This document shows, one piece after another, positions 1-62,156 of a stretch of DNA of 62,156 nucleotides. Within the stretch, counting starts at the first letter, position 1. Each line of letters opens with the position of its first letter. The DNA comes from Parapedobacter tibetensis (GTDB taxonomy: Bacteria; Bacteroidota; Bacteroidia; Sphingobacteriales; Sphingobacteriaceae): positions 454,567 to 516,722 of the forward strand of contig NZ_JAMXBE010000003.1 of assembly GCF_024704835.1 (NCBI RefSeq). The letters run 5' to 3'. The notes under the pieces were generated by a model that ran no database searches, was not told where the DNA came from, and saw nothing but the letters and a program-made list of their open reading frames with translations. The position numbers were made by a program, and so were the translations under genes.

Positions 1-165
1 CGCTGTACGTCCGTTGTTGTGGCAGTACTTCTCAAGCAGTTCATCGTATATAAAACTGAAGTCTATCAGGTCGTTGATCTTTCGAAGAAGGTTATCTTTG
101 GGAACGATCAGATCATACAGCCCCGAGTAGGAACTGAACTGAATCTTTTGTTGGTAAGCAAGCAT
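1..165 (-). CDS. IS1182-type transposase, N-terminal part (cut by window edge)
   Basis: The minus-strand reading from an ATG at 163-165 runs open to the window edge (55 residues). It contains the phrases LIVPKDNLLRKINDLIDFSF and YDELLEKYCHNNGR, which match the N-terminal region typical of IS1182-family DDE transposases (DUF772/InsH N-terminal type). The catalytic part lies outside the window, so it cannot be told whether the element is intact. Its right end probably lies within about 205-293, where two hairpins are found. The element borders the guide-RNA array and suggests that the island is a site of insertion. Confidence 0.75.
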   Translation of the reverse strand, partial: MLAYQQKIQFSSYSGLYDLIVPKDNLLRKINDLIDFSFIYDELLEKYCHNNGRTA

Positions 166-203
166 CGGGTACCTTTTAAAACCTGCTTTAAGGTACAAAA
201 AAA

Positions 204-293
204 AGAGCAGACAACCGTAGTTTTTCTGCTCTCTTTCCAGTCTTAACCAATAAGGACTTTTTCAGTGCCCTCGTCCGAGGAGCCGGGCTTTTT
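204..293. other. Hairpins at the presumed IS end
   Basis: Two inverted repeats lie just upstream of the transposase gene. AGAGCAG (204-210) pairs with CTGCTCT (226-232). CCTCG (269-273) pairs with CGAGG (276-280), nested next to GCCC (267-270) and GGGC (285-288) and followed by five T. They could be the terminal region of the insertion sequence or a transcription stop that insulates it. I cannot fix the IS terminus without the other end. Confidence 0.4.
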
Positions 294-619
294 AGTTACA
301 AGCGGATGCAGCGAATGCATTTTTTCTCAAGTAACATGGCAAGGCCGCTGTATGTACTGAAATGAGGCCAATTCAGGTTTTAAGCTAGCTCGCTATCGCA
401 AAAAAGTAACATACCACGAGGTTGGAGACTATTGTGCACACTTCAATTTCTTATGGATACAGTACGTTTATGATCGAGACTATTGCATAAATTATTTTGG
501 CCGGTATTATAACCTATGTGTTTTCGCTAACAGGACCATTGGCCGTACTTCGAATTAGTGTCAACGGATTAACAGCAGCCCGTTGCAGAAGCAAAAGTAA
601 ATCTAACGTGAGACTCACC

Positions 620-683
620 ATTGCAAAAAGTATTCAGTGAGTGTCTATTTGACCTCACCCTGCGGCTGTACAAGCAGCCTCGA
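620..683 (-). ncRNA. Guide-RNA scaffold copy 3 (distal)
   Basis: On the minus strand this copy folds into GGCTG-CAGCC (loop CTTGTA), then GTGAGGTC paired with GACACTCAC (one bulged A), then an A/T-rich linker ending TTTTTGCAAT. This is the order seen in Cas12f guide RNAs: scaffold at the 5' side, repeat end, guide at the 3' side. The following guide would start GGTGAGTCTCACGTTAGATT. It shares about 85% identity with the other two copies. Confidence 0.65.
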
Positions 684-787
684 TAACGAAGTTTCTTAGT
701 TTTTCCAATCGAGAGAATTGCCTATACCTATTCCCACAGCCTTCTCAGCAAGGCTCACCCTTTGTATAGTGCATTAACCTACCGTCT

Positions 788-854
788 ATTGCAATAAATA
801 GTATTCAGTGAGTGTCAATTTCGCCTCACCCTACGGCTGTACACGCAGCCTCGA
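788..854 (-). ncRNA. Guide-RNA scaffold copy 2
   Basis: This copy has the same two hairpins as its relatives: GGCTG-CAGCC (loop CGTGTA) and GTGAG-CTCAC, and ends TTTATTGCAAT on the minus strand. The inner part of the second stem is weaker here (one mismatch). The presumed guide starts AGACGGTAGGTTAATGCACT and is followed after a short distance by a further TATACAAA repeat end at 761-768. Confidence 0.62.
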
Positions 855-1926
855 AAATTTCAACATTCTTTTTAGAAAGGTCATTCTTGAATAATCTTAG
901 TACTTAATTTCATATTGTGATAGGCATTATCTATCTCCAGTCTTTGTCGAGGCACTAGCAGTTGTATATTCCTTTCAAATTGGTGTTCGTAGCAGTCCAA
1001 TCCCCCATAGGTTTCACAGCAAGGCCGTTGTATAATTCTGAATAATAAGCGCGCCTGCTTGACAACGTTGTAATAAGCGCTATGACTTTTAGCACATTTG
1101 CAGCCTAGACCGTTGCAAAAATTTGATCTGACAGAAAGACGCCTTTGTAAAGCTTTAAACGAAAAAGATGTGGTTCTCTGCCGTTGTATACTGAAACGAA
1201 AACCATTCCACAACTTCATATAAGTAAGCGCCAACCATTGTATATGGGATCGATGCCCGACAAGAGATCCTCCGATGTTCGTGGGTCGGGTGTTCACTTA
1301 GTTGTATAGGTACGGTATCATCAACATCAGGAACTAATTTCCGGGAACACAGAACAAGCAGGGATTGTATATGGTAGTTACAGCGTTTTTACCCTTGTGT
1401 TTTCATCAAGTTTTGAGACTATTGTATATGTTAATCCATTATCTCCAAGGTCCACGGCAGGAGTGTTGTACTTTTAATACTTTCATCAGACGAGCGAATT
1501 GCAGGTACTTGGGAACAGCAGCCCAACGGGAGAACAAGAGCAAGGTTGTATATATTCAAATGCCTGCGATATTTCAAAAGGCACCGTCAAGAGCACTGTA
1601 TATATGCCTTATCGCCAAATGTTTCCAACTAGGAGCCGTTGCCTATTTCTGACCAATTCGAGCGTAAGAAACTACGGTTGTATACGATACGTTTGTGAAG
1701 GAGACTTGCATAAATACCATTCTTTTGAAGCGGTTTGTATTTCGAGCTATGCGATTATTTTCGATTTAGTTTTTTACTCGCGGATTTACAGCAAGTGCAT
1801 TGTCCATACTATCGAGTGAACAGCAGCCCGTTGTAACGCACGGCTTATACGGCAGTGCGTGTTAATTTTTCAAAAACCGACCCCATTGTAATCATACATC
1901 AATTCCAACAATAGGGAAGCTTTCCC

Positions 1927-1992
1927 ATTGAAAAAAAGTATTTAGTGAGTGTTTCATTTAACCTCACCCTACGGCTGTACAAGCAGCCTCTA
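1927..1992 (-). ncRNA. Guide-RNA scaffold copy 1 (next to dCas12f)
   Basis: The copy begins 32 nt beyond the dCas12f stop codon, on the same strand. Its second stem is GTGAGGTT paired with AACACTCAC where copy 3 has GTGAGGTC with GACACTCAC: a C-G pair changed to T-A, which is covariation. It ends TTTTTTTCAAT and the presumed guide is GGGAAAGCTTCCCTATTGTT. The position invites production of the guide RNA from the 3' end of the sigma-dCas12f transcript, as for omegaRNAs of TnpB (inference). Confidence 0.65.
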
Positions 1993-2024
1993 ACATTTCA
2001 AAGAACGTTGAAGCGGGTGAATAA

Positions 2025-3119
2025 CTATTCCTCAATCACATTGATTCCTACTTTCTTCGCTTTATAGGCGATCTTTTCTTTCAGTCCGTAATAGCTCCAA
2101 TTGCGGAGCAGGAATTCCTCTTCCTTAGCCACCTCTTCTTTCTGCTGCTGGTTCACCAACAAGAGCGTACCCGCCTGCGTTTTGATGCACAGGTCAATCA
2201 GCCTACGACTGTACAGGTGCAATCGGTTATCGACGTACCGTATTTCCTTCGCATCCCAATCCTCCAAACTTTTCAGCTTGCGCCTGCGGCCTTTGCCCGG
2301 CCGGTTGTAGGTGGAACCCCGTTGTAAGCGGTGCCGCGCGGCCTGTATAGCCAGCCTCCGGTGCAGGAATTCCTCCTTATTGCCAATCTGGAACTGTTCC
2401 TTACCAACCTTCACTACGACGGGGTGCTCGATGGAAAGTGACGCTTCGGCAATTACCGAATCCTTTAACTGGTGTTCGTCACGCTCCATCTCGAAGGCTG
2501 CCAACAAGTACAGCTTGCCCTTGTCAATTTTTAGGGAACTGGTGCAGAGCTTCAGCGTTCCGGCCAGCGTCCGCTGCAACAGGACTTTCTTATCTGACCT
2601 GTCTTTGCCCAAATAGGTCTTGAATGGGATTTTGAACAGCTTGAATTTGAAATCCCTACCTTTCTCATCGTTTTCCAGTTTGAGTTTATCCGCTCCGAAA
2701 GGCATGGGGATGCTACGTTTGTAATTGCGTAGTGTCTTTTCCCCCTTCCAATATGCACTTCGTTCAGAGTTATAGATGCTGTGCAACGTGTTGTTCAGGT
2801 TGGAAAAAATATTGGAGGGCATTTTGCCCAAAAAATTGCTTGAGAGGATACGATATGTCGTGTTCATGCGAGAGGAATTCAGTATGCCGTCTTCCTCTTT
2901 CTTATAATCGGCCAGCTTAACCTTCACCTCGTCGGTGAAGTAAATCAAATCCTTCACCCGATCCTGTACATACAGGTGGGTGAAAATCAGGTTGGCTGCT
3001 TGGAACGATAAAAATTGCCACTCATACAACTGCTTATAGTAGGCGTCCTTCTGCGCTTTGTCATCACAGTCCACGTACACCTGTATTTTTCGTGTCAGGA
3101 TGATGGTCTTCTTTTCCAT
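2025..3119 (-). CDS. Nuclease-dead, truncated Cas12f-like RNA-guided protein (dCas12f)
   Basis: This 364-residue protein resembles miniature Cas12f/TnpB effectors. Its C-terminal half has the family phrases QIGNKEEFLHRRLAIQAARH (245-264), GRRRKLKSLEDW (277-288) and LRNWSYYGLKEKIAYKAKK (338-356). The RuvC sites are lost. At RuvC-I the phrase SLSIEHPVVV (227-236) has Ser227 where active proteins have Asp. At RuvC-II, LLLVNQQQ has Asn323 in place of Glu. The chain ends at VIEE, just before the zinc finger (YTSQ-C-x2-C) and the RuvC-III Asp. It should therefore bind guide RNA and DNA without cutting. I chose the ATG at 3119, four bases after the sigma stop; an in-frame ATG at 3170 would add 17 residues overlapping the sigma gene. 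Alternative reading: a decayed TnpB, but the intact frame, sigma partner and array argue for use. Confidence 0.85.
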   Translation of the reverse strand: MEKKTIILTRKIQVYVDCDDKAQKDAYYKQLYEWQFLSFQAANLIFTHLYVQDRVKDLIYFTDEVKVKLADYKKEEDGILNSSRMNTTYRILSSNFLGKMPSNIFSNLNNTLHSIYNSERSAYWKGEKTLRNYKRSIPMPFGADKLKLENDEKGRDFKFKLFKIPFKTYLGKDRSDKKVLLQRTLAGTLKLCTSSLKIDKGKLYLLAAFEMERDEHQLKDSVIAEASLSIEHPVVVKVGKEQFQIGNKEEFLHRRLAIQAARHRLQRGSTYNRPGKGRRRKLKSLEDWDAKEIRYVDNRLHLYSRRLIDLCIKTQAGTLLLVNQQQKEEVAKEEEFLLRNWSYYGLKEKIAYKAKKVGINVIEE

Positions 3120-3123
3120 GGGC

Positions 3124-3942
3124 CTATGCAGATTTTTTAGTTTTCCGGATGACGGCATATGCCTGTACAAATAGCGATTTCACTTTGGAATCATCCAGTT
3201 GCAGGGCTTCGGCGATTTCCTCGAAGGAGTATTGCAGGTCATACCGCATGGCCAATACCTGCGCCTGTTCATCGGTAAGCATGCCTTCGGTGACAATCGG
3301 CTTCATGCGCGTTGCGCTGTCCAGCTTGGCCGTATCGGAGAGCGCGGCTTTCAGGTTGGCAACACACTGCTCCACACGCTGGGCTACCTCGTAGTCCGAA
3401 ATGCCACCAAGGTGATACGCCACACGTTCATAACTGAAATCATATTTCAGGCACAGTTTGATGAACAGTTGTTGCTGGTTGTCGAGGTGGGGCAATAAAC
3501 CATTGAGCTTTTCCAAATGACGCTGCTTTTCTTCCTCCAGTTGTTCGAGATAAACGGCATCTTCCTCCTGTTCTTCCTCCAACTCGTAGCCCAGCATGAA
3601 CTCCTGAAAATCCTCGATGCCGTCCAAACGTAACATGCTCCGGTGGAAACGATTTATCGTTTTGCCATAATATGCTTTTCCGGCCTCCCGAAGCTGCAAG
3701 CCAAGAAATTCATGCAAATGAGGCACATCACGGATAATGCCGCGCATAATCCATAGCCTTAAAAACGCTTCTTGTGCCATGGCATGGGCCACCACATCTT
3801 CTTTCACGAATCGGTATGCGCGGTAGGCATAATGTCCATAATAGGCATTGTAAAAATAATTGAGGCCTTCTTCATGGCCTGCCTTCAACTCTGCAAAATA
3901 CTTTTCGGCGTTCTTGTTGGATTTGAGTACACGTTTTATCAT
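3124..3942 (-). CDS. ECF-like sigma factor partnered with dCas12f
   Basis: This 272-residue protein has a sigma region 2 at about 15-100 (FYNAYYGHYAYRAYRFVKED, then AHAMAQEAFLRLWIMRG). An acidic stretch follows at about 119-140. A region-4-like helix-turn-helix is at about 143-200 (LPHLDNQQQLFIKLCLKYDF, SYERVAYHLGGISDYEVAQR) and a second one at about 221-267 (LTDEQAQVLAMRYDLQYSFE, EIAEALQLDDSKVKSLFVQA). Usual ECF factors have about 190 residues and a single region 4. The gene lies directly upstream of dCas12f with a 4-base gap, so the two are surely co-transcribed. No anti-sigma gene is adjacent. In the proposed role, dCas12f and guide RNA choose the site and this sigma brings RNA polymerase. 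Confidence 0.8.
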   Translation of the reverse strand: MIKRVLKSNKNAEKYFAELKAGHEEGLNYFYNAYYGHYAYRAYRFVKEDVVAHAMAQEAFLRLWIMRGIIRDVPHLHEFLGLQLREAGKAYYGKTINRFHRSMLRLDGIEDFQEFMLGYELEEEQEEDAVYLEQLEEEKQRHLEKLNGLLPHLDNQQQLFIKLCLKYDFSYERVAYHLGGISDYEVAQRVEQCVANLKAALSDTAKLDSATRMKPIVTEGMLTDEQAQVLAMRYDLQYSFEEIAEALQLDDSKVKSLFVQAYAVIRKTKKSA

Positions 3943-4000
3943 ACGGTTAGATTTTTAGCGACAATGTGGCCCGTATAGTTGACCATTGCCACTTATTTGA

Positions 4001-4016
4001 TACCTTTACAAAGGTA
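4001..4016. promoter_or_regulatory. Palindrome overlapping the -7 box of the sigma-dCas12f operon
   Basis: TACCTTT (4001-4007) and AAAGGTA (4010-4016) form a perfect inverted repeat around two bases. On the minus strand bases 4016-4009 read TACCTTTG, a perfect match to the Bacteroidota -7 box TAnnTTTG, 67 nt before the sigma start codon. A repressor bound to the palindrome would cover the promoter (inference). Confidence 0.5.
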
Positions 4017-4040
4017 AAGATTATGAACCCCGTAAACGAT

Positions 4041-4071
4041 GGTAAAAAACCATAACAAATTGTTTTTTACC
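4041..4071. promoter_or_regulatory. Inverted repeat, probable operator between sigma and XRE genes
   Basis: GGTAAAAAAC (4041-4050) and GTTTTTTACC (4062-4071) are perfect 10-bp arms around 11 bases. It lies in the divergent region between the sigma-dCas12f operon and the XRE regulator, so the XRE protein is the natural candidate to bind it. Confidence 0.5.
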
Positions 4072-4086
4072 ACGATACGATTGATT

Positions 4087-4094
4087 TATATTTG
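4087..4094 (+). promoter_or_regulatory. -7 box close to the XRE start codon
   Basis: TATATTTG matches TAnnTTTG and ends three bases before the ATG at 4098, so the transcript would be leaderless or nearly so. A TTG lies 24 bases upstream (4060-4062), a little farther than usual. Confidence 0.4.
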
Positions 4095-4097
4095 AGC

Positions 4098-4544
4098 ATG
4101 AAGAATGAAAATTTTGAACATGAAGAAGTACATCTAGGGCACAATGTCCAACGCATCCGTGAGATAACGGGTATGAAACAGTATGAGCTGGGTCAACGCT
4201 GCAACGGCTGGAGCCAGCAGCAGATATCCAAGCTGGAACAATCCGAGTTTATTGATGATGCCAATATTGCCATCTTAGCAGCGGGGTTGGGCGTAACACC
4301 GGAGTTTGTCAAGAATTTTAAAGAGGAAAAGGTTGTCTACAACATCCAAAGCAATAATAGCTTGCACGACGCCTCGACCCAACATTATCGTTCAACCATA
4401 AACAATGAAGTACCCAAAAAACTGCTTGAGTTATTCGACAAATTTTTGGAAGAAGACCGAGCCAAAACCGAATCCATTGCAAACCTAAGCAAAGCGGTGC
4501 TGGATTTAGCGGAAGAGGTGAAGAAACTGAAGAAGGAAAACTAA
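4098..4544 (+). CDS. XRE-family helix-turn-helix regulator
   Basis: This 148-residue protein has an N-terminal Cro/CI-type helix-turn-helix at about 12-75 (LGHNVQRIREITGMKQYELG, then WSQQQISKLEQSEFIDD and LAAGLGVTPEFVKNF). The C-terminus (about 105-148) is rich in Leu, Lys and Glu in heptad style and is probably a coiled coil for dimerisation. The upstream TTG at 4092 is in frame, but the ATG at 4098 is preferred. It is divergent from the sigma-dCas12f operon and shares an intergenic region with two palindromes, so it probably regulates itself and perhaps the operon. Confidence 0.75.
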   Translation: MKNENFEHEEVHLGHNVQRIREITGMKQYELGQRCNGWSQQQISKLEQSEFIDDANIAILAAGLGVTPEFVKNFKEEKVVYNIQSNNSLHDASTQHYRSTINNEVPKKLLELFDKFLEEDRAKTESIANLSKAVLDLAEEVKKLKKEN

Positions 4545-4746
4545 CTGCTTGCAATAAGCTCGTCGACCTTTTTCCTACCACTGTGCCGAATAGTAATATG
4601 CACCTTAAGAATGTCTATGATGAGGGGAGTTGATCGACGAAGCAACTATTAAGGATTTTTTAATTGTTCGGAAAGAGAGGTACAAACCCTGAAAGACAGC
4701 ATCCGGATATTGGGCCAAGCGATGAACACGAATCCGTAATAAAACG

Positions 4747-7593
4747 ATGGACATCTTACTATATAACGACTTCGAATACCATCAATTAAAAGACAAAGTC
4801 CAGAAGACGCTAAGCTTCTTGAAGGAAGGGGATTTCCGTGCAGCCGACGTAAAAAAAATGCCCAATCAGGGCTATTACCGGGCTAAGCTCGATGATACCA
4901 ACCGCCTGCTTTTCACCATCGGCAGTTACCAGGGCCGGAAGTATGTGTTTGTGCTGGAAGTCATCCTCAACCACAACTACAGCCGTTGTCGATTCCTCAA
5001 TGGTGTGAAGGTGGATGAGAACAGGCTACAGCCCGTTTACGCCGAACAAGAAACGGAGGGGCATGAGGTGGAAGTGAGTTACGTGAATACGAGCAAGAAA
5101 AAATTCCACATCCTCGATAAGCTTCTCTCGTTTGACGATGCGCAGGACACCATCATCGACCTGCCCGCGCCGATCATCGTTATCGGCCCGGCGGGAAGTG
5201 GAAAGACCGCTCTTATGCTTGAAAAAATAAAGGCACTCTCCGGCAATATCCTGTACGTTTCCCTATCGCCCTATCTGGTGGAGAATGCCCAAAACTTGTA
5301 TGCCGCCTACGGCTACGATAATCCAAAGCAAACGGTGGAGTTCCTCTCGTTCAACGATTTCCTCGACACCGTGGAGGTAGCCGAGGGGAAGGAGCTGACC
5401 TTTCGGGTGTTCAACGAGTGGGCCAGCCGCTACAAGCAAAGCTACAAGATCAAGGACACGCATAAACTCTACGAGGAGTTTAAGGGCGTACTTACCGGCT
5501 CGGCCATTGACAAGGCCCACCTTAGTGCCGAGGATTACCTTGGGCTGGGCATTCGGCAGTCCATCTTCCAGCAACAAGATCGCCCCGCTGTACATGAACT
5601 GTTCATGAAATACCTCCACTGGCTGGAACAAGGGGGCTACTTCGACAGCAACATCCGCTCTTTTCACTTGCTGGAGCGGATATCGCCGCTGTACGACTAC
5701 GTGGTGGTCGACGAGGTGCAGGACATTACCAACGTACAGCTTTATGCCATATTGAAATCGCTCAACGAACCCGTGAATTTTTTGCTGTGCGGCGATTCCA
5801 ACCAAATCGTACACCCTAACTTTTTTTCCTGGTCACAGGTAAAGACGCTGTTTTACCACCAAGATCTATCGGCGCAAATCATCCGCGTGCTGGCCACCAA
5901 CTACCGCAACACGCCGGAGGTGACGGCCATTGCCAACCGCCTGCTGCTAATCAAGAATGCTCGCTTCGGCTCCATCGATAAGGAAAGCACCTACTTGGTA
6001 CAGGCCAACTCGGCTTTCCAAGGCATCGTGGAGCTTTTGCCAAATACCCCGAAGGTGAGCGCCGATCTCAACAGCAAAACGAAGCAGTCGGCCAAATTTG
6101 CTGTACTGGTATTGCGTGAGGAAGACAAAGCTGCGGCGCGCAAGTTTTTCCAAACACCCCTGCTCTTTTCCATCCATGAGGCTAAGGGCCTGGAATATGA
6201 AAACATCGTCCTGTTTAACATGATATCCGGCCACGACAAAACGTTCCATGAGATTACCGATGGGGTAACTGCTGCCGATCTGCAAAGCGCAGCTATCCAC
6301 TTCGCGCGCGCAAGGGACAAAACCAATCGCTCGTTGGATGAATTCAAGTTTTACATCAATGCGCTCTATGTGGGGATGACCCGCGCCATCAAAAACCTGT
6401 TTCTCGTGGAGTCTAACAGTAAGCATGAACTGCTGAAACTCCTTGACCTCATCGATGTAAGGCAGCAGACCTCGCTCAAAAACCAGGCTTCCTCCAAGTC
6501 GGAATGGCAGAAGGAGGCGCGCAAGCTGGAAATGCAGGGTAAGCAAGAACAGGCAGACGCCATCCGCGAGCAGATCCTCCAAATCAAGCCCATCGAATGG
6601 GAGGTGATTACCCCTGAAACGTATGGCAAATTGCTGGAACAGGCACTGCACCCCGACCATTTCAACAAGAAAGCCAAAGACCGGTTATTCCAGTATGCGG
6701 TTTACTACCGCTTGGCGGAACCGCTCCGGCAACTGTCGGCCCTGAAATACCGTCCCGCCGACCGATGGGAACAAGGGGAAAAAACACTCCTCAAGCGGCT
6801 TTTCCAACCTTATTTGGCCGACAACCTCAAGGCTGTCCAGCCCATATTCCAACGCTATGGGGTCGACTTCCGTGATGAGTTTAACCTCACTCCGCTACTG
6901 ATATCGGCGCGATTCAACGCCGCGAACATCATGGACCACCTGTTGAAGCAGGGTGCAAAGGTCGACACGACGGACAATGATGGCATCAACCCCCTGCGGT
7001 GGCTGCTGCGTAACCGGCGACAGGGTGAACATGGGCCGGTCGACCTCCTTGGGCGGCACTACGCTTCGCTCAAAACTGCCCCCTTGCGGATTCGTGTGGA
7101 AAAAAGGCTCGTCAAGCTGGAAAGCCACCAAGCGGAATACCTGATGCTCAACTTCATGCTCGCCTCACTGAAAGAACAGTTGATTTTGGGCACCCAATAC
7201 GGCCCCTGGAGGGCAAACAACCCCCGGCCGGCGTTCCAGGCGCAGGATTTCATCGACTTCTACGAGGGGCTTGGCGAGCAGGTTGTTCCCGAATACCGTA
7301 CCCAACGGCCATACATCAGCAGCATCCTGGCCAAAAACGAAATCGGCCGCGATGACCCGCACGATAGACAACTATTTGTGCGGGCACAGCATGGCTACTA
7401 CCTGCCCCATCCCAACATGGAACTGCCCGTGGGCAATGGCTGGAAGAACATTTATGACCTCGTGGGTCTCGATGAAATCAAAAACATGGAGCATCGCTTC
7501 AACACCGGTTTCCTCAACGTCATCGAACGCTTCCGGAAGTATTGGGAAGAAAATCCGGATGCTCGGGTGAAGCACACCATACGGATAAAATGA
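4747..7593 (+). CDS. UvrD/Rep-like superfamily 1 helicase with RelE-like N-terminus and ankyrin-like C-terminus
   Basis: This is a 948-residue protein. Residues 1-90 (DILLYNDFEYHQLKDKVQKT, RAKLDDTNRLLF) look like the small RelE/HigB-type fold found fused to some helicases. Walker A is GPAGSGKTA (147-155). Walker B is VVVDEVQD (319-326). Then come LLCGDSNQIVHPNFFSW, the motif ATNYRNTPEVTAIANR, SIHEAKGLEYENIVLFNM and NALYVGMTRAIKNLFLVES (motif VI), all as in UvrD helicases. Around 706-760 NLTPLLISARFNAANIMDHL and TTDNDGINPLRWLLRN resemble two ankyrin repeats. Such helicases often sit in defence islands, but no known defence partner is adjacent, so its role is open. The GC-richer coding differs from the AT-rich array beside it. 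Confidence 0.8.
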   Translation: MDILLYNDFEYHQLKDKVQKTLSFLKEGDFRAADVKKMPNQGYYRAKLDDTNRLLFTIGSYQGRKYVFVLEVILNHNYSRCRFLNGVKVDENRLQPVYAEQETEGHEVEVSYVNTSKKKFHILDKLLSFDDAQDTIIDLPAPIIVIGPAGSGKTALMLEKIKALSGNILYVSLSPYLVENAQNLYAAYGYDNPKQTVEFLSFNDFLDTVEVAEGKELTFRVFNEWASRYKQSYKIKDTHKLYEEFKGVLTGSAIDKAHLSAEDYLGLGIRQSIFQQQDRPAVHELFMKYLHWLEQGGYFDSNIRSFHLLERISPLYDYVVVDEVQDITNVQLYAILKSLNEPVNFLLCGDSNQIVHPNFFSWSQVKTLFYHQDLSAQIIRVLATNYRNTPEVTAIANRLLLIKNARFGSIDKESTYLVQANSAFQGIVELLPNTPKVSADLNSKTKQSAKFAVLVLREEDKAAARKFFQTPLLFSIHEAKGLEYENIVLFNMISGHDKTFHEITDGVTAADLQSAAIHFARARDKTNRSLDEFKFYINALYVGMTRAIKNLFLVESNSKHELLKLLDLIDVRQQTSLKNQASSKSEWQKEARKLEMQGKQEQADAIREQILQIKPIEWEVITPETYGKLLEQALHPDHFNKKAKDRLFQYAVYYRLAEPLRQLSALKYRPADRWEQGEKTLLKRLFQPYLADNLKAVQPIFQRYGVDFRDEFNLTPLLISARFNAANIMDHLLKQGAKVDTTDNDGINPLRWLLRNRRQGEHGPVDLLGRHYASLKTAPLRIRVEKRLVKLESHQAEYLMLNFMLASLKEQLILGTQYGPWRANNPRPAFQAQDFIDFYEGLGEQVVPEYRTQRPYISSILAKNEIGRDDPHDRQLFVRAQHGYYLPHPNMELPVGNGWKNIYDLVGLDEIKNMEHRFNTGFLNVIERFRKYWEENPDARVKHTIRIK

Positions 7594-7766
7594 GCTTGCT
7601 TACTGCCTTTGTAGTTTGGTACAGCACTGGTGCCCAAAAAACAATATATTTCCTCTATAAAAGCTGTTTCTCAGCGGCAGAGGAGAGATCGATAAACTGC
7701 AAAGCATTCACGAGAGCCACTGAAGACAAACAACGAGTAATTTGCTTTTTTATACAACCAATTATG

Positions 7767-7797
7767 TTTGCAAAAAAGGCAAATTTATCTAAGTTTG
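7767..7797 (+). promoter_or_regulatory. Promoter of the beta-lactamase-like gene
   Basis: TTTG (7767-7770), 19 bases, TAAGTTTG (7790-7797): a full Bacteroidota housekeeping promoter. The -7 box ends 5 bases before the ATG at 7803, implying a leaderless or very short-leader mRNA. It also fixes 7803 as the start against longer in-frame readings. Confidence 0.7.
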
Positions 7798-7802
7798 CCC
7801 AT

Positions 7803-8963
7803 ATGAAGAGACTCCCCTTGCTATACCAAGCAACACTGAGTACGGTGGCGTTGCTGCTGACAGCTGCTGGCGTCAATGCGCAACCTTCCACTCGCACGGA
7901 AGCGGAAATCGCCGCCATCATGGCCAAGTACCACGCCATAGGCGCATCAGTGATGGTGGTGAAAGACAACCATATCGCTTACAGCAAGTCGTTCGGATTG
8001 AAGGACACGACAACGCGCGAGCCGCTTAAGCCTACCGACCTATTCCGCATCGCCTCTATCTCCAAGTCGTTTACGGTGACGGGCATCATGCAGCTCGTGG
8101 AGGTGGGTAAGCTCTCTCTGGATGATGATGTGGGTGAGCTGATTGGCTTCCGGATCCGCAACCCGAATTTTCCCAACTCGGTGATCACCTTGCGCATGGT
8201 ACTGTCGCATCGCTCCAGCATCAGCGACAAAAACGGCTACTTCACGCTCGATGCATTCAATCCGGACAAGAACCCGGATTGGGAAAAGGCCTATAATGAT
8301 TACGCGCCCGATGCCGGCTACCAGTATTGCAACCTCAATTTCAACCTCGCCGGAGCAATACTGGAGAAATATGCGGGCGAACGCTTCGACCATCATATCC
8401 GTACCCGCATCCTGCAACCACTGGGATTGTACGGCGGATACAATGTGGATGATTTGGATAGCTCCCGGTTTGCCACCTTATACGCGTACAGCGGCAACAC
8501 CAAACAGTTTACTGCCTCCCCGGCGGCTTACCAATCGCGCGCCGATGGCCTCAAGGATTATCAGATGGGATACAGTACACCCATATTTTCTCCCACGGGA
8601 GGGATGAAAATGTCGGCGGAAGATCTGGCAAAATACATGATCATGCATATGAATTATGGCGAAGCCAACGGCGTGCGTATCATGTCCGAAGCGAACAGCC
8701 GCGAGATGCAGCGCGTGCGGAGCGCGGAATCGGGCTATGGCATGGCGTTGCGCACGGTAGACAATCTGATACCCGGGAAAAAGCTTATTGGCCATGAAGG
8801 GATTGCCTATGGCCTGTACAGCGCGATGTTTTTTCAACCCGAGGAACGGTTTGGTATCGTGGTGATCACGAATGGCTGCAATACGGGTTTTTCGAATGGC
8901 GATGTTATCAACGACTTCCTCCATGCAATGTATAACAGTATTTATCAAAACATCGTGCAGTAA
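7803..8963 (+). CDS. Serine beta-lactamase-like hydrolase (class C/AmpC fold), secreted
   Basis: This 386-residue protein starts with a signal peptide (about 1-26, cleavage near NAQ). The SxxK catalytic motif is SISK at 85-88, the YxN motif is YCN at 175-177, and a late HEG (in LIGHEGIAYGLYS) fills the place of the third motif. The family includes true class C beta-lactamases, esterases and D-peptidases acting in the periplasm. Sequence alone does not decide between them. It stands alone under its own promoter, with ispH downstream having a separate promoter. Confidence 0.8.
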   Translation: MKRLPLLYQATLSTVALLLTAAGVNAQPSTRTEAEIAAIMAKYHAIGASVMVVKDNHIAYSKSFGLKDTTTREPLKPTDLFRIASISKSFTVTGIMQLVEVGKLSLDDDVGELIGFRIRNPNFPNSVITLRMVLSHRSSISDKNGYFTLDAFNPDKNPDWEKAYNDYAPDAGYQYCNLNFNLAGAILEKYAGERFDHHIRTRILQPLGLYGGYNVDDLDSSRFATLYAYSGNTKQFTASPAAYQSRADGLKDYQMGYSTPIFSPTGGMKMSAEDLAKYMIMHMNYGEANGVRIMSEANSREMQRVRSAESGYGMALRTVDNLIPGKKLIGHEGIAYGLYSAMFFQPEERFGIVVITNGCNTGFSNGDVINDFLHAMYNSIYQNIVQ

Positions 8964-8974
8964 GATTTTATGTG

Positions 8975-8982
8975 TAACTTTG
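8975..8982 (+). promoter_or_regulatory. -7 box of ispH
   Basis: TAACTTTG matches TAnnTTTG and lies 7 bases before the ispH ATG, again suggesting a leaderless transcript. No clear TTG was seen at the -33 distance. Confidence 0.5.
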
Positions 8983-8989
8983 TCTTACT

Positions 8990-9838
8990 ATGGGTTATGC
9001 GTTGAAGGTAACGATTGACAAGGATTCCGGATTCTGCTTCGGGGTGGTCTATGCCATAGACATGGCGGAGGAAATACTTGAACAGGACGGCTACTTGTAT
9101 TGCCTAGGTGACATTGTGCACAACGATGAGGAAGTGGCCCGGCTCAAGGCCAAAGGGCTTCGCATCATCAGCCACGATAAGCTTCCGGAACTCCAAAACG
9201 AAAAGGTGCTCATCCGGGCCCATGGCGAGGCCCCTGAAACCTACCGCATCGCACTCGAAAATAACATCACACTCATCGATGCCTCGTGTCCGGTGGTGCT
9301 CAAGTTGCAAAATCGGGTGAAGACCTCTCACGACCAGCAGGAAAAAATCCTCATCTATGGCAAACATGGCCATGCGGAGGTCATCGGGCTACAGGGGCAG
9401 ACAAACGGCGAAGCCATCGTATTCCAAGACATTGCCGAACTAGCGGATGTAGAACTGCCCGATAGTTTTACCTTATATAGCCAGACCACCAAAAGTACTG
9501 ATAACTTTTACGCCATCAAGTCGGAACTGCTCAACAGGGGGTATGATGTGAAAGCCAATGATACAATATGCCGCCAGGTTTCCAACCGCTATGAAGAGCT
9601 GGGCGATTTCGCTAGCAAGCATGACAAGGTGGTGTTTGTATCCGGCAAAAAATCATCAAACGGGCGTGTACTGTATGACGTATGCCTCAAAAGCAACCCT
9701 AATAGCTATTTTGTCTCGGACGCTTCCGAACTGAATCCCGAACATTTCAATCCCGGGGATACCGTGGGTATATGTGGGGCCACTTCTACGCCCATGTGGT
9801 TAATGGAGCAGGTGAAAGTTGCGTTGGAAAGCTATTAG
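8990..9838 (+). CDS. ispH: 4-hydroxy-3-methylbut-2-enyl diphosphate reductase
   Basis: IspH carries out the last step of the MEP isoprenoid pathway, giving IPP and DMAPP, with a [4Fe-4S] cluster. The 282-residue protein has the three expected cluster cysteines: Cys16 (GFCFGV), Cys100 (IDASCPVV) and Cys194 (NDTICRQVSNR). Further family motifs are RAHGEAPE, GKHGHAEVIG and QTTKS. Length is normal. The same pathway's dxs gene lies 17 kb away, in no operon with it. Confidence 0.96.
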   Translation: MGYALKVTIDKDSGFCFGVVYAIDMAEEILEQDGYLYCLGDIVHNDEEVARLKAKGLRIISHDKLPELQNEKVLIRAHGEAPETYRIALENNITLIDASCPVVLKLQNRVKTSHDQQEKILIYGKHGHAEVIGLQGQTNGEAIVFQDIAELADVELPDSFTLYSQTTKSTDNFYAIKSELLNRGYDVKANDTICRQVSNRYEELGDFASKHDKVVFVSGKKSSNGRVLYDVCLKSNPNSYFVSDASELNPEHFNPGDTVGICGATSTPMWLMEQVKVALESY

Positions 9839-9946
9839 CACAATTGGACGCGGAGTAAATCTGCAATATCTGTGTCATCAGCGGTCAATCACGTCATCTA
9901 AACATCAAATTATTACCACGTTATCATGCATGCTTTCTCAAATCCG

Positions 9947-9954
9947 TAACTTTG
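9947..9954 (+). promoter_or_regulatory. -7 box of hemH
   Basis: TAACTTTG lies 6 bases before the ATG at 9961, the same close arrangement as at ispH. It favours 9961 over an in-frame TTG at 9952, which is inside the box. Confidence 0.5.
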
Positions 9955-9960
9955 CACGGT

Positions 9961-11031
9961 ATGAGTAAACCGAAAAAGGGAGTGTTGCTAGTCAACCTTG
10001 GTACGCCAGACAGCCCGTCAGTACCGGACGTGAGGCGTTATCTCACAGAGTTTTTGCTGGATGGCCGGGTCATCGACATCCCAGCTTGGCGGCGCACGAT
10101 GTTAGTAAGGGGTATTATTGTGCCGTTCCGCGCACCCAAATCAGCCAAGCTATACCAAGCAATCTGGGGTGAAAAAACGGGGTCGCCTTTGTTGCATTAT
10201 AGCCGCCTCCAGCAGCGGATGTTGCAAGAGCAATTGGGCGACGAATACCATGTGGAGCTGGCCATGCGCTACCAAAATCCGTCCATCGAATCCGCTTTGG
10301 CCAACTTCAAGCAAATGATGGTCGATCGGATCCGAATTATCCCGCTGTTTCCGCAATATGCCTCGGCAAGCACGGGATCTGTCATTGATAAGGTGATGGA
10401 GCTCATCCGTACCTGGCATACGTTCCCTGAACTAGCTATCGTCAATGATTTCTATGAAAACGAATTGATGGTGGAGGTCTTTGCCGAGCATGCCCAAAAG
10501 CACCGCCCCGAAGACTATGATCACTTCCTGTTTAGCTACCATGGCTTGCCCGTAAGGCAATTACGCCATATTGACAACACAGGAACACATGACTGCGATG
10601 AAGCGGGATGCCGCGAACGGATAACAGAAAAAAACAAATGGTGCTATTTGGCACAATGCTATGCCACCACACGCCTGATTACCACACGCCTTGGCATAAA
10701 ATCAGAAGACCATACGGTGTGTTTTCAATCCCGCCTTGGCAAAACCCCGTGGGTGCAACCTTATACCACCGATGTACTTAAGGACGTAGCCCAGAAAGGC
10801 AAAAAGCGATTGCTCGTCTTTTGCCCAGCTTTTGTGTCGGACTGCCTGGAGACCATTTACGAGGTTGGCACAGAATATGCAGATGAATTTAAGGCATTGG
10901 GAGGAGAGAAGGTGCAACTGGTGGAAAGCCTCAACACCCATCCCAAATGGATAATGGCATTACAGCAATTAGCCACAGCTGGAGATTACCTTCCCTACCG
11001 ACAACACAGCGAACTAGGACAGACAATTTAG
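9961..11031 (+). CDS. hemH: Ferrochelatase
   Basis: HemH inserts ferrous iron into protoporphyrin IX in the last step of haem synthesis. The 356-residue protein begins GVLLVNLGTPDSP, has the metal/porphyrin-site phrase FSYHGLPVRQLR with the conserved His, then CYATTRLI, FQSRLGKTPWVQPYT and VFCPAFVSDCLETIYE. Four cysteines are present in HDCDEAGCRE and later, but a cluster cannot be claimed. The stop is followed one base later by the next ATG, so it is probably co-transcribed with the metallophosphoesterase. Confidence 0.96.
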   Translation: MSKPKKGVLLVNLGTPDSPSVPDVRRYLTEFLLDGRVIDIPAWRRTMLVRGIIVPFRAPKSAKLYQAIWGEKTGSPLLHYSRLQQRMLQEQLGDEYHVELAMRYQNPSIESALANFKQMMVDRIRIIPLFPQYASASTGSVIDKVMELIRTWHTFPELAIVNDFYENELMVEVFAEHAQKHRPEDYDHFLFSYHGLPVRQLRHIDNTGTHDCDEAGCRERITEKNKWCYLAQCYATTRLITTRLGIKSEDHTVCFQSRLGKTPWVQPYTTDVLKDVAQKGKKRLLVFCPAFVSDCLETIYEVGTEYADEFKALGGEKVQLVESLNTHPKWIMALQQLATAGDYLPYRQHSELGQTI

Positions 11032-11032
11032 A

Positions 11033-12295
11033 ATGGTCATTTTCAATACAATAATCTTGCTTTTGTTAGATTTTTACATCTACAAGGCATTGCGAGCAAC
11101 CTCGATGAAATGGGTTGCCTCTCCGCTATTCCCTAAAGTATGGTGGGGGTATAGCATATTGCTCGTTTTGGGGATTTTCATCAGTGTTTATTTCAGTACA
11201 CCGTTAATTTTTCGCTCCATCATCTTGGTAATCTTTTTCATCACATTCTGTACCAAGTTTATTTTTATACTGGTATTGCTTGCCGATGACATCCGGCGCG
11301 GAGGACTCTGGTTGAAGCGCCTGTTTGTTCCGCAGAAAAAGCGGCATGAAGAAGCAACCACAATGCTGCCCGAGCAACCGGTAAATGGGATTTCAAGGTC
11401 TGATTTTTTGACCAAAGCAGGAATCCTTGTTGCCTCTGCACCTTTGGCGCCGATGGCTTGGGGTGTGATATCTGGCGCATATGATTACCAGATACGCCGG
11501 CAGAAGCTTTATTTGCCGAATCTTCCTCAGGAGTTCCATGGGATGAAAATCGGGCAATTATCAGACATCCACTCGGGAAGCTTCTATAACAAAAAAGCCG
11601 TGATAGGTGGCGTGGAAATGCTGTTGGCCGAAAAACCGGAGGCTATTTTTTTCACGGGTGATTTGGTAAATAATCTTGCCAATGAAATGCGGGATTATCA
11701 AGATATCTTTGCCAAAGTGCAAGCCCCGCTTGGTGTTTATTCCATCTTAGGCAACCACGACTATGGCGATTACCATTACGGTCCTGGATCCTCTGCCGAA
11801 AAGACTCGAAATTTGCAGCGCGTAAAGGATACCCACAAGGTAATGGGCTGGGACCTCTTGCTCAATGAAAACCGGAAACTCAAGGTGGGCAATGATGAAA
11901 TCGGCATCATTGGCGTAGAAAACTGGGGCACAGGCCGTTTTCCCAGACATGGACGGTTGCAACAAGCGCTCGAAGGCACGGATGACGTGCCCGTGAAGCT
12001 GCTCCTGTCACACGACCCTTCGCATTGGCGTGCCGAGGTGTTGTCTCGGCCCGATGTGGATGTGATGTTCAGTGGTCATACCCACGGTATGCAATTCGGC
12101 GTACGCACCAAGTATTTCAAGTGGAGCCCCGTGCAATATATTTATAAGGAATGGGCCGGACTATACCAGCAAGAGCACCAACAGCTTTATGTGAATACCG
12201 GGTTTGGATTCTTAGGCTACCCGGGAAGGGTGGGTATCTTACCTGAGATTACGGTATTTGAATTGATAAGAGGAGAGAAGCCGAAACGGGGATAG
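11033..12295 (+). CDS. Membrane-anchored metallophosphoesterase (YkuE-like)
   Basis: The 420-residue protein starts with several hydrophobic segments (about 1-95) and then has a calcineurin-type phosphoesterase domain. Metal-binding motifs appear in order: GQLSDIHSGS, FFTGDLVNN, LGNHDYGDY, LLSHDPSHW and MFSGHTHGMQFG. A Tat-like or linker region (RSDFLTKAGILVASAPLAPM) separates membrane part and domain. Relatives act on phospholipid-linked or nucleotide substrates at the membrane; the substrate here is unknown. It follows hemH by one base. Confidence 0.88.
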   Translation: MVIFNTIILLLLDFYIYKALRATSMKWVASPLFPKVWWGYSILLVLGIFISVYFSTPLIFRSIILVIFFITFCTKFIFILVLLADDIRRGGLWLKRLFVPQKKRHEEATTMLPEQPVNGISRSDFLTKAGILVASAPLAPMAWGVISGAYDYQIRRQKLYLPNLPQEFHGMKIGQLSDIHSGSFYNKKAVIGGVEMLLAEKPEAIFFTGDLVNNLANEMRDYQDIFAKVQAPLGVYSILGNHDYGDYHYGPGSSAEKTRNLQRVKDTHKVMGWDLLLNENRKLKVGNDEIGIIGVENWGTGRFPRHGRLQQALEGTDDVPVKLLLSHDPSHWRAEVLSRPDVDVMFSGHTHGMQFGVRTKYFKWSPVQYIYKEWAGLYQQEHQQLYVNTGFGFLGYPGRVGILPEITVFELIRGEKPKRG

Positions 12296-12333
12296 CATGT
12301 AACACGGTTATTCGCTCCTATTCCAATATATTT

Positions 12334-12531
12334 TCAGGTTGTGTGTCGCTCTCCCGCCACGAACTGCTTCTTATCTGCCAGCAGAATATCGGGTTTCCCA
12401 TCGCCATCTACGTCGCCGATGGCGATACCATAACCGATGGATACTTGGTCATCGATGACTTGGTGTTCAAACCAAGGTTCCTCCTGCTGAAAGGAAAACA
12501 GGTGTAATAACGGTAGCAGATAATGGTACAT
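12334..12531 (-). pseudogene. Remnant of a secreted VCBS/FG-GAP repeat protein
   Basis: The minus-strand frame encodes 65 residues: a signal-like start (MYHYLLPLLHLFSFQ) followed by one repeat unit, IAIGDVDGDGKPDILLADKK, a calcium-binding DxDxDG motif of the VCBS/FG-GAP type. It then breaks off into unrelated residues and a stop. Full members have many such repeats. I read it as the 5' end of a lost gene. The remaining bases of 12296-12749 show nothing further. Confidence 0.55.
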
Positions 12532-12749
12532 GGTGGTTTCTTGGATTTTATAGATGAGCAACAATCATGGGCGGTGTCTTGTTTACTTGAAGTATAAAAT
12601 CGCAGGGAACCATTCGCTTACCAAATACTGTTCAAGTGGTTATACCAAGCATGGCGGCTAATACGACTGAAATAATCTTAGGAAAATGTATTTGTGTGAT
12701 TAGTTGATTCATCTTCTTAATTGGTTAAACACGTATTAATTTATCAATA

Positions 12750-13673
12750 TTACTTCCAATGGTTTATCTCCAAGTATTTTTCCCACACGAACCGATTCAG
12801 GTCGGTTTGGGAATAGGGCGGGCAAGCTCCGGACTGTGTGGTCACGTAGGCGCTTAATGTGGTGGCAAATTCCAGCATGTTTTCGCGGGTTTGGCCACGG
12901 AGCTTTTGAGCCAGAAATGCCGCCAGAAAGGAATCTCCACTCCCCACGGTATCTTTAACTTGTACGGGCACCGCAGGATAGTCATGGCGTGATAGTGGCG
13001 TATAGAACGACGCTCCTTGCGCCCCTTTGGTCACGATGATCTCCTGCAATCCATAGTGGTCTTGCAACATCCCAATTCCTGTATACTCATTGCCCGACCG
13101 GTTACCCAGCCAGCTCGACACCTCTGCCAGCTCATGAATGTTTAGCTTGACTGCATCAGCCTTTTTCAGAAGTGTATCGATGGTGTCTGGCGTATAATAC
13201 GGCGCTCTCAGGTTGATGTCAAATAATCGGTACTTTGCCTTATCCAAAAGTTTCAACAACGTATTTCTACTGGTCTCGTTTCGAGCCACCAAGCTGCCAT
13301 ATACCAGCACGTCTGACTCCAGCAATAATGCGGAAAAGGAATCTTCGTATTTGATGAAATCCCAAGCCACGGGAGCCACGATATCATAGTTCACTTCATT
13401 GTCGTCACCAATGTTGGCTATTACTTTGCTTGTTTGGTGTTCGTGGTCAATCTGTACAAATGCGATGGGTATACCAATGTGATCCAAAAACGAAATGAGT
13501 TTTTCTCCCTCTTTGTCATTACCCATTCGGCTGATGACGGTACTGTGAATCCCCAGCCGATTGAGGTGATAGGCAACATTCATGGGAGCCCCGCCCGGTT
13601 TTTTGCCCGTCGGGAGGATATCCCAAAGTACCTCGCCAAAGCAAATGACTTTTTTGTTTTTGCCGTTTATCAT
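12750..13673 (-). CDS. PfkB-family sugar kinase (fructokinase-like)
   Basis: The 307-residue protein has the N-terminal PfkB signature (GEVLWDILPTGKKPGGAPMN, then VAYHLNRLG) and the C-terminal ATP/catalytic signature DTVGSGDSFLAAFLAQKL with the catalytic Asp. The sequence GGAPMNVA is typical of fructokinases that convert fructose to fructose 6-phosphate. Substrate remains uncertain. The gene stands alone, with no transporter beside it. Confidence 0.88.
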   Translation of the reverse strand: MINGKNKKVICFGEVLWDILPTGKKPGGAPMNVAYHLNRLGIHSTVISRMGNDKEGEKLISFLDHIGIPIAFVQIDHEHQTSKVIANIGDDNEVNYDIVAPVAWDFIKYEDSFSALLLESDVLVYGSLVARNETSRNTLLKLLDKAKYRLFDINLRAPYYTPDTIDTLLKKADAVKLNIHELAEVSSWLGNRSGNEYTGIGMLQDHYGLQEIIVTKGAQGASFYTPLSRHDYPAVPVQVKDTVGSGDSFLAAFLAQKLRGQTRENMLEFATTLSAYVTTQSGACPPYSQTDLNRFVWEKYLEINHWK

Positions 13674-14031
13674 GTTTTAGTTTTATAGTTAAAAATGTCA
13701 ATTGGCCCTCATTCGCCAACCGCTAGCGGCCGACTCAATGCATTATGCTCTCTCCGATTTGTTTCAACGATTTCCCTTTAGTTACTGGCATTATCTCCCC
13801 CTTGCCCATCCGCTCGCTGAACATGGGAAAGAAAAATATAATGGAAACAAATATAAACGGTTTAAGGCTCCATTCGATTTAGAATTTTTGCAAAACATTG
13901 CGAGTATTTTGAATAAATGACGGTATAATTATAGAAGATGCCCGAATATTTTTGTTGGAAGGGAATTAAATGCTACTTTTATAATTGTTAATCATGTAAT
14001 CTTTGAAAAGTAGATTGACCTAGTACTATTT
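13674..14031. other. Intergenic region without a recognised gene
   Basis: These 358 bases separate the divergent kinase and esterase genes. An open frame of 72 codons (13702-13920, plus) has no recognisable domain and reads like non-coding sequence. The stretch should hold both promoters, but I found no perfect TAnnTTTG box. Confidence 0.5.
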
Positions 14032-14814
14032 ATGAAGCATGTCTTTTTGTTTACCTTATGTTTAAGTATGATGACCTTGGTGACGGCGCAGGATTTCTCG
14101 GCTTTTGAGGCCAAACGCCATATCCACCAAGGCGATACCCTTCCCTACCGAATACTATATCCTGAGGGCTATGATCCCGAAGGGAGTTATCCGGTGCTGT
14201 TTTTTCTACATGGGGCAGGTGAGCGAGGGAATGACAACGAGAAACAACTTACCCACGGCGGACAGCTGTTTTTGAATGAAGAGACAAGGCAGGGCTTCCC
14301 AGCCATTGTGATCTTCCCACAGTGCCCATCAAATTCGTATTGGAGCAATGTAGACATACTGCCGCAGCCCAATGGAAGCCGCGAATTTCAGTTCAGTACA
14401 GGCGGAACCCCTACGGTGGCGATGCAGCTGTTTTTGAGTTTAGTAGACTATATCATGAAAAAGGAAGCGGTAGATCAGCAGCGAGTATATATCGGGGGGC
14501 TATCGATGGGAGGAATGGGCACCTATGAAACCTTACGTCGCAAACCTCAATTGTTTGCTGCAGCATTTGCCATTTGCGGGGGCGACCATACATCCAATGT
14601 TGCGAAATATGCCCATATGCCGTTATGGATTTTCCATGGGGAACAAGATGATGTTGTACCGCCCACACATTCCCGGGTCATTGTGTACGAATTGCAACGA
14701 TTGGGAGGCACCCCGAAATATACGTTTTATCCGGAGGCCAACCATAATAGCTGGGATGCTGCTTTCGCCGAACCGGACTTGCTTCCTTGGTTGTTCGGTC
14801 ATGTAAAGAAATGA
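14032..14814 (+). CDS. Secreted alpha/beta-hydrolase (prolyl oligopeptidase/PHB-depolymerase-like esterase)
   Basis: The 260-residue protein has a signal peptide (about 1-19, ending TAQ) and an alpha/beta-hydrolase domain. It shows the oxyanion loop FFLHGAGERGNDNE, the nucleophile elbow GLSMGGMGTY, an acid region WIFHGEQDDVVPP and a late His in EANHNSWD. These are the features of small secreted esterases such as feruloyl or acetylxylan esterase relatives. The substrate cannot be told. The next gene begins 61 bases later and may be separate. Confidence 0.82.
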   Translation: MKHVFLFTLCLSMMTLVTAQDFSAFEAKRHIHQGDTLPYRILYPEGYDPEGSYPVLFFLHGAGERGNDNEKQLTHGGQLFLNEETRQGFPAIVIFPQCPSNSYWSNVDILPQPNGSREFQFSTGGTPTVAMQLFLSLVDYIMKKEAVDQQRVYIGGLSMGGMGTYETLRRKPQLFAAAFAICGGDHTSNVAKYAHMPLWIFHGEQDDVVPPTHSRVIVYELQRLGGTPKYTFYPEANHNSWDAAFAEPDLLPWLFGHVKK

Positions 14815-14875
14815 GCGCTTGGCTGTAACACCAGCTTATCCGCAGGGTCTAATCGGTTAATAAAACTACGTTGGT

Positions 14876-16123
14876 ATGTCTGTCAAAATGTCCTACAAAG
14901 AGAATGTGAAGCTGTCGTTGCAATCGATCAGCAGCAACAAGCTACGTACATTTTTGACGGCACTAATTATTGCTATTGGCATCACCGCTTTGGTAGGCAT
15001 CCTTACTTCCATTGATGCGATCAAAAATTCCCTCACAGACTCGTTTTCAGCCATGGGCTCCAATTCGTTCAATATCCGCAATAGGGGATTGAATGTACAG
15101 ATTGGAGGCGGCGGGACAAGAGCAAAACAGTTTCCACAAATCACCTATTACCAAGCAAAGGCCTTTAAGGACCAGTATGATTATCCGGCGGTGGTGTCCT
15201 TAAGCACGTATGCTTCATTTGGCGCGACGGCGAAGTATAAAAGTGAACAAACCAATCCAAATATCAACGTGCTTGGGGCTGATGAGAACTACTTGGAAAC
15301 TGCGGGATATAAGCTTTCCATTGGTCGCAATTTCTCACAGCGTGAAATCGAATATGGCAGCAATGTGGTTATCGTTGGATCCGAGGTTATCAAGCGGTTG
15401 TTCAAAGGCAACGAAGAACCGATCAATCAATTTGTCACCATCGGAAACAATCGTTATACCATCATCGGCGTATTGGAAGACAAAGGGTCAAGCGCTGGGT
15501 TTGGCGGAGACAAGGCCTGTATCATTCCCCTGCTGAAGGCTCGGGCTGTAATGGCGTTGGGACGCCCTTCCTACACCATCACGGTGATGGCAGCCAATCC
15601 GCAGCAAACCGATGCGGCTATTGGGGAGGCCACGGCCATATTCCGCAATGTCCGCGGGGTAAGGGTTGGGCAGGAATCGAATTTTGAAATTACCAAGAGC
15701 GACGCAGTGGCTCAAATACTTATTGAAAGCCTTACCTATGTTACGATAGGCGCCATTGTTATCGCCTTGATTACCCTCATTGGCGCTTCTATTGGATTAA
15801 TGAACATTATGCTGGTGTCCGTTACCGAACGTACCCGCGAAATCGGTATCCGCAAGGCCATTGGTGCCACCCCAACGGTAATCCGCAGGCAATTTCTCAC
15901 AGAGGCGGTAGTAATCTGCCTCATGGGTGGTTTCGCAGGCATATTTTTGGGGATATTGATTGGCAATATATTGGCCGTGGTGATGGGAGCCAGTTTCATT
16001 ATCCCTTGGAACTGGATGATTTTGGGTGTGGTCGTATGCGTGGGGGTTGGAATGATATCGGGGTACTACCCAGCCTCCAAGGCATCAAAGCTCGACCCAG
16101 TGGAGGCACTTCGATATGAATAG
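14876..16123 (+). CDS. ABC transporter permease, MacB/FtsX type
   Basis: The 415-residue protein has the MacB layout: a first transmembrane helix at about 22-42 ([20 protein letters not shown]), a large periplasmic MacB_PCD domain (about 60-270), then three helices within the FtsX domain (about 285-405) with the phrase [20 protein letters not shown] and the end [18 protein letters not shown]. Such permeases work with a separate MacB/LolD-type ATPase to move lipoproteins, peptides or toxins; no ATPase gene is adjacent. Confidence 0.9.
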
Positions 16124-16135
16124 CAGTAATTTCGC

Positions 16136-17851
16136 CTATAAGTTGCCTTTCCTTAATTCCCCAGTAGCGTAATCCACTGCCCTTGCCGCTAACGCCATGT
16201 AAGTTAGTGAAGGATTTTGTGTGGCTGTAGAGGTCATGCAGGCTCCATCAGTCACAAATACGTTTTTACAGGCATGCAATTGATTCCACTTGTTCAGGAG
16301 CGAAGTCTTCGGATCATGACCCATACGTACTCCACCCATTTCGTGGATGTCTAGCCCTGGTATACGGTCATCATTGCGTGGGCTAATGTTTTTGAATCCT
16401 GCTGCGTCAAACATTTCGCTCATCCGGTCAAAGTAATCCTGCCGCATTTTCCGGTCGTCTTCCTGATAATCTACCGATATGCTAAGCTGCGGTATTTCCC
16501 ACGTATCTTTTTTGTCAGGGTCGAGGCGCACATAGTTGCTTTCCCGTGGCACAGTCTCGCCCATCATGTGCGAATGAACCTGCCAGTTGCCAAGCTGAGG
16601 CTTGATCAATTGATCCTTTAACGTCCCGCCAACCTTTCCGGTATCGCGCACTTCTCCCCTGCGGGCACCGAAAGCCGCGGCCCAGCCGCGCAAAAAATCG
16701 GTTTCTTGTTTATGGAGATTTCGGAAACGGGGAATGTATCCCCCTCCTGCCGGATTCCGCCCGTCGGTTTTGTATTCCAGTAAGCCTTCATAATCCGCAC
16801 TGATGACCGCGCTATAGTTGTGGAAAGCCACATACTTGCCCATCAGTCCGTAGTCATTGCCCAACCCCTCCGGAAAGCGGTTGGATTTGGAATTGAGCAG
16901 GATCAGGTTGGTATTGAGCGCCGAGGCATTGACAAAGATCACCGGAGCGAAAAAATCGATTTCTTCCTTGGTATTGGCGTCGATTACTTTTACCCCTGTG
17001 GCTTTCCCTTTTCCCTCATCATAAATAATGGAGTGTACCACCGAAAAAGGCCGCAATGTAAGGTTCCCTGTTTTTTCGGCCCAAGGTAAAGTGGAAGCAT
17101 TGCTGCTGAAATAACCACCGAATGGGCACCCACGCTGGCATAGCGTCCGGTGTTGGCATTTTACCCGGCCCTGCTCGATATGGATAGGCTGGGGGCTGGA
17201 GAGGTGCGCGCAACGTGCACTGATAAGGTGCCTATCGGGGTATTGCTTTCCCAATACCTGTTTAAAGTGATCTTCTACAGCGTTGAGTTGATATCCGGGT
17301 AGAAATTCCCCATCGGGCAGTGCCGCCACACCGTCCTTATTACCAGAGATACCGGCAAATCGCTCCACATGGCTATACCAAGGTGCAATGTCCCGGTAAC
17401 GGATGGGCCAGTCGACCGCAAAGCCATCACGGGCAGGGCCCTCGAAATCGAAGTCGCTCCAACGTTGTGTTTGACGGGCCCAAGTGAGCGACTTGCCCCC
17501 CACTTGATACCCACGTATCCAGTCAAACGGTTTCTGTTGCACATACGGATGATCTACATCCTTCACAAAAAAATGTTGGGAATCTTCATGGTAGGCATAA
17601 CAGCGGTTGATGACAGGGTTCTTCTTCCGATCTTCAAGTGGTATTTCGTTGCGGTGTTCGAACTCATAGGGATACATATTGGTAGTGGGATAGTCTTTTA
17701 CGTGTTTCACGTCCCTACCTCGCTCCAGTACCAGTGTTTTGAGTCCTTTTTCCGTCAGTTCCTTGGCCGCCCAGCCTCCGCTGATTCCCGATCCGATTAC
17801 GATGGCATCAAAGGTGCGTTCTTTAATGCTGTCTATCGTTATGTTTGACAT
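16136..17851 (-). CDS. GMC-family FAD oxidoreductase (sugar/alcohol dehydrogenase large subunit)
   Basis: The 571-residue protein starts with the FAD-binding Rossmann motif IVIGSGISGGWAAKELTEKG (about 16-35) and an ERGRD acid turn. It ends with the GMC C-terminal region: IHEMGGVRMGHDPKTSLLNK, VFVTDGACMTSTATQNPSLT with the active-site His/Asn area. A Cys cluster (CQHRTLCQRGC) resembles that of gluconate/fructose dehydrogenase large subunits. The gene lies 22 bases after the subunit-3 gene, as in gluconate 2-dehydrogenase complexes. Substrate unknown. Confidence 0.9.
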   Translation of the reverse strand: MSNITIDSIKERTFDAIVIGSGISGGWAAKELTEKGLKTLVLERGRDVKHVKDYPTTNMYPYEFEHRNEIPLEDRKKNPVINRCYAYHEDSQHFFVKDVDHPYVQQKPFDWIRGYQVGGKSLTWARQTQRWSDFDFEGPARDGFAVDWPIRYRDIAPWYSHVERFAGISGNKDGVAALPDGEFLPGYQLNAVEDHFKQVLGKQYPDRHLISARCAHLSSPQPIHIEQGRVKCQHRTLCQRGCPFGGYFSSNASTLPWAEKTGNLTLRPFSVVHSIIYDEGKGKATGVKVIDANTKEEIDFFAPVIFVNASALNTNLILLNSKSNRFPEGLGNDYGLMGKYVAFHNYSAVISADYEGLLEYKTDGRNPAGGGYIPRFRNLHKQETDFLRGWAAAFGARRGEVRDTGKVGGTLKDQLIKPQLGNWQVHSHMMGETVPRESNYVRLDPDKKDTWEIPQLSISVDYQEDDRKMRQDYFDRMSEMFDAAGFKNISPRNDDRIPGLDIHEMGGVRMGHDPKTSLLNKWNQLHACKNVFVTDGACMTSTATQNPSLTYMALAARAVDYATGELRKGNL

Positions 17852-17873
17852 TGTTGTTTTTTTATGAGTTCAA

Positions 17874-18407
17874 TCATGCCTTAGCATATCCATCATACCG
17901 CCCCGGCACCAGCTCGTACTTCACCAGATTGGTCATCACATACTCAGAGTTCATATACCCTTGGATGGCTCTTCTTTTCGTTATACCATAAAATTTACCG
18001 ATGGATTCATCTGGAGCGTTGCCATCCTGTACGGATTGCAATAGAGCTTCCTTTTTGGCAGGGTCGGCATCAGCAAAGGAGCTGCCTAGCTCATTCGGCG
18101 CCCACTTGGCAAACGCATTGAGCCCAGCGGAAAATGCTTGCTGGTCTTCCGGACTATGGCAATCGTCTACCATCTTCAGCACAAACAGGTGAAGGAGCAG
18201 TTCTTTGCCCCCAGGTGTGTCCGTCGCCGGAATGAGCGCTTCCACTAATTCGGCCAACAAATTTTCATCGGCCTCACTGATATCCAAGTTATTCAGGGCA
18301 ACTGTGGCGCTACCCGACTGCCGATAGCAAGCCGGCAACACCATGGCACCACCAGCAATGATGAGTAAGTTGCGAAGTGCTGTCCGTCTATTTATTCGTT
18401 TGTCCAT
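17874..18407 (-). CDS. Gluconate 2-dehydrogenase subunit 3-like protein
   Basis: The 177-residue protein starts with a twin-arginine-like signal (MDKRINRRTALRNLLIIAGG) whose lipobox-like end LPAC may also allow lipidation. The rest (LLAELVEALIPATDTPGGKE, HLFVLKMVDDCHSPEDQQAF) is the DUF/gluconate 2-DH subunit 3 family. This small subunit helps export and assemble the partner GMC dehydrogenase, which is encoded immediately downstream. Confidence 0.88.
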   Translation of the reverse strand: MDKRINRRTALRNLLIIAGGAMVLPACYRQSGSATVALNNLDISEADENLLAELVEALIPATDTPGGKELLLHLFVLKMVDDCHSPEDQQAFSAGLNAFAKWAPNELGSSFADADPAKKEALLQSVQDGNAPDESIGKFYGITKRRAIQGYMNSEYVMTNLVKYELVPGRYDGYAKA

Positions 18408-18558
18408 CGAATCGATTTCTTCTCCAATCTTATGATAACGCTAAATTAAAAAAATATCTTTTTTTGAGCGCTTTAAATGCCACTAAAGGATAATATAACC
18501 CTATTACAAAGCTACATAAAATTTAATGTTATCGTATGCTTGGATGAATCGCTTTCGG

Positions 18559-20496
18559 TTACCATCCAATCCCATAATCCTCTCCATTATTGCTGCTTCC
18601 GCCCCACAGTGAGCCATGTTTATGATCAATGAAAATCGCATTGATTGGTCCGCTTGTGCGATTGCCGAGCCTTACCTGATAGCCCATAGTTTTCAGTTTA
18701 TCTACTATTTCCTGCGGAGTGTCTCTGCCTACTAAGATGCTTCCGGGTCGCGGCATTCTATCCTTGAATTGTGTGCCACCAAGAGACAACCATAATTGGT
18801 TGCTGTTGATGTTGGCCGCCTCCGTGGCCTGTTGTACGGTCATATCAAACTCCACCATATTGAGGAAGAATTGCAGGAGGTTTTGATCTTGTGTATCGCC
18901 TCCTTGAACGGCAAAGGACAAATATGGTTTGCCTTCCTTGAGGGCCATGGACGGCGTCAAGGTCACCCGAGGCCGCTTACCCGGAGCCACCACATTGAAT
19001 GGATCGATGATGGAGTCGAGCACAAAACTTTGCATACGTTGGCTTAAACCAATGCCCGTGCGACCGGCAATACAGGCGGGGAGCCACCCGCCACTCGGCG
19101 TAATGGATACCACCCATCCTTCGGCATCCGCCGCTTCCACGCTGGTCGTACCGCGTAATAGTCGGTCGTTATATAGACTATCTGCATTGACAGATGATGC
19201 ATAGTCAAATTCGAGCTCGCCACTCAGCGCTCCGGCAGCATCGTGCTTGGGCACAAAATTTTCCAGTTCTTCCAGGCCGGAGGTATCGGCCAACAGTTTC
19301 TGGCGTTGAGTCAACAGGGCTTTGAACGGGTTAGTTTTACCTTCATAGGGATACGGGTCACCGGGTTGCGGATTGGGGTCGTTACGGTTGGGGTCAATCA
19401 GTTTGGCCCGTTCCTTGGCATATCCCTTGCTCAGCAATCCCTTTATGGGTGGCCGGGGTGAAAAATAAGGGTCGCCATAGTAAAAGTCGCGGTCAGCAAA
19501 AGCCAAGTTCATGCTTTGGTATACCGTATGGATATATTCGGCAGAATTATAACCCATGGCTTTCAGGTCGAAATCCTCAAGGAGGTTAAGCGCCTGTAAC
19601 ATTGCTGGCCCCTGTGTCCACTCCTGTAATTTGTATACGTCTATCCCTTTATAGTTGGTCATCAGTGGTTCTTCTTCGATGGGCTTCCAATTGGCCAGAT
19701 CCTCCATCGTGAATAGCCCTCCTTGTTCGCTACTGCTCCTTACAATTTCTTCGGCAATGTCTCCTTTATAGAATCGGTCATAGGCGGCCATAATGGCTTC
19801 CTTGCGGGTTTTGCCTTGTTTAAGGGCATGTTGTTCGGCTGCCACCATTTTTTCAAGCGTGGCCAGCAGGTCTTTTTGTACGAAGATTTCGCCCGGCACC
19901 GGAGCCTCCCGCTCTTCACCTTCATGGGGGAGGAACACCGCCTTACTATAGGGCCACTGTTTGATGCGATCTTTGCCGCGTTCCATGCTATTGGCCGTTT
20001 GTGCATCGATGGGGTATCCAGCAGCCAGCTCCATAGCAGGACTAAGGACTTCTTTGAGGCTCAGTTTGCCGTATTCAGCCAACATGTAGCAGATCCCGCC
20101 GGGAGTGCCGGGTGTTACAGCGGCCAGTGGGCCATATTCTGGAGGAAATGCAAAACCTTTTTCCTTAAAAAACGAAGGTGTGGCTCCCGTGGGGGCCACA
20201 CCCAATGCATTGATAGCGATGACCTTTCCAGTATTGGGGTTGTAAATGAGTGCTTGGGTTTCGCCACCCCAACTCAGCACATCCCACATGGTACAGGTGG
20301 CGGCCAACATGGCGCAGGCGGCATCCACAGCATTGCCTCCCCGCTCAAACACCAAGGCTCCGGCAGTTGCTGCCAAGGGCTTGCCTGTGATAGCCATCCA
20401 ATGCTTGCCATGGAGGGGTGGTTTTTGGGTGGGTTGAGCAATAGTATGCATGCTTAATACCAAGCACAATACAGATGGAATCAAATAACGTTTCAT
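18559..20496 (-). CDS. ggt: Gamma-glutamyltransferase
   Basis: The 645-residue precursor has a signal peptide (about 1-20) and the Ntn-hydrolase layout. The self-cleavage and nucleophile site is LLRGTTSVEAADAEGWVVS, where the first Thr of the TTS pair is the expected nucleophile. GGNAVDAACAM near the N-terminus and TPSMALKEGKPYLSFAVQGG near the C-terminus are further hallmarks. The enzyme moves the gamma-glutamyl group of glutathione or similar in the periplasm. TTS replaces the more usual TTH, which may alter specificity. Confidence 0.92.
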   Translation of the reverse strand: MKRYLIPSVLCLVLSMHTIAQPTQKPPLHGKHWMAITGKPLAATAGALVFERGGNAVDAACAMLAATCTMWDVLSWGGETQALIYNPNTGKVIAINALGVAPTGATPSFFKEKGFAFPPEYGPLAAVTPGTPGGICYMLAEYGKLSLKEVLSPAMELAAGYPIDAQTANSMERGKDRIKQWPYSKAVFLPHEGEEREAPVPGEIFVQKDLLATLEKMVAAEQHALKQGKTRKEAIMAAYDRFYKGDIAEEIVRSSSEQGGLFTMEDLANWKPIEEEPLMTNYKGIDVYKLQEWTQGPAMLQALNLLEDFDLKAMGYNSAEYIHTVYQSMNLAFADRDFYYGDPYFSPRPPIKGLLSKGYAKERAKLIDPNRNDPNPQPGDPYPYEGKTNPFKALLTQRQKLLADTSGLEELENFVPKHDAAGALSGELEFDYASSVNADSLYNDRLLRGTTSVEAADAEGWVVSITPSGGWLPACIAGRTGIGLSQRMQSFVLDSIIDPFNVVAPGKRPRVTLTPSMALKEGKPYLSFAVQGGDTQDQNLLQFFLNMVEFDMTVQQATEAANINSNQLWLSLGGTQFKDRMPRPGSILVGRDTPQEIVDKLKTMGYQVRLGNRTSGPINAIFIDHKHGSLWGGSSNNGEDYGIGW

Positions 20497-20694
20497 TTTT
20501 TCAATGGATAGTTATACTAATGGATAGTTGGCAAAAGAAAGAGGGGCATGTTGTGAAAACAGTCCTTATGGATAAAGGTAAAGTTTATCTGTGAAAATCA
20601 ACGCGCTGCGTTTGTAAATTGTTAGTTAATGTTTAGGCTAAGTAGGTACTTAGGCTTCACCCCACTTTCAAGCTTCGATCTCCATAAATAGTTC

Positions 20695-23496
20695 CTACGA
20701 CGACAGGTATCCTTTTAAAAATTTGGCGGTATGCATATCTGATTTTTTTATCATTTCCTCAGGGGTTCCGGCAAAGACTAAATTACCGCCCTTTTCGCCA
20801 CCTTCAGGGCCAATGTCGATGACCCAATCAGCACTCTTAATCATGTCCATGTTATGCTCGATAACGATGATACTGTTGCCTTGTGCAATGAGGGCGTCAA
20901 ATGATTTAAGTAATTTCTTGATGTCGTGAAAATGTAATCCGGTGGTTGGCTCGTCAAAGATAAACAGGGTGTTTTTGCTGTTGTTCCCTTTTATAAGGAA
21001 AGAAGCAAGTTTGATGCGCTGGGCTTCTCCACCAGATAAGGTGCTCGATGATTGACCCAACTTCACATATCCGAGGCCAACATCGGCCAGTGGTTGCAGC
21101 TTAGCCATGATTTTAGGTTGGCTGGCAAAAAAGCCTAACGCTTCATCCACGCTTAGCGCCAAGATATCCGCGACATTTTTTTCGCCCCAAGTGATGTCAA
21201 GCACATGCTGCTTGAAGCGCTTGCCTCCACATGCTTCACAAGGAAGTATGATGTCAGCCATGAATTGCATCTCGATTTTCACCTCTCCTTCACCTTGGCA
21301 TACATCACAGCGGCCACCTTCCACGTTGAAGGAAAAGGCTGCGGGTTTCAACCCGGCAGCTTTGGCAGCGGATTGAGCACTGTACAATGCCCTGATTTCA
21401 TCCCAGGCTTTCACATAAGTTACAGGGTTGGAGCGCGATGAGCGGCCAATGGGGTTCTGGTCCACCAGCTCGATCTGCTCCACACGTTGGATATCGCCAT
21501 CGATACCATCATAGAGACCGGTTTGCTCACCGGAATAGTTGCCGATGGCTTTCTGTAAGGCTGGGTATAAGATGCGTTTCACCAACGATGTTTTACCGGA
21601 ACCAGAAACGCCAGTTATGACGGTGAATACGTTCAGGGGAAAATGTACATCAATGCCTTTCAAGTTGTTTTCACGGGCTCCCTTGATGATTATTGTATCG
21701 TGCCATTTACGACGGCTTGTTGGCACATGGATACGGTCTTTGCCACTTAGGTATTTGCCGGTAAGGCTATTGGTATCACGCAAGATTTCATCATAAGTAC
21801 CATCAAATACCAACTGACCGCCATTTATTCCCGCCTCGGGTCCAATGTCTATCAAGTAGTCGGCTGCTTGCATCATTTCCTGTTCATGCTCCACCACCAG
21901 CACGGTATTGCCCACGTTGCGTAGGGCTTTCAACACACCAATAAGGCGTTGGGTATCGCGAGGATGCAAGCCGATACTCGGTTCATCAAGGACATAGATG
22001 GAGCCAACCAGCGAGCTGCCAAGGGAAGTGGCCAAATTGATACGTTGGGATTCCCCACCAGATAATGTGTTGGAGAGGCGGTTCAGTGTGAGGTAACCCA
22101 AACCCACATCGGTGAGGAATTGTAGGCGGTTGCAGATTTCGGTAAGGAGACGTTTGGCAATTTTTGCATCATTCTCCGATAATTGGAGACTTTGAAAAAA
22201 CGCCAAAGCAGTGTCCAATGGCATCAATACCACGTCAGCGATGGCCTTGTCATTTACCTTCACATAGGAGGCATCCTTGCGGAGACGTGTACCTTTGCAT
22301 TCGGGACAATCCGTTTTGCCTCGGTAACGCGAGAGCATCACCCGGTATTGGATTTTGTAAGTCTGTTCTTCGAGTTCCTCAAAAAATTTATTTAGCCCAT
22401 TAAAATATTGATTGCCTGTCCAGAGTAATTCTTGCTGCGCCGTGGTCAGGTCGGCATAGGAGCGGTGGATAGGGAAATCAAATTTAATGGAATTACGCAC
22501 TAATTGTTGCAGCCAATCGCCCATTTTTTCGCCCCGCCAAGGGGCAATGGCTCCGTCGTATACCGAGCGGCTTTTGTCAGGGATGACTAGATCTGGGTCT
22601 ATACCAATGATGCGGCCATACCCCTCGCAGCGTTTGCAGGCCCCGTAAGGATTGTTGAAACTGAAGAAATTGGGGCTTGGCTCTTCAAAGGTGATGCCAT
22701 CGAGCTCGAAGCGGTCTGAAAATGCATGCATCTGCTCATTTACCCCAATATAGCAGTCGCCTTTGCCCTCAAAAAAGGCCGTTTGGATGGAATCAGCTAT
22801 ACGGGCTTCAGTATCTTCCTCCCCGTCTACAGCAATGCGGTCTACGACAATATATAGGCTACCGGCTTTGGCAGTACGATTTTCAACGGTGTTGTCTTCC
22901 AAAATGGATTCGATTTTCCATATGGTTTCCTCGTAGATCACACGCACAAATCCCTTTTGCAGCAAGATAGCTAGTTCTTCCTTCAGTTTCCTATTGTTGC
23001 TGGGATGCAGGGGGGCGCTAATGGTGGCCACGGTACCTTGGGGCAACCCGGTAATGAAGCGGGTCACGGTGCTCACGGTATCTTTCTTCACCTCCTCTCC
23101 GGAAACAGGCGAATATGTTTTGCCAATACGCGCATAAAGCAGCTTGAGGTAATCGTAGATTTCGGTGGAAGTGCCTACCGTAGAGCGTGGGTTGCTGGTG
23201 ATGACCCGTTGCTCGATGGCTATGGCAGGAGCGATACCCTTGATGTAATCCACCTCGGGTTTGCTCATCCGCCCCATAAACTGCCGGGCATAGGACGAGA
23301 GGCTTTCCACGTAGCGGCGCTGCCCCTCGGCATAGAGTGTGTCAAAGGCGAGTGAGGATTTGCCAGAACCCGACATGCCTGTGATGACTACGAGTTTGTT
23401 TTTGGGTATGGCCACATCCACATTTTTCAGGTTGTGCACACGTGCGCCCTTGATGATGATATGAGTCTTTGGATTGGGTGTTGTTACTTCATTCAT
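20695..23496 (-). CDS. uvrA: Excinuclease ABC subunit A
   Basis: UvrA is the damage-sensing ATPase of nucleotide excision repair. The 933-residue protein has two ABC cassettes: Walker A motifs [14 protein letters not shown] (N) and [14 protein letters not shown] (C), signatures [12 protein letters not shown] and [12 protein letters not shown], and zinc fingers such as CDVCQGEG...CEACGGKRF. Length is normal. On the minus strand a TATTTTTG box (23555-23548) lies about 50 bases before the ATG. Confidence 0.97.
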
Positions 23497-23547
23497 ATGG
23501 ATAAGCGATCCACAGCCCTATGTTTCGACATCCTGCGGAGCGGAGGG

Positions 23548-23555
23548 CAAAAATA
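23548..23555 (-). promoter_or_regulatory. -7 box of uvrA
   Basis: On the minus strand this reads TATTTTTG, a perfect TAnnTTTG box, 51 bases upstream of the uvrA start codon, in the short gap after the phosphatase gene. Confidence 0.4.
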
Positions 23556-23598
23556 CGGATATTTCTTTGCATTTTAGACCCAATGGGTTCTCAAAGGA

Positions 23599-25248
23599 CT
23601 ACTGGCCCAACACCTCCACAATGGGGCTACCAATATTACCATTTGGTTCCTCAATATGGAGTAGGGCAGCAATGGTGGAGGCGATATCTGTCATATGCAA
23701 TTCACGATGGGTCTTTCCTTGTTTGATTCCCCAGCCCATCCATATCATGGGAATATGGGCGTCGTACGAAGCCCAAGTGCCGTGTGTGGTGCCAATGGAA
23801 CGCGGCGAGCCACTGTACCATTGCGGATCCAATATGATTTGGATGGCACCACTACGTTTTGAGTTAAACCCATTGACGATGCGCTCGCGGATCCTTGATG
23901 GGATGCTGGCCTGCCCCGCTTCAAACATGTCGGTCACAAATGCAACACCCTCCACCTGGCGAAGGTATCTAATGGCTTCCTTCTTAATGTCATCTTCATC
24001 CAAGTCATTGGTCTGGATAAGGTCATAGTTCAAATGTACCTGATAGTTCATCAGGCTACGCACAATTTTTTCCTGTCCGAATTTTTCAGCCAATAATGTA
24101 TTGAGATCCGAAAGCGTATTTCGTTCATCAAAGTACCCTGCATTACCCTTTTTGTCCATAAAGAAAAGCGGATTGTGGGCGGCACCATGATCGGCTGTAA
24201 GAAACAAGGTGTATTCCCCTTTTCCCACGGTTTCATCCAAATAATTGAAAAACGCTTCCAATTCAGCATCTAATCGTAAATACATGTCTTCTGTTTCAAC
24301 ACCATCCACGGAGAATTGGTGGCCTACGTAATCTGCGGAGGAGAGGCTTACGCACAGAAAATCAGTAAACCCGCTGGGATTGTGCCCTAGCTGCTCATTT
24401 GAAATGGCCGCCTTGGCCAAATCAAGGGTAAGCGAGTTGCCAAATGGGGTGGTACGGATTAAACCTAGCCCTTCATTTTTTACCAATTCGGAAAGTTTTT
24501 TAGGCAGTACAGGGCGATCTTCCCCCCTGAATTTTCCTTCATAGTGGTTGTCATCCTCGATACTCTGCGTATAGGTTTCTATGGGATATAATGTATTCCA
24601 ATCCTGTTGGAGGTATTTTTCAGCAAGCTTTTGCGCATTGAATGCCTGCACCCAATCGGGTAACTCCTGCATATAGAACGTGCTTGAAATCCAGTTGCCA
24701 GACTTCCCTTCAAACCAATAGGCCGCATCGGCGAAATGCCCAGCGGGCAAAATGCCCCCGCGGTCTTTGATCGCAATGCCAATCACCTTAGACCGGAAAT
24801 TGGTAGCCAGTTTGAGTTGATCGGTAATGGTGGAAGAAAGAAGGTTCCGTGGCGATTGCTTACCCTCACTCCCATCGGTTCCTACTCCGTTGACATTATC
24901 GTCCTGTGTGCAGTACATTCGTTGTCCGGTCTTTTGGATCATGAAATCATTGCCAGCAATGCCGTGTATGGCCGGCACACTACCGGTATATACTGTACTG
25001 TGGCCAATGGCTGTGTAGGTAGGTACATAATCAATATAGGTGTTTTCGCAGGAAAATCCCTCACTTAATAAGCGCTTGAACCCATTTTCCCCGTAGCGAT
25101 CGTAAAAGCGGTATAGATAGTCCCAACGCATTTGGTCGACCATCAGGCCCACGACCAATTTAGGCCTTGGAATGGATTCTTGACCCCTGACATGAATAAA
25201 AAAGAGGATGGTAACAAGGGATAATAAAAAAACCGCTTTCAGCTTCAT
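23599..25248 (-). CDS. pafA: PafA-like phosphate-irrepressible alkaline phosphatase
   Basis: The 549-residue protein has a signal peptide (MKLKAVFLLSLVTILFF) and an alkaline-phosphatase-superfamily core. Motifs are VGLMVDQMRWDYLYRF with the metal Asp, VPTYTAIGHSTVYTGS with the expected nucleophile Thr, IAIKDRGGILPAGH whose Lys-x-Arg pair matches the PafA active site, and LTADHGAAHN for metal binding. PafA enzymes of Bacteroidota free phosphate from many monoesters in the periplasm. The ATG at 25248 sits right before the signal peptide; a longer in-frame start at 25374 is unlikely. The gene symbol is by motif, not by comparison. Confidence 0.85.
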   Translation of the reverse strand: MKLKAVFLLSLVTILFFIHVRGQESIPRPKLVVGLMVDQMRWDYLYRFYDRYGENGFKRLLSEGFSCENTYIDYVPTYTAIGHSTVYTGSVPAIHGIAGNDFMIQKTGQRMYCTQDDNVNGVGTDGSEGKQSPRNLLSSTITDQLKLATNFRSKVIGIAIKDRGGILPAGHFADAAYWFEGKSGNWISSTFYMQELPDWVQAFNAQKLAEKYLQQDWNTLYPIETYTQSIEDDNHYEGKFRGEDRPVLPKKLSELVKNEGLGLIRTTPFGNSLTLDLAKAAISNEQLGHNPSGFTDFLCVSLSSADYVGHQFSVDGVETEDMYLRLDAELEAFFNYLDETVGKGEYTLFLTADHGAAHNPLFFMDKKGNAGYFDERNTLSDLNTLLAEKFGQEKIVRSLMNYQVHLNYDLIQTNDLDEDDIKKEAIRYLRQVEGVAFVTDMFEAGQASIPSRIRERIVNGFNSKRSGAIQIILDPQWYSGSPRSIGTTHGTWASYDAHIPMIWMGWGIKQGKTHRELHMTDIASTIAALLHIEEPNGNIGSPIVEVLGQ

Positions 25249-25392
25249 ATGATTAAGGATTGGAATGAAAATGAGACAATTTATTAAGTTAATATGGTCG
25301 GCTAAGTTAGTAAATCCATGCAGGATTATAAAGCGTGTATGTAACAAGCCGGTTGCAGGAAGCATCGCGGACATGGAACGATAGCGGCCAAG

Positions 25393-26529
25393 TTAAATCC
25401 TGAAAATTAATCCCCAATTCACGTAATCCGCTTGGACGCCATGGAGATTAAGGGTAGATTGGACGCCAATATTAGGGGTGAAGAAATAACGCAAACCAAG
25501 GACCCAATACCAGCCAATATCATGATAGCTGTTGTAATGCAAATATTTACCATACATGGCATTAACTACGAGACGCCCCATAGTAAAATCTGCGCCTGCA
25601 GCGATTCCTAAGCGAATATGATCATAAGAAGACCCATAATACTGGAAGGTTTCATCAAACCGGTCGATATCAAATACACTATGATAATAGACCATGTGCG
25701 TGCCTGACTTTAAGGATAAGGCCCGGTTTATGTAAAAGTTATAGCCTGCATATACGCCTGAACGATAAAATTTCTTCCGCTTGTCGCGGTATTTGCCTCG
25801 TACGCCAGCTCCAATCCATACTTCGGCGTTGTTCCCTTCTATATGGTGGTAGGTTTCAGGAGCGGAAGTAAGGTCTGTTGGTTTGCTCAAAGCAGTTTTC
25901 ACCCCGACTGAGCCAGTCATGGCATTAATCCCTCCGTTTGGCACGACGACGGCGCCATTGGAATAATGCAGAATATTGGCGCCCGCTACTAGGCTTGTAT
26001 TTTGGCTAATCGGGATTTCGGCACTCAATTCGCCTGTCAAGGTTAAATTGATGTGGCTTCCGATGGTAGAGGTCTCCGGTTGGGTGAAGACGTTTTGGGT
26101 GAGGTATGAAAGGCCGATGCCGGGGGTAAGGAGTATCTTGGCGTTGCCGATTTTAAACAGCTGAAAATCGACTTCGGCTAGCGCACCAAGTGCTTGCCCA
26201 GCAGGGTATGCTTTTCCATCAACGATTTCCATCATGTGGTCCAAGTTATTCCATGTCAAACCAAAAGATAGGTTTTTAGCGTTAAAAAACCTTACCCATT
26301 CGTCGGAGCTTGACGCAATGTTTTTGTCATAACTTATGTGCAATCCATATAAATAATTTTTAGAGTGGTTGGCGCTTTCGGCGGAAACATCCAAGCCATA
26401 ATTAGCCTTAATCGAAAGCGCGTGCTTGGTCCTGTCTAATTGGGCAAAAAGCAGTGCAGGCAATACCAACAATAAAAGAAGAACGGAATATTGGATGCCT
26501 GATTTAATGGTTAATAGAATGGGCTTCAT
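25393..26529 (-). CDS. PagL-like lipid A deacylase (acyloxyacyl hydrolase family), outer membrane
   Basis: The 378-residue protein has a signal peptide (about 10-31) and alternates short beta strands with turns as in an outer-membrane barrel. The phrase GANILHYSNGAVVVPNGGIN contains the PagL-type H-x-S-N(G/A) motif with the catalytic His-Ser pair. PagL removes an ester-linked acyl chain from lipid A. The C-terminal 120 residues form a second barrel-like part, so the protein is longer than proteobacterial PagL (about 150-175 residues). The gene follows dxs by 25 bases on the same strand and may share its transcript. Confidence 0.72.
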   Translation of the reverse strand: MKPILLTIKSGIQYSVLLLLLVLPALLFAQLDRTKHALSIKANYGLDVSAESANHSKNYLYGLHISYDKNIASSSDEWVRFFNAKNLSFGLTWNNLDHMMEIVDGKAYPAGQALGALAEVDFQLFKIGNAKILLTPGIGLSYLTQNVFTQPETSTIGSHINLTLTGELSAEIPISQNTSLVAGANILHYSNGAVVVPNGGINAMTGSVGVKTALSKPTDLTSAPETYHHIEGNNAEVWIGAGVRGKYRDKRKKFYRSGVYAGYNFYINRALSLKSGTHMVYYHSVFDIDRFDETFQYYGSSYDHIRLGIAAGADFTMGRLVVNAMYGKYLHYNSYHDIGWYWVLGLRYFFTPNIGVQSTLNLHGVQADYVNWGLIFRI

Positions 26530-26554
26530 GAGTGAATGGTCAGCAATGCAGAAG

Positions 26555-28483
26555 TTATCCCGCCAAGGTATCGGTTTTACGGCCGACAGCGATTTTTCTG
26601 GCCGCGTTGGCGATTGATTGACTATTATATCCACACATGGCCCAAAGTTCATGCTGCTCACCATGTTCTATCACTTCATCCGGTATGCCTAAGCGCACCA
26701 CCGTTGCTTGGTAGCTATGGTCTGCCATGAATTCCAGCACGGCACTTCCCATGCCTCCATGTAGGCAACCGTCTTCAATGGTGATGATTTTTTTGAATTT
26801 GCCGAAAACCTCATGCAAGAGGGTTTCGTCCAATGGCTTGGCGAAACGTAGGTCATAATGTGCAGGGAATATCCCTTCTTGATTAAGCTCAATACAAGCT
26901 TTCACCGCCTCATTACCGATATGTCCGATGCTGAGGAAAGCCAGCTCTTCACCATCACATATTTTATGGCCTTTACCCACTTCTAAAGCCTTGAGAGGCC
27001 TCCGCCAATCGGGCATCACACCCTGTCCTCGTGGATACCGGATTACAAACGGACCCATACCGTCCTGTTGGGCGGTGTACATGAGATTGCGCAGCTCTTC
27101 TTCGTTCATGGGCGCTGCTACGGTAAGGTTGGGAATGCACCGCATGAAGGCAATGTCATAAGCCCCATGGTGTGTGGGGCCATCCGCTCCGGCGATACCT
27201 GCACGATCAAGGCAGAAAACCACATGGAGCTTTTGGATAGCCACATCGTGTATCACCTGATCATAAGCGCGTTGCATGAAGCTGGAATAAATGTTGCAAA
27301 ACGGCACCATCCCTTGGGTAGCTAATCCTGCCGAAAAGGTCACGGCATGTTGCTCGGCAATACCCACATCAAAAGCCCTATCGGGCATGGCTTTCATCAT
27401 GATGTTCATGGACGAACCAGAAGGCATCGCCGGAGTGATGCCCATGATTTTATCGTTCTTTTCGGCCAATTCCACAAGTGTGTGCCCAAAAACATCTTGA
27501 TATTTCGGGGCAACTGGAATGTCTTTTTTAGATTTTTTGATTTCCCCGGTAATCTTATCGAACAGCCCGGGAGCATGCCACGTGGTTTGGTCCCTTTCGG
27601 CCAATGTATAACCCTTGCCCTTTACCGTGATGCAATGTAAAAGCTTAGGTCCAGGGATATCACGCAGATCGTCCAATGTATGGATAAGCCGTTTCACATC
27701 ATGCCCGTCAACGGGCCCGAAATAACGGAAATTAAGCGATTCGAATAGGTTGCTGTTCTTGAGCAACGTCCCTTTTATGCTTTTTTCAATTTTTTTCGCT
27801 ACACCAAGCGCATCGGGGCCTATTTCCGATATTTTGGCAAGTACATGTGCAATATCATCCCTGAACCGGTTCCATGACTTGGATGTGGTGATGCTGGTGA
27901 GGTATTCCTTCAATGCCCCCACATTGGGGTCAATAGACATGCAATTGTCATTGAGGATGACCAATAGGTTGGATTTTTCAATGCCGGCATGGTTGAGCGC
28001 CTCGAAAGCCATTCCGGCGGTCATGGCCCCATCCCCGATAACCGCTATATGTTGACGATCGGTTTCACCCTTGTAATGCGAAGCCACAGCCATGCCTAAT
28101 GCAGCGGAAATGGACGTTGAGGAATGCCCCACACCAAAAGTATCGTATTCACTCTCACTTCGCTTAGGGAATCCGCTGATACCATCCAATACACGATTGG
28201 TGTGGAATACTTCACGCCTGCCCGTGATGATTTTGTGGCCATAGGCCTGATGGCCTACATCCCAGACCAATTGGTCATAAGGTGTGTTGAGCACATAATG
28301 TAAGGCCACAGTAAGTTCCACCACGCCAAGGCTTGCCGCAAAATGGCCGCCGTGGACCGAGACGGTGTCTATAATGTATTGGCGCAATTCACCACACAGT
28401 TTTACCAGATCAGCTTTGCGAAGCTGTTTCAGGTCTGCAGGCGCATTTATTTTTTTAAGTAGTTCTCCGGCTTCAATCTCCAT
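26555..28483 (-). CDS. dxs: 1-deoxy-D-xylulose-5-phosphate synthase
   Basis: Dxs joins pyruvate and glyceraldehyde 3-phosphate in the first step of the MEP pathway using thiamine diphosphate. The 642-residue protein has the cofactor-binding phrase VIGDGAMTAGMAFEALNHAG, the N-terminal VHGGHFAASLGVVELTVALH, and DRAGIAGADGPTHHGAYDIA in the pyrimidine domain. Length and order of the three transketolase domains are normal. Confidence 0.97.
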   Translation of the reverse strand: MEIEAGELLKKINAPADLKQLRKADLVKLCGELRQYIIDTVSVHGGHFAASLGVVELTVALHYVLNTPYDQLVWDVGHQAYGHKIITGRREVFHTNRVLDGISGFPKRSESEYDTFGVGHSSTSISAALGMAVASHYKGETDRQHIAVIGDGAMTAGMAFEALNHAGIEKSNLLVILNDNCMSIDPNVGALKEYLTSITTSKSWNRFRDDIAHVLAKISEIGPDALGVAKKIEKSIKGTLLKNSNLFESLNFRYFGPVDGHDVKRLIHTLDDLRDIPGPKLLHCITVKGKGYTLAERDQTTWHAPGLFDKITGEIKKSKKDIPVAPKYQDVFGHTLVELAEKNDKIMGITPAMPSGSSMNIMMKAMPDRAFDVGIAEQHAVTFSAGLATQGMVPFCNIYSSFMQRAYDQVIHDVAIQKLHVVFCLDRAGIAGADGPTHHGAYDIAFMRCIPNLTVAAPMNEEELRNLMYTAQQDGMGPFVIRYPRGQGVMPDWRRPLKALEVGKGHKICDGEELAFLSIGHIGNEAVKACIELNQEGIFPAHYDLRFAKPLDETLLHEVFGKFKKIITIEDGCLHGGMGSAVLEFMADHSYQATVVRLGIPDEVIEHGEQHELWAMCGYNSQSIANAARKIAVGRKTDTLAG

Positions 28484-28766
28484 AGTTGCCAGGTTTGGAA
28501 AATCGATACAAAGTAACTAATAATTATTGATACCATGGCTTATAATTTTCACGGCCGCCAAGTACGGCAGGGCAATGATAGGTCAAGCATCCTGTGGAAG
28601 CGAATGACCCCATCATCCATTTAAACTTTAAACTTCCCTTAAGTATCGTTTAAGACAAGTAAATAGTTTGTGCTAATGAGAAAACAAGAAATAGCAGGGA
28701 TTGTTTCTAGCGCTTTGGGCAGCATATCCCGGCGAAGGTTGTTTGGATACTCAAAAGAATTAATAC
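28484..28766. other. Intergenic region between divergent dxs and scpA
   Basis: Apart from the scpA promoter at its right end I see no gene, RNA or repeat. A minus-strand TTACTTTG about 30 bases before the dxs ATG is a near match to TAnnTTTG and may serve dxs. Confidence 0.5.
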
Positions 28767-28797
28767 TTGTGAGAAAAACTAAGTTTATCTAAGTTTG
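28767..28797 (+). promoter_or_regulatory. Promoter of scpA
   Basis: TTG (28767-28769), 20 bases, TAAGTTTG (28790-28797). The context TTTATCTAAGTTTG is the same as at the beta-lactamase promoter (7784-7797). The ATG follows 6 bases after the -7 box, so the mRNA should be leaderless or nearly so. Confidence 0.7.
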
Positions 28798-28803
28798 ACC
28801 CAA

Positions 28804-29550
28804 ATGCAGCCCGAAGGATATGAAATAAAACTCGCCCAGTTTGAGGGGCCATTTGATTTGTTGCTGTTTTTCATCGAACGCGACGAATTGAATATCCATG
28901 ATATCCCAATAGCCAAAATTACCAATGATTTCCTGGATTACATCCAACATATGCAGGCATTGAACATGGAACTGGCCAGTGAATTTATTTTTGTGGCTGC
29001 TACGCTGATGCGTATCAAGGCCAAAATGCTGCTTCCTAGGCCCGAGTTGGATGAAGATGGCAATGAAATAGACCCCAAACAGGATCTTATACAGAAATTG
29101 GTGCTGTATAAACAATTTAAGGAAGTATCCGAGGAACTTCGGGCCCTTGAAGAAGAGCGGTTAAAACAGGCCAAACGGGGTAATATCACCGTGGATTTGC
29201 GTTTGGCGGCTGAACACGCGGGGATGGGCGAGGAATTGACCACCTTCGACCTCTATAAGCTGATGTTGGTATACGAAAAGCAGCTATATAATTACACCAA
29301 TCGTAGTAAAGAAGTGCGGCATACGGTGGTAAGATATCCCTACACCATCGAGCAACAGAAAAAGGCGATTGAGTCGCTGGTGGCCATCAACCAAAAGTTG
29401 GACTTTAGCGCCATTGTCAAAAACTCTGAAAATAAGGTGCAGTTTGTCTATAATTTTCTGGCCATACTGGAGATGTTGCAACAGCAATTGTTGGAATTGC
29501 AAACTGGATTGGGGTTCAATAATTTTTGGGTAGGGAAGCGAAAAAAGTAA
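28804..29550 (+). CDS. scpA: Segregation and condensation protein A
   Basis: ScpA is the kleisin subunit that links Smc heads in chromosome condensation. The 248-residue protein starts EIKLAQFEGPFDLLLFFIER, the N-terminal kleisin signature, then has MELASEFIFVAATLMRIKAK and MLLPRPE. The C-terminal winged-helix part (LVAINQKLDFSAIVKNSENK) is present. The start at 28804 follows the promoter; an in-frame TTG at 28795 lies in the -7 box. No scpB is adjacent. Confidence 0.92.
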   Translation: MQPEGYEIKLAQFEGPFDLLLFFIERDELNIHDIPIAKITNDFLDYIQHMQALNMELASEFIFVAATLMRIKAKMLLPRPELDEDGNEIDPKQDLIQKLVLYKQFKEVSEELRALEEERLKQAKRGNITVDLRLAAEHAGMGEELTTFDLYKLMLVYEKQLYNYTNRSKEVRHTVVRYPYTIEQQKKAIESLVAINQKLDFSAIVKNSENKVQFVYNFLAILEMLQQQLLELQTGLGFNNFWVGKRKK

Positions 29551-29600
29551 CCTTGCAGAAATGCGACAGGGCTTTCTGCAAATGGAAATTTCCCTACCTT

Positions 29601-29608
29601 TACCTTTG
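29601..29608 (+). promoter_or_regulatory. -7 box before the hydroxyacid dehydrogenase gene
   Basis: TACCTTTG is a perfect TAnnTTTG match 19 bases before the ATG at 29628. It supports that start over a longer in-frame reading from 29526 that would overlap scpA. Confidence 0.45.
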
Positions 29609-29627
29609 TTATACCAAAGATAAGCTT

Positions 29628-30902
29628 ATGCCCTATATCCACGCACTTCAACGGCAGAAGAACATTTTTCTGGATGGGATGTCGGGAAAGCGGCCCGCCG
29701 TCCCCTTTCATGCTACCGAACTCCGAATGGCTGCCAAGAAAAACCTATCGACAAGGGCATGGGCATACATTGATGGGGGAGCTGGAAATGAGGAAAGTAT
29801 CATATCCAATGCAACGGCCTTTTCCAATGTGCGTATACTTCCACGGATGATGTACAACAATGAGTCGGCAGATTTCTCCACGTCTTTATTAGGAATGAAT
29901 TTACCGGCTCCCTTGTTATTGGCGCCAATAGGCGTGCTGGATTTGGTTTGCCCGCAGGCGGACCGGGTAGTTGCCCGTGCATGCCAAAATGTAGGGGTGC
30001 CATTTGTGTTTTCCAATCAGGCAGGCACACCCATGGAAATCTGCGCACACGATATGGGCGATACCCCAAGATGGTTCCAATTGTATTGGAGCAGATCGGA
30101 CGATTTAGTACGTTCATTCGTACACCGGGCTGAGGCATGTGGGTGCAAAGCCATTGTGCTCACCGTAGACACGACATTGTTGGGCTGGCGTAACCGCGAC
30201 TTAGCCTTGGGATACTTACCCTTTCTAAAGGGGATGGGAATCGCCCAATATACATCGGACAACGTGTTCAAGGCGATGCTTGGTGATGGAGAAGGACGAG
30301 GTATTACCGGAGCACCCAAACCGAAGGTGACACTTGAAACCATTGCCAATCTGCTGCAACTGAAAGCAAATTATCCTGGCGGGTTCTTTAAAAACCTTTT
30401 TCGCAAGGAGCCATTGGCGGCAGTGCGATTGTTCATCAATATTTACTCCAATCCGGCATTGAGTTGGGAGCAGGTTACCTGGCTGAGGCGGCAAACCAAA
30501 CTACCCATCCTTATTAAGGGTATATTGCGTGCCGACGACGCGCTAAAGGCGCTGGATGCTGGGGTCGATGGCGTTGTGGTATCCAACCATGGTGGACGCC
30601 AGGTGGACGGGGCTATACCTACATTGGATGCCTTGGTAGCAATCAGAAAGGCTGTTCCGAAGCCGTTCCCTTTATTACTCGATAGTGGGATACGAAGCGG
30701 CAGTGACCTATTCAAGGCTCTGGCTTTAGGTGCCGATGCTGTATTGTTGGGAAGGCCTTATGCCTATGGGTTGGCCATAGGCCATCAACAGGGGGTGGAG
30801 GATGTTATCTTGAATATCCTCAATGATTTTGAACTCACGGCGCGTTTAGCGGGGTGCCGTAGCCTTGTGGAAATCGACGCAAGCATGATATCATTTGCCT
30901 AA
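29628..30902 (+). CDS. FMN-dependent alpha-hydroxy-acid dehydrogenase/oxidase (LldD family)
   Basis: The 424-residue protein has the FMN hydroxyacid dehydrogenase barrel: AWAYIDGGAGNEESIISN near the N-terminus, PLLLAPIGVLDLVCPQAD, LIKGILRADDALKALDAGVD, the active-site VSNHGGRQVDGAIPTLDAL with the catalytic His and Arg, and DSGIRSGSDLFKALALGADA. Members oxidise lactate, glycolate or mandelate. The gene converges with aat and overlaps its 3' end by 12 bases. Confidence 0.88.
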   Translation: MPYIHALQRQKNIFLDGMSGKRPAVPFHATELRMAAKKNLSTRAWAYIDGGAGNEESIISNATAFSNVRILPRMMYNNESADFSTSLLGMNLPAPLLLAPIGVLDLVCPQADRVVARACQNVGVPFVFSNQAGTPMEICAHDMGDTPRWFQLYWSRSDDLVRSFVHRAEACGCKAIVLTVDTTLLGWRNRDLALGYLPFLKGMGIAQYTSDNVFKAMLGDGEGRGITGAPKPKVTLETIANLLQLKANYPGGFFKNLFRKEPLAAVRLFINIYSNPALSWEQVTWLRRQTKLPILIKGILRADDALKALDAGVDGVVVSNHGGRQVDGAIPTLDALVAIRKAVPKPFPLLLDSGIRSGSDLFKALALGADAVLLGRPYAYGLAIGHQQGVEDVILNILNDFELTARLAGCRSLVEIDASMISFA

Positions 30903-31532
30903 ACCTGCTAAGAAACCCATATATACTTCGCGCGGGATCATCCTTGCTCCCATCGATGCCAAATGTTCCGTATATACTTGGCAATCGATAAGGCGATAGT
31001 GCTGGGTTTGGCACAACCCGATCAAGGCTGCCTTGGATGCGTTGGGGGTTTGGCTGAACATACTCTCGCCACAAAACACATCGCCAAGGGCTATACCATA
31101 TAGCCCACCGACCAACTGCCCTTCTTGCCATACTTCCACGGAATGGGCTATCTCCAATACATGTAGGCTGGTATAGGCTTTTTGCATGTCGGCCGTAATC
31201 CACGTGCCCTCCTGTCCACGGCGGGGTTGGAGGGCGCAAGCGGTGATGACTTCGGCAAAAGCCTTGTCAAGGGTGACTTCGAACGCGCCAGAGCGCCTCA
31301 TCCGCCGCATGCTCTTGCTTATTTTTAGTTCTTCAGGAAAAAGGACAAATCGTTCATGCGGTGAATACCAGAGGATAGGAGTTTCATCACTATACCATGG
31401 GAAAATACCATTTTGGTAAGCTGCAATGAGTCTATCGGGGCGTAAATCACCCCCAATGGCGAGTAGTCCATCAGATTCGGCCAACGTCGGATTGGGGAAA
31501 CCGATATCGTCATCGTCCAGTTGGAAGATCAT
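30891..31532 (-). CDS. aat: Leucyl/phenylalanyl-tRNA-protein transferase
   Basis: Aat adds Leu or Phe to N-terminal Arg/Lys residues, marking proteins for ClpAP (N-end rule). The 213-residue protein has FPNPTLAESDGLLAIGGDL, LWYSPHERFVLFPEELKISK, and GLYGIALGDVFCGESMFSQT, then NASKAALIGL. Length is normal. rbfA lies 6 bases upstream on the same strand, so the two are probably one transcript. Confidence 0.95.
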   Translation of the reverse strand: MIFQLDDDDIGFPNPTLAESDGLLAIGGDLRPDRLIAAYQNGIFPWYSDETPILWYSPHERFVLFPEELKISKSMRRMRRSGAFEVTLDKAFAEVITACALQPRRGQEGTWITADMQKAYTSLHVLEIAHSVEVWQEGQLVGGLYGIALGDVFCGESMFSQTPNASKAALIGLCQTQHYRLIDCQVYTEHLASMGARMIPREVYMGFLAGLGK

Positions 31533-31538
31533 CTATGT

Positions 31539-31913
31539 TTATTCCGGTTGCCTGGGTTCTTTACTGATTTCATCAAAGAGCTTATCCATATGTTCAACAT
31601 ATTCGTTGGTGTCATCCAGAAAAAATTCCAGTTGTGGTACAACCCGGGCTTGGTTTTTTATGCGGGCACCCAGTTTATAGCGAATTTCGCCTGCATGCGA
31701 TTTGATATTGATTATGTCGTCCTTGGCTTGTTTCGTGTTAAGGAAACTGAGGTATACACGTGCAATGGCTAGGTCAGGGGTAACCCTTACACGGGTCACC
31801 GTTATAAACGCCCCCGGAGCCCATGTGTTGCCCTCTCGCTGGAAGAGTTCGCCCAAATCCTGCTGTATGACCCCAGCAAATCGTTGTTGCCTCTTGCTTT
31901 CTTTGCTGCTCAT
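31539..31913 (-). CDS. rbfA: Ribosome-binding factor A
   Basis: RbfA binds the 30S subunit and helps mature 16S rRNA. The 124-residue protein has the KH-like core (RQQRFAGVIQQDLGELFQRE, VTRVRVTPDLAIARVYLSFL) and the family ending RVVPQLEFFLDDTNEYVEHM. Its ATG overlaps the stop codon of an upstream frame as ATGA. Confidence 0.93.
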   Translation of the reverse strand: MSSKESKRQQRFAGVIQQDLGELFQREGNTWAPGAFITVTRVRVTPDLAIARVYLSFLNTKQAKDDIINIKSHAGEIRYKLGARIKNQARVVPQLEFFLDDTNEYVEHMDKLFDEISKEPRQPE

Positions 31914-32242
31914 GATATTGCCTTTAGTAATTGAAAATATGCGTTCAAAGCAAGGTTATCACCAAAAGCACAAAATCTGGATGAACAATCGAGGTCGTCT
32001 TCAAAGTCTTGCACCAAAGTATAGGAGATGGGTATAGCCTTTGCTTGTAATGCAAAGGTAATGATTTTTCCCGACGAATAAGTATGAGACCGTTGCTTAG
32101 TCCAGACCCATGAGTTGTTGAGCGGTGGCAGCTGGGCATGATAGAAAAAACAAATGGGTAGACCACCCGAAGATAAAGAAAAAAATAATTGTATAATAAA
32201 AAACAAATGCTGATATTTGCAAGCTCTTTGCGAAAAAGGCAT
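31910..32242 (-). CDS. Hypothetical protein overlapping rbfA
   Basis: A minus-strand frame of 110 codons ends in TGA that overlaps the rbfA ATG as ATGA, a common sign of coupled genes. The last 60 residues (KQRSHTYSSGKIITFALQAK, then FCAFGDNLALNAYFQLLKAI) read like protein. The first 50 overlap the AT-rich promoter region of rpmB and may not be translated. I recognise no family. It could be a decayed gene. Confidence 0.3.
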   Translation of the reverse strand: MPFSQRACKYQHLFFIIQLFFSLSSGGLPICFFYHAQLPPLNNSWVWTKQRSHTYSSGKIITFALQAKAIPISYTLVQDFEDDLDCSSRFCAFGDNLALNAYFQLLKAIS

Positions 32243-32269
32243 TTAACACGATAAAAACAGCATACAATC

Positions 32270-32503
32270 ATGTCAAGAGTTTGTGATTTAACAGGAAAAA
32301 CGGCAATGAACGGATTCAACGTTTCGAATTCCAATGCGAAAACCAAACGTAAATTTTATCCCAATTTGCAGACCAAGCGGTTCTTCATACCTGAAGAAAA
32401 CCGTTGGATTACCCTGAAAGTATCCACCTCGGCGATAAAAACGATCAATAAAAACGGCATCACTGCTGTCATCGATAAGTTTATCAAAAAAGGATACGTT
32501 TAA
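32270..32503 (+). CDS. rpmB: 50S ribosomal protein L28
   Basis: The 77-residue protein has the bL28 core: MSRVCDLTGKTAMNGFNVSN, SNAKTKRKFYPNLQTKRFFI and ITLKVSTSAIKTI. It heads the order rpmB-rpmG-DUF4295 that is typical of Bacteroidota. Confidence 0.97.
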   Translation: MSRVCDLTGKTAMNGFNVSNSNAKTKRKFYPNLQTKRFFIPEENRWITLKVSTSAIKTINKNGITAVIDKFIKKGYV

Positions 32504-32577
32504 GGAGTGCGCGCTCGCTGAGCGACTTAGTTTGAATTTTACCCGTTCGATTCGACGGATTACAATACACTACAACA

Positions 32578-32760
32578 ATGGCTAAAAAAGGAAATAGGGT
32601 ACAGGTTATCTTGGAATGTACTGAGCACAAAGAGAGTGGTCTTCCAGGGATGTCGCGTTACATCACGACCAAAAACAAGAAAAACACCACCGAACGATTG
32701 GAGTTGAAAAAATTCAATCCCGTATTGAGGCGTGTGACGGTTCACAAAGAAATTAAATAA
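32578..32760 (+). CDS. rpmG: 50S ribosomal protein L33
   Basis: The 60-residue protein ([40 protein letters not shown]) is bL33. It lacks the four zinc-binding cysteines found in the zinc form, having only one Cys, so it is the zinc-free form. It lies 74 bases after rpmB. Confidence 0.96.
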
Positions 32761-32808
32761 ATCCAGCGATTGGCTTTCAAGGGCAATTGCATAACTAATT
32801 AGAAAGAC

Positions 32809-32994
32809 ATGGCAAAGAAAGCAGTAGCATCACTCAAAACCGGTAAAGGGAAAGATTACACGAAGGTAATCACCGCCGTAAGGTCTCCGAAGACCGGCGC
32901 ATACACCTTTAAGGCAATGATTGCACACAACGACCATATCAAAGACGCTATAGAAGTGGCCAAAGAAGCCGTTATAGAATCGGCCGCACAATAG
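32809..32994 (+). CDS. DUF4295 protein, small ribosome-associated protein of Bacteroidota
   Basis: The 61-residue basic protein (MAKKAVASLKTGKGKDYTKV, ITAVRSPKTGAYTFKAMIAH) belongs to DUF4295, found next to rpmG in Bacteroidota. I recall it being assigned as a phylum-specific large-subunit protein (bL38) in a ribosome structure, but this was not checked. Co-transcription with the ribosomal genes fits that. Confidence 0.88.
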   Translation: MAKKAVASLKTGKGKDYTKVITAVRSPKTGAYTFKAMIAHNDHIKDAIEVAKEAVIESAAQ

Positions 32995-33018
32995 CTTTTG
33001 TGTGTTACGATATTGCTA

Positions 33019-33054
33019 GAAGCCGTTTCGGAGGTCAACCGGAAGGGCTTTTTT
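33019..33054 (+). terminator. Intrinsic terminator after the ribosomal protein operon
   Basis: AAGCC (33020-33024) pairs with GGCTT (33046-33050). Inside, TTTCGG pairs with CCGGAA with one wobble, and the hairpin runs into six T. It separates DUF4295 from ftsY. Confidence 0.65.
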
Positions 33055-33081
33055 GTTGTGATTAATTTAGCAGCATGAACT

Positions 33082-34044
33082 ATGGGATTGTTTGATCTTT
33101 TCAAAAAGAAGCAAGAAACTCCTGAAGCGCAGCAAGCGCTTGATAAAGGGCTTGAGAAAACTAAGGAAGGATTTTTCTCCAAAATCACCAAGGCCGTTGT
33201 AGGTAAATCTAGTGTGGATGATGAGGTTCTCGATGATTTGGAGGAAATATTGGTTACATCTGACGTGGGTGTAAACACTACCCTTAAAATTATAGCGCGG
33301 ATCGAAGCACGTGTATCTCGCGATAAATACGTGAATACTTCCGAACTCAATGCGATCCTGAGAGACGAAATCCAAGCACTCCTTGCCGAAAACAACAGCT
33401 CGGATTTTGAGCATTTTGAATATGGCGACCACAAGCCTTACGTCATCATGGTGGTAGGTGTAAACGGTGTGGGTAAAACTACGACCATAGGCAAATTGGC
33501 TTATCAACTCAGGGAGGCCGGCAATAAGGTGGTGTTGGGAGCTGCCGATACATTCAGAGCCGCTGCCGTAGATCAAATCAAACTTTGGGGTGAACGGGTG
33601 GGCGTGCGTGTAGTGGCGCAGGCTATGGGCTCTGATCCAGCATCTGTGGCTTTCGATACCATAAAATCTGCCGTGGCCAATGGCGATGATGTGGCCATCA
33701 TCGATACAGCCGGAAGATTGCACAACAAGGTCGCCCTGATGAATGAACTCAGCAAAATCAAGAATGTGATGCAAAAAGTCGTCCCCGATGCACCACATGA
33801 AATCCTACTGGTGCTCGATGCTTCCACAGGACAGAATGCCATTGAGCAGTGCAAGCAGTTCACCCAAGCGACGGATGTGAATGCCTTGGCATTGACCAAA
33901 CTCGATGGTACGGCCAAGGGGGGTGTAGTTATTGGCATCTCTGACCAATTCAAAATCCCCGTGAAATATATTGGTGTGGGCGAAAAAGTGGGGGACCTAC
34001 AGCTATTCAACAAAAGAGAATTTGTGGATTCGCTGTTTAAGTGA
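33082..34044 (+). CDS. ftsY: Signal recognition particle receptor FtsY
   Basis: FtsY is the membrane receptor for SRP in co-translational targeting. The 320-residue protein consists of the N and G domains only: VGVNGVGKTTTIGKLAYQLR (P-loop), ADTFRAAAVDQIKLWGERVG, IIDTAGRLHNKVALMNELSK, LTKLDGTAKGGVVIGISDQF and KYIGVGEKVGDLQLF. The acidic A domain of the E. coli protein is missing, as is usual in this phylum. Confidence 0.97.
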   Translation: MGLFDLFKKKQETPEAQQALDKGLEKTKEGFFSKITKAVVGKSSVDDEVLDDLEEILVTSDVGVNTTLKIIARIEARVSRDKYVNTSELNAILRDEIQALLAENNSSDFEHFEYGDHKPYVIMVVGVNGVGKTTTIGKLAYQLREAGNKVVLGAADTFRAAAVDQIKLWGERVGVRVVAQAMGSDPASVAFDTIKSAVANGDDVAIIDTAGRLHNKVALMNELSKIKNVMQKVVPDAPHEILLVLDASTGQNAIEQCKQFTQATDVNALALTKLDGTAKGGVVIGISDQFKIPVKYIGVGEKVGDLQLFNKREFVDSLFK

Positions 34045-34056
34045 TGGAATTGTGTT

Positions 34057-35391
34057 ATGAAAACGAAGCAAGTAAAACCGACCCCTATCCAACGGAGTCC
34101 GCGAGTCAATGTAGTGACATTGGGTTGCTCGAAAAACATCCATGATAGTGAGGTGTTAATGGGGCAACTGCGAGGCAATAGCATGCAGGTGGTACACGAA
34201 GCAGAAAATGTGCAGGCGGATGACATCGTGGTTATCAATACTTGCGGTTTTATCGATAATGCCAAGCAGGAGTCCATCGATACCATCTTGCAATATAGTG
34301 CACTCAAAGATGAAGGTAAGGTGGGCAAAGTCATCGTGACCGGTTGCCTTTCCGAACGCTATAAACCCGAATTACAAACCGAAATACCCAATGTGGATGC
34401 TTATTTCGGCACCAACGACTTACAAGATTTATTGAGCACCATCGGTGCCGACTATAAGTATGAATTGCTGGGCGAGCGGATGCTCACGACACCTTCCCAC
34501 TTCGCGTATTTCAAAATCGCGGAAGGGTGCAATCGGCCATGCTCATTCTGCGCCATCCCCCTCATGCGCGGCAAACATGTATCCAAGCCGATGGAAGATT
34601 TGGTGAAGGAAGCCCAACATTTGGCCAAAAACGGCACCAAAGAAATCATACTTATTGCACAAGACCTTACATATTATGGGCTCGACCTATATGGTAAGCG
34701 CAACCTATCCGATTTGCTCCGTCGGCTTTCGGACGTGGAAGGGATTGAATGGATTCGGTTGCAATATGCATACCCCGCTGGATTCCCGCTGGATATTCTC
34801 GATGTGATGAACGAGCGAAGCAATATCTGCAATTACCTCGATATGCCCTTACAGCACATCAGCGACAACATGCTCAAATCCATGCGTCGCGGTATCAACA
34901 AGCAGAAAACGATGGATTTGGTCGACACCATCCGCGCGCGGGTACCGGAAATTGCGTTACGGACCACGCTAATTTGTGGGTATCCCGGCGAAACCGAACG
35001 GGACTTCGATGAATTACAACAATGGGTAGCCGATACACGCTTTGACCGGTTGGGGTGCTTCACCTATTCCCATGAGGAAAAAACCCATGCCCATAGTTTA
35101 GTAGACGATGTGCCTGAAGAAGAAAAAGCCTCACGTGTGGAGCGGCTGATGGAAATTCAGCAACACATTTCGTATGATATTAATCAAACCCGGGTAGGAA
35201 ACACCTACAAGGTGTTGGTAGATAAGATGGAAGGAGCGTATTTCATTGGACGTACAGAATACGATTCACCCGAAGTAGATAATGAGGTGCTAATTCCTGC
35301 TTCCGACAAGTATCTTACCACAGGCCGTTTTGCACAAGTGTATATTGAACGGGCGGAAGACTTCGATTTATATGGAAAGATTGTCAAATAA
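34057..35391 (+). CDS. rimO: Ribosomal protein S12 methylthiotransferase
   Basis: RimO adds a methylthio group to Asp of uS12 by radical SAM chemistry. The 444-residue protein has the N-terminal cluster site (VVTLGCSKNIHDSEVLMGQL, VINTCGFIDNAK, VTGCLSERY), the radical SAM motif AEGCNRPCSFCAIP (C-x3-C-x2-C), and a C-terminal TRAM domain (VGNTYKVLVDKMEGAYFIGR). It follows ftsY by 12 bases. Confidence 0.95.
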   Translation: MKTKQVKPTPIQRSPRVNVVTLGCSKNIHDSEVLMGQLRGNSMQVVHEAENVQADDIVVINTCGFIDNAKQESIDTILQYSALKDEGKVGKVIVTGCLSERYKPELQTEIPNVDAYFGTNDLQDLLSTIGADYKYELLGERMLTTPSHFAYFKIAEGCNRPCSFCAIPLMRGKHVSKPMEDLVKEAQHLAKNGTKEIILIAQDLTYYGLDLYGKRNLSDLLRRLSDVEGIEWIRLQYAYPAGFPLDILDVMNERSNICNYLDMPLQHISDNMLKSMRRGINKQKTMDLVDTIRARVPEIALRTTLICGYPGETERDFDELQQWVADTRFDRLGCFTYSHEEKTHAHSLVDDVPEEEKASRVERLMEIQQHISYDINQTRVGNTYKVLVDKMEGAYFIGRTEYDSPEVDNEVLIPASDKYLTTGRFAQVYIERAEDFDLYGKIVK

Positions 35392-35488
35392 TTGTTATCC
35401 GTCGTCGCTTTTACCTGTAACTGCTATTTTTCATCTATAATTGTAAGCTCACAAGGACAGATGGGAGACTGACAAACATGTTTTATCG

Positions 35489-37078
35489 ATGAAGGCAACC
35501 TATATAGATTACAAGGACACAAACGGATTTTCGAAGACGCTGTTGGCGTATGTGGACAATGATCCCTTACTTGCTCCCTTTGCGGGTAATAGGCCGGATT
35601 TGGAGGGCTTTGCGAAACAACTACGAAGCAAGACGGGGAAAACCGATCGAGGGCTATTAGTCGAGCGCCTAAAACATCAGTATGGCAACTTGCTGGAACG
35701 CCAACCGGAAGTAGCGGCTAACATCACCGCCCTACACCATGAACAGACATTCACCGTTACCACTGGCCACCAGCTTAACATCTTTACCGGGCCGCTATAT
35801 TTCATTTTTAAGATCGCAACGGCTATCCGGCTTGCCCAAGATCTCAAGGAGGCTTTTCCAGGATACAACTTTGTGCCCGTGTACTGGATGGCTACAGAGG
35901 ACCACGACTTTGCCGAAATCAATCATACCCGACTACAGGGAAAGAAAATAAGTTGGGAAGCAGAGACTCAGGGTGCTACGGGCAGGATGAAAACAGCAAG
36001 TATAGGAGATGCCGTACGTCAATACCAGAATTTCCTTGGTCTCTCCGGCAACTCTTCCAAATTGGCAAAACTGATGGAAGAGGCTTATCTCGGGCAAGAC
36101 AACTTAGCGGCAGCCACAAGGTATTTGGTCAATGGCCTGTTTGGCCAATACGGATTGGTAATAATGGATGCAGACGACCCCTCGCTCAAGAAACACTTCG
36201 CCCCACTTATCGAACAAGATATTATCGGGGAATACAGCCATAGGCAGATTGATCGTACCTCTGCAGCCCTTAAAGCTGCGGGGTTTTCAACCCAAGTGCA
36301 TGCCCGAGAAATCAATTTCTTCTACCTCACTGATGTATTCAGGGAGCGTATCGTGAAGCTTGACGATGGACGGTATGAGGTGCTACATCAAGGAATTTAT
36401 TTCACGGAAGGCGAATTGAAAGCCGAAATACACCAGCATCCCGAAAGGTTTAGCCCCAATGTGGTCATGCGTCCACTATACCAGGAAATGGTCTTGCCGA
36501 ACCTAGCCTATATCGGAGGCGGTGCAGAAATCGTGTATTGGCTTCAGTTGAAAGGAAGCTTTCAACATTATGGCGTGGAATTTCCGATATTGGTGCCACG
36601 CAACTCAGCTATGGTGACCGATGATACTATGGCGGTGAAGATTCTTCGACTCGACCTTACATTCAAAAGCATTTTCAAGGACAGCGATGACCTGAAGAAA
36701 GAATACGTACGTCGACACACTAAGCATAAGCTTAATCTTAATGACGAATGGATGGAACTGAAGGCCATATTCGGCAAGCTAAGGTTGCGTGCGCATAAAA
36801 TAGATCCCAGTTTGGGACCAAGTACAGATGCAGTAAAAGCTCGGCTTAAGAAAGCCATCAATAACCTGGAGAAGAAACTGCTTAAGGCAGACAAACGAAA
36901 CCACGAGGATGCGTTGATTCAGATTGACCGTATAAAGGAAAAACTTTTCCCAGGAGGTGTGTTGCAGGAACGATCAGAAAACATGGGATTGCTTTATGTG
37001 AAACACGGGGATAAATTAATAAGTGAGCTAATACACCATTTCAATCCGCTGGATTTCAAATTCACCATCCTTTATTGA
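35489..37078 (+). CDS. bshC: Bacillithiol biosynthesis cysteine-adding enzyme BshC
   Basis: BshC adds cysteine to GlcN-malate in the last step of bacillithiol synthesis. The 529-residue protein has the family phrases TVTTGHQLNIFTGPLYFIFK, FVPVYWMATEDHDFAEINH, LVIMDADDPSLKKHFAPLIE and NVVMRPLYQEMVLPNLAYIG, followed by a C-terminal coiled-coil (about 420-500). Its presence implies that the organism uses bacillithiol. Confidence 0.94.
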   Translation: MKATYIDYKDTNGFSKTLLAYVDNDPLLAPFAGNRPDLEGFAKQLRSKTGKTDRGLLVERLKHQYGNLLERQPEVAANITALHHEQTFTVTTGHQLNIFTGPLYFIFKIATAIRLAQDLKEAFPGYNFVPVYWMATEDHDFAEINHTRLQGKKISWEAETQGATGRMKTASIGDAVRQYQNFLGLSGNSSKLAKLMEEAYLGQDNLAAATRYLVNGLFGQYGLVIMDADDPSLKKHFAPLIEQDIIGEYSHRQIDRTSAALKAAGFSTQVHAREINFFYLTDVFRERIVKLDDGRYEVLHQGIYFTEGELKAEIHQHPERFSPNVVMRPLYQEMVLPNLAYIGGGAEIVYWLQLKGSFQHYGVEFPILVPRNSAMVTDDTMAVKILRLDLTFKSIFKDSDDLKKEYVRRHTKHKLNLNDEWMELKAIFGKLRLRAHKIDPSLGPSTDAVKARLKKAINNLEKKLLKADKRNHEDALIQIDRIKEKLFPGGVLQERSENMGLLYVKHGDKLISELIHHFNPLDFKFTILY

Positions 37079-37127
37079 CAAAACAACATGGTGGTGGCCC
37101 ATGATCTATATAATGTGTGGTTTGTAA

Positions 37128-37820
37128 TTATTTTTTTTGCCGTGTAAAGGGTACAAAACGTACGGGTGTCAGGTTGGTCTTGATAATTTTACCATCCTGT
37201 TTTTCGACTAACATCAAGGTTTGTACCGAGGCTGAAGGACCTACAGGCATGACCATTTTTCCTCCGTCTCTCAATTGTTCGATAAGTGGAGGTGGAATTT
37301 CTTCAGCAGCGGCTGTGACAATGATGCCATCGAAAGGCGCTTTTGCCGCAAGCCCCTTGTAACCATCACCAATGATGACCTCTACGTTGTCATAGCCTAA
37401 CTTGCCCATTAGTTTCTTGCTCCGCTCGCCCAATTCTTTAACAATCTCAATGGTATAAACCTCGTCTACTATTTCGGCTAATATGGCTGCCTGATACCCC
37501 GACCCTGTACCAATTTCTAACACGCGATCGCCGGCCTTAGGTGCAAGCAACTGAGTCATATAGGCCACGATATAAGGCTGGGAGATGGTCTGGTCATACC
37601 CTATTGGCAGAGGAGCATCGTCATAAGCATGTTTTTGGTACGCTGACGGGACAAACAAATGTCGCTCCACCTTACTCATGGCCTCAAGCGTGGCGCGATG
37701 GTTAATGCCGCGTGTTTCAAGTTGGGTACGTACCATATTGTTGCGCAATGCGCCATAATTTTGCGATATAACCGGCGGGGCTATCCAAAGGGTAAGCAAT
37801 AAGATTATAAGCGGTTTCAT
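37128..37820 (-). CDS. pcm: Protein-L-isoaspartate O-methyltransferase, secreted form
   Basis: The enzyme methylates isoaspartyl residues in damaged proteins. The 230-residue protein has QPYIVAYMTQLLAPKAGDRV, the SAM-binding motif VLEIGTGSGYQAAILAEIV, VEVIIGDGYKGLAAKAPFDG and IVTAAAEEIPPPLIEQLRDG. A signal peptide (MKPLIILLLTLWIAPPVISQ) suggests export to the periplasm, as in several Bacteroidota versions. Confidence 0.93.
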   Translation of the reverse strand: MKPLIILLLTLWIAPPVISQNYGALRNNMVRTQLETRGINHRATLEAMSKVERHLFVPSAYQKHAYDDAPLPIGYDQTISQPYIVAYMTQLLAPKAGDRVLEIGTGSGYQAAILAEIVDEVYTIEIVKELGERSKKLMGKLGYDNVEVIIGDGYKGLAAKAPFDGIIVTAAAEEIPPPLIEQLRDGGKMVMPVGPSASVQTLMLVEKQDGKIIKTNLTPVRFVPFTRQKK

Positions 37821-38009
37821 TCGACGTTATGGCATGACAAACTTCTTAAAGATACATGGTAATTAAACATATAAAGATAACATCCCAACGGATATAAATG
37901 TTTGTGGAAGTAATGGTATTGGATAATATCTTCTTCCACAATGTGTCTATATAGGCAACATGGTTGGTAATTAATTTGCGGCAAATGTTTTTATATCGTA
38001 TCTTGAGCC

Positions 38010-38744
38010 ATGCATGCTTCAGTAATAAAAGCATTTGTACCCTGTTTTCTCATCCCGGGTATGTCCTTCACCCAGGAAGCTGTATTCAAATGGGAGGATG
38101 AATTGTGCGCATATGAAAGCGTTTATGACAGTGCGGCATACAGCCGTGCGCAGATTGAAAACGCCCATGCCTTTTTGTGGATAGACTCGTATCATCTCAA
38201 TACGGTATCGGTATTCAAGCCAGAAGATATCGAGCGGCTTGACCTGAGCAAATTGGAGGATGATTACATGCGGCTAAAAACAAAACTGGTTGACTTGGAT
38301 TTGCCTCCAACAGCAGTATGGCAGCAGATAAAGCGAACAAAATTGAATGAACTAGATCAGTACTATACCAAATCTCGCATCGCTTATCAGGCCTATATGG
38401 ACGGTGTGCCTAACGCATTGAGGCAGTTTGACAAGCCGGATAGCGTGCTGACAAGGTATGCCGATGCGCTCATCACAGGAGGGGATGATTTACTGGAAGT
38501 ATGGCACGATTTGATTGCACAACGGGCACCGAATAATGCAAATCCGGAATATGTTTGGCAGGAGTATCGCAGCCAATACGAGTCAACAAATAGACTAATG
38601 TACGCCAAAGTCTATGTGCTGACATTTGGATGGTGGAATCATTCCAATGGGCTCATTGAACGTTTGGAACATGATGAGGCCTTCTACAAGGAGTTTGGCA
38701 ACCTATTCATCACTACAGAGACCATCGATTGTGAAGAACCTTAG
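38010..38744 (+). CDS. Hypothetical protein, probably exported
   Basis: The 244-residue protein has a weak signal-like start (MHASVIKAFVPCFLIPGMSF) and a charged, mainly helical body with many Tyr and Trp residues (FKPEDIERLDLSKLEDDYMR, YTKSRIAYQAYMDGVPNALR). I recognise no domain. It lies between pcm (divergent) and a sigma factor gene (convergent). Confidence 0.6.
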   Translation: MHASVIKAFVPCFLIPGMSFTQEAVFKWEDELCAYESVYDSAAYSRAQIENAHAFLWIDSYHLNTVSVFKPEDIERLDLSKLEDDYMRLKTKLVDLDLPPTAVWQQIKRTKLNELDQYYTKSRIAYQAYMDGVPNALRQFDKPDSVLTRYADALITGGDDLLEVWHDLIAQRAPNNANPEYVWQEYRSQYESTNRLMYAKVYVLTFGWWNHSNGLIERLEHDEAFYKEFGNLFITTETIDCEEP

Positions 38745-38749
38745 ATCTG

Positions 38750-39997
38750 TCACTCTTTCAGCCGATCCCTTTCTCTTATTAGGGTTTTTCTTTCAGTTTT
38801 AGATTTTGTCAGGTCGATAGCCCTGTTGTAATGCTTATTGGCTTTATCAATGTCCGTATCTGTATACAAATAGCCCAATAAGGAATGGTAATAGCTGTTT
38901 TCAATGAGATTCAGGTTTTCCGTTTCCTTAATTGCCTGTTTATTTCCGTGAACCTTCGCGTAAGCAAATGCCCTGTTTAGCGCTGTTATGGGTGAATACG
39001 CTATGAGGATAAGCTGATCATATAATTGTAAAATATACTGCCATTTATTTTCGTCTGTAGGGGTAGTATGCCAGTATGCAATGCCCGCCTCTAAATGGTA
39101 TTTTGTCCGCCAGTTGGTGGAACCTGCACAGGCATTGATTAAGTAATAATTCCCTTTTTCAATCAACTCTTTATCCCATAAGTTTTTATCCTGCTGTTCA
39201 AATAAAATGGCCTCGCCTGTGTCGCTAACTCTTGCATCGAGCCTTGAACTTTGGAAACACATTAAAGAAAGTAGCGCATTGGTTTGGGGTGTATTTGTCA
39301 ATGGGTTTTCGGTCAAAATAAGCGTAAGTCTGATCGCTTCCGAACAAAGGTCCCTTCGGATTAACTGATTATTTGACTTAGAAAAGTATCCTTCATTAAA
39401 CAAAAGATATAAGGTCTTTAAAACGGTATCAAGTCTTGATTGTATAGTTACCTTCTGCAATTTCTTAATTTGAAAATTGTCATTGCGAAGATTTGCCCTT
39501 GCCCTAAACAACCGTTTTTTTATCGTTTCTGTCTTCGTGAGGAAGGCATTGGCAATTTCTTCTACACTAAAACCGCAGAGAATTTGAAGTGACAAACAGA
39601 TTTGTGCCTCCATGGAGTTTGTTGGATTGCAAACGGCAAAAATCATGGCCAATTGGCTGTCAACAATGGTTTGCTGCGTAAAATCAATGTTCTGTTCAGC
39701 TTGAAATCCGTCCGCGCTAATTGTTCCTTTAATTTGTGTTTCAAAAATATTAAGTCGCCTGAGGTGGTCTTTTGTTTTGTTTTTGGCAACGGTATAAAGC
39801 CAGGCAGTCGGGTTTTCAGGTATGCCATTGGTACCCCATAATTCTGTCGCTTTCAAAAATGTTTCGCTGGCAATGTCTTCAGCTGTTTCGATGTGCTTAA
39901 GGCCAAAATGACGGCATAGTATAGCCGTCATTTTAGTATACTCTAATCTGAATAAGTGAGGCAAAAGCTCTTGATGTGCTGTAGCCTTTTCTTCCAT
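38750..39997 (-). CDS. ECF sigma factor of the YCII-linked type (ECF41-like/DUF6596)
   Basis: The 415-residue protein has sigma region 2 (FRLEYTKMTAILCRHFGLKH, AEDIASETFLKATELWG, PTAWLYTVAKNKTKDHLRRL), region 4 (LSLQILCGFSVEEIANAFLT, KTETIKKRLFRARANLR) and a long C-terminal TPR-like extension (ALNRAFAYAKVHGNKQAIKE). The upstream YCII-domain gene overlaps it as TAATG. This pair (DGPF-domain protein plus long sigma factor) is widespread. Its stimulus is not known from sequence. Confidence 0.88.
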   Translation of the reverse strand: MEEKATAHQELLPHLFRLEYTKMTAILCRHFGLKHIETAEDIASETFLKATELWGTNGIPENPTAWLYTVAKNKTKDHLRRLNIFETQIKGTISADGFQAEQNIDFTQQTIVDSQLAMIFAVCNPTNSMEAQICLSLQILCGFSVEEIANAFLTKTETIKKRLFRARANLRNDNFQIKKLQKVTIQSRLDTVLKTLYLLFNEGYFSKSNNQLIRRDLCSEAIRLTLILTENPLTNTPQTNALLSLMCFQSSRLDARVSDTGEAILFEQQDKNLWDKELIEKGNYYLINACAGSTNWRTKYHLEAGIAYWHTTPTDENKWQYILQLYDQLILIAYSPITALNRAFAYAKVHGNKQAIKETENLNLIENSYYHSLLGYLYTDTDIDKANKHYNRAIDLTKSKTERKTLIRERDRLKE

Positions 39998-40332
39998 TAG
40001 TCACGTTTTACCACTTCTCTTACTTCAATATTTCCGCCAATTTTAAAGATGGGATTACCTTTTGCCAATTCAACAGCCTCGTCAATGCTATCGGCTTTTA
40101 CAATCACATAACCGCTGATAAATTCCTTGATTTCCGTGTATGGCCCATCAGTTACCACATTGTCCGGCTTCACAGTCTTTGCACTAATTGGGGATAGTGT
40201 GTTTCCCTTGTCGGCCAATTTGTTTTGCGCAGCAATACCTGCCAACCAATTCATTCTTTCTTGCATTTGTTCAGGGGACGGTTTCGTGTCTGAGCTATTG
40301 CTCAACCTGAAAATTAATACGAAGTCTTTCAT
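39997..40332 (-). CDS. YCII/DGPF-domain protein
   Basis: The 111-residue protein has the ferredoxin-like YCII fold signature: FVLIFRLSNSSDTKPSPEQM near the N-terminus, VVTDGPYTEIKEFISGYVIV with the DGP(F/Y) motif, and SIDEAVELAKGNPIFKIGG. Such proteins are co-transcribed with long ECF sigma factors; here the stop codon overlaps the sigma start. It may act as a sensor or accessory enzyme. Confidence 0.88.
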   Translation of the reverse strand: MKDFVLIFRLSNSSDTKPSPEQMQERMNWLAGIAAQNKLADKGNTLSPISAKTVKPDNVVTDGPYTEIKEFISGYVIVKADSIDEAVELAKGNPIFKIGGNIEVREVVKRD

Positions 40333-40508
40333 TGTTAATAAGATTTTATGTTTTGTCTTAATGACGATTGAACATATAGAAAGGGGACAAGTAGCCTCTT
40401 TTTTTTAGATGCGTTGGTTTACAATCGTAGGTAATATGTTCTGTCAATACAAAAATAACACGTTCAATAATGGCTGTGAAGTCCTTCTTTGGAGTTTCGA
40501 GCAAATTA

Positions 40509-40871
40509 TTAGTTTTCCCGTGTAACTTGCCTATGCATTTCCCCCCAATCCGAAATGCTTTGGAGCATGGAACGCATAGATTGTCCGAGCTCCGTTAATT
40601 CGTATTCCACTCTGGGTGGCACTTCAGGGTATACAATGCGCAGCACCAGTTTGTCGGCTTCCATTTCCCTCAACTGAGATACCAGCATACGCTCGGAGAT
40701 GCCCGGAATCAATCTTCGCAATTCATTATAACGCAATTTTCCATCAATCAGCAATCGCCATAGAATATTGGATTTCCATCTTCCTCCTATCAGGGATAGC
40801 GCATAACCCATGCCACAGGAAGCATTGATTTTTTTCTCGTTCAAAGCGTTAGAAGAGGCTTCTTTTCTCAT
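40509..40871 (-). CDS. HxlR-family winged-helix regulator
   Basis: The 120-residue protein has the HxlR core: CGMGYALSLIGGRWKSNILW, LIDGKLRYNELRRLIPGISE, RMLVSQLREMEADKLVLRIV and PEVPPRVEYELTELGQSM. These regulators often sense quinones or aldehydes, sometimes by a Cys near the N-terminus (here Cys19). It is divergent from the SDR gene, which is its likely target. Confidence 0.9.
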   Translation of the reverse strand: MRKEASSNALNEKKINASCGMGYALSLIGGRWKSNILWRLLIDGKLRYNELRRLIPGISERMLVSQLREMEADKLVLRIVYPEVPPRVEYELTELGQSMRSMLQSISDWGEMHRQVTREN

Positions 40872-40882
40872 AACTTACTTTT

Positions 40883-40914
40883 CTGTTAGTACTTAAGAAT
40901 TCTGTCAGTACTTA
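40883..40914. promoter_or_regulatory. Direct repeats, probable HxlR operator
   Basis: CTGTTAGTACTTA (40883-40895) and CTGTCAGTACTTA (40902-40914) repeat with a 19-base period in the region between the HxlR and SDR genes. Each holds AGTACTTA, an HxlR-like half-site pattern. They lie close to both start codons and upstream of a TATTTTTG box (40935-40942) for the SDR gene. Confidence 0.55.
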
Positions 40915-40972
40915 CAAAAGTACAGTTGCTTGGCTATTTTTGCAAAGAAATAATCAAAAGAATAAATTACGC

Positions 40973-41727
40973 ATGGAAAATCAAAATGGACACCTAACAG
41001 GTAAAGTGGCATTTGTAACAGGGGGCAGCAGGGGAATGGGCGCCGCCATTGTAAAGCGGTTGGCTGCTGAAGGAGCGAATGCAATTTTTACACATTCCGG
41101 AAATAATCCTGAAAAGGCGGCACTCGTCATTGCCGAAGTTGAAAAATTTGGAGGTAAGGGAGCCGCTATTGTAGCAAACAATGAACGCCCGGAAGACATC
41201 ACCAGGGCAATCCGGCAAGTAGTTGCTGATTATGGGAAAATTGATCTTTTAATAAACAATGCAGGAGTCTTTTCATACAAATCCACTCAGGAGAGCACAC
41301 TGGGAGATTTTGATAGAATGATAGCAGTAAATGTTCGGGCAGTTTTTGTTGCGATGCAGGAAGTTGCCCAGCAGATGCCAGAGGGAGGTAGGATCATTAC
41401 CATAGGAAGCAACGTAGCAGATCGTGTTTCCGATGGCAACATGGGTTTATACGGAATGAGCAAATCAGCATTGATTGGGCTAAATAAAGGCATGGCGCGA
41501 GAGCTTGGTTCTCGGAATATCACGTAAATTTGGTACAACCTAGTCCGGTAGATACCGAGATGAATCCAGCCGATAGCGAAATAGCAGGATTCATAACAAA
41601 CGCGATGGCAATTTTCCGTTATGGAACAGTAGGAGAAATAGCCGGCTTAGTCGCATACCTTGCAAGTGAAGAAAGCCAGTTTATTACGGGAACCACCATA
41701 ACCACAGACGGCGGGTTTAATAGTTAA
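40973..41727 (+). pseudogene. Short-chain dehydrogenase (SDR) with a frameshift near the 3' end
   Basis: The first part (from the ATG at 40973 to 41527) has the SDR cofactor site VTGGSRGMGAAIVKRLAAEG, LLINNAGVFSYKS, a catalytic Ser region ITIGSNVADR and YGMSKSALIG with Tyr and Lys. The frame stops at 41525-41527 (ATC ACG TAA), but the next frame continues with NLVQPSPVDTEMNPAD and ends in GTTITTDGGFNS, the normal SDR C-terminus. One inserted G after ACG restores NITVNLVQPSPVDTE. So one base is missing, either a true mutation or a sequencing error. Regulation is probably by the divergent HxlR gene. Confidence 0.85.
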
Positions 41728-41733
41728 TACATT

Positions 41734-42780
41734 TTAAGGTCGTACATTAGATTTTTCCATTTCAAGCAGACGTTGCTTTCGCCATATCCCACCCCCATAT
41801 CCTGTCAGATTGCCATTGGATCCAATCACGCGATGGCAAGGAACAAGGATAGCTATACGGTTCATTCCATTCGCATTGGCCACCGCCCTGACAGATTCGG
41901 GTTTTCCGATCGAAATGGCTTGCTCTTTATAACTTTTGGTTTGCCCATACGGAATACTCTGCAATGTTTCCCACACGGCGTTTTGAAAGTCAGAACCTAT
42001 CGTAAAAAGTTTTACTGAAAAAGTTTTACGCCTACCTTCAAAATATTCGATTAATTGTTGTTCCAATACCAGGAAGTGTTCATTGTCGCCCTGAATAATG
42101 GTCGCATTTAGTTTTTTAGCCAAGGTCTTCAATTCGGTCTCTAACATCTTTCGATCCGTAAATTCAAGCAAACAGACCCCTTCTTTCACTGCGCAGGCAT
42201 ACATCGTACCTAACGGCGTTTCTATTCTTTTCAGGTCGATTACTCGCTGTGATTTACTATGTTGGGGTGAAACACCGAAAATGTTTTTAAACGATTCTGT
42301 AAAACCACTTAATGATTCGTAACCAGAATCAAACGCAATGGAAGAAATGGACTCCCCCGTCTGTATTTTTTTAAATGCGGTATTAATCCGAAACATTCTT
42401 TGATACGCATGAAACGTGATGCCATGGTTTTTCATAAACCATCTCCTTACTTTAGTGGGATCTATTCCTTTCTGTATCAGGTCCTGATTTTTGAACTTTA
42501 AAGATGGATTGTCGGTTAATTCTTTGAGAATGCTGCTGATATATCCAGGGGTTTCGTTTAATTTTTCCAGCGGACGGCAGATTTTGCAAGGCCGATACCC
42601 TGTTAAGATAGCTTCTTTAGCGGTTCGAAAGAATTCAACATTTTCTTTTTTTGGTTTTCGGGCTGTACATGAGGGTCTACAAAAAATACCCGTTGTTTTT
42701 ACTGCCGTAAAGAAAACGCCTTCAAAAAAGGTGTCTTTCGCTACAATGGCTTTATACATGATGTCTATGGTGAGTTGCAT
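41734..42780 (-). CDS. ada: Ada-like regulator and O6-methylguanine-DNA methyltransferase
   Basis: The 348-residue protein has three parts. An N-terminal zinc site (GIFCRPSCTARKP...GYRPCKICRPLE) can take methyl groups from phosphotriesters. An AraC-type helix-turn-helix (MKNHGITFHAYQRMFRINTA, SISSIAFDSGYESLSGFTES) binds DNA. A C-terminal methyltransferase has IPYGQTKSYKEQA and the acceptor site LVPCHRVIGSNGNLTGYGGG. This is the layout of E. coli Ada, so it both repairs alkylated DNA and activates repair genes. Confidence 0.92.
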   Translation of the reverse strand: MQLTIDIMYKAIVAKDTFFEGVFFTAVKTTGIFCRPSCTARKPKKENVEFFRTAKEAILTGYRPCKICRPLEKLNETPGYISSILKELTDNPSLKFKNQDLIQKGIDPTKVRRWFMKNHGITFHAYQRMFRINTAFKKIQTGESISSIAFDSGYESLSGFTESFKNIFGVSPQHSKSQRVIDLKRIETPLGTMYACAVKEGVCLLEFTDRKMLETELKTLAKKLNATIIQGDNEHFLVLEQQLIEYFEGRRKTFSVKLFTIGSDFQNAVWETLQSIPYGQTKSYKEQAISIGKPESVRAVANANGMNRIAILVPCHRVIGSNGNLTGYGGGIWRKQRLLEMEKSNVRP

Positions 42781-43498
42781 ATCAGCGTACCTGAAAAATT
42801 ATGTAAAACAAAAGTAGGGATGAAGCGCTCGGTCTGCAACCGAAAAAATGACAAGTATTTTTTTAGTGGTTGTACATTCTAAATTCATCTTTTGGTTGTC
42901 AGCATTATGATTTTGGTAGAATAACATGTTTTCAGTGAAAATTGTATGATCGCAATTACGATGAGGCCAATTTTCGATGGCTGATGTTTTTTTCCTTGGT
43001 GATGTTCCCGCTTACGGGCTTACTGTACCTGTATAGCTTATATGGCCTGCTGTTTGGGCAAACATAAAAAATACATGACGATGAAGCGGATTTATATAGG
43101 AGGCATTAGCCTCTTCATACTGGTGATTATATTGATGCAGGCTTTCCCACAGAGTATGTAAAGGGGGGCACCAGAAAAATAGAATAATGTACAGTTCATG
43201 GGCAAGTCTATGCCGTTGTTTCCTTTTCTTATTGTCTTCGTGCATCTTGTTGTCTTGTAGCACAGGGTTGAAAACACTTGTTTTCCTAGATCCTAGCTAA
43301 AAAAACATTTACAAAGATTATATGCACGGATATTTAAAAAGCGCCAACAAATAAAAAAGACGTATAGATTGGTAGATCCATCCTAGTATTTTTGTTTATG
43401 CTGCCGTTGACTATTGAAAATTAATCCTGCAAAGTGAGCTTATAAATGCTATTGAGAAGTATATACGACGACGAATAATTAACTAATTTAATTTTATA
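42781..43498. other. 718-base gap with two tiny hydrophobic frames
   Basis: No normal gene is visible. On the plus strand two short frames encode membrane-like peptides: 42984-43067 (27 residues, FPLTGLLYLYSLYGLLFGQT) and 43075-43161 (28 residues, KRIYIGGISLFILVIILMQA). They lie 7 bases apart. They may be small membrane peptides or scraps of a lost membrane gene; the frame of the first continues upstream for about 14 codons without a start. A minus-strand frame (43012-43263) overlaps both and looks spurious. Confidence 0.3.
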
Positions 43499-44224
43499 AT
43501 GAACATTAATATTTATTTTATTATTGGCGCGATAGCCGTTGTTTTCATTGTGTATATGATTGTTTTACAGTCAATGATGAAAAAAAGAAAACAACAACAG
43601 TTGGCAAAATTCAGTTCAAAAACACCTTTAACGGATGAGCAGAAAAGAGCATTGGTATTTGGGGCCATATTATCTTATACGCGGGGCGAAAAGATATTAG
43701 ACACCATTCCCGATAGGAGGCTCGATGAGTATGCATATGGACTGAGCCGGCAATGGGAGGTTACCAATACTGAGGAGGCAAAACAGACCATTGCCAACCT
43801 GCTTAACCTGAAGAGAAGCATGGAATTTGAAGTCGTACTGAGACTTTCTTCGCCGGAGCTTAGCCAAATCCAAGAAAGGATAGCCAAGGGACTAAAACTG
43901 GATTTATCCACGGTGGCGCAAACGAAGTCTGCCTATGCCTGGGATACCTGCAGGGCGGTATCACTCGCCAAATGGTGCTATTGGGTTGGGCATATCACCG
44001 AGCAGGAGGCTTGGGATTATATCAACCAAGCCGCGGACAAGGGGAGTGAACTGGGCGAAAACTGGACGGATTACACGGTATCCTTCCTGTTAGGCAGAAC
44101 CATCCAGGGGTTTGACTTAGACGATGTCATTATTGAAGCCGAACAGCTAGTAAACGGAAAAGGCCCGTCTATGAGAAAGATTGACGGCACGGACGCTTAC
44201 CTACGGTTTCCATTTAAGAACTAG
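43499..44224 (+). CDS. DUF1266 protein with N-terminal membrane anchor
   Basis: The 241-residue protein has one transmembrane helix at about 4-25 (IYFIIGAIAVVFIVYMIVLQ) and a cytoplasmic DUF1266 domain with the family phrase AYAWDTCRAVSLAKWCYWVG and HITEQEAWDYINQAA. The function of DUF1266 is unknown. It begins a four-gene cluster; the next ATG follows its stop codon directly. Confidence 0.8.
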   Translation: MNINIYFIIGAIAVVFIVYMIVLQSMMKKRKQQQLAKFSSKTPLTDEQKRALVFGAILSYTRGEKILDTIPDRRLDEYAYGLSRQWEVTNTEEAKQTIANLLNLKRSMEFEVVLRLSSPELSQIQERIAKGLKLDLSTVAQTKSAYAWDTCRAVSLAKWCYWVGHITEQEAWDYINQAADKGSELGENWTDYTVSFLLGRTIQGFDLDDVIIEAEQLVNGKGPSMRKIDGTDAYLRFPFKN

Positions 44225-45544
44225 ATGGCGAAAAGAATAAAGGCGATTAAATGTCCGCAGTGTGGCAGTGTGGAAAACACACTGCTCAAGGCAGACTATT
44301 ATAAATGCAATAGCTGTGGTACCGAATATTTTTTGGATAGCGATGATGTAAACATCAACCATAATTACCGCTATGACACCCTTCAACCGGCGAGTACAGG
44401 AGGCGTTAACCGGATTATATTTATCGGGGTAGGAATCGTATTTGGCCTCGTTATATTGATCAACATCCTGAGTTCGGTCTTTTCAAAAAAATCAAACGGC
44501 AAGCATACAACGGGACACATCGCTTCTGCCGCCGGACAAATGGAACAATATTATTGGTATAGCAAATCTATTTCATTTTTTGAAGATACCGTAAAGAAGC
44601 CCCTATTCATGCTAGTGGGATCCCAACGCAAAAGGGGAGGGGGCATCGAAGAAGGCAAGGTAATGGCTGTTTTTTATGATGCTCTAAACAATAAGGAAGT
44701 GACGCGGACCGAATTGCCCGCTAATCCTGGCTCCATCAGTGTCAGATTCCGTGAATTTGAAAATGGCAAGCTTTATTTTATCATTGACGACACCAAACTT
44801 TTTCAGGTGGATAAGCGAGATAAGGCGGTGGCAGAAGTTTCGCCCGATACATACAGCAACCTACCTGAACTACAGGCCGGATTCGCCAAAATCGAGTTTA
44901 TTTATAATAGTGATGGCGACGGATTTAGAGTTATGACCAATGAAGGTAAGCAGGTATTTTACTACCCCATCATTCAAAAAGTCTACACCAAAGACGACCT
45001 ATATAAATCCCAGCGAGGATTTGACAATATTCCGGCCAACACACCGGTACGGACGGGTTTTGCCTTTTCATCTGAGAGTATATTTTATCCCGATGAAAAA
45101 ATCCAGCTGGTCAAATATCAATATAAAATACCCATTGGCTATCCCAAAACTAGCCCGCGCTTCAGTTGGTCGCGGAATTATGGTGGTGCAGGAGTCTTTA
45201 CTGGAGCAGATCCTTATAAAAAGGAATTTATCAGCAAACGGAATATGAACGACGCACGGGTGCTTTCTTATGAGGATTTCACGCCAGACAGGCTTTATTT
45301 CAAGCCTGAAGTGCTTGACTATAATGAGGAGTCGGTGCTCATCGCATTTAAACCTACCCCGGCTGATGATGCTACCTATTCCGTCCAATTGATGGATGCC
45401 AAAACAGGTACGATACGGTGGACATATCCTACTGAAGAGAAGTACATCGCTTCCGGCCGGATAGTGAGTGCCGGCTACTTTGTAAAGGAGTTTCTACTGG
45501 GGCTTGATGGAAAGTTAAAACACCGGTTTAAAGCACCCGATTAA
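44225..45544 (+). CDS. Zinc-ribbon membrane protein with large C-terminal domain
   Basis: The 439-residue protein has an N-terminal zinc ribbon (KCPQCGSVENTLLKADYYKC, NSCG: C-x2-C-x16-C-x2-C), one transmembrane helix at about 63-86 (IIFIGVGIVFGLVILINILS) and an extracytoplasmic domain of about 330 residues rich in beta strands, perhaps a propeller (AVFYDALNNKEVTRTELPAN, SVQLMDAKTGTIRWTYPTEE). No family is recognised. It is translationally adjacent to the DUF1266 gene. Confidence 0.7.
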   Translation: MAKRIKAIKCPQCGSVENTLLKADYYKCNSCGTEYFLDSDDVNINHNYRYDTLQPASTGGVNRIIFIGVGIVFGLVILINILSSVFSKKSNGKHTTGHIASAAGQMEQYYWYSKSISFFEDTVKKPLFMLVGSQRKRGGGIEEGKVMAVFYDALNNKEVTRTELPANPGSISVRFREFENGKLYFIIDDTKLFQVDKRDKAVAEVSPDTYSNLPELQAGFAKIEFIYNSDGDGFRVMTNEGKQVFYYPIIQKVYTKDDLYKSQRGFDNIPANTPVRTGFAFSSESIFYPDEKIQLVKYQYKIPIGYPKTSPRFSWSRNYGGAGVFTGADPYKKEFISKRNMNDARVLSYEDFTPDRLYFKPEVLDYNEESVLIAFKPTPADDATYSVQLMDAKTGTIRWTYPTEEKYIASGRIVSAGYFVKEFLLGLDGKLKHRFKAPD

Positions 45545-45566
45545 ATAAACCCAAAATGATAAGGTT

Positions 45567-46568
45567 ATGAGCATACTCAATATCTTTAAAACTCAGCTTT
45601 CCCAAGTCATCCAATGGGAAAACCAGGATCCGAACCTGCTTTGGTATAAATTCCCATCGAAAAGGAACGAGATAAAAAATGCCAGTAAGCTCATCGTTGC
45701 ACCCGGACAAGGATGTGTGCTCGTGTATGAGGGCAAGGTGGTAGACATCATCGAGGGGGAAGGCATCTTCAACCTCAAGACGGATAACCATCCCTTTATC
45801 ACCTCGCTGATCAACATCCGGAAGAACTTTGAGAGTGAGCATAAGCTGTTTGTGTATTTCTACCGCAAGGCCGAGGTGCTTAACCAGGGTTGGGGCACGG
45901 CAACACCTATCAAGTATGTCGATGCGGTTTACAACATTCCCGTGGAAATGGGCGCCAACGGCAATTTCTCCTATCACATCAGTGATATTGCATTCCTTTT
46001 TACCAACATCATGGGAAGCAAGGAGCATTATACTATACTGGATATGCAGCATGTCATCATCAATAGGATTCCACAGTTCATTGCCACACATTTGGCAGAA
46101 AAGAAGTATTCATTTCAGGAAATCGATGCGAATCTGACGAATATTGCTCGGGAGGTGATGCAAGGGCTGAATGATGAGTTTGCCCAACTGGGACTCACAC
46201 TCTCTGATTTTAAGATCATCGGCAACCAGTTTGACGAGGCAACAAAAGCACGTATCGCCAAGGTGGCTGACATCACGGCGGATGTGACGGCCGCAAAACA
46301 GGCTGGCCTTGATTATGCCGATTTGGAAAAACTCCGTGCCCTGCGCGATGCCGCCCGAAACGAAGGTGGTCTGGCAGGAGCCGGACTACAAATGGGGGTA
46401 GGGATGGAACTTGGCAAAAAGTTCAACGAGAAAACGGATGAAGTACTCCAATCAGGAAACGCCGATACGGTAGAAAAACTTCGGAAGCTCCAACTTCTGC
46501 TCAATGAAAATATCATCACACCGGAGGAGTTTGAAGCTAAAAAGAAGGAACTATTGTCTAACCTTTAA
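45567..46568 (+). CDS. SPFH-domain protein with C-terminal SHOCT motif
   Basis: The 333-residue protein has an SPFH/band-7 domain of the virion-core-like YdjI type (LLWYKFPSKRNEIKNASKLI, VAPGQGCVLVYEGKVVDIIE, IREVMQGLNDEFAQLGLTL-like region) and a C-terminal SHOCT motif (EKLRKLQLLLNENIITPEEF, EAKKKELLSNL). These proteins build rings or scaffolds at membranes. Together with its zinc-ribbon and DUF1266 neighbours it suggests a membrane stress or membrane-repair unit (inference). Confidence 0.82.
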   Translation: MSILNIFKTQLSQVIQWENQDPNLLWYKFPSKRNEIKNASKLIVAPGQGCVLVYEGKVVDIIEGEGIFNLKTDNHPFITSLINIRKNFESEHKLFVYFYRKAEVLNQGWGTATPIKYVDAVYNIPVEMGANGNFSYHISDIAFLFTNIMGSKEHYTILDMQHVIINRIPQFIATHLAEKKYSFQEIDANLTNIAREVMQGLNDEFAQLGLTLSDFKIIGNQFDEATKARIAKVADITADVTAAKQAGLDYADLEKLRALRDAARNEGGLAGAGLQMGVGMELGKKFNEKTDEVLQSGNADTVEKLRKLQLLLNENIITPEEFEAKKKELLSNL

Positions 46569-46579
46569 AATCAATTAAA

Positions 46580-46819
46580 ATGAAATTCATTATAGGTTTC
46601 CTAGCCATGCTGATTGTGCTTGCTCTTTTGACATACGTTGTTTTGAGGATTTGGGATATTGATGTCATTGCCCCCGAGCACATGAGCAAATCGTTGAAGA
46701 CCTTGGGCGTTCTGGCGATAGGTTCCACCGTGCTAACCATGATTATCGCCTTCTTCTTTCGTAACGATAAAAAAGGATACGATAGAGCAAGAGGCTCCGT
46801 AGCTCAACCCAAACATTGA
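46580..46819 (+). CDS. Small two-helix membrane protein
   Basis: The 79-residue protein has two transmembrane helices (FIIGFLAMLIVLALLTYVVL and LGVLAIGSTVLTMIIAFFFR) and a short polar tail. It starts 12 bases after the SPFH gene and closes the cluster. No family is recognised. Confidence 0.65.
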   Translation: MKFIIGFLAMLIVLALLTYVVLRIWDIDVIAPEHMSKSLKTLGVLAIGSTVLTMIIAFFFRNDKKGYDRARGSVAQPKH

Positions 46820-46931
46820 GTCAGGCCATGGGCTACGCAAGCGAGATTCATGAAGAATTATTTTGATTAATCTCATATTAACTATATTTTTGGATGAATC
46901 ACAATATTTACTCCCCAAAAGTTTTTTAGTT

Positions 46932-47789
46932 ATGCAAGATTTATCAAGCACAAACATAGACAACCTACAAGGGCATTGGAACAAATTTGCCGAAGCAGCC
47001 ATTGAATTTGCCCCTAGAATTGCTACCGCCGTTCTCTCAGCTATTATCATTCTTCTAATTGGCCTTTGGGTAATTAGTTTGATTCGCCGGTTGACTAACA
47101 AAATATTCGAAAAGCGAAATCTAGATCGTTCCCTACGAACGTTTTTAAGCAACCTGATTAATTGGACCCTTAAGATATTATTGTTTATAGTCGTTGTCTC
47201 CCAACTAGGGGTACAAACCTCTGCTTTTATTGCCCTTATCGGCGCCGGTGGATTGGCCATTGGCTTGGCATTACAGGGCTCCCTTGCAAATTTTGCTGGC
47301 GGTGTATTGATATTAACACTGAGACCATTTAGGGTTGGTGATTTTATTTCCACGAGCAGCGGAACCTCCGGCTCGGTCGTCGCGATTGATATTTTCAGCA
47401 CGAAATTAAATACCCCCCAAAACCAACGAATTGTTATACCAAACGGCGAGCTATCCAATAGCAGCATCACCAATTTCACGGCATTGGGAACACGTAGAAC
47501 TTGGTTTGATATAGGAGTTTCCTATGGTGCTAATTTGAAGGAGGCAAAGGAAATATTGACCAAAGTCGTTACAAACAATGAATTTGCTTTCAAAGAACCG
47601 GCGCCGCAGATCATGGTTACTGAATTGGGCGATAGCGCGGTAAACTTATCTGTACGAGTCACTACAAGCAACGAGAATTTTTGGGTCATGCATGAGCAGC
47701 TGATCATCGACTGTAAAGAAGCCCTGGATAAGGCAGGTATCGAAATACCTTTCCCGCAGCGCGATGTACATGTTTATAGCAAATCGTGA
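46932..47789 (+). CDS. Small-conductance mechanosensitive channel (MscS family)
   Basis: The 285-residue protein has three transmembrane helices; the pore helix is the glycine-rich GAGGLAIGLALQGSLANFAG, followed by GGVLILTLRPFRVGDFIS and the beta domain (NTPQNQRIVIPNGELSNSSI). It opens on membrane tension to release solutes in osmotic downshock. An upstream in-frame TTG at 46863 would add 23 residues; the ATG at 46932 is preferred. Confidence 0.93.
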   Translation: MQDLSSTNIDNLQGHWNKFAEAAIEFAPRIATAVLSAIIILLIGLWVISLIRRLTNKIFEKRNLDRSLRTFLSNLINWTLKILLFIVVVSQLGVQTSAFIALIGAGGLAIGLALQGSLANFAGGVLILTLRPFRVGDFISTSSGTSGSVVAIDIFSTKLNTPQNQRIVIPNGELSNSSITNFTALGTRRTWFDIGVSYGANLKEAKEILTKVVTNNEFAFKEPAPQIMVTELGDSAVNLSVRVTTSNENFWVMHEQLIIDCKEALDKAGIEIPFPQRDVHVYSKS

Positions 47790-47797
47790 CAAACTTC

Positions 47798-47851
47798 ACG
47801 CCTAAATAGCCCCAGACGATCAGACCCCATTTTATGGGTGGCCTGAGGCGT
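47798..47851. terminator. Hairpin between convergent mscS and methyltransferase genes
   Basis: ACGCCT (47798-47803) pairs with AGGCGT (47846-47851), with inner pairing ACCC-GGGT around ATTTTAT. It sits between two converging genes and could stop both transcripts. There is no strong T run, so this is tentative. Confidence 0.35.
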
Positions 47852-47855
47852 TTGA

Positions 47856-48761
47856 CTATACAAGTATATGCAGAAATAAATTAACTCCTTCGGGCTCCCT
47901 TTCGACCTTAATGTTCTCTTTTCTTAAGCCTGCCTGCATCGCAAGTTTAATTAGGTGCTCTTCTGAGCGGTGATGCAAATACCAATCGCCGAAAAGTTCC
48001 ATAAAAGCACGTGTAGGATTGTGGGTGCTGAAGTTACCAATAATAACTTCTCCGCCTGGGTTCGTCCAGCTCACAAATCTTCTGACAATCTTTACGAACA
48101 CACTATCATTAAAATAATCGAATAAGCCCGCACTCCAAACTATATCAAACATTCTGTCCGCTTCATACCGGAATATATTCTTTTCCATGAAATTGATTTC
48201 TTCGCTGTATGCTTTGTTCAACTCATTTGCGTAGGCGATGGCGCGGCTATCGGCTTCAATGCATAAGGTGCTTACCCGCCCCTTACCTATCCTTGCATAT
48301 AAATCTGTCAGGTCTCTAGCAGGACCGCTGGCCACATTTAGCAAATTAAGTTTCTCTTTTCCTTCAAGTCGGTTTGTGATTGTTTTGATAAAATAGGTCT
48401 TCCGATTACGCACTGCCTGAGTAGCGGCACTGCTTTGCCAGAATCTATCCCATTTTTCAAAGCGCTTATCCGACGTTGTATATTTTCTATATATCTTGTC
48501 GATAATCATAAAGTCTCCAGCGTAACCATAAGGTTTTGTAATGGAATGGCCATGAAGGGTGGCCTGAAGACATTCCTCCCCAAAACTGTTTTGCATTAGT
48601 TTCAAATCAATATCAGCAATATTACCTGCCTTATACTCCCTGCCCAACTTATCCGCGATCCTAGTAAGCTGATCATACTCATGTGGCTCAGGGCCACCTT
48701 TGCTAACTATCTTTTGAAGAAATTCGATCGGTTGCACTAACTGGCTTTCAATAGTTCTCAT
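47856..48761 (-). CDS. Class I SAM-dependent methyltransferase
   Basis: The 301-residue protein has a helical N-terminal part (about 1-125) and a Rossmann methyltransferase core: LNLLNVASGPARDLTDLYAR (SAM motif I), VSTLCIEADSRAIAYANELN, FDIVWSAGLFDYFNDSVFVK and NPGGEVIIGNFSTHNPTRAF. The substrate is unknown. The divergent neighbour is an AraC regulator. The 282-base gap between them has a GGCTTAACG direct repeat and no clear gene. Confidence 0.8.
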   Translation of the reverse strand: MRTIESQLVQPIEFLQKIVSKGGPEPHEYDQLTRIADKLGREYKAGNIADIDLKLMQNSFGEECLQATLHGHSITKPYGYAGDFMIIDKIYRKYTTSDKRFEKWDRFWQSSAATQAVRNRKTYFIKTITNRLEGKEKLNLLNVASGPARDLTDLYARIGKGRVSTLCIEADSRAIAYANELNKAYSEEINFMEKNIFRYEADRMFDIVWSAGLFDYFNDSVFVKIVRRFVSWTNPGGEVIIGNFSTHNPTRAFMELFGDWYLHHRSEEHLIKLAMQAGLRKENIKVEREPEGVNLFLHILV

Positions 48762-49043
48762 AATCGTTGTTTTAAGAATTAAATGAATTGATTATGGTGT
48801 AAAGATGATGATCAAAGACAAGCTTTGGATACGTGACTTAATGAAAGGTATGGCGGGCTTAACGAAAGCTATAATTGGCTTAACGGAGTAAGGGAATGGG
48901 TATCGGTAAATATAACTATCTGATCGAGGTCAGCAAACTCGATATCATGGACATTGATGAGGTCAATATAGCCGACATTTAAACGTTGTATGCTTTTCCA
49001 TTATCAACTTTTCTTTCTACTTTTAACCAAGAGTAGTTGTGAT

Positions 49044-49934
49044 ATGAACGAAAACAGAGTCAAGCGGGAATTCATCTTATTGAATGTTGGCCGTGCAGTT
49101 CATCACGCGGATTGGAATTGGAAGAACATATATAGTCCTTTCGCCCGTATTCATTTAGTAGAAAGTGGATTCGCCGAAATCGTTCATGACGATCTTCGAT
49201 ATCCATTGAAAAAGGGCTACTTATACCTAACACCACCTTACACAAAACATAGCTATGCATGTACGGGAGACCTATCACTGTATTACATCCATATTTACGA
49301 GGCGCTGGGTAAGCAGTTAAGTATCTTCGATATTCTCGATTTTCCAGTAGAGATAAAAGCTGATGAAATTGTTGAAGCACTTATCAAACGCCTTGTTGCT
49401 GTCAATCCTGAGCTTGAATTACAATTCTACGATCCAAAAGACTACGATAACTCGCCAACTTTAATCAAGAATATCAGCCAGCATAAGCATGCGCGTCCTG
49501 CCATGGACATGGAAAATGAAGGCATCCTGAAACTGATTATTTCACGCTTTTTAGCACAGGCTTCCGACAAAAATTTAGGGCTTGATGAACGCATATTGCA
49601 GGCCATTCACTACATTCATAGTAATATCGATAAGCCTATAAAAATTGAGGAATTAGCACAAACATCTTGTCTAACGGAGGACCATTTTATCCGCCTTTTC
49701 AAAAAGCAGATGCAATGTACTCCAGGCAAATACATCAACCAAAAAAAAATCGAGCAGGCACAATTGATGATGCTTGTCAAAAATGTGACCATCAAGGAAC
49801 TGGCTTACAGATTAGGTTTTGAAAACATATCCTATTTTAACCGCCTCTTCAAGAAAATATCGGGCGAAAACCCTGGCAAGATGCAGCGTAAAATGTTAGC
49901 GATGAAAGAACCTTCAACTAAAAAGCAAGGTTGA
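49044..49934 (+). CDS. AraC-family transcription regulator
   Basis: The 296-residue protein has an N-terminal cupin-type sugar-sensing part (YPLKKGYLYLTPPYTKHSYA) and a C-terminal double helix-turn-helix (IEELAQTSCLTEDHFIRLFK, IKELAYRLGFENISYFNRLF, KKISGENPGKM). It lies 91 bases from the convergent GH29 gene and at the edge of the glycan locus, which suggests a role there. Start chosen at the ATG 49044; upstream residues are hydrophobic and unlike the family. Confidence 0.88.
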   Translation: MNENRVKREFILLNVGRAVHHADWNWKNIYSPFARIHLVESGFAEIVHDDLRYPLKKGYLYLTPPYTKHSYACTGDLSLYYIHIYEALGKQLSIFDILDFPVEIKADEIVEALIKRLVAVNPELELQFYDPKDYDNSPTLIKNISQHKHARPAMDMENEGILKLIISRFLAQASDKNLGLDERILQAIHYIHSNIDKPIKIEELAQTSCLTEDHFIRLFKKQMQCTPGKYINQKKIEQAQLMMLVKNVTIKELAYRLGFENISYFNRLFKKISGENPGKMQRKMLAMKEPSTKKQG

Positions 49935-50025
49935 CGTTGATTAAATAGTGCCCTTTCACTAATAAAACCAATTATATTTCCACAAAAACATTCCTTGAAA
50001 CAAGGAACATGCTCCTTGTTAGTTT

Positions 50026-51660
50026 TTAGTTGATCTTGAATACATAGGCTGGTTGGTTTTCATCATTGCCGGCCGGCAAACTAAGCTGCAGCCCTTCGTC
50101 TGATTGTATGAATTCAACCTTTTTCTTTTGTCCCAATAAAACCACTCGCTTAACAGTAACAGCATTTGGTGTAACGCTTTTAATCGTAACCCTTCCATTT
50201 ACCGGCCAACCCATAACGATGGCGTACAAATCTTTTCCCTTCCTTGTAAATCGAATATCTTCGGCGGTAAAGGGTTTATTTTTCCCCTCATTAAAGCCTT
50301 GAGCAGATAAAGGAGCGGCACCTTCCATCGCAGGCCCCTCGCCAAACACCTCCCAGGGTCTTGTACCAATTATGCTCTCGCTATTTACACTCATCCAGGA
50401 GGCAATCCCCTCAACCGTCTTCAGTGCCTCCGAATCAATAGACCCATCCCCACGAAGCGGTACGCTTAGCAATAGATTGCCATTTTTACTTACAACATCG
50501 GCTAACATATGAATAACCGTCTTTGCGCTTTTATAGCTTTTATTTTCATAGATTCGCCGGTCGTAATGCCAGGAACCGATGCAGGTGCACGTTTGCCAAG
50601 GTTCTTTTTCTATCTGATTACTTTGCCCTCGTTCTATATCCCAAACCATGCATTTTCGCTGCTGCTCATCCAAGATCTTCCCATTAATGACCGCTTCTAA
50701 ACTGCCGTTACGTTTTTGCTGATTAACGTTATAATAATGTGCTGCTATCTGTAATCCGGCATCATCAATTGGCCATAAAGGAAGCGCTGTGTCATCGAAA
50801 TAAACTAAATCCGGTTCATACTTATCAATAAGTTCGATCGTCCGGTCGTGAAAATTGTTGCAATATTTCTTGGTAGGCACATTAACTCCGTTGCCCCAAT
50901 GCCATTGGCGATGTATCATGCCATCGTCTTCACTATTTTCGCTCAACGGATGGTTTTGTGCATAAAGGTCTTGGGGATCAAGCCCATCCCACCATTTGCC
51001 CTTTCCATCCGCCTTTGTAATTTTTCCATCATAGGGAATTCCTTGCAATGGTCCTTTTTTATCTGCACGTTGAGCCGTTTCATACCAAGTCCATGCGTGG
51101 GCGGCATGTACACTCACACCGAAACGCAGTCCACGCCTCTTCGCGGCTTCTGCCCAGCCAGCCATTAAATCTTTTTTTGGCCCTACCTTCGTGGAGTTCC
51201 ATGGCTGATGACTACTGTCGTAGAGATCCAAATTATCGTGGTGATTGGCCAGCGCAACAAAATATTGAGCGCCTGCCCGTTTGTATAGATCCAACAGTGC
51301 TTCCGCATCCCATTTATCCGCTTCCCACTCATTGATCACATCTTTGAAACCAAATTTGGAGGGGTGACCGTACTTCTGCACATGGTAGTTGTACTGGTCG
51401 CTCCCTTCCTGATACATCCCTCTTGCGTACCAGTCACCTCTTTCTGGTTGACATTGAGGCCCCCAATGTGCCCAAAGGCCAAATTTTGCATCGCGGAACC
51501 ACTTGGGAACTTGGTATTGCTCCAACGATTTCCAGTCGGGCTTAAAGTCCACTTTAGCGATAGGCGCATTGGCGAGCATCTTTGAGCCCGCTATCGAGTT
51601 ACTTAACCAAAGCGACGGGATAGCCATTCCTAGGGCTTTTATTACGGTTCTTCTTTCCAT
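50026..51660 (-). CDS. GH29-family alpha-L-fucosidase, exported
   Basis: The 544-residue protein starts with a Tat-like signal (MERRTVIKALGMAIPSLWLS) and has the GH29 barrel: WFRDAKFGLWAHWGPQCQPE, RAGAQYFVALANHHDNLDLY, SSHQPWNSTKVGPKKDLMAG and YEPDLVYFDDTALPLWP, where the first Asp of FDD is the expected nucleophile. A C-terminal beta domain follows (FTAEDIRFTRKGKDLYAIVM). It removes alpha-L-fucose from glycans. The gene faces the AraC regulator and is opposite to the main operon. Confidence 0.9.
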   Translation of the reverse strand: MERRTVIKALGMAIPSLWLSNSIAGSKMLANAPIAKVDFKPDWKSLEQYQVPKWFRDAKFGLWAHWGPQCQPERGDWYARGMYQEGSDQYNYHVQKYGHPSKFGFKDVINEWEADKWDAEALLDLYKRAGAQYFVALANHHDNLDLYDSSHQPWNSTKVGPKKDLMAGWAEAAKRRGLRFGVSVHAAHAWTWYETAQRADKKGPLQGIPYDGKITKADGKGKWWDGLDPQDLYAQNHPLSENSEDDGMIHRQWHWGNGVNVPTKKYCNNFHDRTIELIDKYEPDLVYFDDTALPLWPIDDAGLQIAAHYYNVNQQKRNGSLEAVINGKILDEQQRKCMVWDIERGQSNQIEKEPWQTCTCIGSWHYDRRIYENKSYKSAKTVIHMLADVVSKNGNLLLSVPLRGDGSIDSEALKTVEGIASWMSVNSESIIGTRPWEVFGEGPAMEGAAPLSAQGFNEGKNKPFTAEDIRFTRKGKDLYAIVMGWPVNGRVTIKSVTPNAVTVKRVVLLGQKKKVEFIQSDEGLQLSLPAGNDENQPAYVFKIN

Positions 51661-51943
51661 TAATTTTCTTCTTAACTTATTTGAATTAGCATGGAGATGA
51701 AATCAATCTAAAACTTTGCGTGTTAGTGGCTTATAATTTGGCTTCACAGCATTGTTCAAAACTACATATATTTTCATATAAGCTCTTGTCCGTTATCGAC
51801 AAAATAGTGTACTTTATCGATGTTTTCAGCCATTATTGAAGACGCTTTTTGAAAAGCATTGAAGAAAAAAGTAAAATTATTGGTTAGATGTATCCCGAAA
51901 ATCTGTGTTTCGATGGAATGGGCCATCGAAACACTAGGCTTAA

Positions 51944-52078
51944 CGACCGGAAGAACAGGGATATAAGGGCATCATGGCGCTGTTCCGGCATGTAGTGACC
52001 GGAAGTAGTGTGGAAAAGGAACAGTTTATGCCGATGGACATCATCACCAAGGAGAACTACCTTTTTTACAAGAACTGA
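51944..52078 (+). pseudogene. Remnant: C-terminus of a LacI-type/periplasmic-binding regulator
   Basis: The frame reads PEEQGYKGIMALFRHVVTGS, then VEKEQFMPMDIITKENYLFY and a stop. This is the usual C-terminal end of LacI-type regulators and sugar-binding proteins (VTKEN ending). A stop codon precedes it and no start exists. It is the 3' scrap of a regulator once next to this glycan locus. The rest of the 51661-52227 gap shows nothing more. Confidence 0.55.
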
Positions 52079-52227
52079 CGGAAGTAATTAGCGGGTACGT
52101 TACTTAGTTAACAATTCTAATCACGAATTATTGGGCATTTGCAGTAGTCTGGCGAGTCTGTTTTTTTACAATTACGGGATACGTACCTGTAAATTAACTG
52201 GACTATACAGCTTTTTATTAACTAAAT

Positions 52228-52257
52228 TTTGAATTTATGTTAAATTTATTACTTTTG
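52228..52257 (+). promoter_or_regulatory. Promoter of the FecI-type sigma gene
   Basis: TTTG (52228-52231), 18 bases, TACTTTTG (52250-52257) is a Bacteroidota housekeeping promoter, 20 bases before the ATG at 52278. The surrounding bases are strongly AT-rich. Confidence 0.6.
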
Positions 52258-52277
52258 GTTTGGATTGTAATAAATCG

Positions 52278-52856
52278 ATGGCTAAATATAGCGATTTGAG
52301 CGATGGCGAATTAACTTCCTTGTTAAAAGAGGGGGACCGCGAAGCGTTCACTGCGATTTACGACAGATATTTCCGGCTATTACATACCCACGCTTATAAA
52401 TGGTTGCGCAACCGTGAAGAAACCAGGGATGTCATTCATGAAATATTTCTAAGATTATGGGAAAAACGGGAGTTTCTCTCCCTTGAACACGGTCTTCCCG
52501 GCTATTTATATACCTCGGTAAGAAACATGATATTCAACCTTCTGTCCCGAAAACGCATTGAATCCGAATATCTTATCTCCCTCGGTGGTTTTATCAATCA
52601 GGGTGAATGCATGACCGACCATCTCGTCAGGGAAAGACAGCTGGTGGAAATGATTGAATACGAGCTTGCGTCTATGCCACCCAAAATGCGTAAAGTCTTC
52701 CAGCTGAGTCGAAAGGAAAACCTAAGCCATAAAGAAATCTCCGAAACACTGGATATTTCCGAGCAAACCGTTCGTAAACATATCCAGCATGCACTAAAAA
52801 TCCTGCGTTTCAGGTTGGGTCTTTACCTCTTATTCTATTTCCTGACGAGGCTCTAA
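52278..52856 (+). CDS. FecI-type ECF sigma factor
   Basis: The 192-residue protein is a standard Bacteroidota ECF sigma factor: region 2 (GDREAFTAIYDRYFRLLHTH, ETRDVIHEIFLRLWEKREFL) and region 4 (MPPKMRKVFQLSRKENLSHK, EISETLDISEQTVRKHIQHA), ending in a hydrophobic tail (LGLYLLFYFLTRL). Such factors switch on the adjacent susC/susD genes when the SusC-FecR pair senses glycan. Here FecR survives only as a stub and SusC lies 9 kb away. Confidence 0.92.
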   Translation: MAKYSDLSDGELTSLLKEGDREAFTAIYDRYFRLLHTHAYKWLRNREETRDVIHEIFLRLWEKREFLSLEHGLPGYLYTSVRNMIFNLLSRKRIESEYLISLGGFINQGECMTDHLVRERQLVEMIEYELASMPPKMRKVFQLSRKENLSHKEISETLDISEQTVRKHIQHALKILRFRLGLYLLFYFLTRL

Positions 52857-52874
52857 AAAATTTTTTCATTTTTC

Positions 52875-52946
52875 TTTTACCCCCTGCCTGCCCCTTGACT
52901 GTATTTACTTACAAAAGGACATCAGATGCTACATACTGTGGAAGCG
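52875..52946 (+). repeat. 72-bp duplicated segment, copy 1
   Basis: The segment begins TTTTACCCCCTGCCTGCCCC and ends TGGAAGCG. Its first 30 bases equal those of the copy at 59431-59502; the rest is about 80% identical, with equal total length. It covers the gap after the sigma gene and the first codons of the FecR stub. Confidence 0.85.
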
Positions 52947-53066
52947 CACAAGGCAAAAGAACTCCTGAAAAATACCTGGTTGGTAACTGGTACGGAAGAA
53001 GAACGGCCGATTCCACACCGGATGAATGTGAGCGGCAGCCTGGTACAGAATCCGGGGGATAATTAA
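52926..53066 (+). pseudogene. FecR anti-sigma factor, N-terminal stub
   Basis: The 46-residue frame contains AKELLKNTWLVTGTEEERPI, which resembles the FecR N-terminus (AKELLxKYLxGxxTEEE). It breaks off after that and ends in a stop. The transmembrane and periplasmic FecR domains are absent. Position directly after the FecI-type gene fits. Confidence 0.6.
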
Positions 53067-53083
53067 ACCGATCAGCAGGCGAT

Positions 53084-54412
53084 ATGAAACGAAGGAATTT
53101 TCTGAGAACATCTGCCGGACTGCTGGCGGTGGGGACATTCGCGAAGGGCTTTTCAATCCAGAGAATGCAGGCTTCCCCGCGCAAATTCGCTTTCCGGAAT
53201 TACCAGGAGAAAGCCAGCGTTGGCAACGTAAAGATAGTCACCCCGGACGATGGCTATTACATTCACACCTTTTTCGACGTCTGCCCGTTCAGCCCCAGCC
53301 AGAAATTCCTCGCGGTAAACAAGCTTCCCTATCAGGATAGGCATGCAACCTATGGCGATACCGCTGATGTCTGTATCATTGACCTGGAGAACGAGACCAT
53401 CGAAACGGTCTATTCGACGAAGGGATGGGGGTACCAGCTTGGTGCCAATATAAACTGGGGAAGTACTGACCGGTACCTGTATACAAACGACATCATAGCT
53501 AATCAGGCCGTTTGTGTCCGGATCGATTTGGAGACAAAAGCGATCAAAGCTTTCGCCGGCCCCATGTATCACATGGCGCCCGATGAGTCGGCAGTCATCG
53601 GCTTCCCGCTGGAAATGATCGATGGATACCAGGACGGCAACGCGACGCAAGTGGGATATGGCGTCCCGCCATTCGGCGACCGCAAGGATATAACCGGGGC
53701 TCCGGCCGACCAGGGCCTTTGGCAAACGGACCTGGCAACCAACCAAACTGGGCTGCTGCTCAACCTGAAAGAAGCGTTTAGTTTTATCGATGATCCGTTT
53801 TACCAAGGGGCAAACTGTTATTTCTTTCATTCCAAATACAACATGCAGGGCACGCGGATATTTCAGGTGTTCCGCGGTGTTTTTCCGGGATCGGCCAAAT
53901 ATCACCCCACGCTCCTGTCGTTTACATCCGATGGAACGGACCTGCACAAGCCGCTGAGCCGGGAACAATGGGCACATGGAGGCAACCACCCCAACTGGCA
54001 TCCGGACGGCGAACGGATTATCATGAACGTGACGCCCGCCTGGCTGGGTGAAAAACAGATGCGTTTCTGCAGCTTCCATTACACAGGCGCCGATTTCAAG
54101 ATCCTGTCAACCAAGTACACCGGAAGCGGGCATCCCAGTGTCGATGCCACCTCCTCTTACCTCCTCTCGGACTATTATGTCGGAGAATACCGGAAGCTTG
54201 GTTACAAGGATTGCCCGATCCGGTTAATCCATCTCAGCACGGGTGAGGAAGTGGCTATCTGCGAGGTTTTCACCGATCTGGACATCCGCGAGAGCACGTT
54301 CCGGATAGACCCCCACCCGGTATGGAGCAGGGATTACAAAAGGGTTTGCTTTAACGGTGCCCCAGGTGGTGTCAGGCAGGTTTTCGTTGCAGACCTGAAC
54401 GGTTTTTTATGA
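53084..54412 (+). CDS. Exported beta-propeller protein (oligogalacturonate-lyase-like fold)
   Basis: The 442-residue protein starts with a twin-arginine signal (MKRRNFLRTSAGLLAVGTFA). The body has repeated WD/PD40-like strands with DxxPxW/SPSxxFL phrases (CPFSPSQKFLAVNKLPYQDR, HGGNHPNWHPDGERIIMNVT, DPHPVWSRDYKRVCFNGAPG), as in TolB-like and PL22-type propellers. Whether it is an enzyme is unclear. It is the first gene of the operon that runs to SusC. Confidence 0.7.
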   Translation: MKRRNFLRTSAGLLAVGTFAKGFSIQRMQASPRKFAFRNYQEKASVGNVKIVTPDDGYYIHTFFDVCPFSPSQKFLAVNKLPYQDRHATYGDTADVCIIDLENETIETVYSTKGWGYQLGANINWGSTDRYLYTNDIIANQAVCVRIDLETKAIKAFAGPMYHMAPDESAVIGFPLEMIDGYQDGNATQVGYGVPPFGDRKDITGAPADQGLWQTDLATNQTGLLLNLKEAFSFIDDPFYQGANCYFFHSKYNMQGTRIFQVFRGVFPGSAKYHPTLLSFTSDGTDLHKPLSREQWAHGGNHPNWHPDGERIIMNVTPAWLGEKQMRFCSFHYTGADFKILSTKYTGSGHPSVDATSSYLLSDYYVGEYRKLGYKDCPIRLIHLSTGEEVAICEVFTDLDIRESTFRIDPHPVWSRDYKRVCFNGAPGGVRQVFVADLNGFL

Positions 54413-54433
54413 GGTTTTGATTTAAAAATCACC

Positions 54434-55483
54434 ATGATGAGTCATCTTTCCAGAAGAAATTTCGTTAAACGTGCATCGGTAGGTTTAGCCGGTGTAGGGC
54501 TGATGCCCCAAGGAATCGGGCAGGAGCAGGTACATGCACCGCAGACCGGTCGGCATCCGCGACACGTCAATATTGCTACGCTGACTATGGGCGGCATCAG
54601 CAGGGAAACCATCGAACAGGTCGTCGCCGCTGCCTTGAAGCGTATGGAGATAGCCTTACCCATGTCGCCCGATATCTATTGCCTGCCGGAAGTGTTCCAC
54701 GCGGCCGCTGTGAAAGGCGGCAGACCGCCTTTGCCTGTTTCGGCGGAAGACGGTTCGGGAAACATCATTGCCCCGTTTCAGGCGTTTGCAAAGGCCAACA
54801 ACTGTTACATCGTATGTCCCATTTACACGACGGCAGACGGAAAATATTACAACGCCGCTGTACTGATCGACCGGCGGGGGGAATACCTCGGAGAATACCG
54901 AAAAGTAAGGCTTACAGAAGGGGAACTTCGAAAAGGGCTCACACCCGGACCATCAGACATCCCGGTGTTCGATACCGATTTCGGCCGGATCGGTGTCCAA
55001 ATATGCTTTGACATCGAATGGCCGGATGGTTGGAATCAACTCGGGGAAAAAGGGGCTGAGATCGTATTCTTCCCCTCCGCTTTTTCAGGCGGCAAGCGCA
55101 TCCGTGCAAAGGCGCTTGACAACAAATACTACGTGGTTTCGAGTATCCGCGACACATGTTCCAGGATCTGCGACGTGACGGGCGAACTGGCGGTGAGCGG
55201 AGGTCATCCGTCAAATGAATGGGGAGTCTTCGCGTCCGTCAACCTGGAGCGGGCTGTTTTGCATACCCACGGGGCGGGAACCGTGGCTGTGAAATTCCCT
55301 GAAATCCGTAAAAAGTACGGAACGAAAATAGCATTGCACACCATGGGAGAAGAACATTACACCATCCTCGAAAGCTTGACGCCGGAGGTGAAAGTGGCGG
55401 ATATTCTCCGTGAATTTGAAATGCGAACGCATGCCGACCATCTTCGGATCGCCGAAGAACTGGCAGCCAGTCTTGGATTCTAA
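54434..55483 (+). CDS. Exported carbon-nitrogen hydrolase (nitrilase superfamily)
   Basis: The 349-residue protein has a Tat-like signal (SRRNFVKRASVGLAGVGLMP) and the nitrilase triad in order: Glu in IYCLPEVFHAA, Lys in GEYRKVRLTEGE and Cys in GVQICFDIEWPDG. Superfamily members hydrolyse amides, nitriles or carbamoyl groups. In this locus a role in removing an amide group from sugar derivatives is possible (inference). It begins 21 bases after the propeller gene. Confidence 0.85.
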   Translation: MMSHLSRRNFVKRASVGLAGVGLMPQGIGQEQVHAPQTGRHPRHVNIATLTMGGISRETIEQVVAAALKRMEIALPMSPDIYCLPEVFHAAAVKGGRPPLPVSAEDGSGNIIAPFQAFAKANNCYIVCPIYTTADGKYYNAAVLIDRRGEYLGEYRKVRLTEGELRKGLTPGPSDIPVFDTDFGRIGVQICFDIEWPDGWNQLGEKGAEIVFFPSAFSGGKRIRAKALDNKYYVVSSIRDTCSRICDVTGELAVSGGHPSNEWGVFASVNLERAVLHTHGAGTVAVKFPEIRKKYGTKIALHTMGEEHYTILESLTPEVKVADILREFEMRTHADHLRIAEELAASLGF

Positions 55484-55497
55484 AAAAAGCAATAAAA

Positions 55498-56865
55498 TTG
55501 AAACCGATTGTATTCTTCATTCTTCCGGTTGTCTTATTGGGCGTTACCTGCAACGGTTCGCAGGAGCATTCGGGCAAACCTAATATCATCATCATCTATG
55601 CCGATGATCTTGGTTACGGCGATCTTTCTACCTACTGCGGCGATATCCCCAGCCCAAATATCCAGCGGATAGCCGATGCCGGTATCAAGTTTACTGATTT
55701 CTATGTATCGGGACCTGTCTGTACCGTATCGAGGTACGGCCTGCTGACGGGCAACTATCCGCAGCGCTCCCTTCACGGACTTACCAGTGCGTTAATGCCC
55801 GAACAGACAGGCCATTTGGACAAAACCGAAAAAATCATGCCGGCCTATTTGAAAGACGTCGGCTACAGGACCGCGCTCTTCGGGAAGTGGCATCTTGGCA
55901 ACAGCCGGCCCGAGTATTTTCCCAATTTTTACGGCTTTGATGAGTTTATTGGGCATACTCATGGCTGCATCGATTTCTTTAGCCACGTGTACGGTTCCCT
56001 GGGAAATGACTGGTACCGGGGCAGCGAACCACTTTACGAAGATGGCTACACAACCGATCTGATTACCAATCATGCCATTGAATATCTTTCCGGCAGGGAC
56101 GATGCTCCGTTCTTTGTGTTTATGGCCTATAATGCTCCGCATTATGGAAAATCGGACCCGTCCAACCTCCCGGGCAATACCCTTGTACTCCAGGAGGGCG
56201 TCCGTCAGGGAGTTTCCTACGCCAATACCCTTCAGGCACCTGAGGCATACATAGATCGGTTTGCACATGTAGCAGATCCCTATCGGAAGTATTATTCGGC
56301 TATGGTTTCCAGCCTGGACGACAACATCGGGCGGTTGCTCGATTTTCTGGAGGAATCTGGCCAGCTGGAAAATACCATCATCTGGTTCATTTCTGACAAC
56401 GGAGGCTATTCCGAAACGCTGTTCCGGCATGCAAGCAATGGAATGCTTAAAGGCCAAAAGGGACAGCTCGACGAGGGCGGTATCCGGGTTCCCGCTCTGG
56501 TCTGCTGGAAAGACAAAATCAAGCCAGGGCAGGTGGTTTCACAGCCGTACGCCAATATAGACCTGTTACCCACGCTGCTCGATATTGCGGGTACGGGGCC
56601 GAAAGAAACTTCCCTCGACGGCATATCGCTGGCTCAGGTCCTTTTGAACGATAAAAAACCGGAAAGGGATATCTTCTGGAAATACCATGACCAGAAGGCC
56701 TTCCGGCGCGGTAACTGGAAGATGAAGAATGATGAGCTGTATGATCTTTCGCGGGATATTTCGGAACAGACCGACCTTTCAGGAACAGACACCGCCGTAT
56801 TTGAGGAGCTCCGGGCTGCGTGGAATGAGACGGCGGAAAAACTGGAAAAAACGACAAATCACTGA
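55498..56865 (+). CDS. Sulfatase (family S1), exported
   Basis: The 455-residue protein has the alkaline-phosphatase-fold sulfatase core: IIIIYADDLGYGDLSTYCGD (metal Asp pair at 36-37), GPVCTVSRYGLLTG (Cys75 as formylglycine precursor, Arg79), LFGKWHLGN, and WFISDNGG. The usual C-x-P/A-x-R motif reads CTVSR here, so the third position is Val. No ATG is in reach and the gene seems to start at TTG 55498, 14 bases after the previous stop; the N-terminus is signal-like. It needs a formylglycine-making enzyme encoded elsewhere. Confidence 0.87.
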   Translation: MKPIVFFILPVVLLGVTCNGSQEHSGKPNIIIIYADDLGYGDLSTYCGDIPSPNIQRIADAGIKFTDFYVSGPVCTVSRYGLLTGNYPQRSLHGLTSALMPEQTGHLDKTEKIMPAYLKDVGYRTALFGKWHLGNSRPEYFPNFYGFDEFIGHTHGCIDFFSHVYGSLGNDWYRGSEPLYEDGYTTDLITNHAIEYLSGRDDAPFFVFMAYNAPHYGKSDPSNLPGNTLVLQEGVRQGVSYANTLQAPEAYIDRFAHVADPYRKYYSAMVSSLDDNIGRLLDFLEESGQLENTIIWFISDNGGYSETLFRHASNGMLKGQKGQLDEGGIRVPALVCWKDKIKPGQVVSQPYANIDLLPTLLDIAGTGPKETSLDGISLAQVLLNDKKPERDIFWKYHDQKAFRRGNWKMKNDELYDLSRDISEQTDLSGTDTAVFEELRAAWNETAEKLEKTTNH

Positions 56866-56883
56866 AATTAAATCTGATATAGC

Positions 56884-58197
56884 ATGAACCGGAGAGATTT
56901 TATCAAACGAACTTCCACGGCAGCGGCCGGATTGACGATCCTCGACTTCCCCCTTTCCGGGAAAAATGCGCCCAGCAACAAGGTCGTTATCGCCGTAATG
57001 GGGTTGAACGGCCGGGGGGGCTACCATGCCGCCAAATTTGCCGGGATCGAGGGTGTCGAAGTGGCTTATCTGTGCGACGTGGAGGAAGGAGCGCTCAAGA
57101 AAGGGCAGGATGCCCTGAAAGGAAGGCCGCGGAAGCCCACAGTGGAAAAAGATATCCGCAAGCTGGTGACGCGGACCGATTTCGACGCTTTGGTGATCGC
57201 CGCTCCGGACCATTGGCATGCACCTGCTACGCTGCTTGGACTGGCGAATGGCAAGCATGTATATGTTGAAAAACCGTGCAGCCATAATCCCTACGAAAGC
57301 GAGTTATTGATCGAGGCGCAGGCCCGGTATGGAAGGATCATCCAGGTTGGCAGTCAGCGCCGGTCCTTCCCTACGCTGATCCAAGCTGTAAAGGAAGTGC
57401 GAGCCGGACTCATCGGTGATCCATACATGGCCAAATCGTGGTATACGAATGCCCGAAAACCGATAGGAAACGGTAAATCTGTTCCCATTCCGTCTACCCT
57501 TAACTTTGAGCTGTGGCAGGGACCGGCCCCGCGGAAAGCGTACCGGGATAACCTGGTACATTACAACTGGCACTGGTTCTGGCACTGGGGAACAGGCGAA
57601 TCATGCAATAACGGCAACCATGAGATCGATTGCTGCCGCTGGTTTCTGGGGGTGGACTTTCCGACAAAAGTCACTTCGGCTGGAGGCAGGTACGCCTATA
57701 CCGACGATTGGGAGACACCCGATACGCAGATCGCTTCCTTCGAGTTCGGCGATAAAAAGGTCATTACTTGGGAAGGGCGTAGCTGTAATTCTTTCGGAGT
57801 GGAGGGGAGCGGCAGGGGCTTCATCGTGTATGGCACCAAGGGCACCCTGGTGAACCTCGGCGGCGGCGATTATAAGGTCTACGATACTACCAACAAATTG
57901 GTAAAGGAAATAAAACCCGGTCTTGAGATCGATCCAAACGATCCGGTAAGTGCCAGCGGTGAAGCGGATACGTACCACCTGAAAAACTTTGTGGAAGGTA
58001 TCCGGGGTGACGCCAACGTGACCGCGCCTATAGAAGAAGCGCACAAAAGCGTATTGCTTTGCCACCTTGCCAACATTGCCCAGCGGACAGGTTCGGCACT
58101 GCATTGCGATCCGGAAAACGGGCATATCATAGGCAACCAGACGGCCGCTGCGCTCTGGCGCAGGGATTATGAAAACGGCTGGGAAATGAAATTTTAA
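56884..58197 (+). CDS. Gfo/Idh/MocA-family oxidoreductase, exported (1)
   Basis: The 437-residue protein has a Tat signal (MNRRDFIKRTSTAAAGLTIL), a Rossmann nucleotide site (VIAVMGLNGRGGYHAAKFAG) and the family motif YVEKPCSHNP with the catalytic Lys of EKP. Members oxidise or reduce sugars or act as NAD-dependent glycosidases. The Tat signal suits a protein exported with its cofactor. It lies 18 bases after the sulfatase gene. Confidence 0.85.
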   Translation: MNRRDFIKRTSTAAAGLTILDFPLSGKNAPSNKVVIAVMGLNGRGGYHAAKFAGIEGVEVAYLCDVEEGALKKGQDALKGRPRKPTVEKDIRKLVTRTDFDALVIAAPDHWHAPATLLGLANGKHVYVEKPCSHNPYESELLIEAQARYGRIIQVGSQRRSFPTLIQAVKEVRAGLIGDPYMAKSWYTNARKPIGNGKSVPIPSTLNFELWQGPAPRKAYRDNLVHYNWHWFWHWGTGESCNNGNHEIDCCRWFLGVDFPTKVTSAGGRYAYTDDWETPDTQIASFEFGDKKVITWEGRSCNSFGVEGSGRGFIVYGTKGTLVNLGGGDYKVYDTTNKLVKEIKPGLEIDPNDPVSASGEADTYHLKNFVEGIRGDANVTAPIEEAHKSVLLCHLANIAQRTGSALHCDPENGHIIGNQTAAALWRRDYENGWEMKF

Positions 58198-58211
58198 AAT
58201 CAGTATGAATA

Positions 58212-59408
58212 ATGAATAGAAGAAAATTTGTTGTGAAAGGCGGGATGGCTTTGGCCGGAATAACAGTGGTTCCATATACTTTTTTTATGGAAAACAACGT
58301 CGGGATAGAACCGATTAGGTCCGCATTGATTGGCTGCGGCAGTAGGGGTATGGGGTTAGCCAACGTATTAAAAGAGGTGAAATCAACAGCATTAGTGGCT
58401 TATTGTGATATCAATACAGACCATCTTAGTTTGGCAAGTCAGTCCATTAAAGGCAAAGGCTATACCGATTACCTGAAATTATTGGAAAGAAATGATATAA
58501 AAGCTGTATTCATTGCCACGCCGTTAAACTGGCATTACCAAATGGCTGTGGATGCCCTGGATGCCGGGAAGCATATTTATCTGGAGAAAACGATGACTTA
58601 TGATATTCCCCAGGCCATTGAATTGGAATCCAAGGTTAATCAACGACCCCGGCAGGTTTTTCAGGTAGGGCACCAGTATAGGCACTACGAAATGTACCGT
58701 AAAATCAAAGAGGCGATCGATAAAGGATGGATCGGAAGGGTATATCATTATGAGTGTCAGTACCACCGGAATTCGGATTGGAGAAAACAGGCATCAACAG
58801 AGACAGAAAGACAAATTAACTGGAGGATGTACCGTGAATATTCGGGAGGGTTGATGGCGGAGCTTTGTGCGCATCAAATTGACGTGGTCAACTGGATGGA
58901 GGATTCGCATCCGCTGAAGGTAACAGGGTTGGGCGGTATCGATTACTGGAAAGATGGACGGGAAACCTATGATAACGTAAGGGTTATATTTGAATATCCT
59001 GGAGGCGTTAAATCAAGTGTGAGTAGCATATTGAGCAACCAATTCAATGGCTATACGATCCGTATATTAGGTACAAAAGGCACCATAGTAGTAGAAAGAG
59101 AAGGTGCCAAGATATTCCGGGAGCCTGTACAGCGCAAACTGGGTACCGTAGATGGCGTAACCGGAGCGACGATGTCCACGGATATGGACTTTAAAGAGGG
59201 TGAGAAACTGGAATACGCTGATGATGGGAGGGAACCAACCTACCATGCTTTACAGGCTTTTGTGGATTCCATCGTACAGGGAAAAAATCCCTTTTCCGGT
59301 GCCAAATCAGGAAAAGAAACTGCGATAAGTGTACACATGGCCAATGAATCGATGCGATCCGGAACGCTCCAACATTGGAAAAACGAATATGATGGTCGCA
59401 TATTTTAG
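58212..59408 (+). CDS. Gfo/Idh/MocA-family oxidoreductase, exported (2)
   Basis: The 398-residue protein has a signal-like start (MNRRKFVVKGGMALAGITVV), the nucleotide site SALIGCGSRGMGLANVLKEV and IYLEKTMTYDIPQA, where the usual EKP reads EKT. The C-terminal domain has VYHYECQYHRNSDWRKQAST and GLMAELCAHQIDVVNWMEDS. It is closer in base use to the AT-richer genes than its neighbours. Substrate unknown. Confidence 0.85.
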   Translation: MNRRKFVVKGGMALAGITVVPYTFFMENNVGIEPIRSALIGCGSRGMGLANVLKEVKSTALVAYCDINTDHLSLASQSIKGKGYTDYLKLLERNDIKAVFIATPLNWHYQMAVDALDAGKHIYLEKTMTYDIPQAIELESKVNQRPRQVFQVGHQYRHYEMYRKIKEAIDKGWIGRVYHYECQYHRNSDWRKQASTETERQINWRMYREYSGGLMAELCAHQIDVVNWMEDSHPLKVTGLGGIDYWKDGRETYDNVRVIFEYPGGVKSSVSSILSNQFNGYTIRILGTKGTIVVEREGAKIFREPVQRKLGTVDGVTGATMSTDMDFKEGEKLEYADDGREPTYHALQAFVDSIVQGKNPFSGAKSGKETAISVHMANESMRSGTLQHWKNEYDGRIF

Positions 59409-59430
59409 GTTAAAAAGTTTTTTTATTTTG

Positions 59431-59502
59431 TTTTACCCCCTGCCTGCCCCTTGACTGTATCTACTTACAGAAAGGCATCAGATACTACATGCTATGGAAG
59501 CG
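59431..59502 (+). repeat. 72-bp duplicated segment, copy 2
   Basis: This copy matches 52875-52946: identical over the first 30 bases, then small differences, same length. It lies in the 132-base gap before the GH109-like gene. Here the FecR-like start codes for only five codons (MLWKR, stop). Confidence 0.85.
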
Positions 59503-59540
59503 TTGATGTATCGCTTTTGATTTTGAAACCACCTAAAGAC

Positions 59541-60953
59541 ATGAACAACGATCGAAGGACTTTTTTGAAGCAATCCGGGCTTGTCGGTGCCGGTATGTTG
59601 GGAGCCTCCCTTTCGGGCTTTGCTTCTATGATAGACGCGGCAAAAAACCACAGGCAACAATTCAATATGAGCGGGTATTGCGCCCCTCCCTTGGAAACGG
59701 TGCGGACAGGGTACATCGGTGTGGGAAGCAGGGGTACATCGGCGGTGCGGCGGGCCAATTTCATTGAAGGCCTAAAGGTGAACGCGCTATGTGACGTGCG
59801 CCCCGAGAAACTGGAAGCGGCAAAGCAGCTGCTCACGCCTTCCAGGCACCAGCCCGAAATATATACCGGTCACCAGGAAGAATGGAAAAAGCTCTGTGAC
59901 AGGGAGGATATCGACCTGGTATATATTGCCACTCCTTGGCATCTGCATGTCCCTATGGCTGTATATGCCATGGAACAAGGTAAGCACGTAGCCGTGGAAG
60001 TGCCCGCAGCCATTACCGCTGAAGAATGCTGGCAACTGGTAGAAACATCGGAAAAGACCCGTAAGCATTGCATGATGCTGGAGAATTGCTGCTACGATTT
60101 TTTTGAACTGCTTACCCTCAATATGGCGCGTCAGGGTTTCTTCGGAGAGATCATCCATGGCGAAAGTGCTTATATCCATGGTCTGTTGGGGAGCCAATTT
60201 GCCAGGGATAAGTATTATGACATGTGGCGGCTAAAGCAAAACATGAGTCGGAACGGCAATCTATATCCTACACACGGATTGGGACCGGTATGCCAGGTTA
60301 TGAATATTAACCGTGGAGACAAGATGGATTACTTGGTGTCAGTGTCGAGCAAGGATTTTATGATGAACAACGTGGCCGGAGAGTTGGCTGCGGAGGATAC
60401 GTATTACAAGCAATATGTGGACAAGCCTTACCGCGGAAATATGAATACCACTATCATCCACACCGCAAAAGGCCGTACCATCATGGTTCAGCACGATGTT
60501 ACTTCACCACGCCCCTATTCCCGTATTCATTTGATCAGCGGCACAAAGGGGATCGCCAGGAAGTGGCCGCTCCCTGCCCGTATTGCTGTAGGCCATGGAG
60601 AATGGCTGCCGGATGAAGAAATGAAAGCGATCGAGGAGCAATATACCCCGGAGATCGTTAAAAAGGTAGGAGAAATGGCCAAACAAGTGGGGGGGCACGG
60701 TGGCATGGATTTTATGATGGACTGGCGCCTGATCGATTGCCTCCGTAACGGCCTTCCCCTGGACCAGGATGTTTACGACGCTGCAACATGGAGTGTGGTC
60801 GGCCCGCTGAGCGAGTGGTCGGTGGCCAATCGTTCGGGCTCGATCGATGTGCCTGATTTTACATCCGGGGCCTGGAAAACCAACCAACCTGTCAGCCTTA
60901 CCCTCGAAGGAGGCGGCACGACCGGTGTACTTGCGGCCGACCAAACTCATTAA
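59541..60953 (+). CDS. GH109-like Gfo/Idh/MocA protein (alpha-N-acetylgalactosaminidase type)
   Basis: The 470-residue protein has a twin-arginine-like start (MNNDRRTFLKQSGLVGAGML), the nucleotide site TGYIGVGSRGTSAVRRANFI, and HVAVEVPAAITAEECWQLVE with EVP in place of EKP, as in GH109 enzymes. NLYPTHGLGPVCQVMNINRG is a further GH109 phrase. GH109 enzymes use a tightly bound NAD to split terminal alpha-GalNAc. Start at 59541 follows family length; an in-frame ATG-less extension from 59451 overlaps the repeat. Confidence 0.85.
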   Translation: MNNDRRTFLKQSGLVGAGMLGASLSGFASMIDAAKNHRQQFNMSGYCAPPLETVRTGYIGVGSRGTSAVRRANFIEGLKVNALCDVRPEKLEAAKQLLTPSRHQPEIYTGHQEEWKKLCDREDIDLVYIATPWHLHVPMAVYAMEQGKHVAVEVPAAITAEECWQLVETSEKTRKHCMMLENCCYDFFELLTLNMARQGFFGEIIHGESAYIHGLLGSQFARDKYYDMWRLKQNMSRNGNLYPTHGLGPVCQVMNINRGDKMDYLVSVSSKDFMMNNVAGELAAEDTYYKQYVDKPYRGNMNTTIIHTAKGRTIMVQHDVTSPRPYSRIHLISGTKGIARKWPLPARIAVGHGEWLPDEEMKAIEEQYTPEIVKKVGEMAKQVGGHGGMDFMMDWRLIDCLRNGLPLDQDVYDAATWSVVGPLSEWSVANRSGSIDVPDFTSGAWKTNQPVSLTLEGGGTTGVLAADQTH

Positions 60954-60992
60954 TTATTCATCGGAAATTATTTATATCCAATAATACCCATT

Positions 60993-61736
60993 ATGAAAAT
61001 TTCCATATTCGAAAATTCCGAGAGCCTGGGTGAGGCTGCCGGAAAAGCTACTGCCAATGCGATCCGAGATGCCATTTTCAAAAAGGGTTATGCAAATATC
61101 ATTCTTGCCACAGGAACCAGTCAATTCGAAACCATTAGGCAACTGATCCGCGAGCCGGGTATCGACTGGGGGAAGGTAAGCATGTTCCACCTCGACGAAT
61201 ACATTGGCTTACCGGAATCGCATCCGGCAAGTTTCCGGAAGTACCTGAAAGAACGGTTTATCCGAAAAGTTGCTCCGCTTAAAGCAGCTTACCTGATCAA
61301 CGGTGAAACCGATCCCATGCAAGAGTGCAAAAGGCTGGGAGAACTGATCCGGCAGCATCCGATTGATCTAGCGCTGGTGGGTATCGGCGAAAACGGGCAT
61401 TTGGCTTTTAACGACCCTCCTGCCGACTTCGACACCAACGAAGCGTATATCATCGCTAACCTGGACCTGAAGTGCCGGGAACAGCAAATGAACGAGGGTT
61501 GGTTCACGACCCTGCACGAAGTGCCTGCCCGGGCTATCAGCATGTCTATAAAACAAATCCTGCAATCGGATCGCATCATCTGTTCGGTACCTGACCAACG
61601 TAAGGCTCGAGCAGTGAAAAACAGCTTGGAAGGACCGATCAATGCCGAAACTCCAGCCAGTATGCTGCAGCAACATGCCGATTGTGTTTTTTACCTCGAC
61701 ACAAACTCGGCTTCGCTGATGGAAAATGTTGTATGA
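60993..61736 (+). CDS. Glucosamine-6-phosphate deaminase-like protein
   Basis: The 247-residue protein has the NagB fold: NIILATGTSQFETIRQLIRE, FHLDEYIGLPESHPASFRKY with the catalytic Asp-Glu, and LVGIGENGHLAFNDPPADF with the catalytic Asp/His region. NagB turns glucosamine 6-phosphate into fructose 6-phosphate and ammonia. Its place between GH109 and SusC supports amino-sugar use by this locus. It has no signal peptide, so it acts in the cytoplasm. Confidence 0.88.
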   Translation: MKISIFENSESLGEAAGKATANAIRDAIFKKGYANIILATGTSQFETIRQLIREPGIDWGKVSMFHLDEYIGLPESHPASFRKYLKERFIRKVAPLKAAYLINGETDPMQECKRLGELIRQHPIDLALVGIGENGHLAFNDPPADFDTNEAYIIANLDLKCREQQMNEGWFTTLHEVPARAISMSIKQILQSDRIICSVPDQRKARAVKNSLEGPINAETPASMLQQHADCVFYLDTNSASLMENVV

Positions 61737-61780
61737 TTTTTATAACCACTGTGTACGAAAACGGAACGAAATCTAAGATT

Positions 61781-62156
61781 ATGAAGCGAAAATCGCCTCC
61801 ATCTATGCTGGGTTGCGCAGCTTGTTTGCTGCTCTTGGCATACTTTTATTCTCCAACTCTCCGTGCCCAGGATAGGCTTAATATCAGCGGTACGGTTACG
61901 GACAGTGCCTCAAACAATATCCTGCCTGGGGTCACCATCAGTGTAAAGGGAACCTCCCAGGCTGTAACGAGCGATGTGTCGGGAAAATTTTCCATCCGAG
62001 CTCCTGGAAGCGCTGTTCTTATCATTGATTTTTTGGGTTACAAAACACTGGAAATTCCCGTAAACGGCCGTACAGAAATCGGTGTTGTGCTGAGCCAGGA
62101 TGTGGCTACTTTGGATGAAGTGGTTGTGATCGGTTACGGGACGGCCAGGAAGAGCG
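61781..62156 (+). CDS. SusC/RagA-type TonB-dependent transporter, N-terminus (cut by window edge)
   Basis: The first 125 residues are visible: a signal peptide (about 10-32, LACLLLL-type core ending LRAQ), a carboxypeptidase-D-like regulatory domain (ISGTVTDSASNNILPGVTIS, DVSGKFSIRAPGSAVLIIDF) and the SusC sequence LDEVVVIGYGTARKS before the plug. It imports oligosaccharides across the outer membrane. It should be followed by susD beyond the window. Confidence 0.92.
   Translation, partial: MKRKSPPSMLGCAACLLLLAYFYSPTLRAQDRLNISGTVTDSASNNILPGVTISVKGTSQAVTSDVSGKFSIRAPGSAVLIIDFLGYKTLEIPVNGRTEIGVVLSQDVATLDEVVVIGYGTARKS

Follow-up and report, generated by a model that had tools for sequence, protein, structure and literature searches.

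A nuclease-dead Cas12f and sigma factor locus in Parapedobacter tibetensis: guides from a probably eroded CRISPR array match sites upstream of SusC operons

What does an environmental bacterium do with an array of guides when the Cas12f-like protein beside it has no nuclease residues and its neighbor is a sigma factor? We addressed this question for a locus within a window of 62,156 nt from Parapedobacter tibetensis (assembly GCF_024704835.1, contig NZ_JAMXBE010000003.1, positions 454,567 to 516,722 of the forward strand; this genome is G000 in the target labels). Nuclease-dead Cas12f homologues paired with extracytoplasmic sigma factors were reportedly described in Bacteroidota in 2025 as starting transcription from guide-chosen sites, and a sequence-only reading of the window had proposed such a system, with an ECF-like sigma gene, a Cas12f homologue 4 nt away on the same strand, scaffold repeats and a periodic array. 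We confirmed that the locus is real. On the minus strand the order is sigma gene, dCas12f gene, three scaffold copies and a guide array (~1930-341):

3124..3942, minus strand, ECF-like sigma factor, 272 aa (Sigma70_r4, sigma70-ECF and PDB 9n9q_C matches)
2025..3119, minus strand, nuclease-dead Cas12f homologue of 364 aa (start ATG at 3119; PDB 9n9c and PADLOC matches)
1933-1994, minus strand, guide-RNA scaffold copy 1, then a guide from 1926
796-856, minus strand, guide-RNA scaffold copy 2, then guide h791
625-685, minus strand, guide-RNA scaffold copy 3, then a guide from 619
341..1932, minus strand, degenerate guide array, handle ATATACAAC/T retained, remaining repeat mostly gone
961..994, minus strand, sole near-complete copy of the 36-nt repeat of the genus

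Four nt lie between the sigma stop codon (3126-3124) and the Cas12f start ATG at 3119, and profile and PDB matches agreed with both assignments. The sigma ORF matched Sigma70_r4 (3.1e-9), sigma70-ECF (8.8e-12, above the profile cut-off), Sig70_bacteroi1 (1.1e-12, under that profile's own cut-off) and the RpoE chain 9n9q_C (4.9e-34). The Cas12f-like protein matched PDB 9n9c, 'Nuclease-deactivated Cas12f' (1.7e-128), the PADLOC Cas12f model (2.6e-53) and, under the cut-off, NCBIfam guided_TnpB (2.3e-15); a Pfam search returned nothing above cut-off. In its alignment with 9nzo, a Cas12f chain, a serine was found opposite the first RuvC aspartate (in GVDLGI), the second motif (MERL) fell in a gap, and the alignment stopped at residue 414 of 506. 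We take GVDLGI and MERL to be the RuvC catalytic motifs and, judged by motifs alone, the protein has no active RuvC nuclease. Since a single solved structure, PDB 9n9q, contains chains that match both proteins, the locus belongs to the known dCas12f-sigma kind. Absence of the pairing in related genomes had been named as one observation that would count against this assignment; the two genes were adjacent in 30/30 loci (the best 30 among the 71 family genomes that gave a match, window included). With both proteins resembling 9n9q and the pairing constant, the proposal of an RNA-guided transcription system stands, to the extent that sequence alone allows a test. An XRE regulator (4092-4544) adjoining the sigma gene was considered as a part of the system and dropped; similar ORFs occur in 4 of the 30 loci, that of the window included.

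A structured scaffold with a 3′ guide lies beside the two genes, as in dCas12f-sigma loci. In all, 47 distinct copies were found over 46 stretches, some of them overlapping, and 41 were aligned. Each of 12 base pairs formed in at least 37 of the 41 aligned copies, and in 40/40 at one pair, in a structure derived from the same alignment. A separate RNA alignment of h791-like sites took nine of the 16 non-array ones. An Rfam search of the locus gave no match. The scaffold repeats, in three copies, and the array itself were as described, and its periodicity was not: TRF detected no tandem array in 341-1932, one repeat is near-complete, and because handle spacing is irregular (mostly ~28 to 66 nt) 'periodic' overstates the array.

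The window guides come after the handle TATACAAC/T. Enrichment of the repeat is left for about its last 9 nt (ATATACAAC), and the handle end alone is strongly enriched: the 3′ hexamers TATACA, ATACAA and TACAAC of the genus repeat occur 11, 11 and 9 times in the array, against expected counts of 0.65-0.82 and a maximum of 4 in 300 dinucleotide shuffles. Parapedobacter relatives carry CRISPR-like arrays with a 36-nt repeat and a ~30-nt spacer, and the spacers vary from species to species. Arrays of near-identical repeats were found in five genus relatives and not in the window. No Cas1 was found in the P. tibetensis genome (assembly 99.82% complete), and a Cas1 match was obtained in 5/9 genus genomes, in one of them partial. 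Genome G093 lacks Cas1, yet its repeats are clean, and in G003 the array is degenerate although Cas1 is present, so that array erosion and Cas1 loss occur together in one genome only. CRISPR elements have been described in P. koreensis, P. indicus and P. luteus and interpreted as phage-related (PMC7500135). We conclude, from repeat remnants and relatives' arrays, that the window array is probably a CRISPR array worn down to its handles, a new point that the sequence-only reading had missed, as it had the sharing of guides across genera described below.

The guides with matches, in this genome or in others, are:

1869..1884, minus strand, guide h1888, target G000:C23:324807-324792, 5′ G, 15/16
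1814..1829, minus strand, guide h1833, targets G000:C34:1000 and C45:445705, 5′ G, 15/16
1221..1236, minus strand, guide h1240, targets G000:C13:30171 and C25:6621, 5′ G, 15/16; 15/16 in G246
772..787, minus strand, scaffold-borne guide h791, target G000:C2:17556, 5′ G, 15/16; 16-nt identity in G198 and G246
566..581, minus strand, guide h585, both h1833 targets at 14/16; recurs at 15/16 in G246, there behind a non-standard handle
1157..1182, minus strand, guide h1186, 23/26 in G057, 295 nt ahead of an operon of SusC type, 5′ G; own target not found
1348..1363, minus strand, guide h1367, recurs at 15/16 in the array of G171; G093 has a site identical over 19 nt, 5′ A
1011..1026, minus strand, guide h1030, recurs at 15/16 in the array of G015
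745..760, minus strand, guide preceded by handle TATACAAA, recurs at 14/16 in the array of G246

Four guides thus have six own-genome sites at 15/16 nt, with the match beginning exactly at the handle, in a scan that covered 33% of the genome (1.98 Mb). Counted as own-promoter matches, all six carry a 5′ G, which is reportedly the published target preference of dCas12f-sigma, and each lies upstream of an operon of a single SusC subfamily, on that operon's strand. The 29 array offsets directly after CAAC or CAAT gave these six matches, every one with a 5′ G; the remaining 1680 offsets gave 136 matches at 15/16, 30 of them with G. The resulting expectation of 0.52 corresponds to a Poisson P of 1.7e-5 for six anchored matches, 0.002 when four guides are counted, and 4.3e-4 under a looser handle definition. 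In 34 kb upstream of 10 of the 11 subfamily genes, matches of at least 14/16 numbered eight on the strand of the gene and zero on the opposite one (mean 0.3, maximum 2, in 30 shuffles).

When the whole array was compared with the own genome by BLAST, no match began at a guide start, and a 20-nt scan of 40 SusC-centered stretches plus the window gave 27 matches of at least 16/20, which is chance level (18, 26, 17, 24 and 23 in five shuffles). Both were likely empty because most genes of the target subfamily lay outside the 56 SusC genes, of 176 candidates, that were scored first, and because guide-target matches stop after ~16 nt. The suggestion that the guides aim at susC/susD loci was borne out for five guides (four at 15/16, one at 14/16), and the guide-by-guide search that it called for did return anchored matches upstream of SusC operons; for 28 of the 33 window guides no own-genome target above chance was found in the sequence scanned. 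In the 33-guide set the starts of h766 and h349 are displaced by 2 and 1 nt, and the all-offset scans are independent of starts.

The target subfamily comprises 11 genes, and all six 15/16 sites lie ahead of members. The target operons consist of SusC and a SusD-like gene, in 4/6 cases behind at least one other small gene, thioredoxin-like where scanned. One member, C78, is preceded by an ECF sigma gene and a FecR gene of its own and has no anchored 15/16 match; it was outside the 34-kb scan and inside the anchored one.

Guides also recur beyond the genus. G198 and G246, both from one other genus, carry the h791 guide with 16/16 nt identity; in neither was an h791 site detected when one mismatch to the 18-nt pattern was allowed. 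At a threshold of at least 12/14, 5/9 units of G246 and 3/12 units of G198 matched a window unit, with at most 0 and 1 in shuffles, respectively; the guide-by-guide cross-genus comparison was run without such a control. By sequence comparison, several handle-anchored guides are common to different genera.

Taken together, these results make it probable that dCas12f and the sigma factor direct RNA-guided transcription of SusC operons, with guides from a CRISPR array eroded to handles. The locus would yield a scaffold RNA and short guides, both loaded by dCas12f, which would bind DNA beside a 5′ G and form an R-loop through ~16 nt of pairing. The ECF-like sigma factor, made together with dCas12f, would bring RNA polymerase and activate a start downstream, towards the gene; the regulated set would be the operons of one SusC subfamily. 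In the order of events that we infer, the guide array derives from a CRISPR array, would have become frozen in a genome that has no Cas1, and selection would have preserved what was still required: a 3′ handle of ~9 nt and a guide of 16-17 nt. Whether such a unit is a sufficient crRNA, so that an array without adaptation genes or repeats works on as a cross-genus regulon code addressing structured SusC leaders through dCas12f and sigma, we judge to be evenly balanced. Against RNA-guided transcription from such an array count the 28 guides without an own target, the minority of G at -1 among the 26 anchored sites given below, the 5′ A at the h1367 site in G093, the lack of an h791 site in G198 and G246, the coincidence of erosion and Cas1 loss in a single genome, and the pairing to the scaffold end, weaker than that of an intact repeat in 5/6 eroded units tested.

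The same weak pairing would be expected if only the three scaffold-borne guides acted, as single guide RNAs, and the other units were a decaying CRISPR relic; h791, scaffold-borne, with an own target and identical in another genus, fits this as well. Neutral decay, however, should wear the handle as much as the remaining repeat, and the handle is retained; moreover, the array guides h1888, h1833 and h1240 account for 5/6 own targets, and h1240, h1030 and h1367 are present in arrays of other genera. We consider this explanation unlikely. It is more doubtful still that dCas12f-guide complexes repress SusC operons by blocking polymerase, with sigma in another role. In its favor, the first long ORF begins ~360-570 nt downstream of 5/6 own sites, and these sites fall within leaders for which single-sequence prediction, without shuffle control, gives strong folding; but sigma is paired in 30/30 loci, the solved entry contains both proteins, and all six sites are upstream of the operon genes, none within.

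The sites of relatives' spacers bear on a third explanation. With the handle motif 86 spacers were excised, degenerate units being missed; the 26 anchored sites comprise 25 of clean-array spacers and the h1186 site of the window guides. At -1 there was G in 8, A in 8, T in 5 and C in 5; clean-array sites had a 5′ G in 7/25 and another base in 18/25, and one of the five sites in the same genome as their spacer had G. Upstream and on the same strand of SusC-type ORFs (called from ORF leader and length) were 22/26 sites, at distances up to 2.7 kb; the other four had no SusC-type ORF within 4.5 kb, and none was on the opposite strand. That the locus is a broken defensive CRISPR locus with functionless spacers acquired from the cell's own DNA agrees with the relatives' CRISPR-like arrays, species-specific spacers, Cas1 matches and 18 sites without 5′ G, yet it is the least credible explanation, since strand and gene class should then not matter, guides are common to different genera, and the effector lacks nuclease motifs.

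RNA-guided transcription of SusC operons remains the preferred reading, and it would give, within the literature searched, the first map of native targets (four guides with six sites) for a multi-guide dCas12f-sigma locus, tied to one SusC subfamily; that search, with preprints and most subscription papers outside it, found nothing on dCas12f-sigma among the matches listed. A CRISPR array seems to have been turned into a fixed regulatory code, which looks like a natural programmable gene switch, not defence; the minimal crRNA handle and guide length become directly testable, and of use for compact gene activators.

Four known systems invite comparison. With dCas12f-sigma (PDB 9n9c, 9n9m, 9n9o and 9n9q) the window shares both proteins (with homology along most of each), adjacent genes, a guide scaffold and the 5′ G at six own targets; it apparently differs from that system in its eroded handle-only array, ~16-nt guides, three scaffold copies and cross-genus guides. 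Type V-F CRISPR-Cas12f has in common with it the protein family, a tracr-like scaffold and the relatives' 36-nt repeat arrays, whereas here the RuvC motifs are gone, the genome is without Cas1, a sigma partner is present and the targets are own SusC operons. TldR proteins, nuclease-dead TnpB regulators that use a single guide and repress by blocking polymerase, are likewise RNA-guided and directed at own genes, but the window has a sigma partner and many guides. Finally, as in ECF sigma/FecR control, an ECF-type sigma would drive SusC-type operons; in the window an RNA guide would pick the site, whereas the paralogue C78 has a local sigma/anti-sigma pair.

The minus strand of 341–3942 carries the sigma ORF, a Cas12f-like ORF, three scaffold copies and a run of guide units:

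3942–3124, minus strand: sigma ORF
from the ATG at 3119, minus strand: Cas12f-like ORF, starting 4 nt past the sigma stop

A 948-aa UvrD-like helicase with ankyrin-like repeats (4747–7593, plus strand) adjoins the locus. A homologue of the nuclease-dead Cas12f (dCas12f) was found at 1e-20 in 71 of the 301 family genomes searched, which are a sample of a larger group; those that are named are Parapedobacter and Pedobacter species. The sigma gene lies just upstream of dCas12f, on the same strand, in all 30 best-scoring loci of the 71 (the window's included), with 4 to 29 nt from the first base of its stop codon to the first aligned dCas12f codon. In another genus, g16 (L009, L010, L067-L071) the scaffolds are located upstream of sigma and not downstream of dCas12f.

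The proposed targets are operons of a SusC subfamily, 11 own-genome genes that score at least 700 bits against the SusC beside the first site (next match, 335 bits). Family scans revealed SusC (TIGR04056) in stretches L089, L119, L131 and L053, and thioredoxin-like (Trx) genes ahead of SusC in L089, L117, L119 and, below the cut-off, L131; L089 and L117 are from the window's own genome. SusD-like genes at the target operons were called by eye. For ten of the 11 genes, ∼34 kb of upstream DNA held eight window-guide matches at ≥14/16 on the gene's strand and none on the opposite one; over 30 shuffles of the guides the mean was 0.3 and the maximum 2. At ≥12/16 there was no excess upstream of the subfamily (56 vs 56.7). 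When all 1709 array offsets competed in the same DNA, 13 of the 14 same-strand 15/16 matches came from guides h1888, h1833, h1240 and h791 or their neighbouring offsets, and one from elsewhere (807). These four guides start directly after ACAAY or GCAAT handles, the handle being the 3′ end of the 36-nt genus repeat. As controls at 15/16, the opposite strand gave four matches in two places, and the reversed and complemented arrays three each.

A wider scan covered 2.01 Mb of own-genome DNA (1.98 Mb unique, both strands), about one third of the genome. At 15/16, the 29 CAAY offsets produced six matches, all with a 5′ G, and the remaining 1680 offsets 136, 30 of them with a 5′ G. The Poisson P for the six is 1.7e-5, or 0.002 when each of the four guides contributes a single match; relaxing the definition of the handle (52 offsets, seven matches, six with a 5′ G) gives 4.3e-4. 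All six sites fall in SusC-subfamily upstream regions, of which these P values make no use. In the scanned third, 28 of the 33 window guides have no own target. From site start to the first long ORF there are 52 (C23), 363 (C13), 450 (C25), 572 (C45) and 363 nt (C2); at C34 a start codon is seen ∼400 nt on, and the listed ORF at 504. This first ORF is SusC itself in C25 and C45, and other genes come first in the other four. C78, a subfamily member that lacks an anchored 15/16 match, carries its own ECF sigma and FecR.

At C34 (L134:1000) and C45 (L137:13705) the target is part of a long inverted repeat and sits in one of its arms (GAAGTGTGGGGCTGC ... GCAGCCCCACACTTC in C34). Divergent from several target SusC operons is a small regulator-like gene, with an HTH_3 match of 2.7e-7 in L117 (10405-10959) and called by eye in L134, L135, L065 and L052.

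Anchored sites were located for 25 clean-array spacers of relatives and one window guide, 26 in all (23 at ≥22/26, and three, in L122 and L089, at 21/26), in stretches picked by BLAST matches of the arrays and not by gene. Twenty-two lie upstream of, and on the same strand as, SusC-type ORFs (called by leader and length), up to 2.7 kb away; four have no such ORF within 4.5 kb, and none of the 26 is opposite in strand. The window guide is h1186, whose site (23/26, 5′ G) lies 295 nt ahead of a SusC-type operon in G057. Position −1 varies over the 26 sites (G 8, A 8, T 5, C 5), so the 5′ G found at all of the window's own targets does not hold in general. In G087:C12 (L119, ∼9118-10495), four distinct sites within the 1.4 kb ahead of a single Trx-SusC operon match spacers from the arrays of G057, G028 and G087.

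The site of h791, a scaffold-borne guide, recurs outside arrays as G followed by AGACGGTAGRTTAATGC (at most one mismatch), 16 times among 15 of the 399 family genomes; the reversed-pattern control gave 3. Trx/SusC-type genes follow in 10 of the 16 (nine by tblastn, plus the own target), and six show no Trx/SusC-type tblastn match within 1.5 kb. Nine of the sites can be aligned as an RNA-like element whose paired core spans ∼150 nt:

L172:1463-1647 (own C2 ∼17518-17702): conserved RNA-like leader with covarying helices at the h791 site; also in L168-L171, L174, L178, L180 and L182

In this alignment, from which the structure was itself derived, 93.5% of cells are paired and 17 of 41 pairs change on both sides. 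Of 500 shuffles, none reached the observed value on four of the five measures, and 18 did on the fifth; sliding the pairing partners collapses the signal. Rfam returned 11 matches in nine stretches, all far below gathering scores, and none covers the leader element. Other own targets are also predicted to fold strongly (single sequences, no control).

The window array is eroded. Among six genus relatives that carry a dCas12f locus and whose arrays were examined at length, G028, G087, G045, G057 and G093 have the 36-nt repeat with ∼30-nt spacers, in blocks, and G003 is more degenerate. Only one near-complete repeat was found in the window:

961–994: near-complete genus repeat

Each repeat-consensus hexamer was counted on the minus strand of 341-1932. 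Strong enrichment is confined to the repeat 3′ end (ATATAC 6, TATACA 11, ATACAA 11 and TACAAC 9, where 0.59-0.82 are expected and shuffles peaked at 3-4). For TTTGAA and TTGAAA the count is 4 apiece (against 0.9 and 1.1 expected, with shuffles reaching 4 and 5), and all other hexamers occur 0-2 times. The whole repeat is enriched in G028 and G087. Over the 2 kb that follow dCas12f, handles number 12 and repeat-core matches 3 in the window, whereas core matches, of which a single repeat can give several, outnumber handles in all six relatives (handles/core matches 10/38, 6/18, 6/13, 10/24, 12/19 and 5/16). Unselected decay would be expected to wear away both ends of the repeat, and the sparing of the 3′ end alone speaks against it. 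Cas1 (PF01867) is present in G045, G087, G003 and G028, partial in G057, and was not found in the window's genome, G093, G068 or G078. Array erosion and Cas1 loss coincide in the window's genome, a rule that G093 and G003 break.

Some guides are common to several genera. With scaffolds masked and the handle anchored on both sides, AGACGGTAGGTTAATG was found at 16/16 in the arrays of G198 and G246, and h1240 and the guide at 760 (G246), h1367 (G171) and h1030 (G015) at 14-15/16; h585 matches the G246 array at 15/16 after a non-standard handle. Five of nine units in G246 and three of 12 in G198 match a window unit at ≥12/14 (offsets ≤3 allowed; at most 0 and 1 in 50 shuffles). Between genera these guides diverge past ∼17 nt, which favours the view that selection acts on a short guide; in most own sites the guide-target match stops after 15-17 nt.

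Most likely, as judged from sequence, dCas12f with scaffold and guide would find the leader DNA, and the sigma would bring polymerase. The scaffold end can pair with the repeat in relatives (predicted −6.5 kcal/mol, 9 bp), and pairs more weakly with five of six window units tested, so that either the handle is enough by itself or just a subset of the units functions. Aligned to the Cas12f chain 9nzo, at positions that we take to be the catalytic motifs, the Cas12f-like protein has a serine opposite the first RuvC aspartate and a gap where the second RuvC motif would be, and it lacks the C-terminal part. Its best match is 'Nuclease-deactivated Cas12f' (PDB 9n9c/9n9m/9n9o/9n9q, 1.7e-128), and the only match of the sigma at 0.01 or better is 'RpoE', chain C of 9n9q (4.9e-34).
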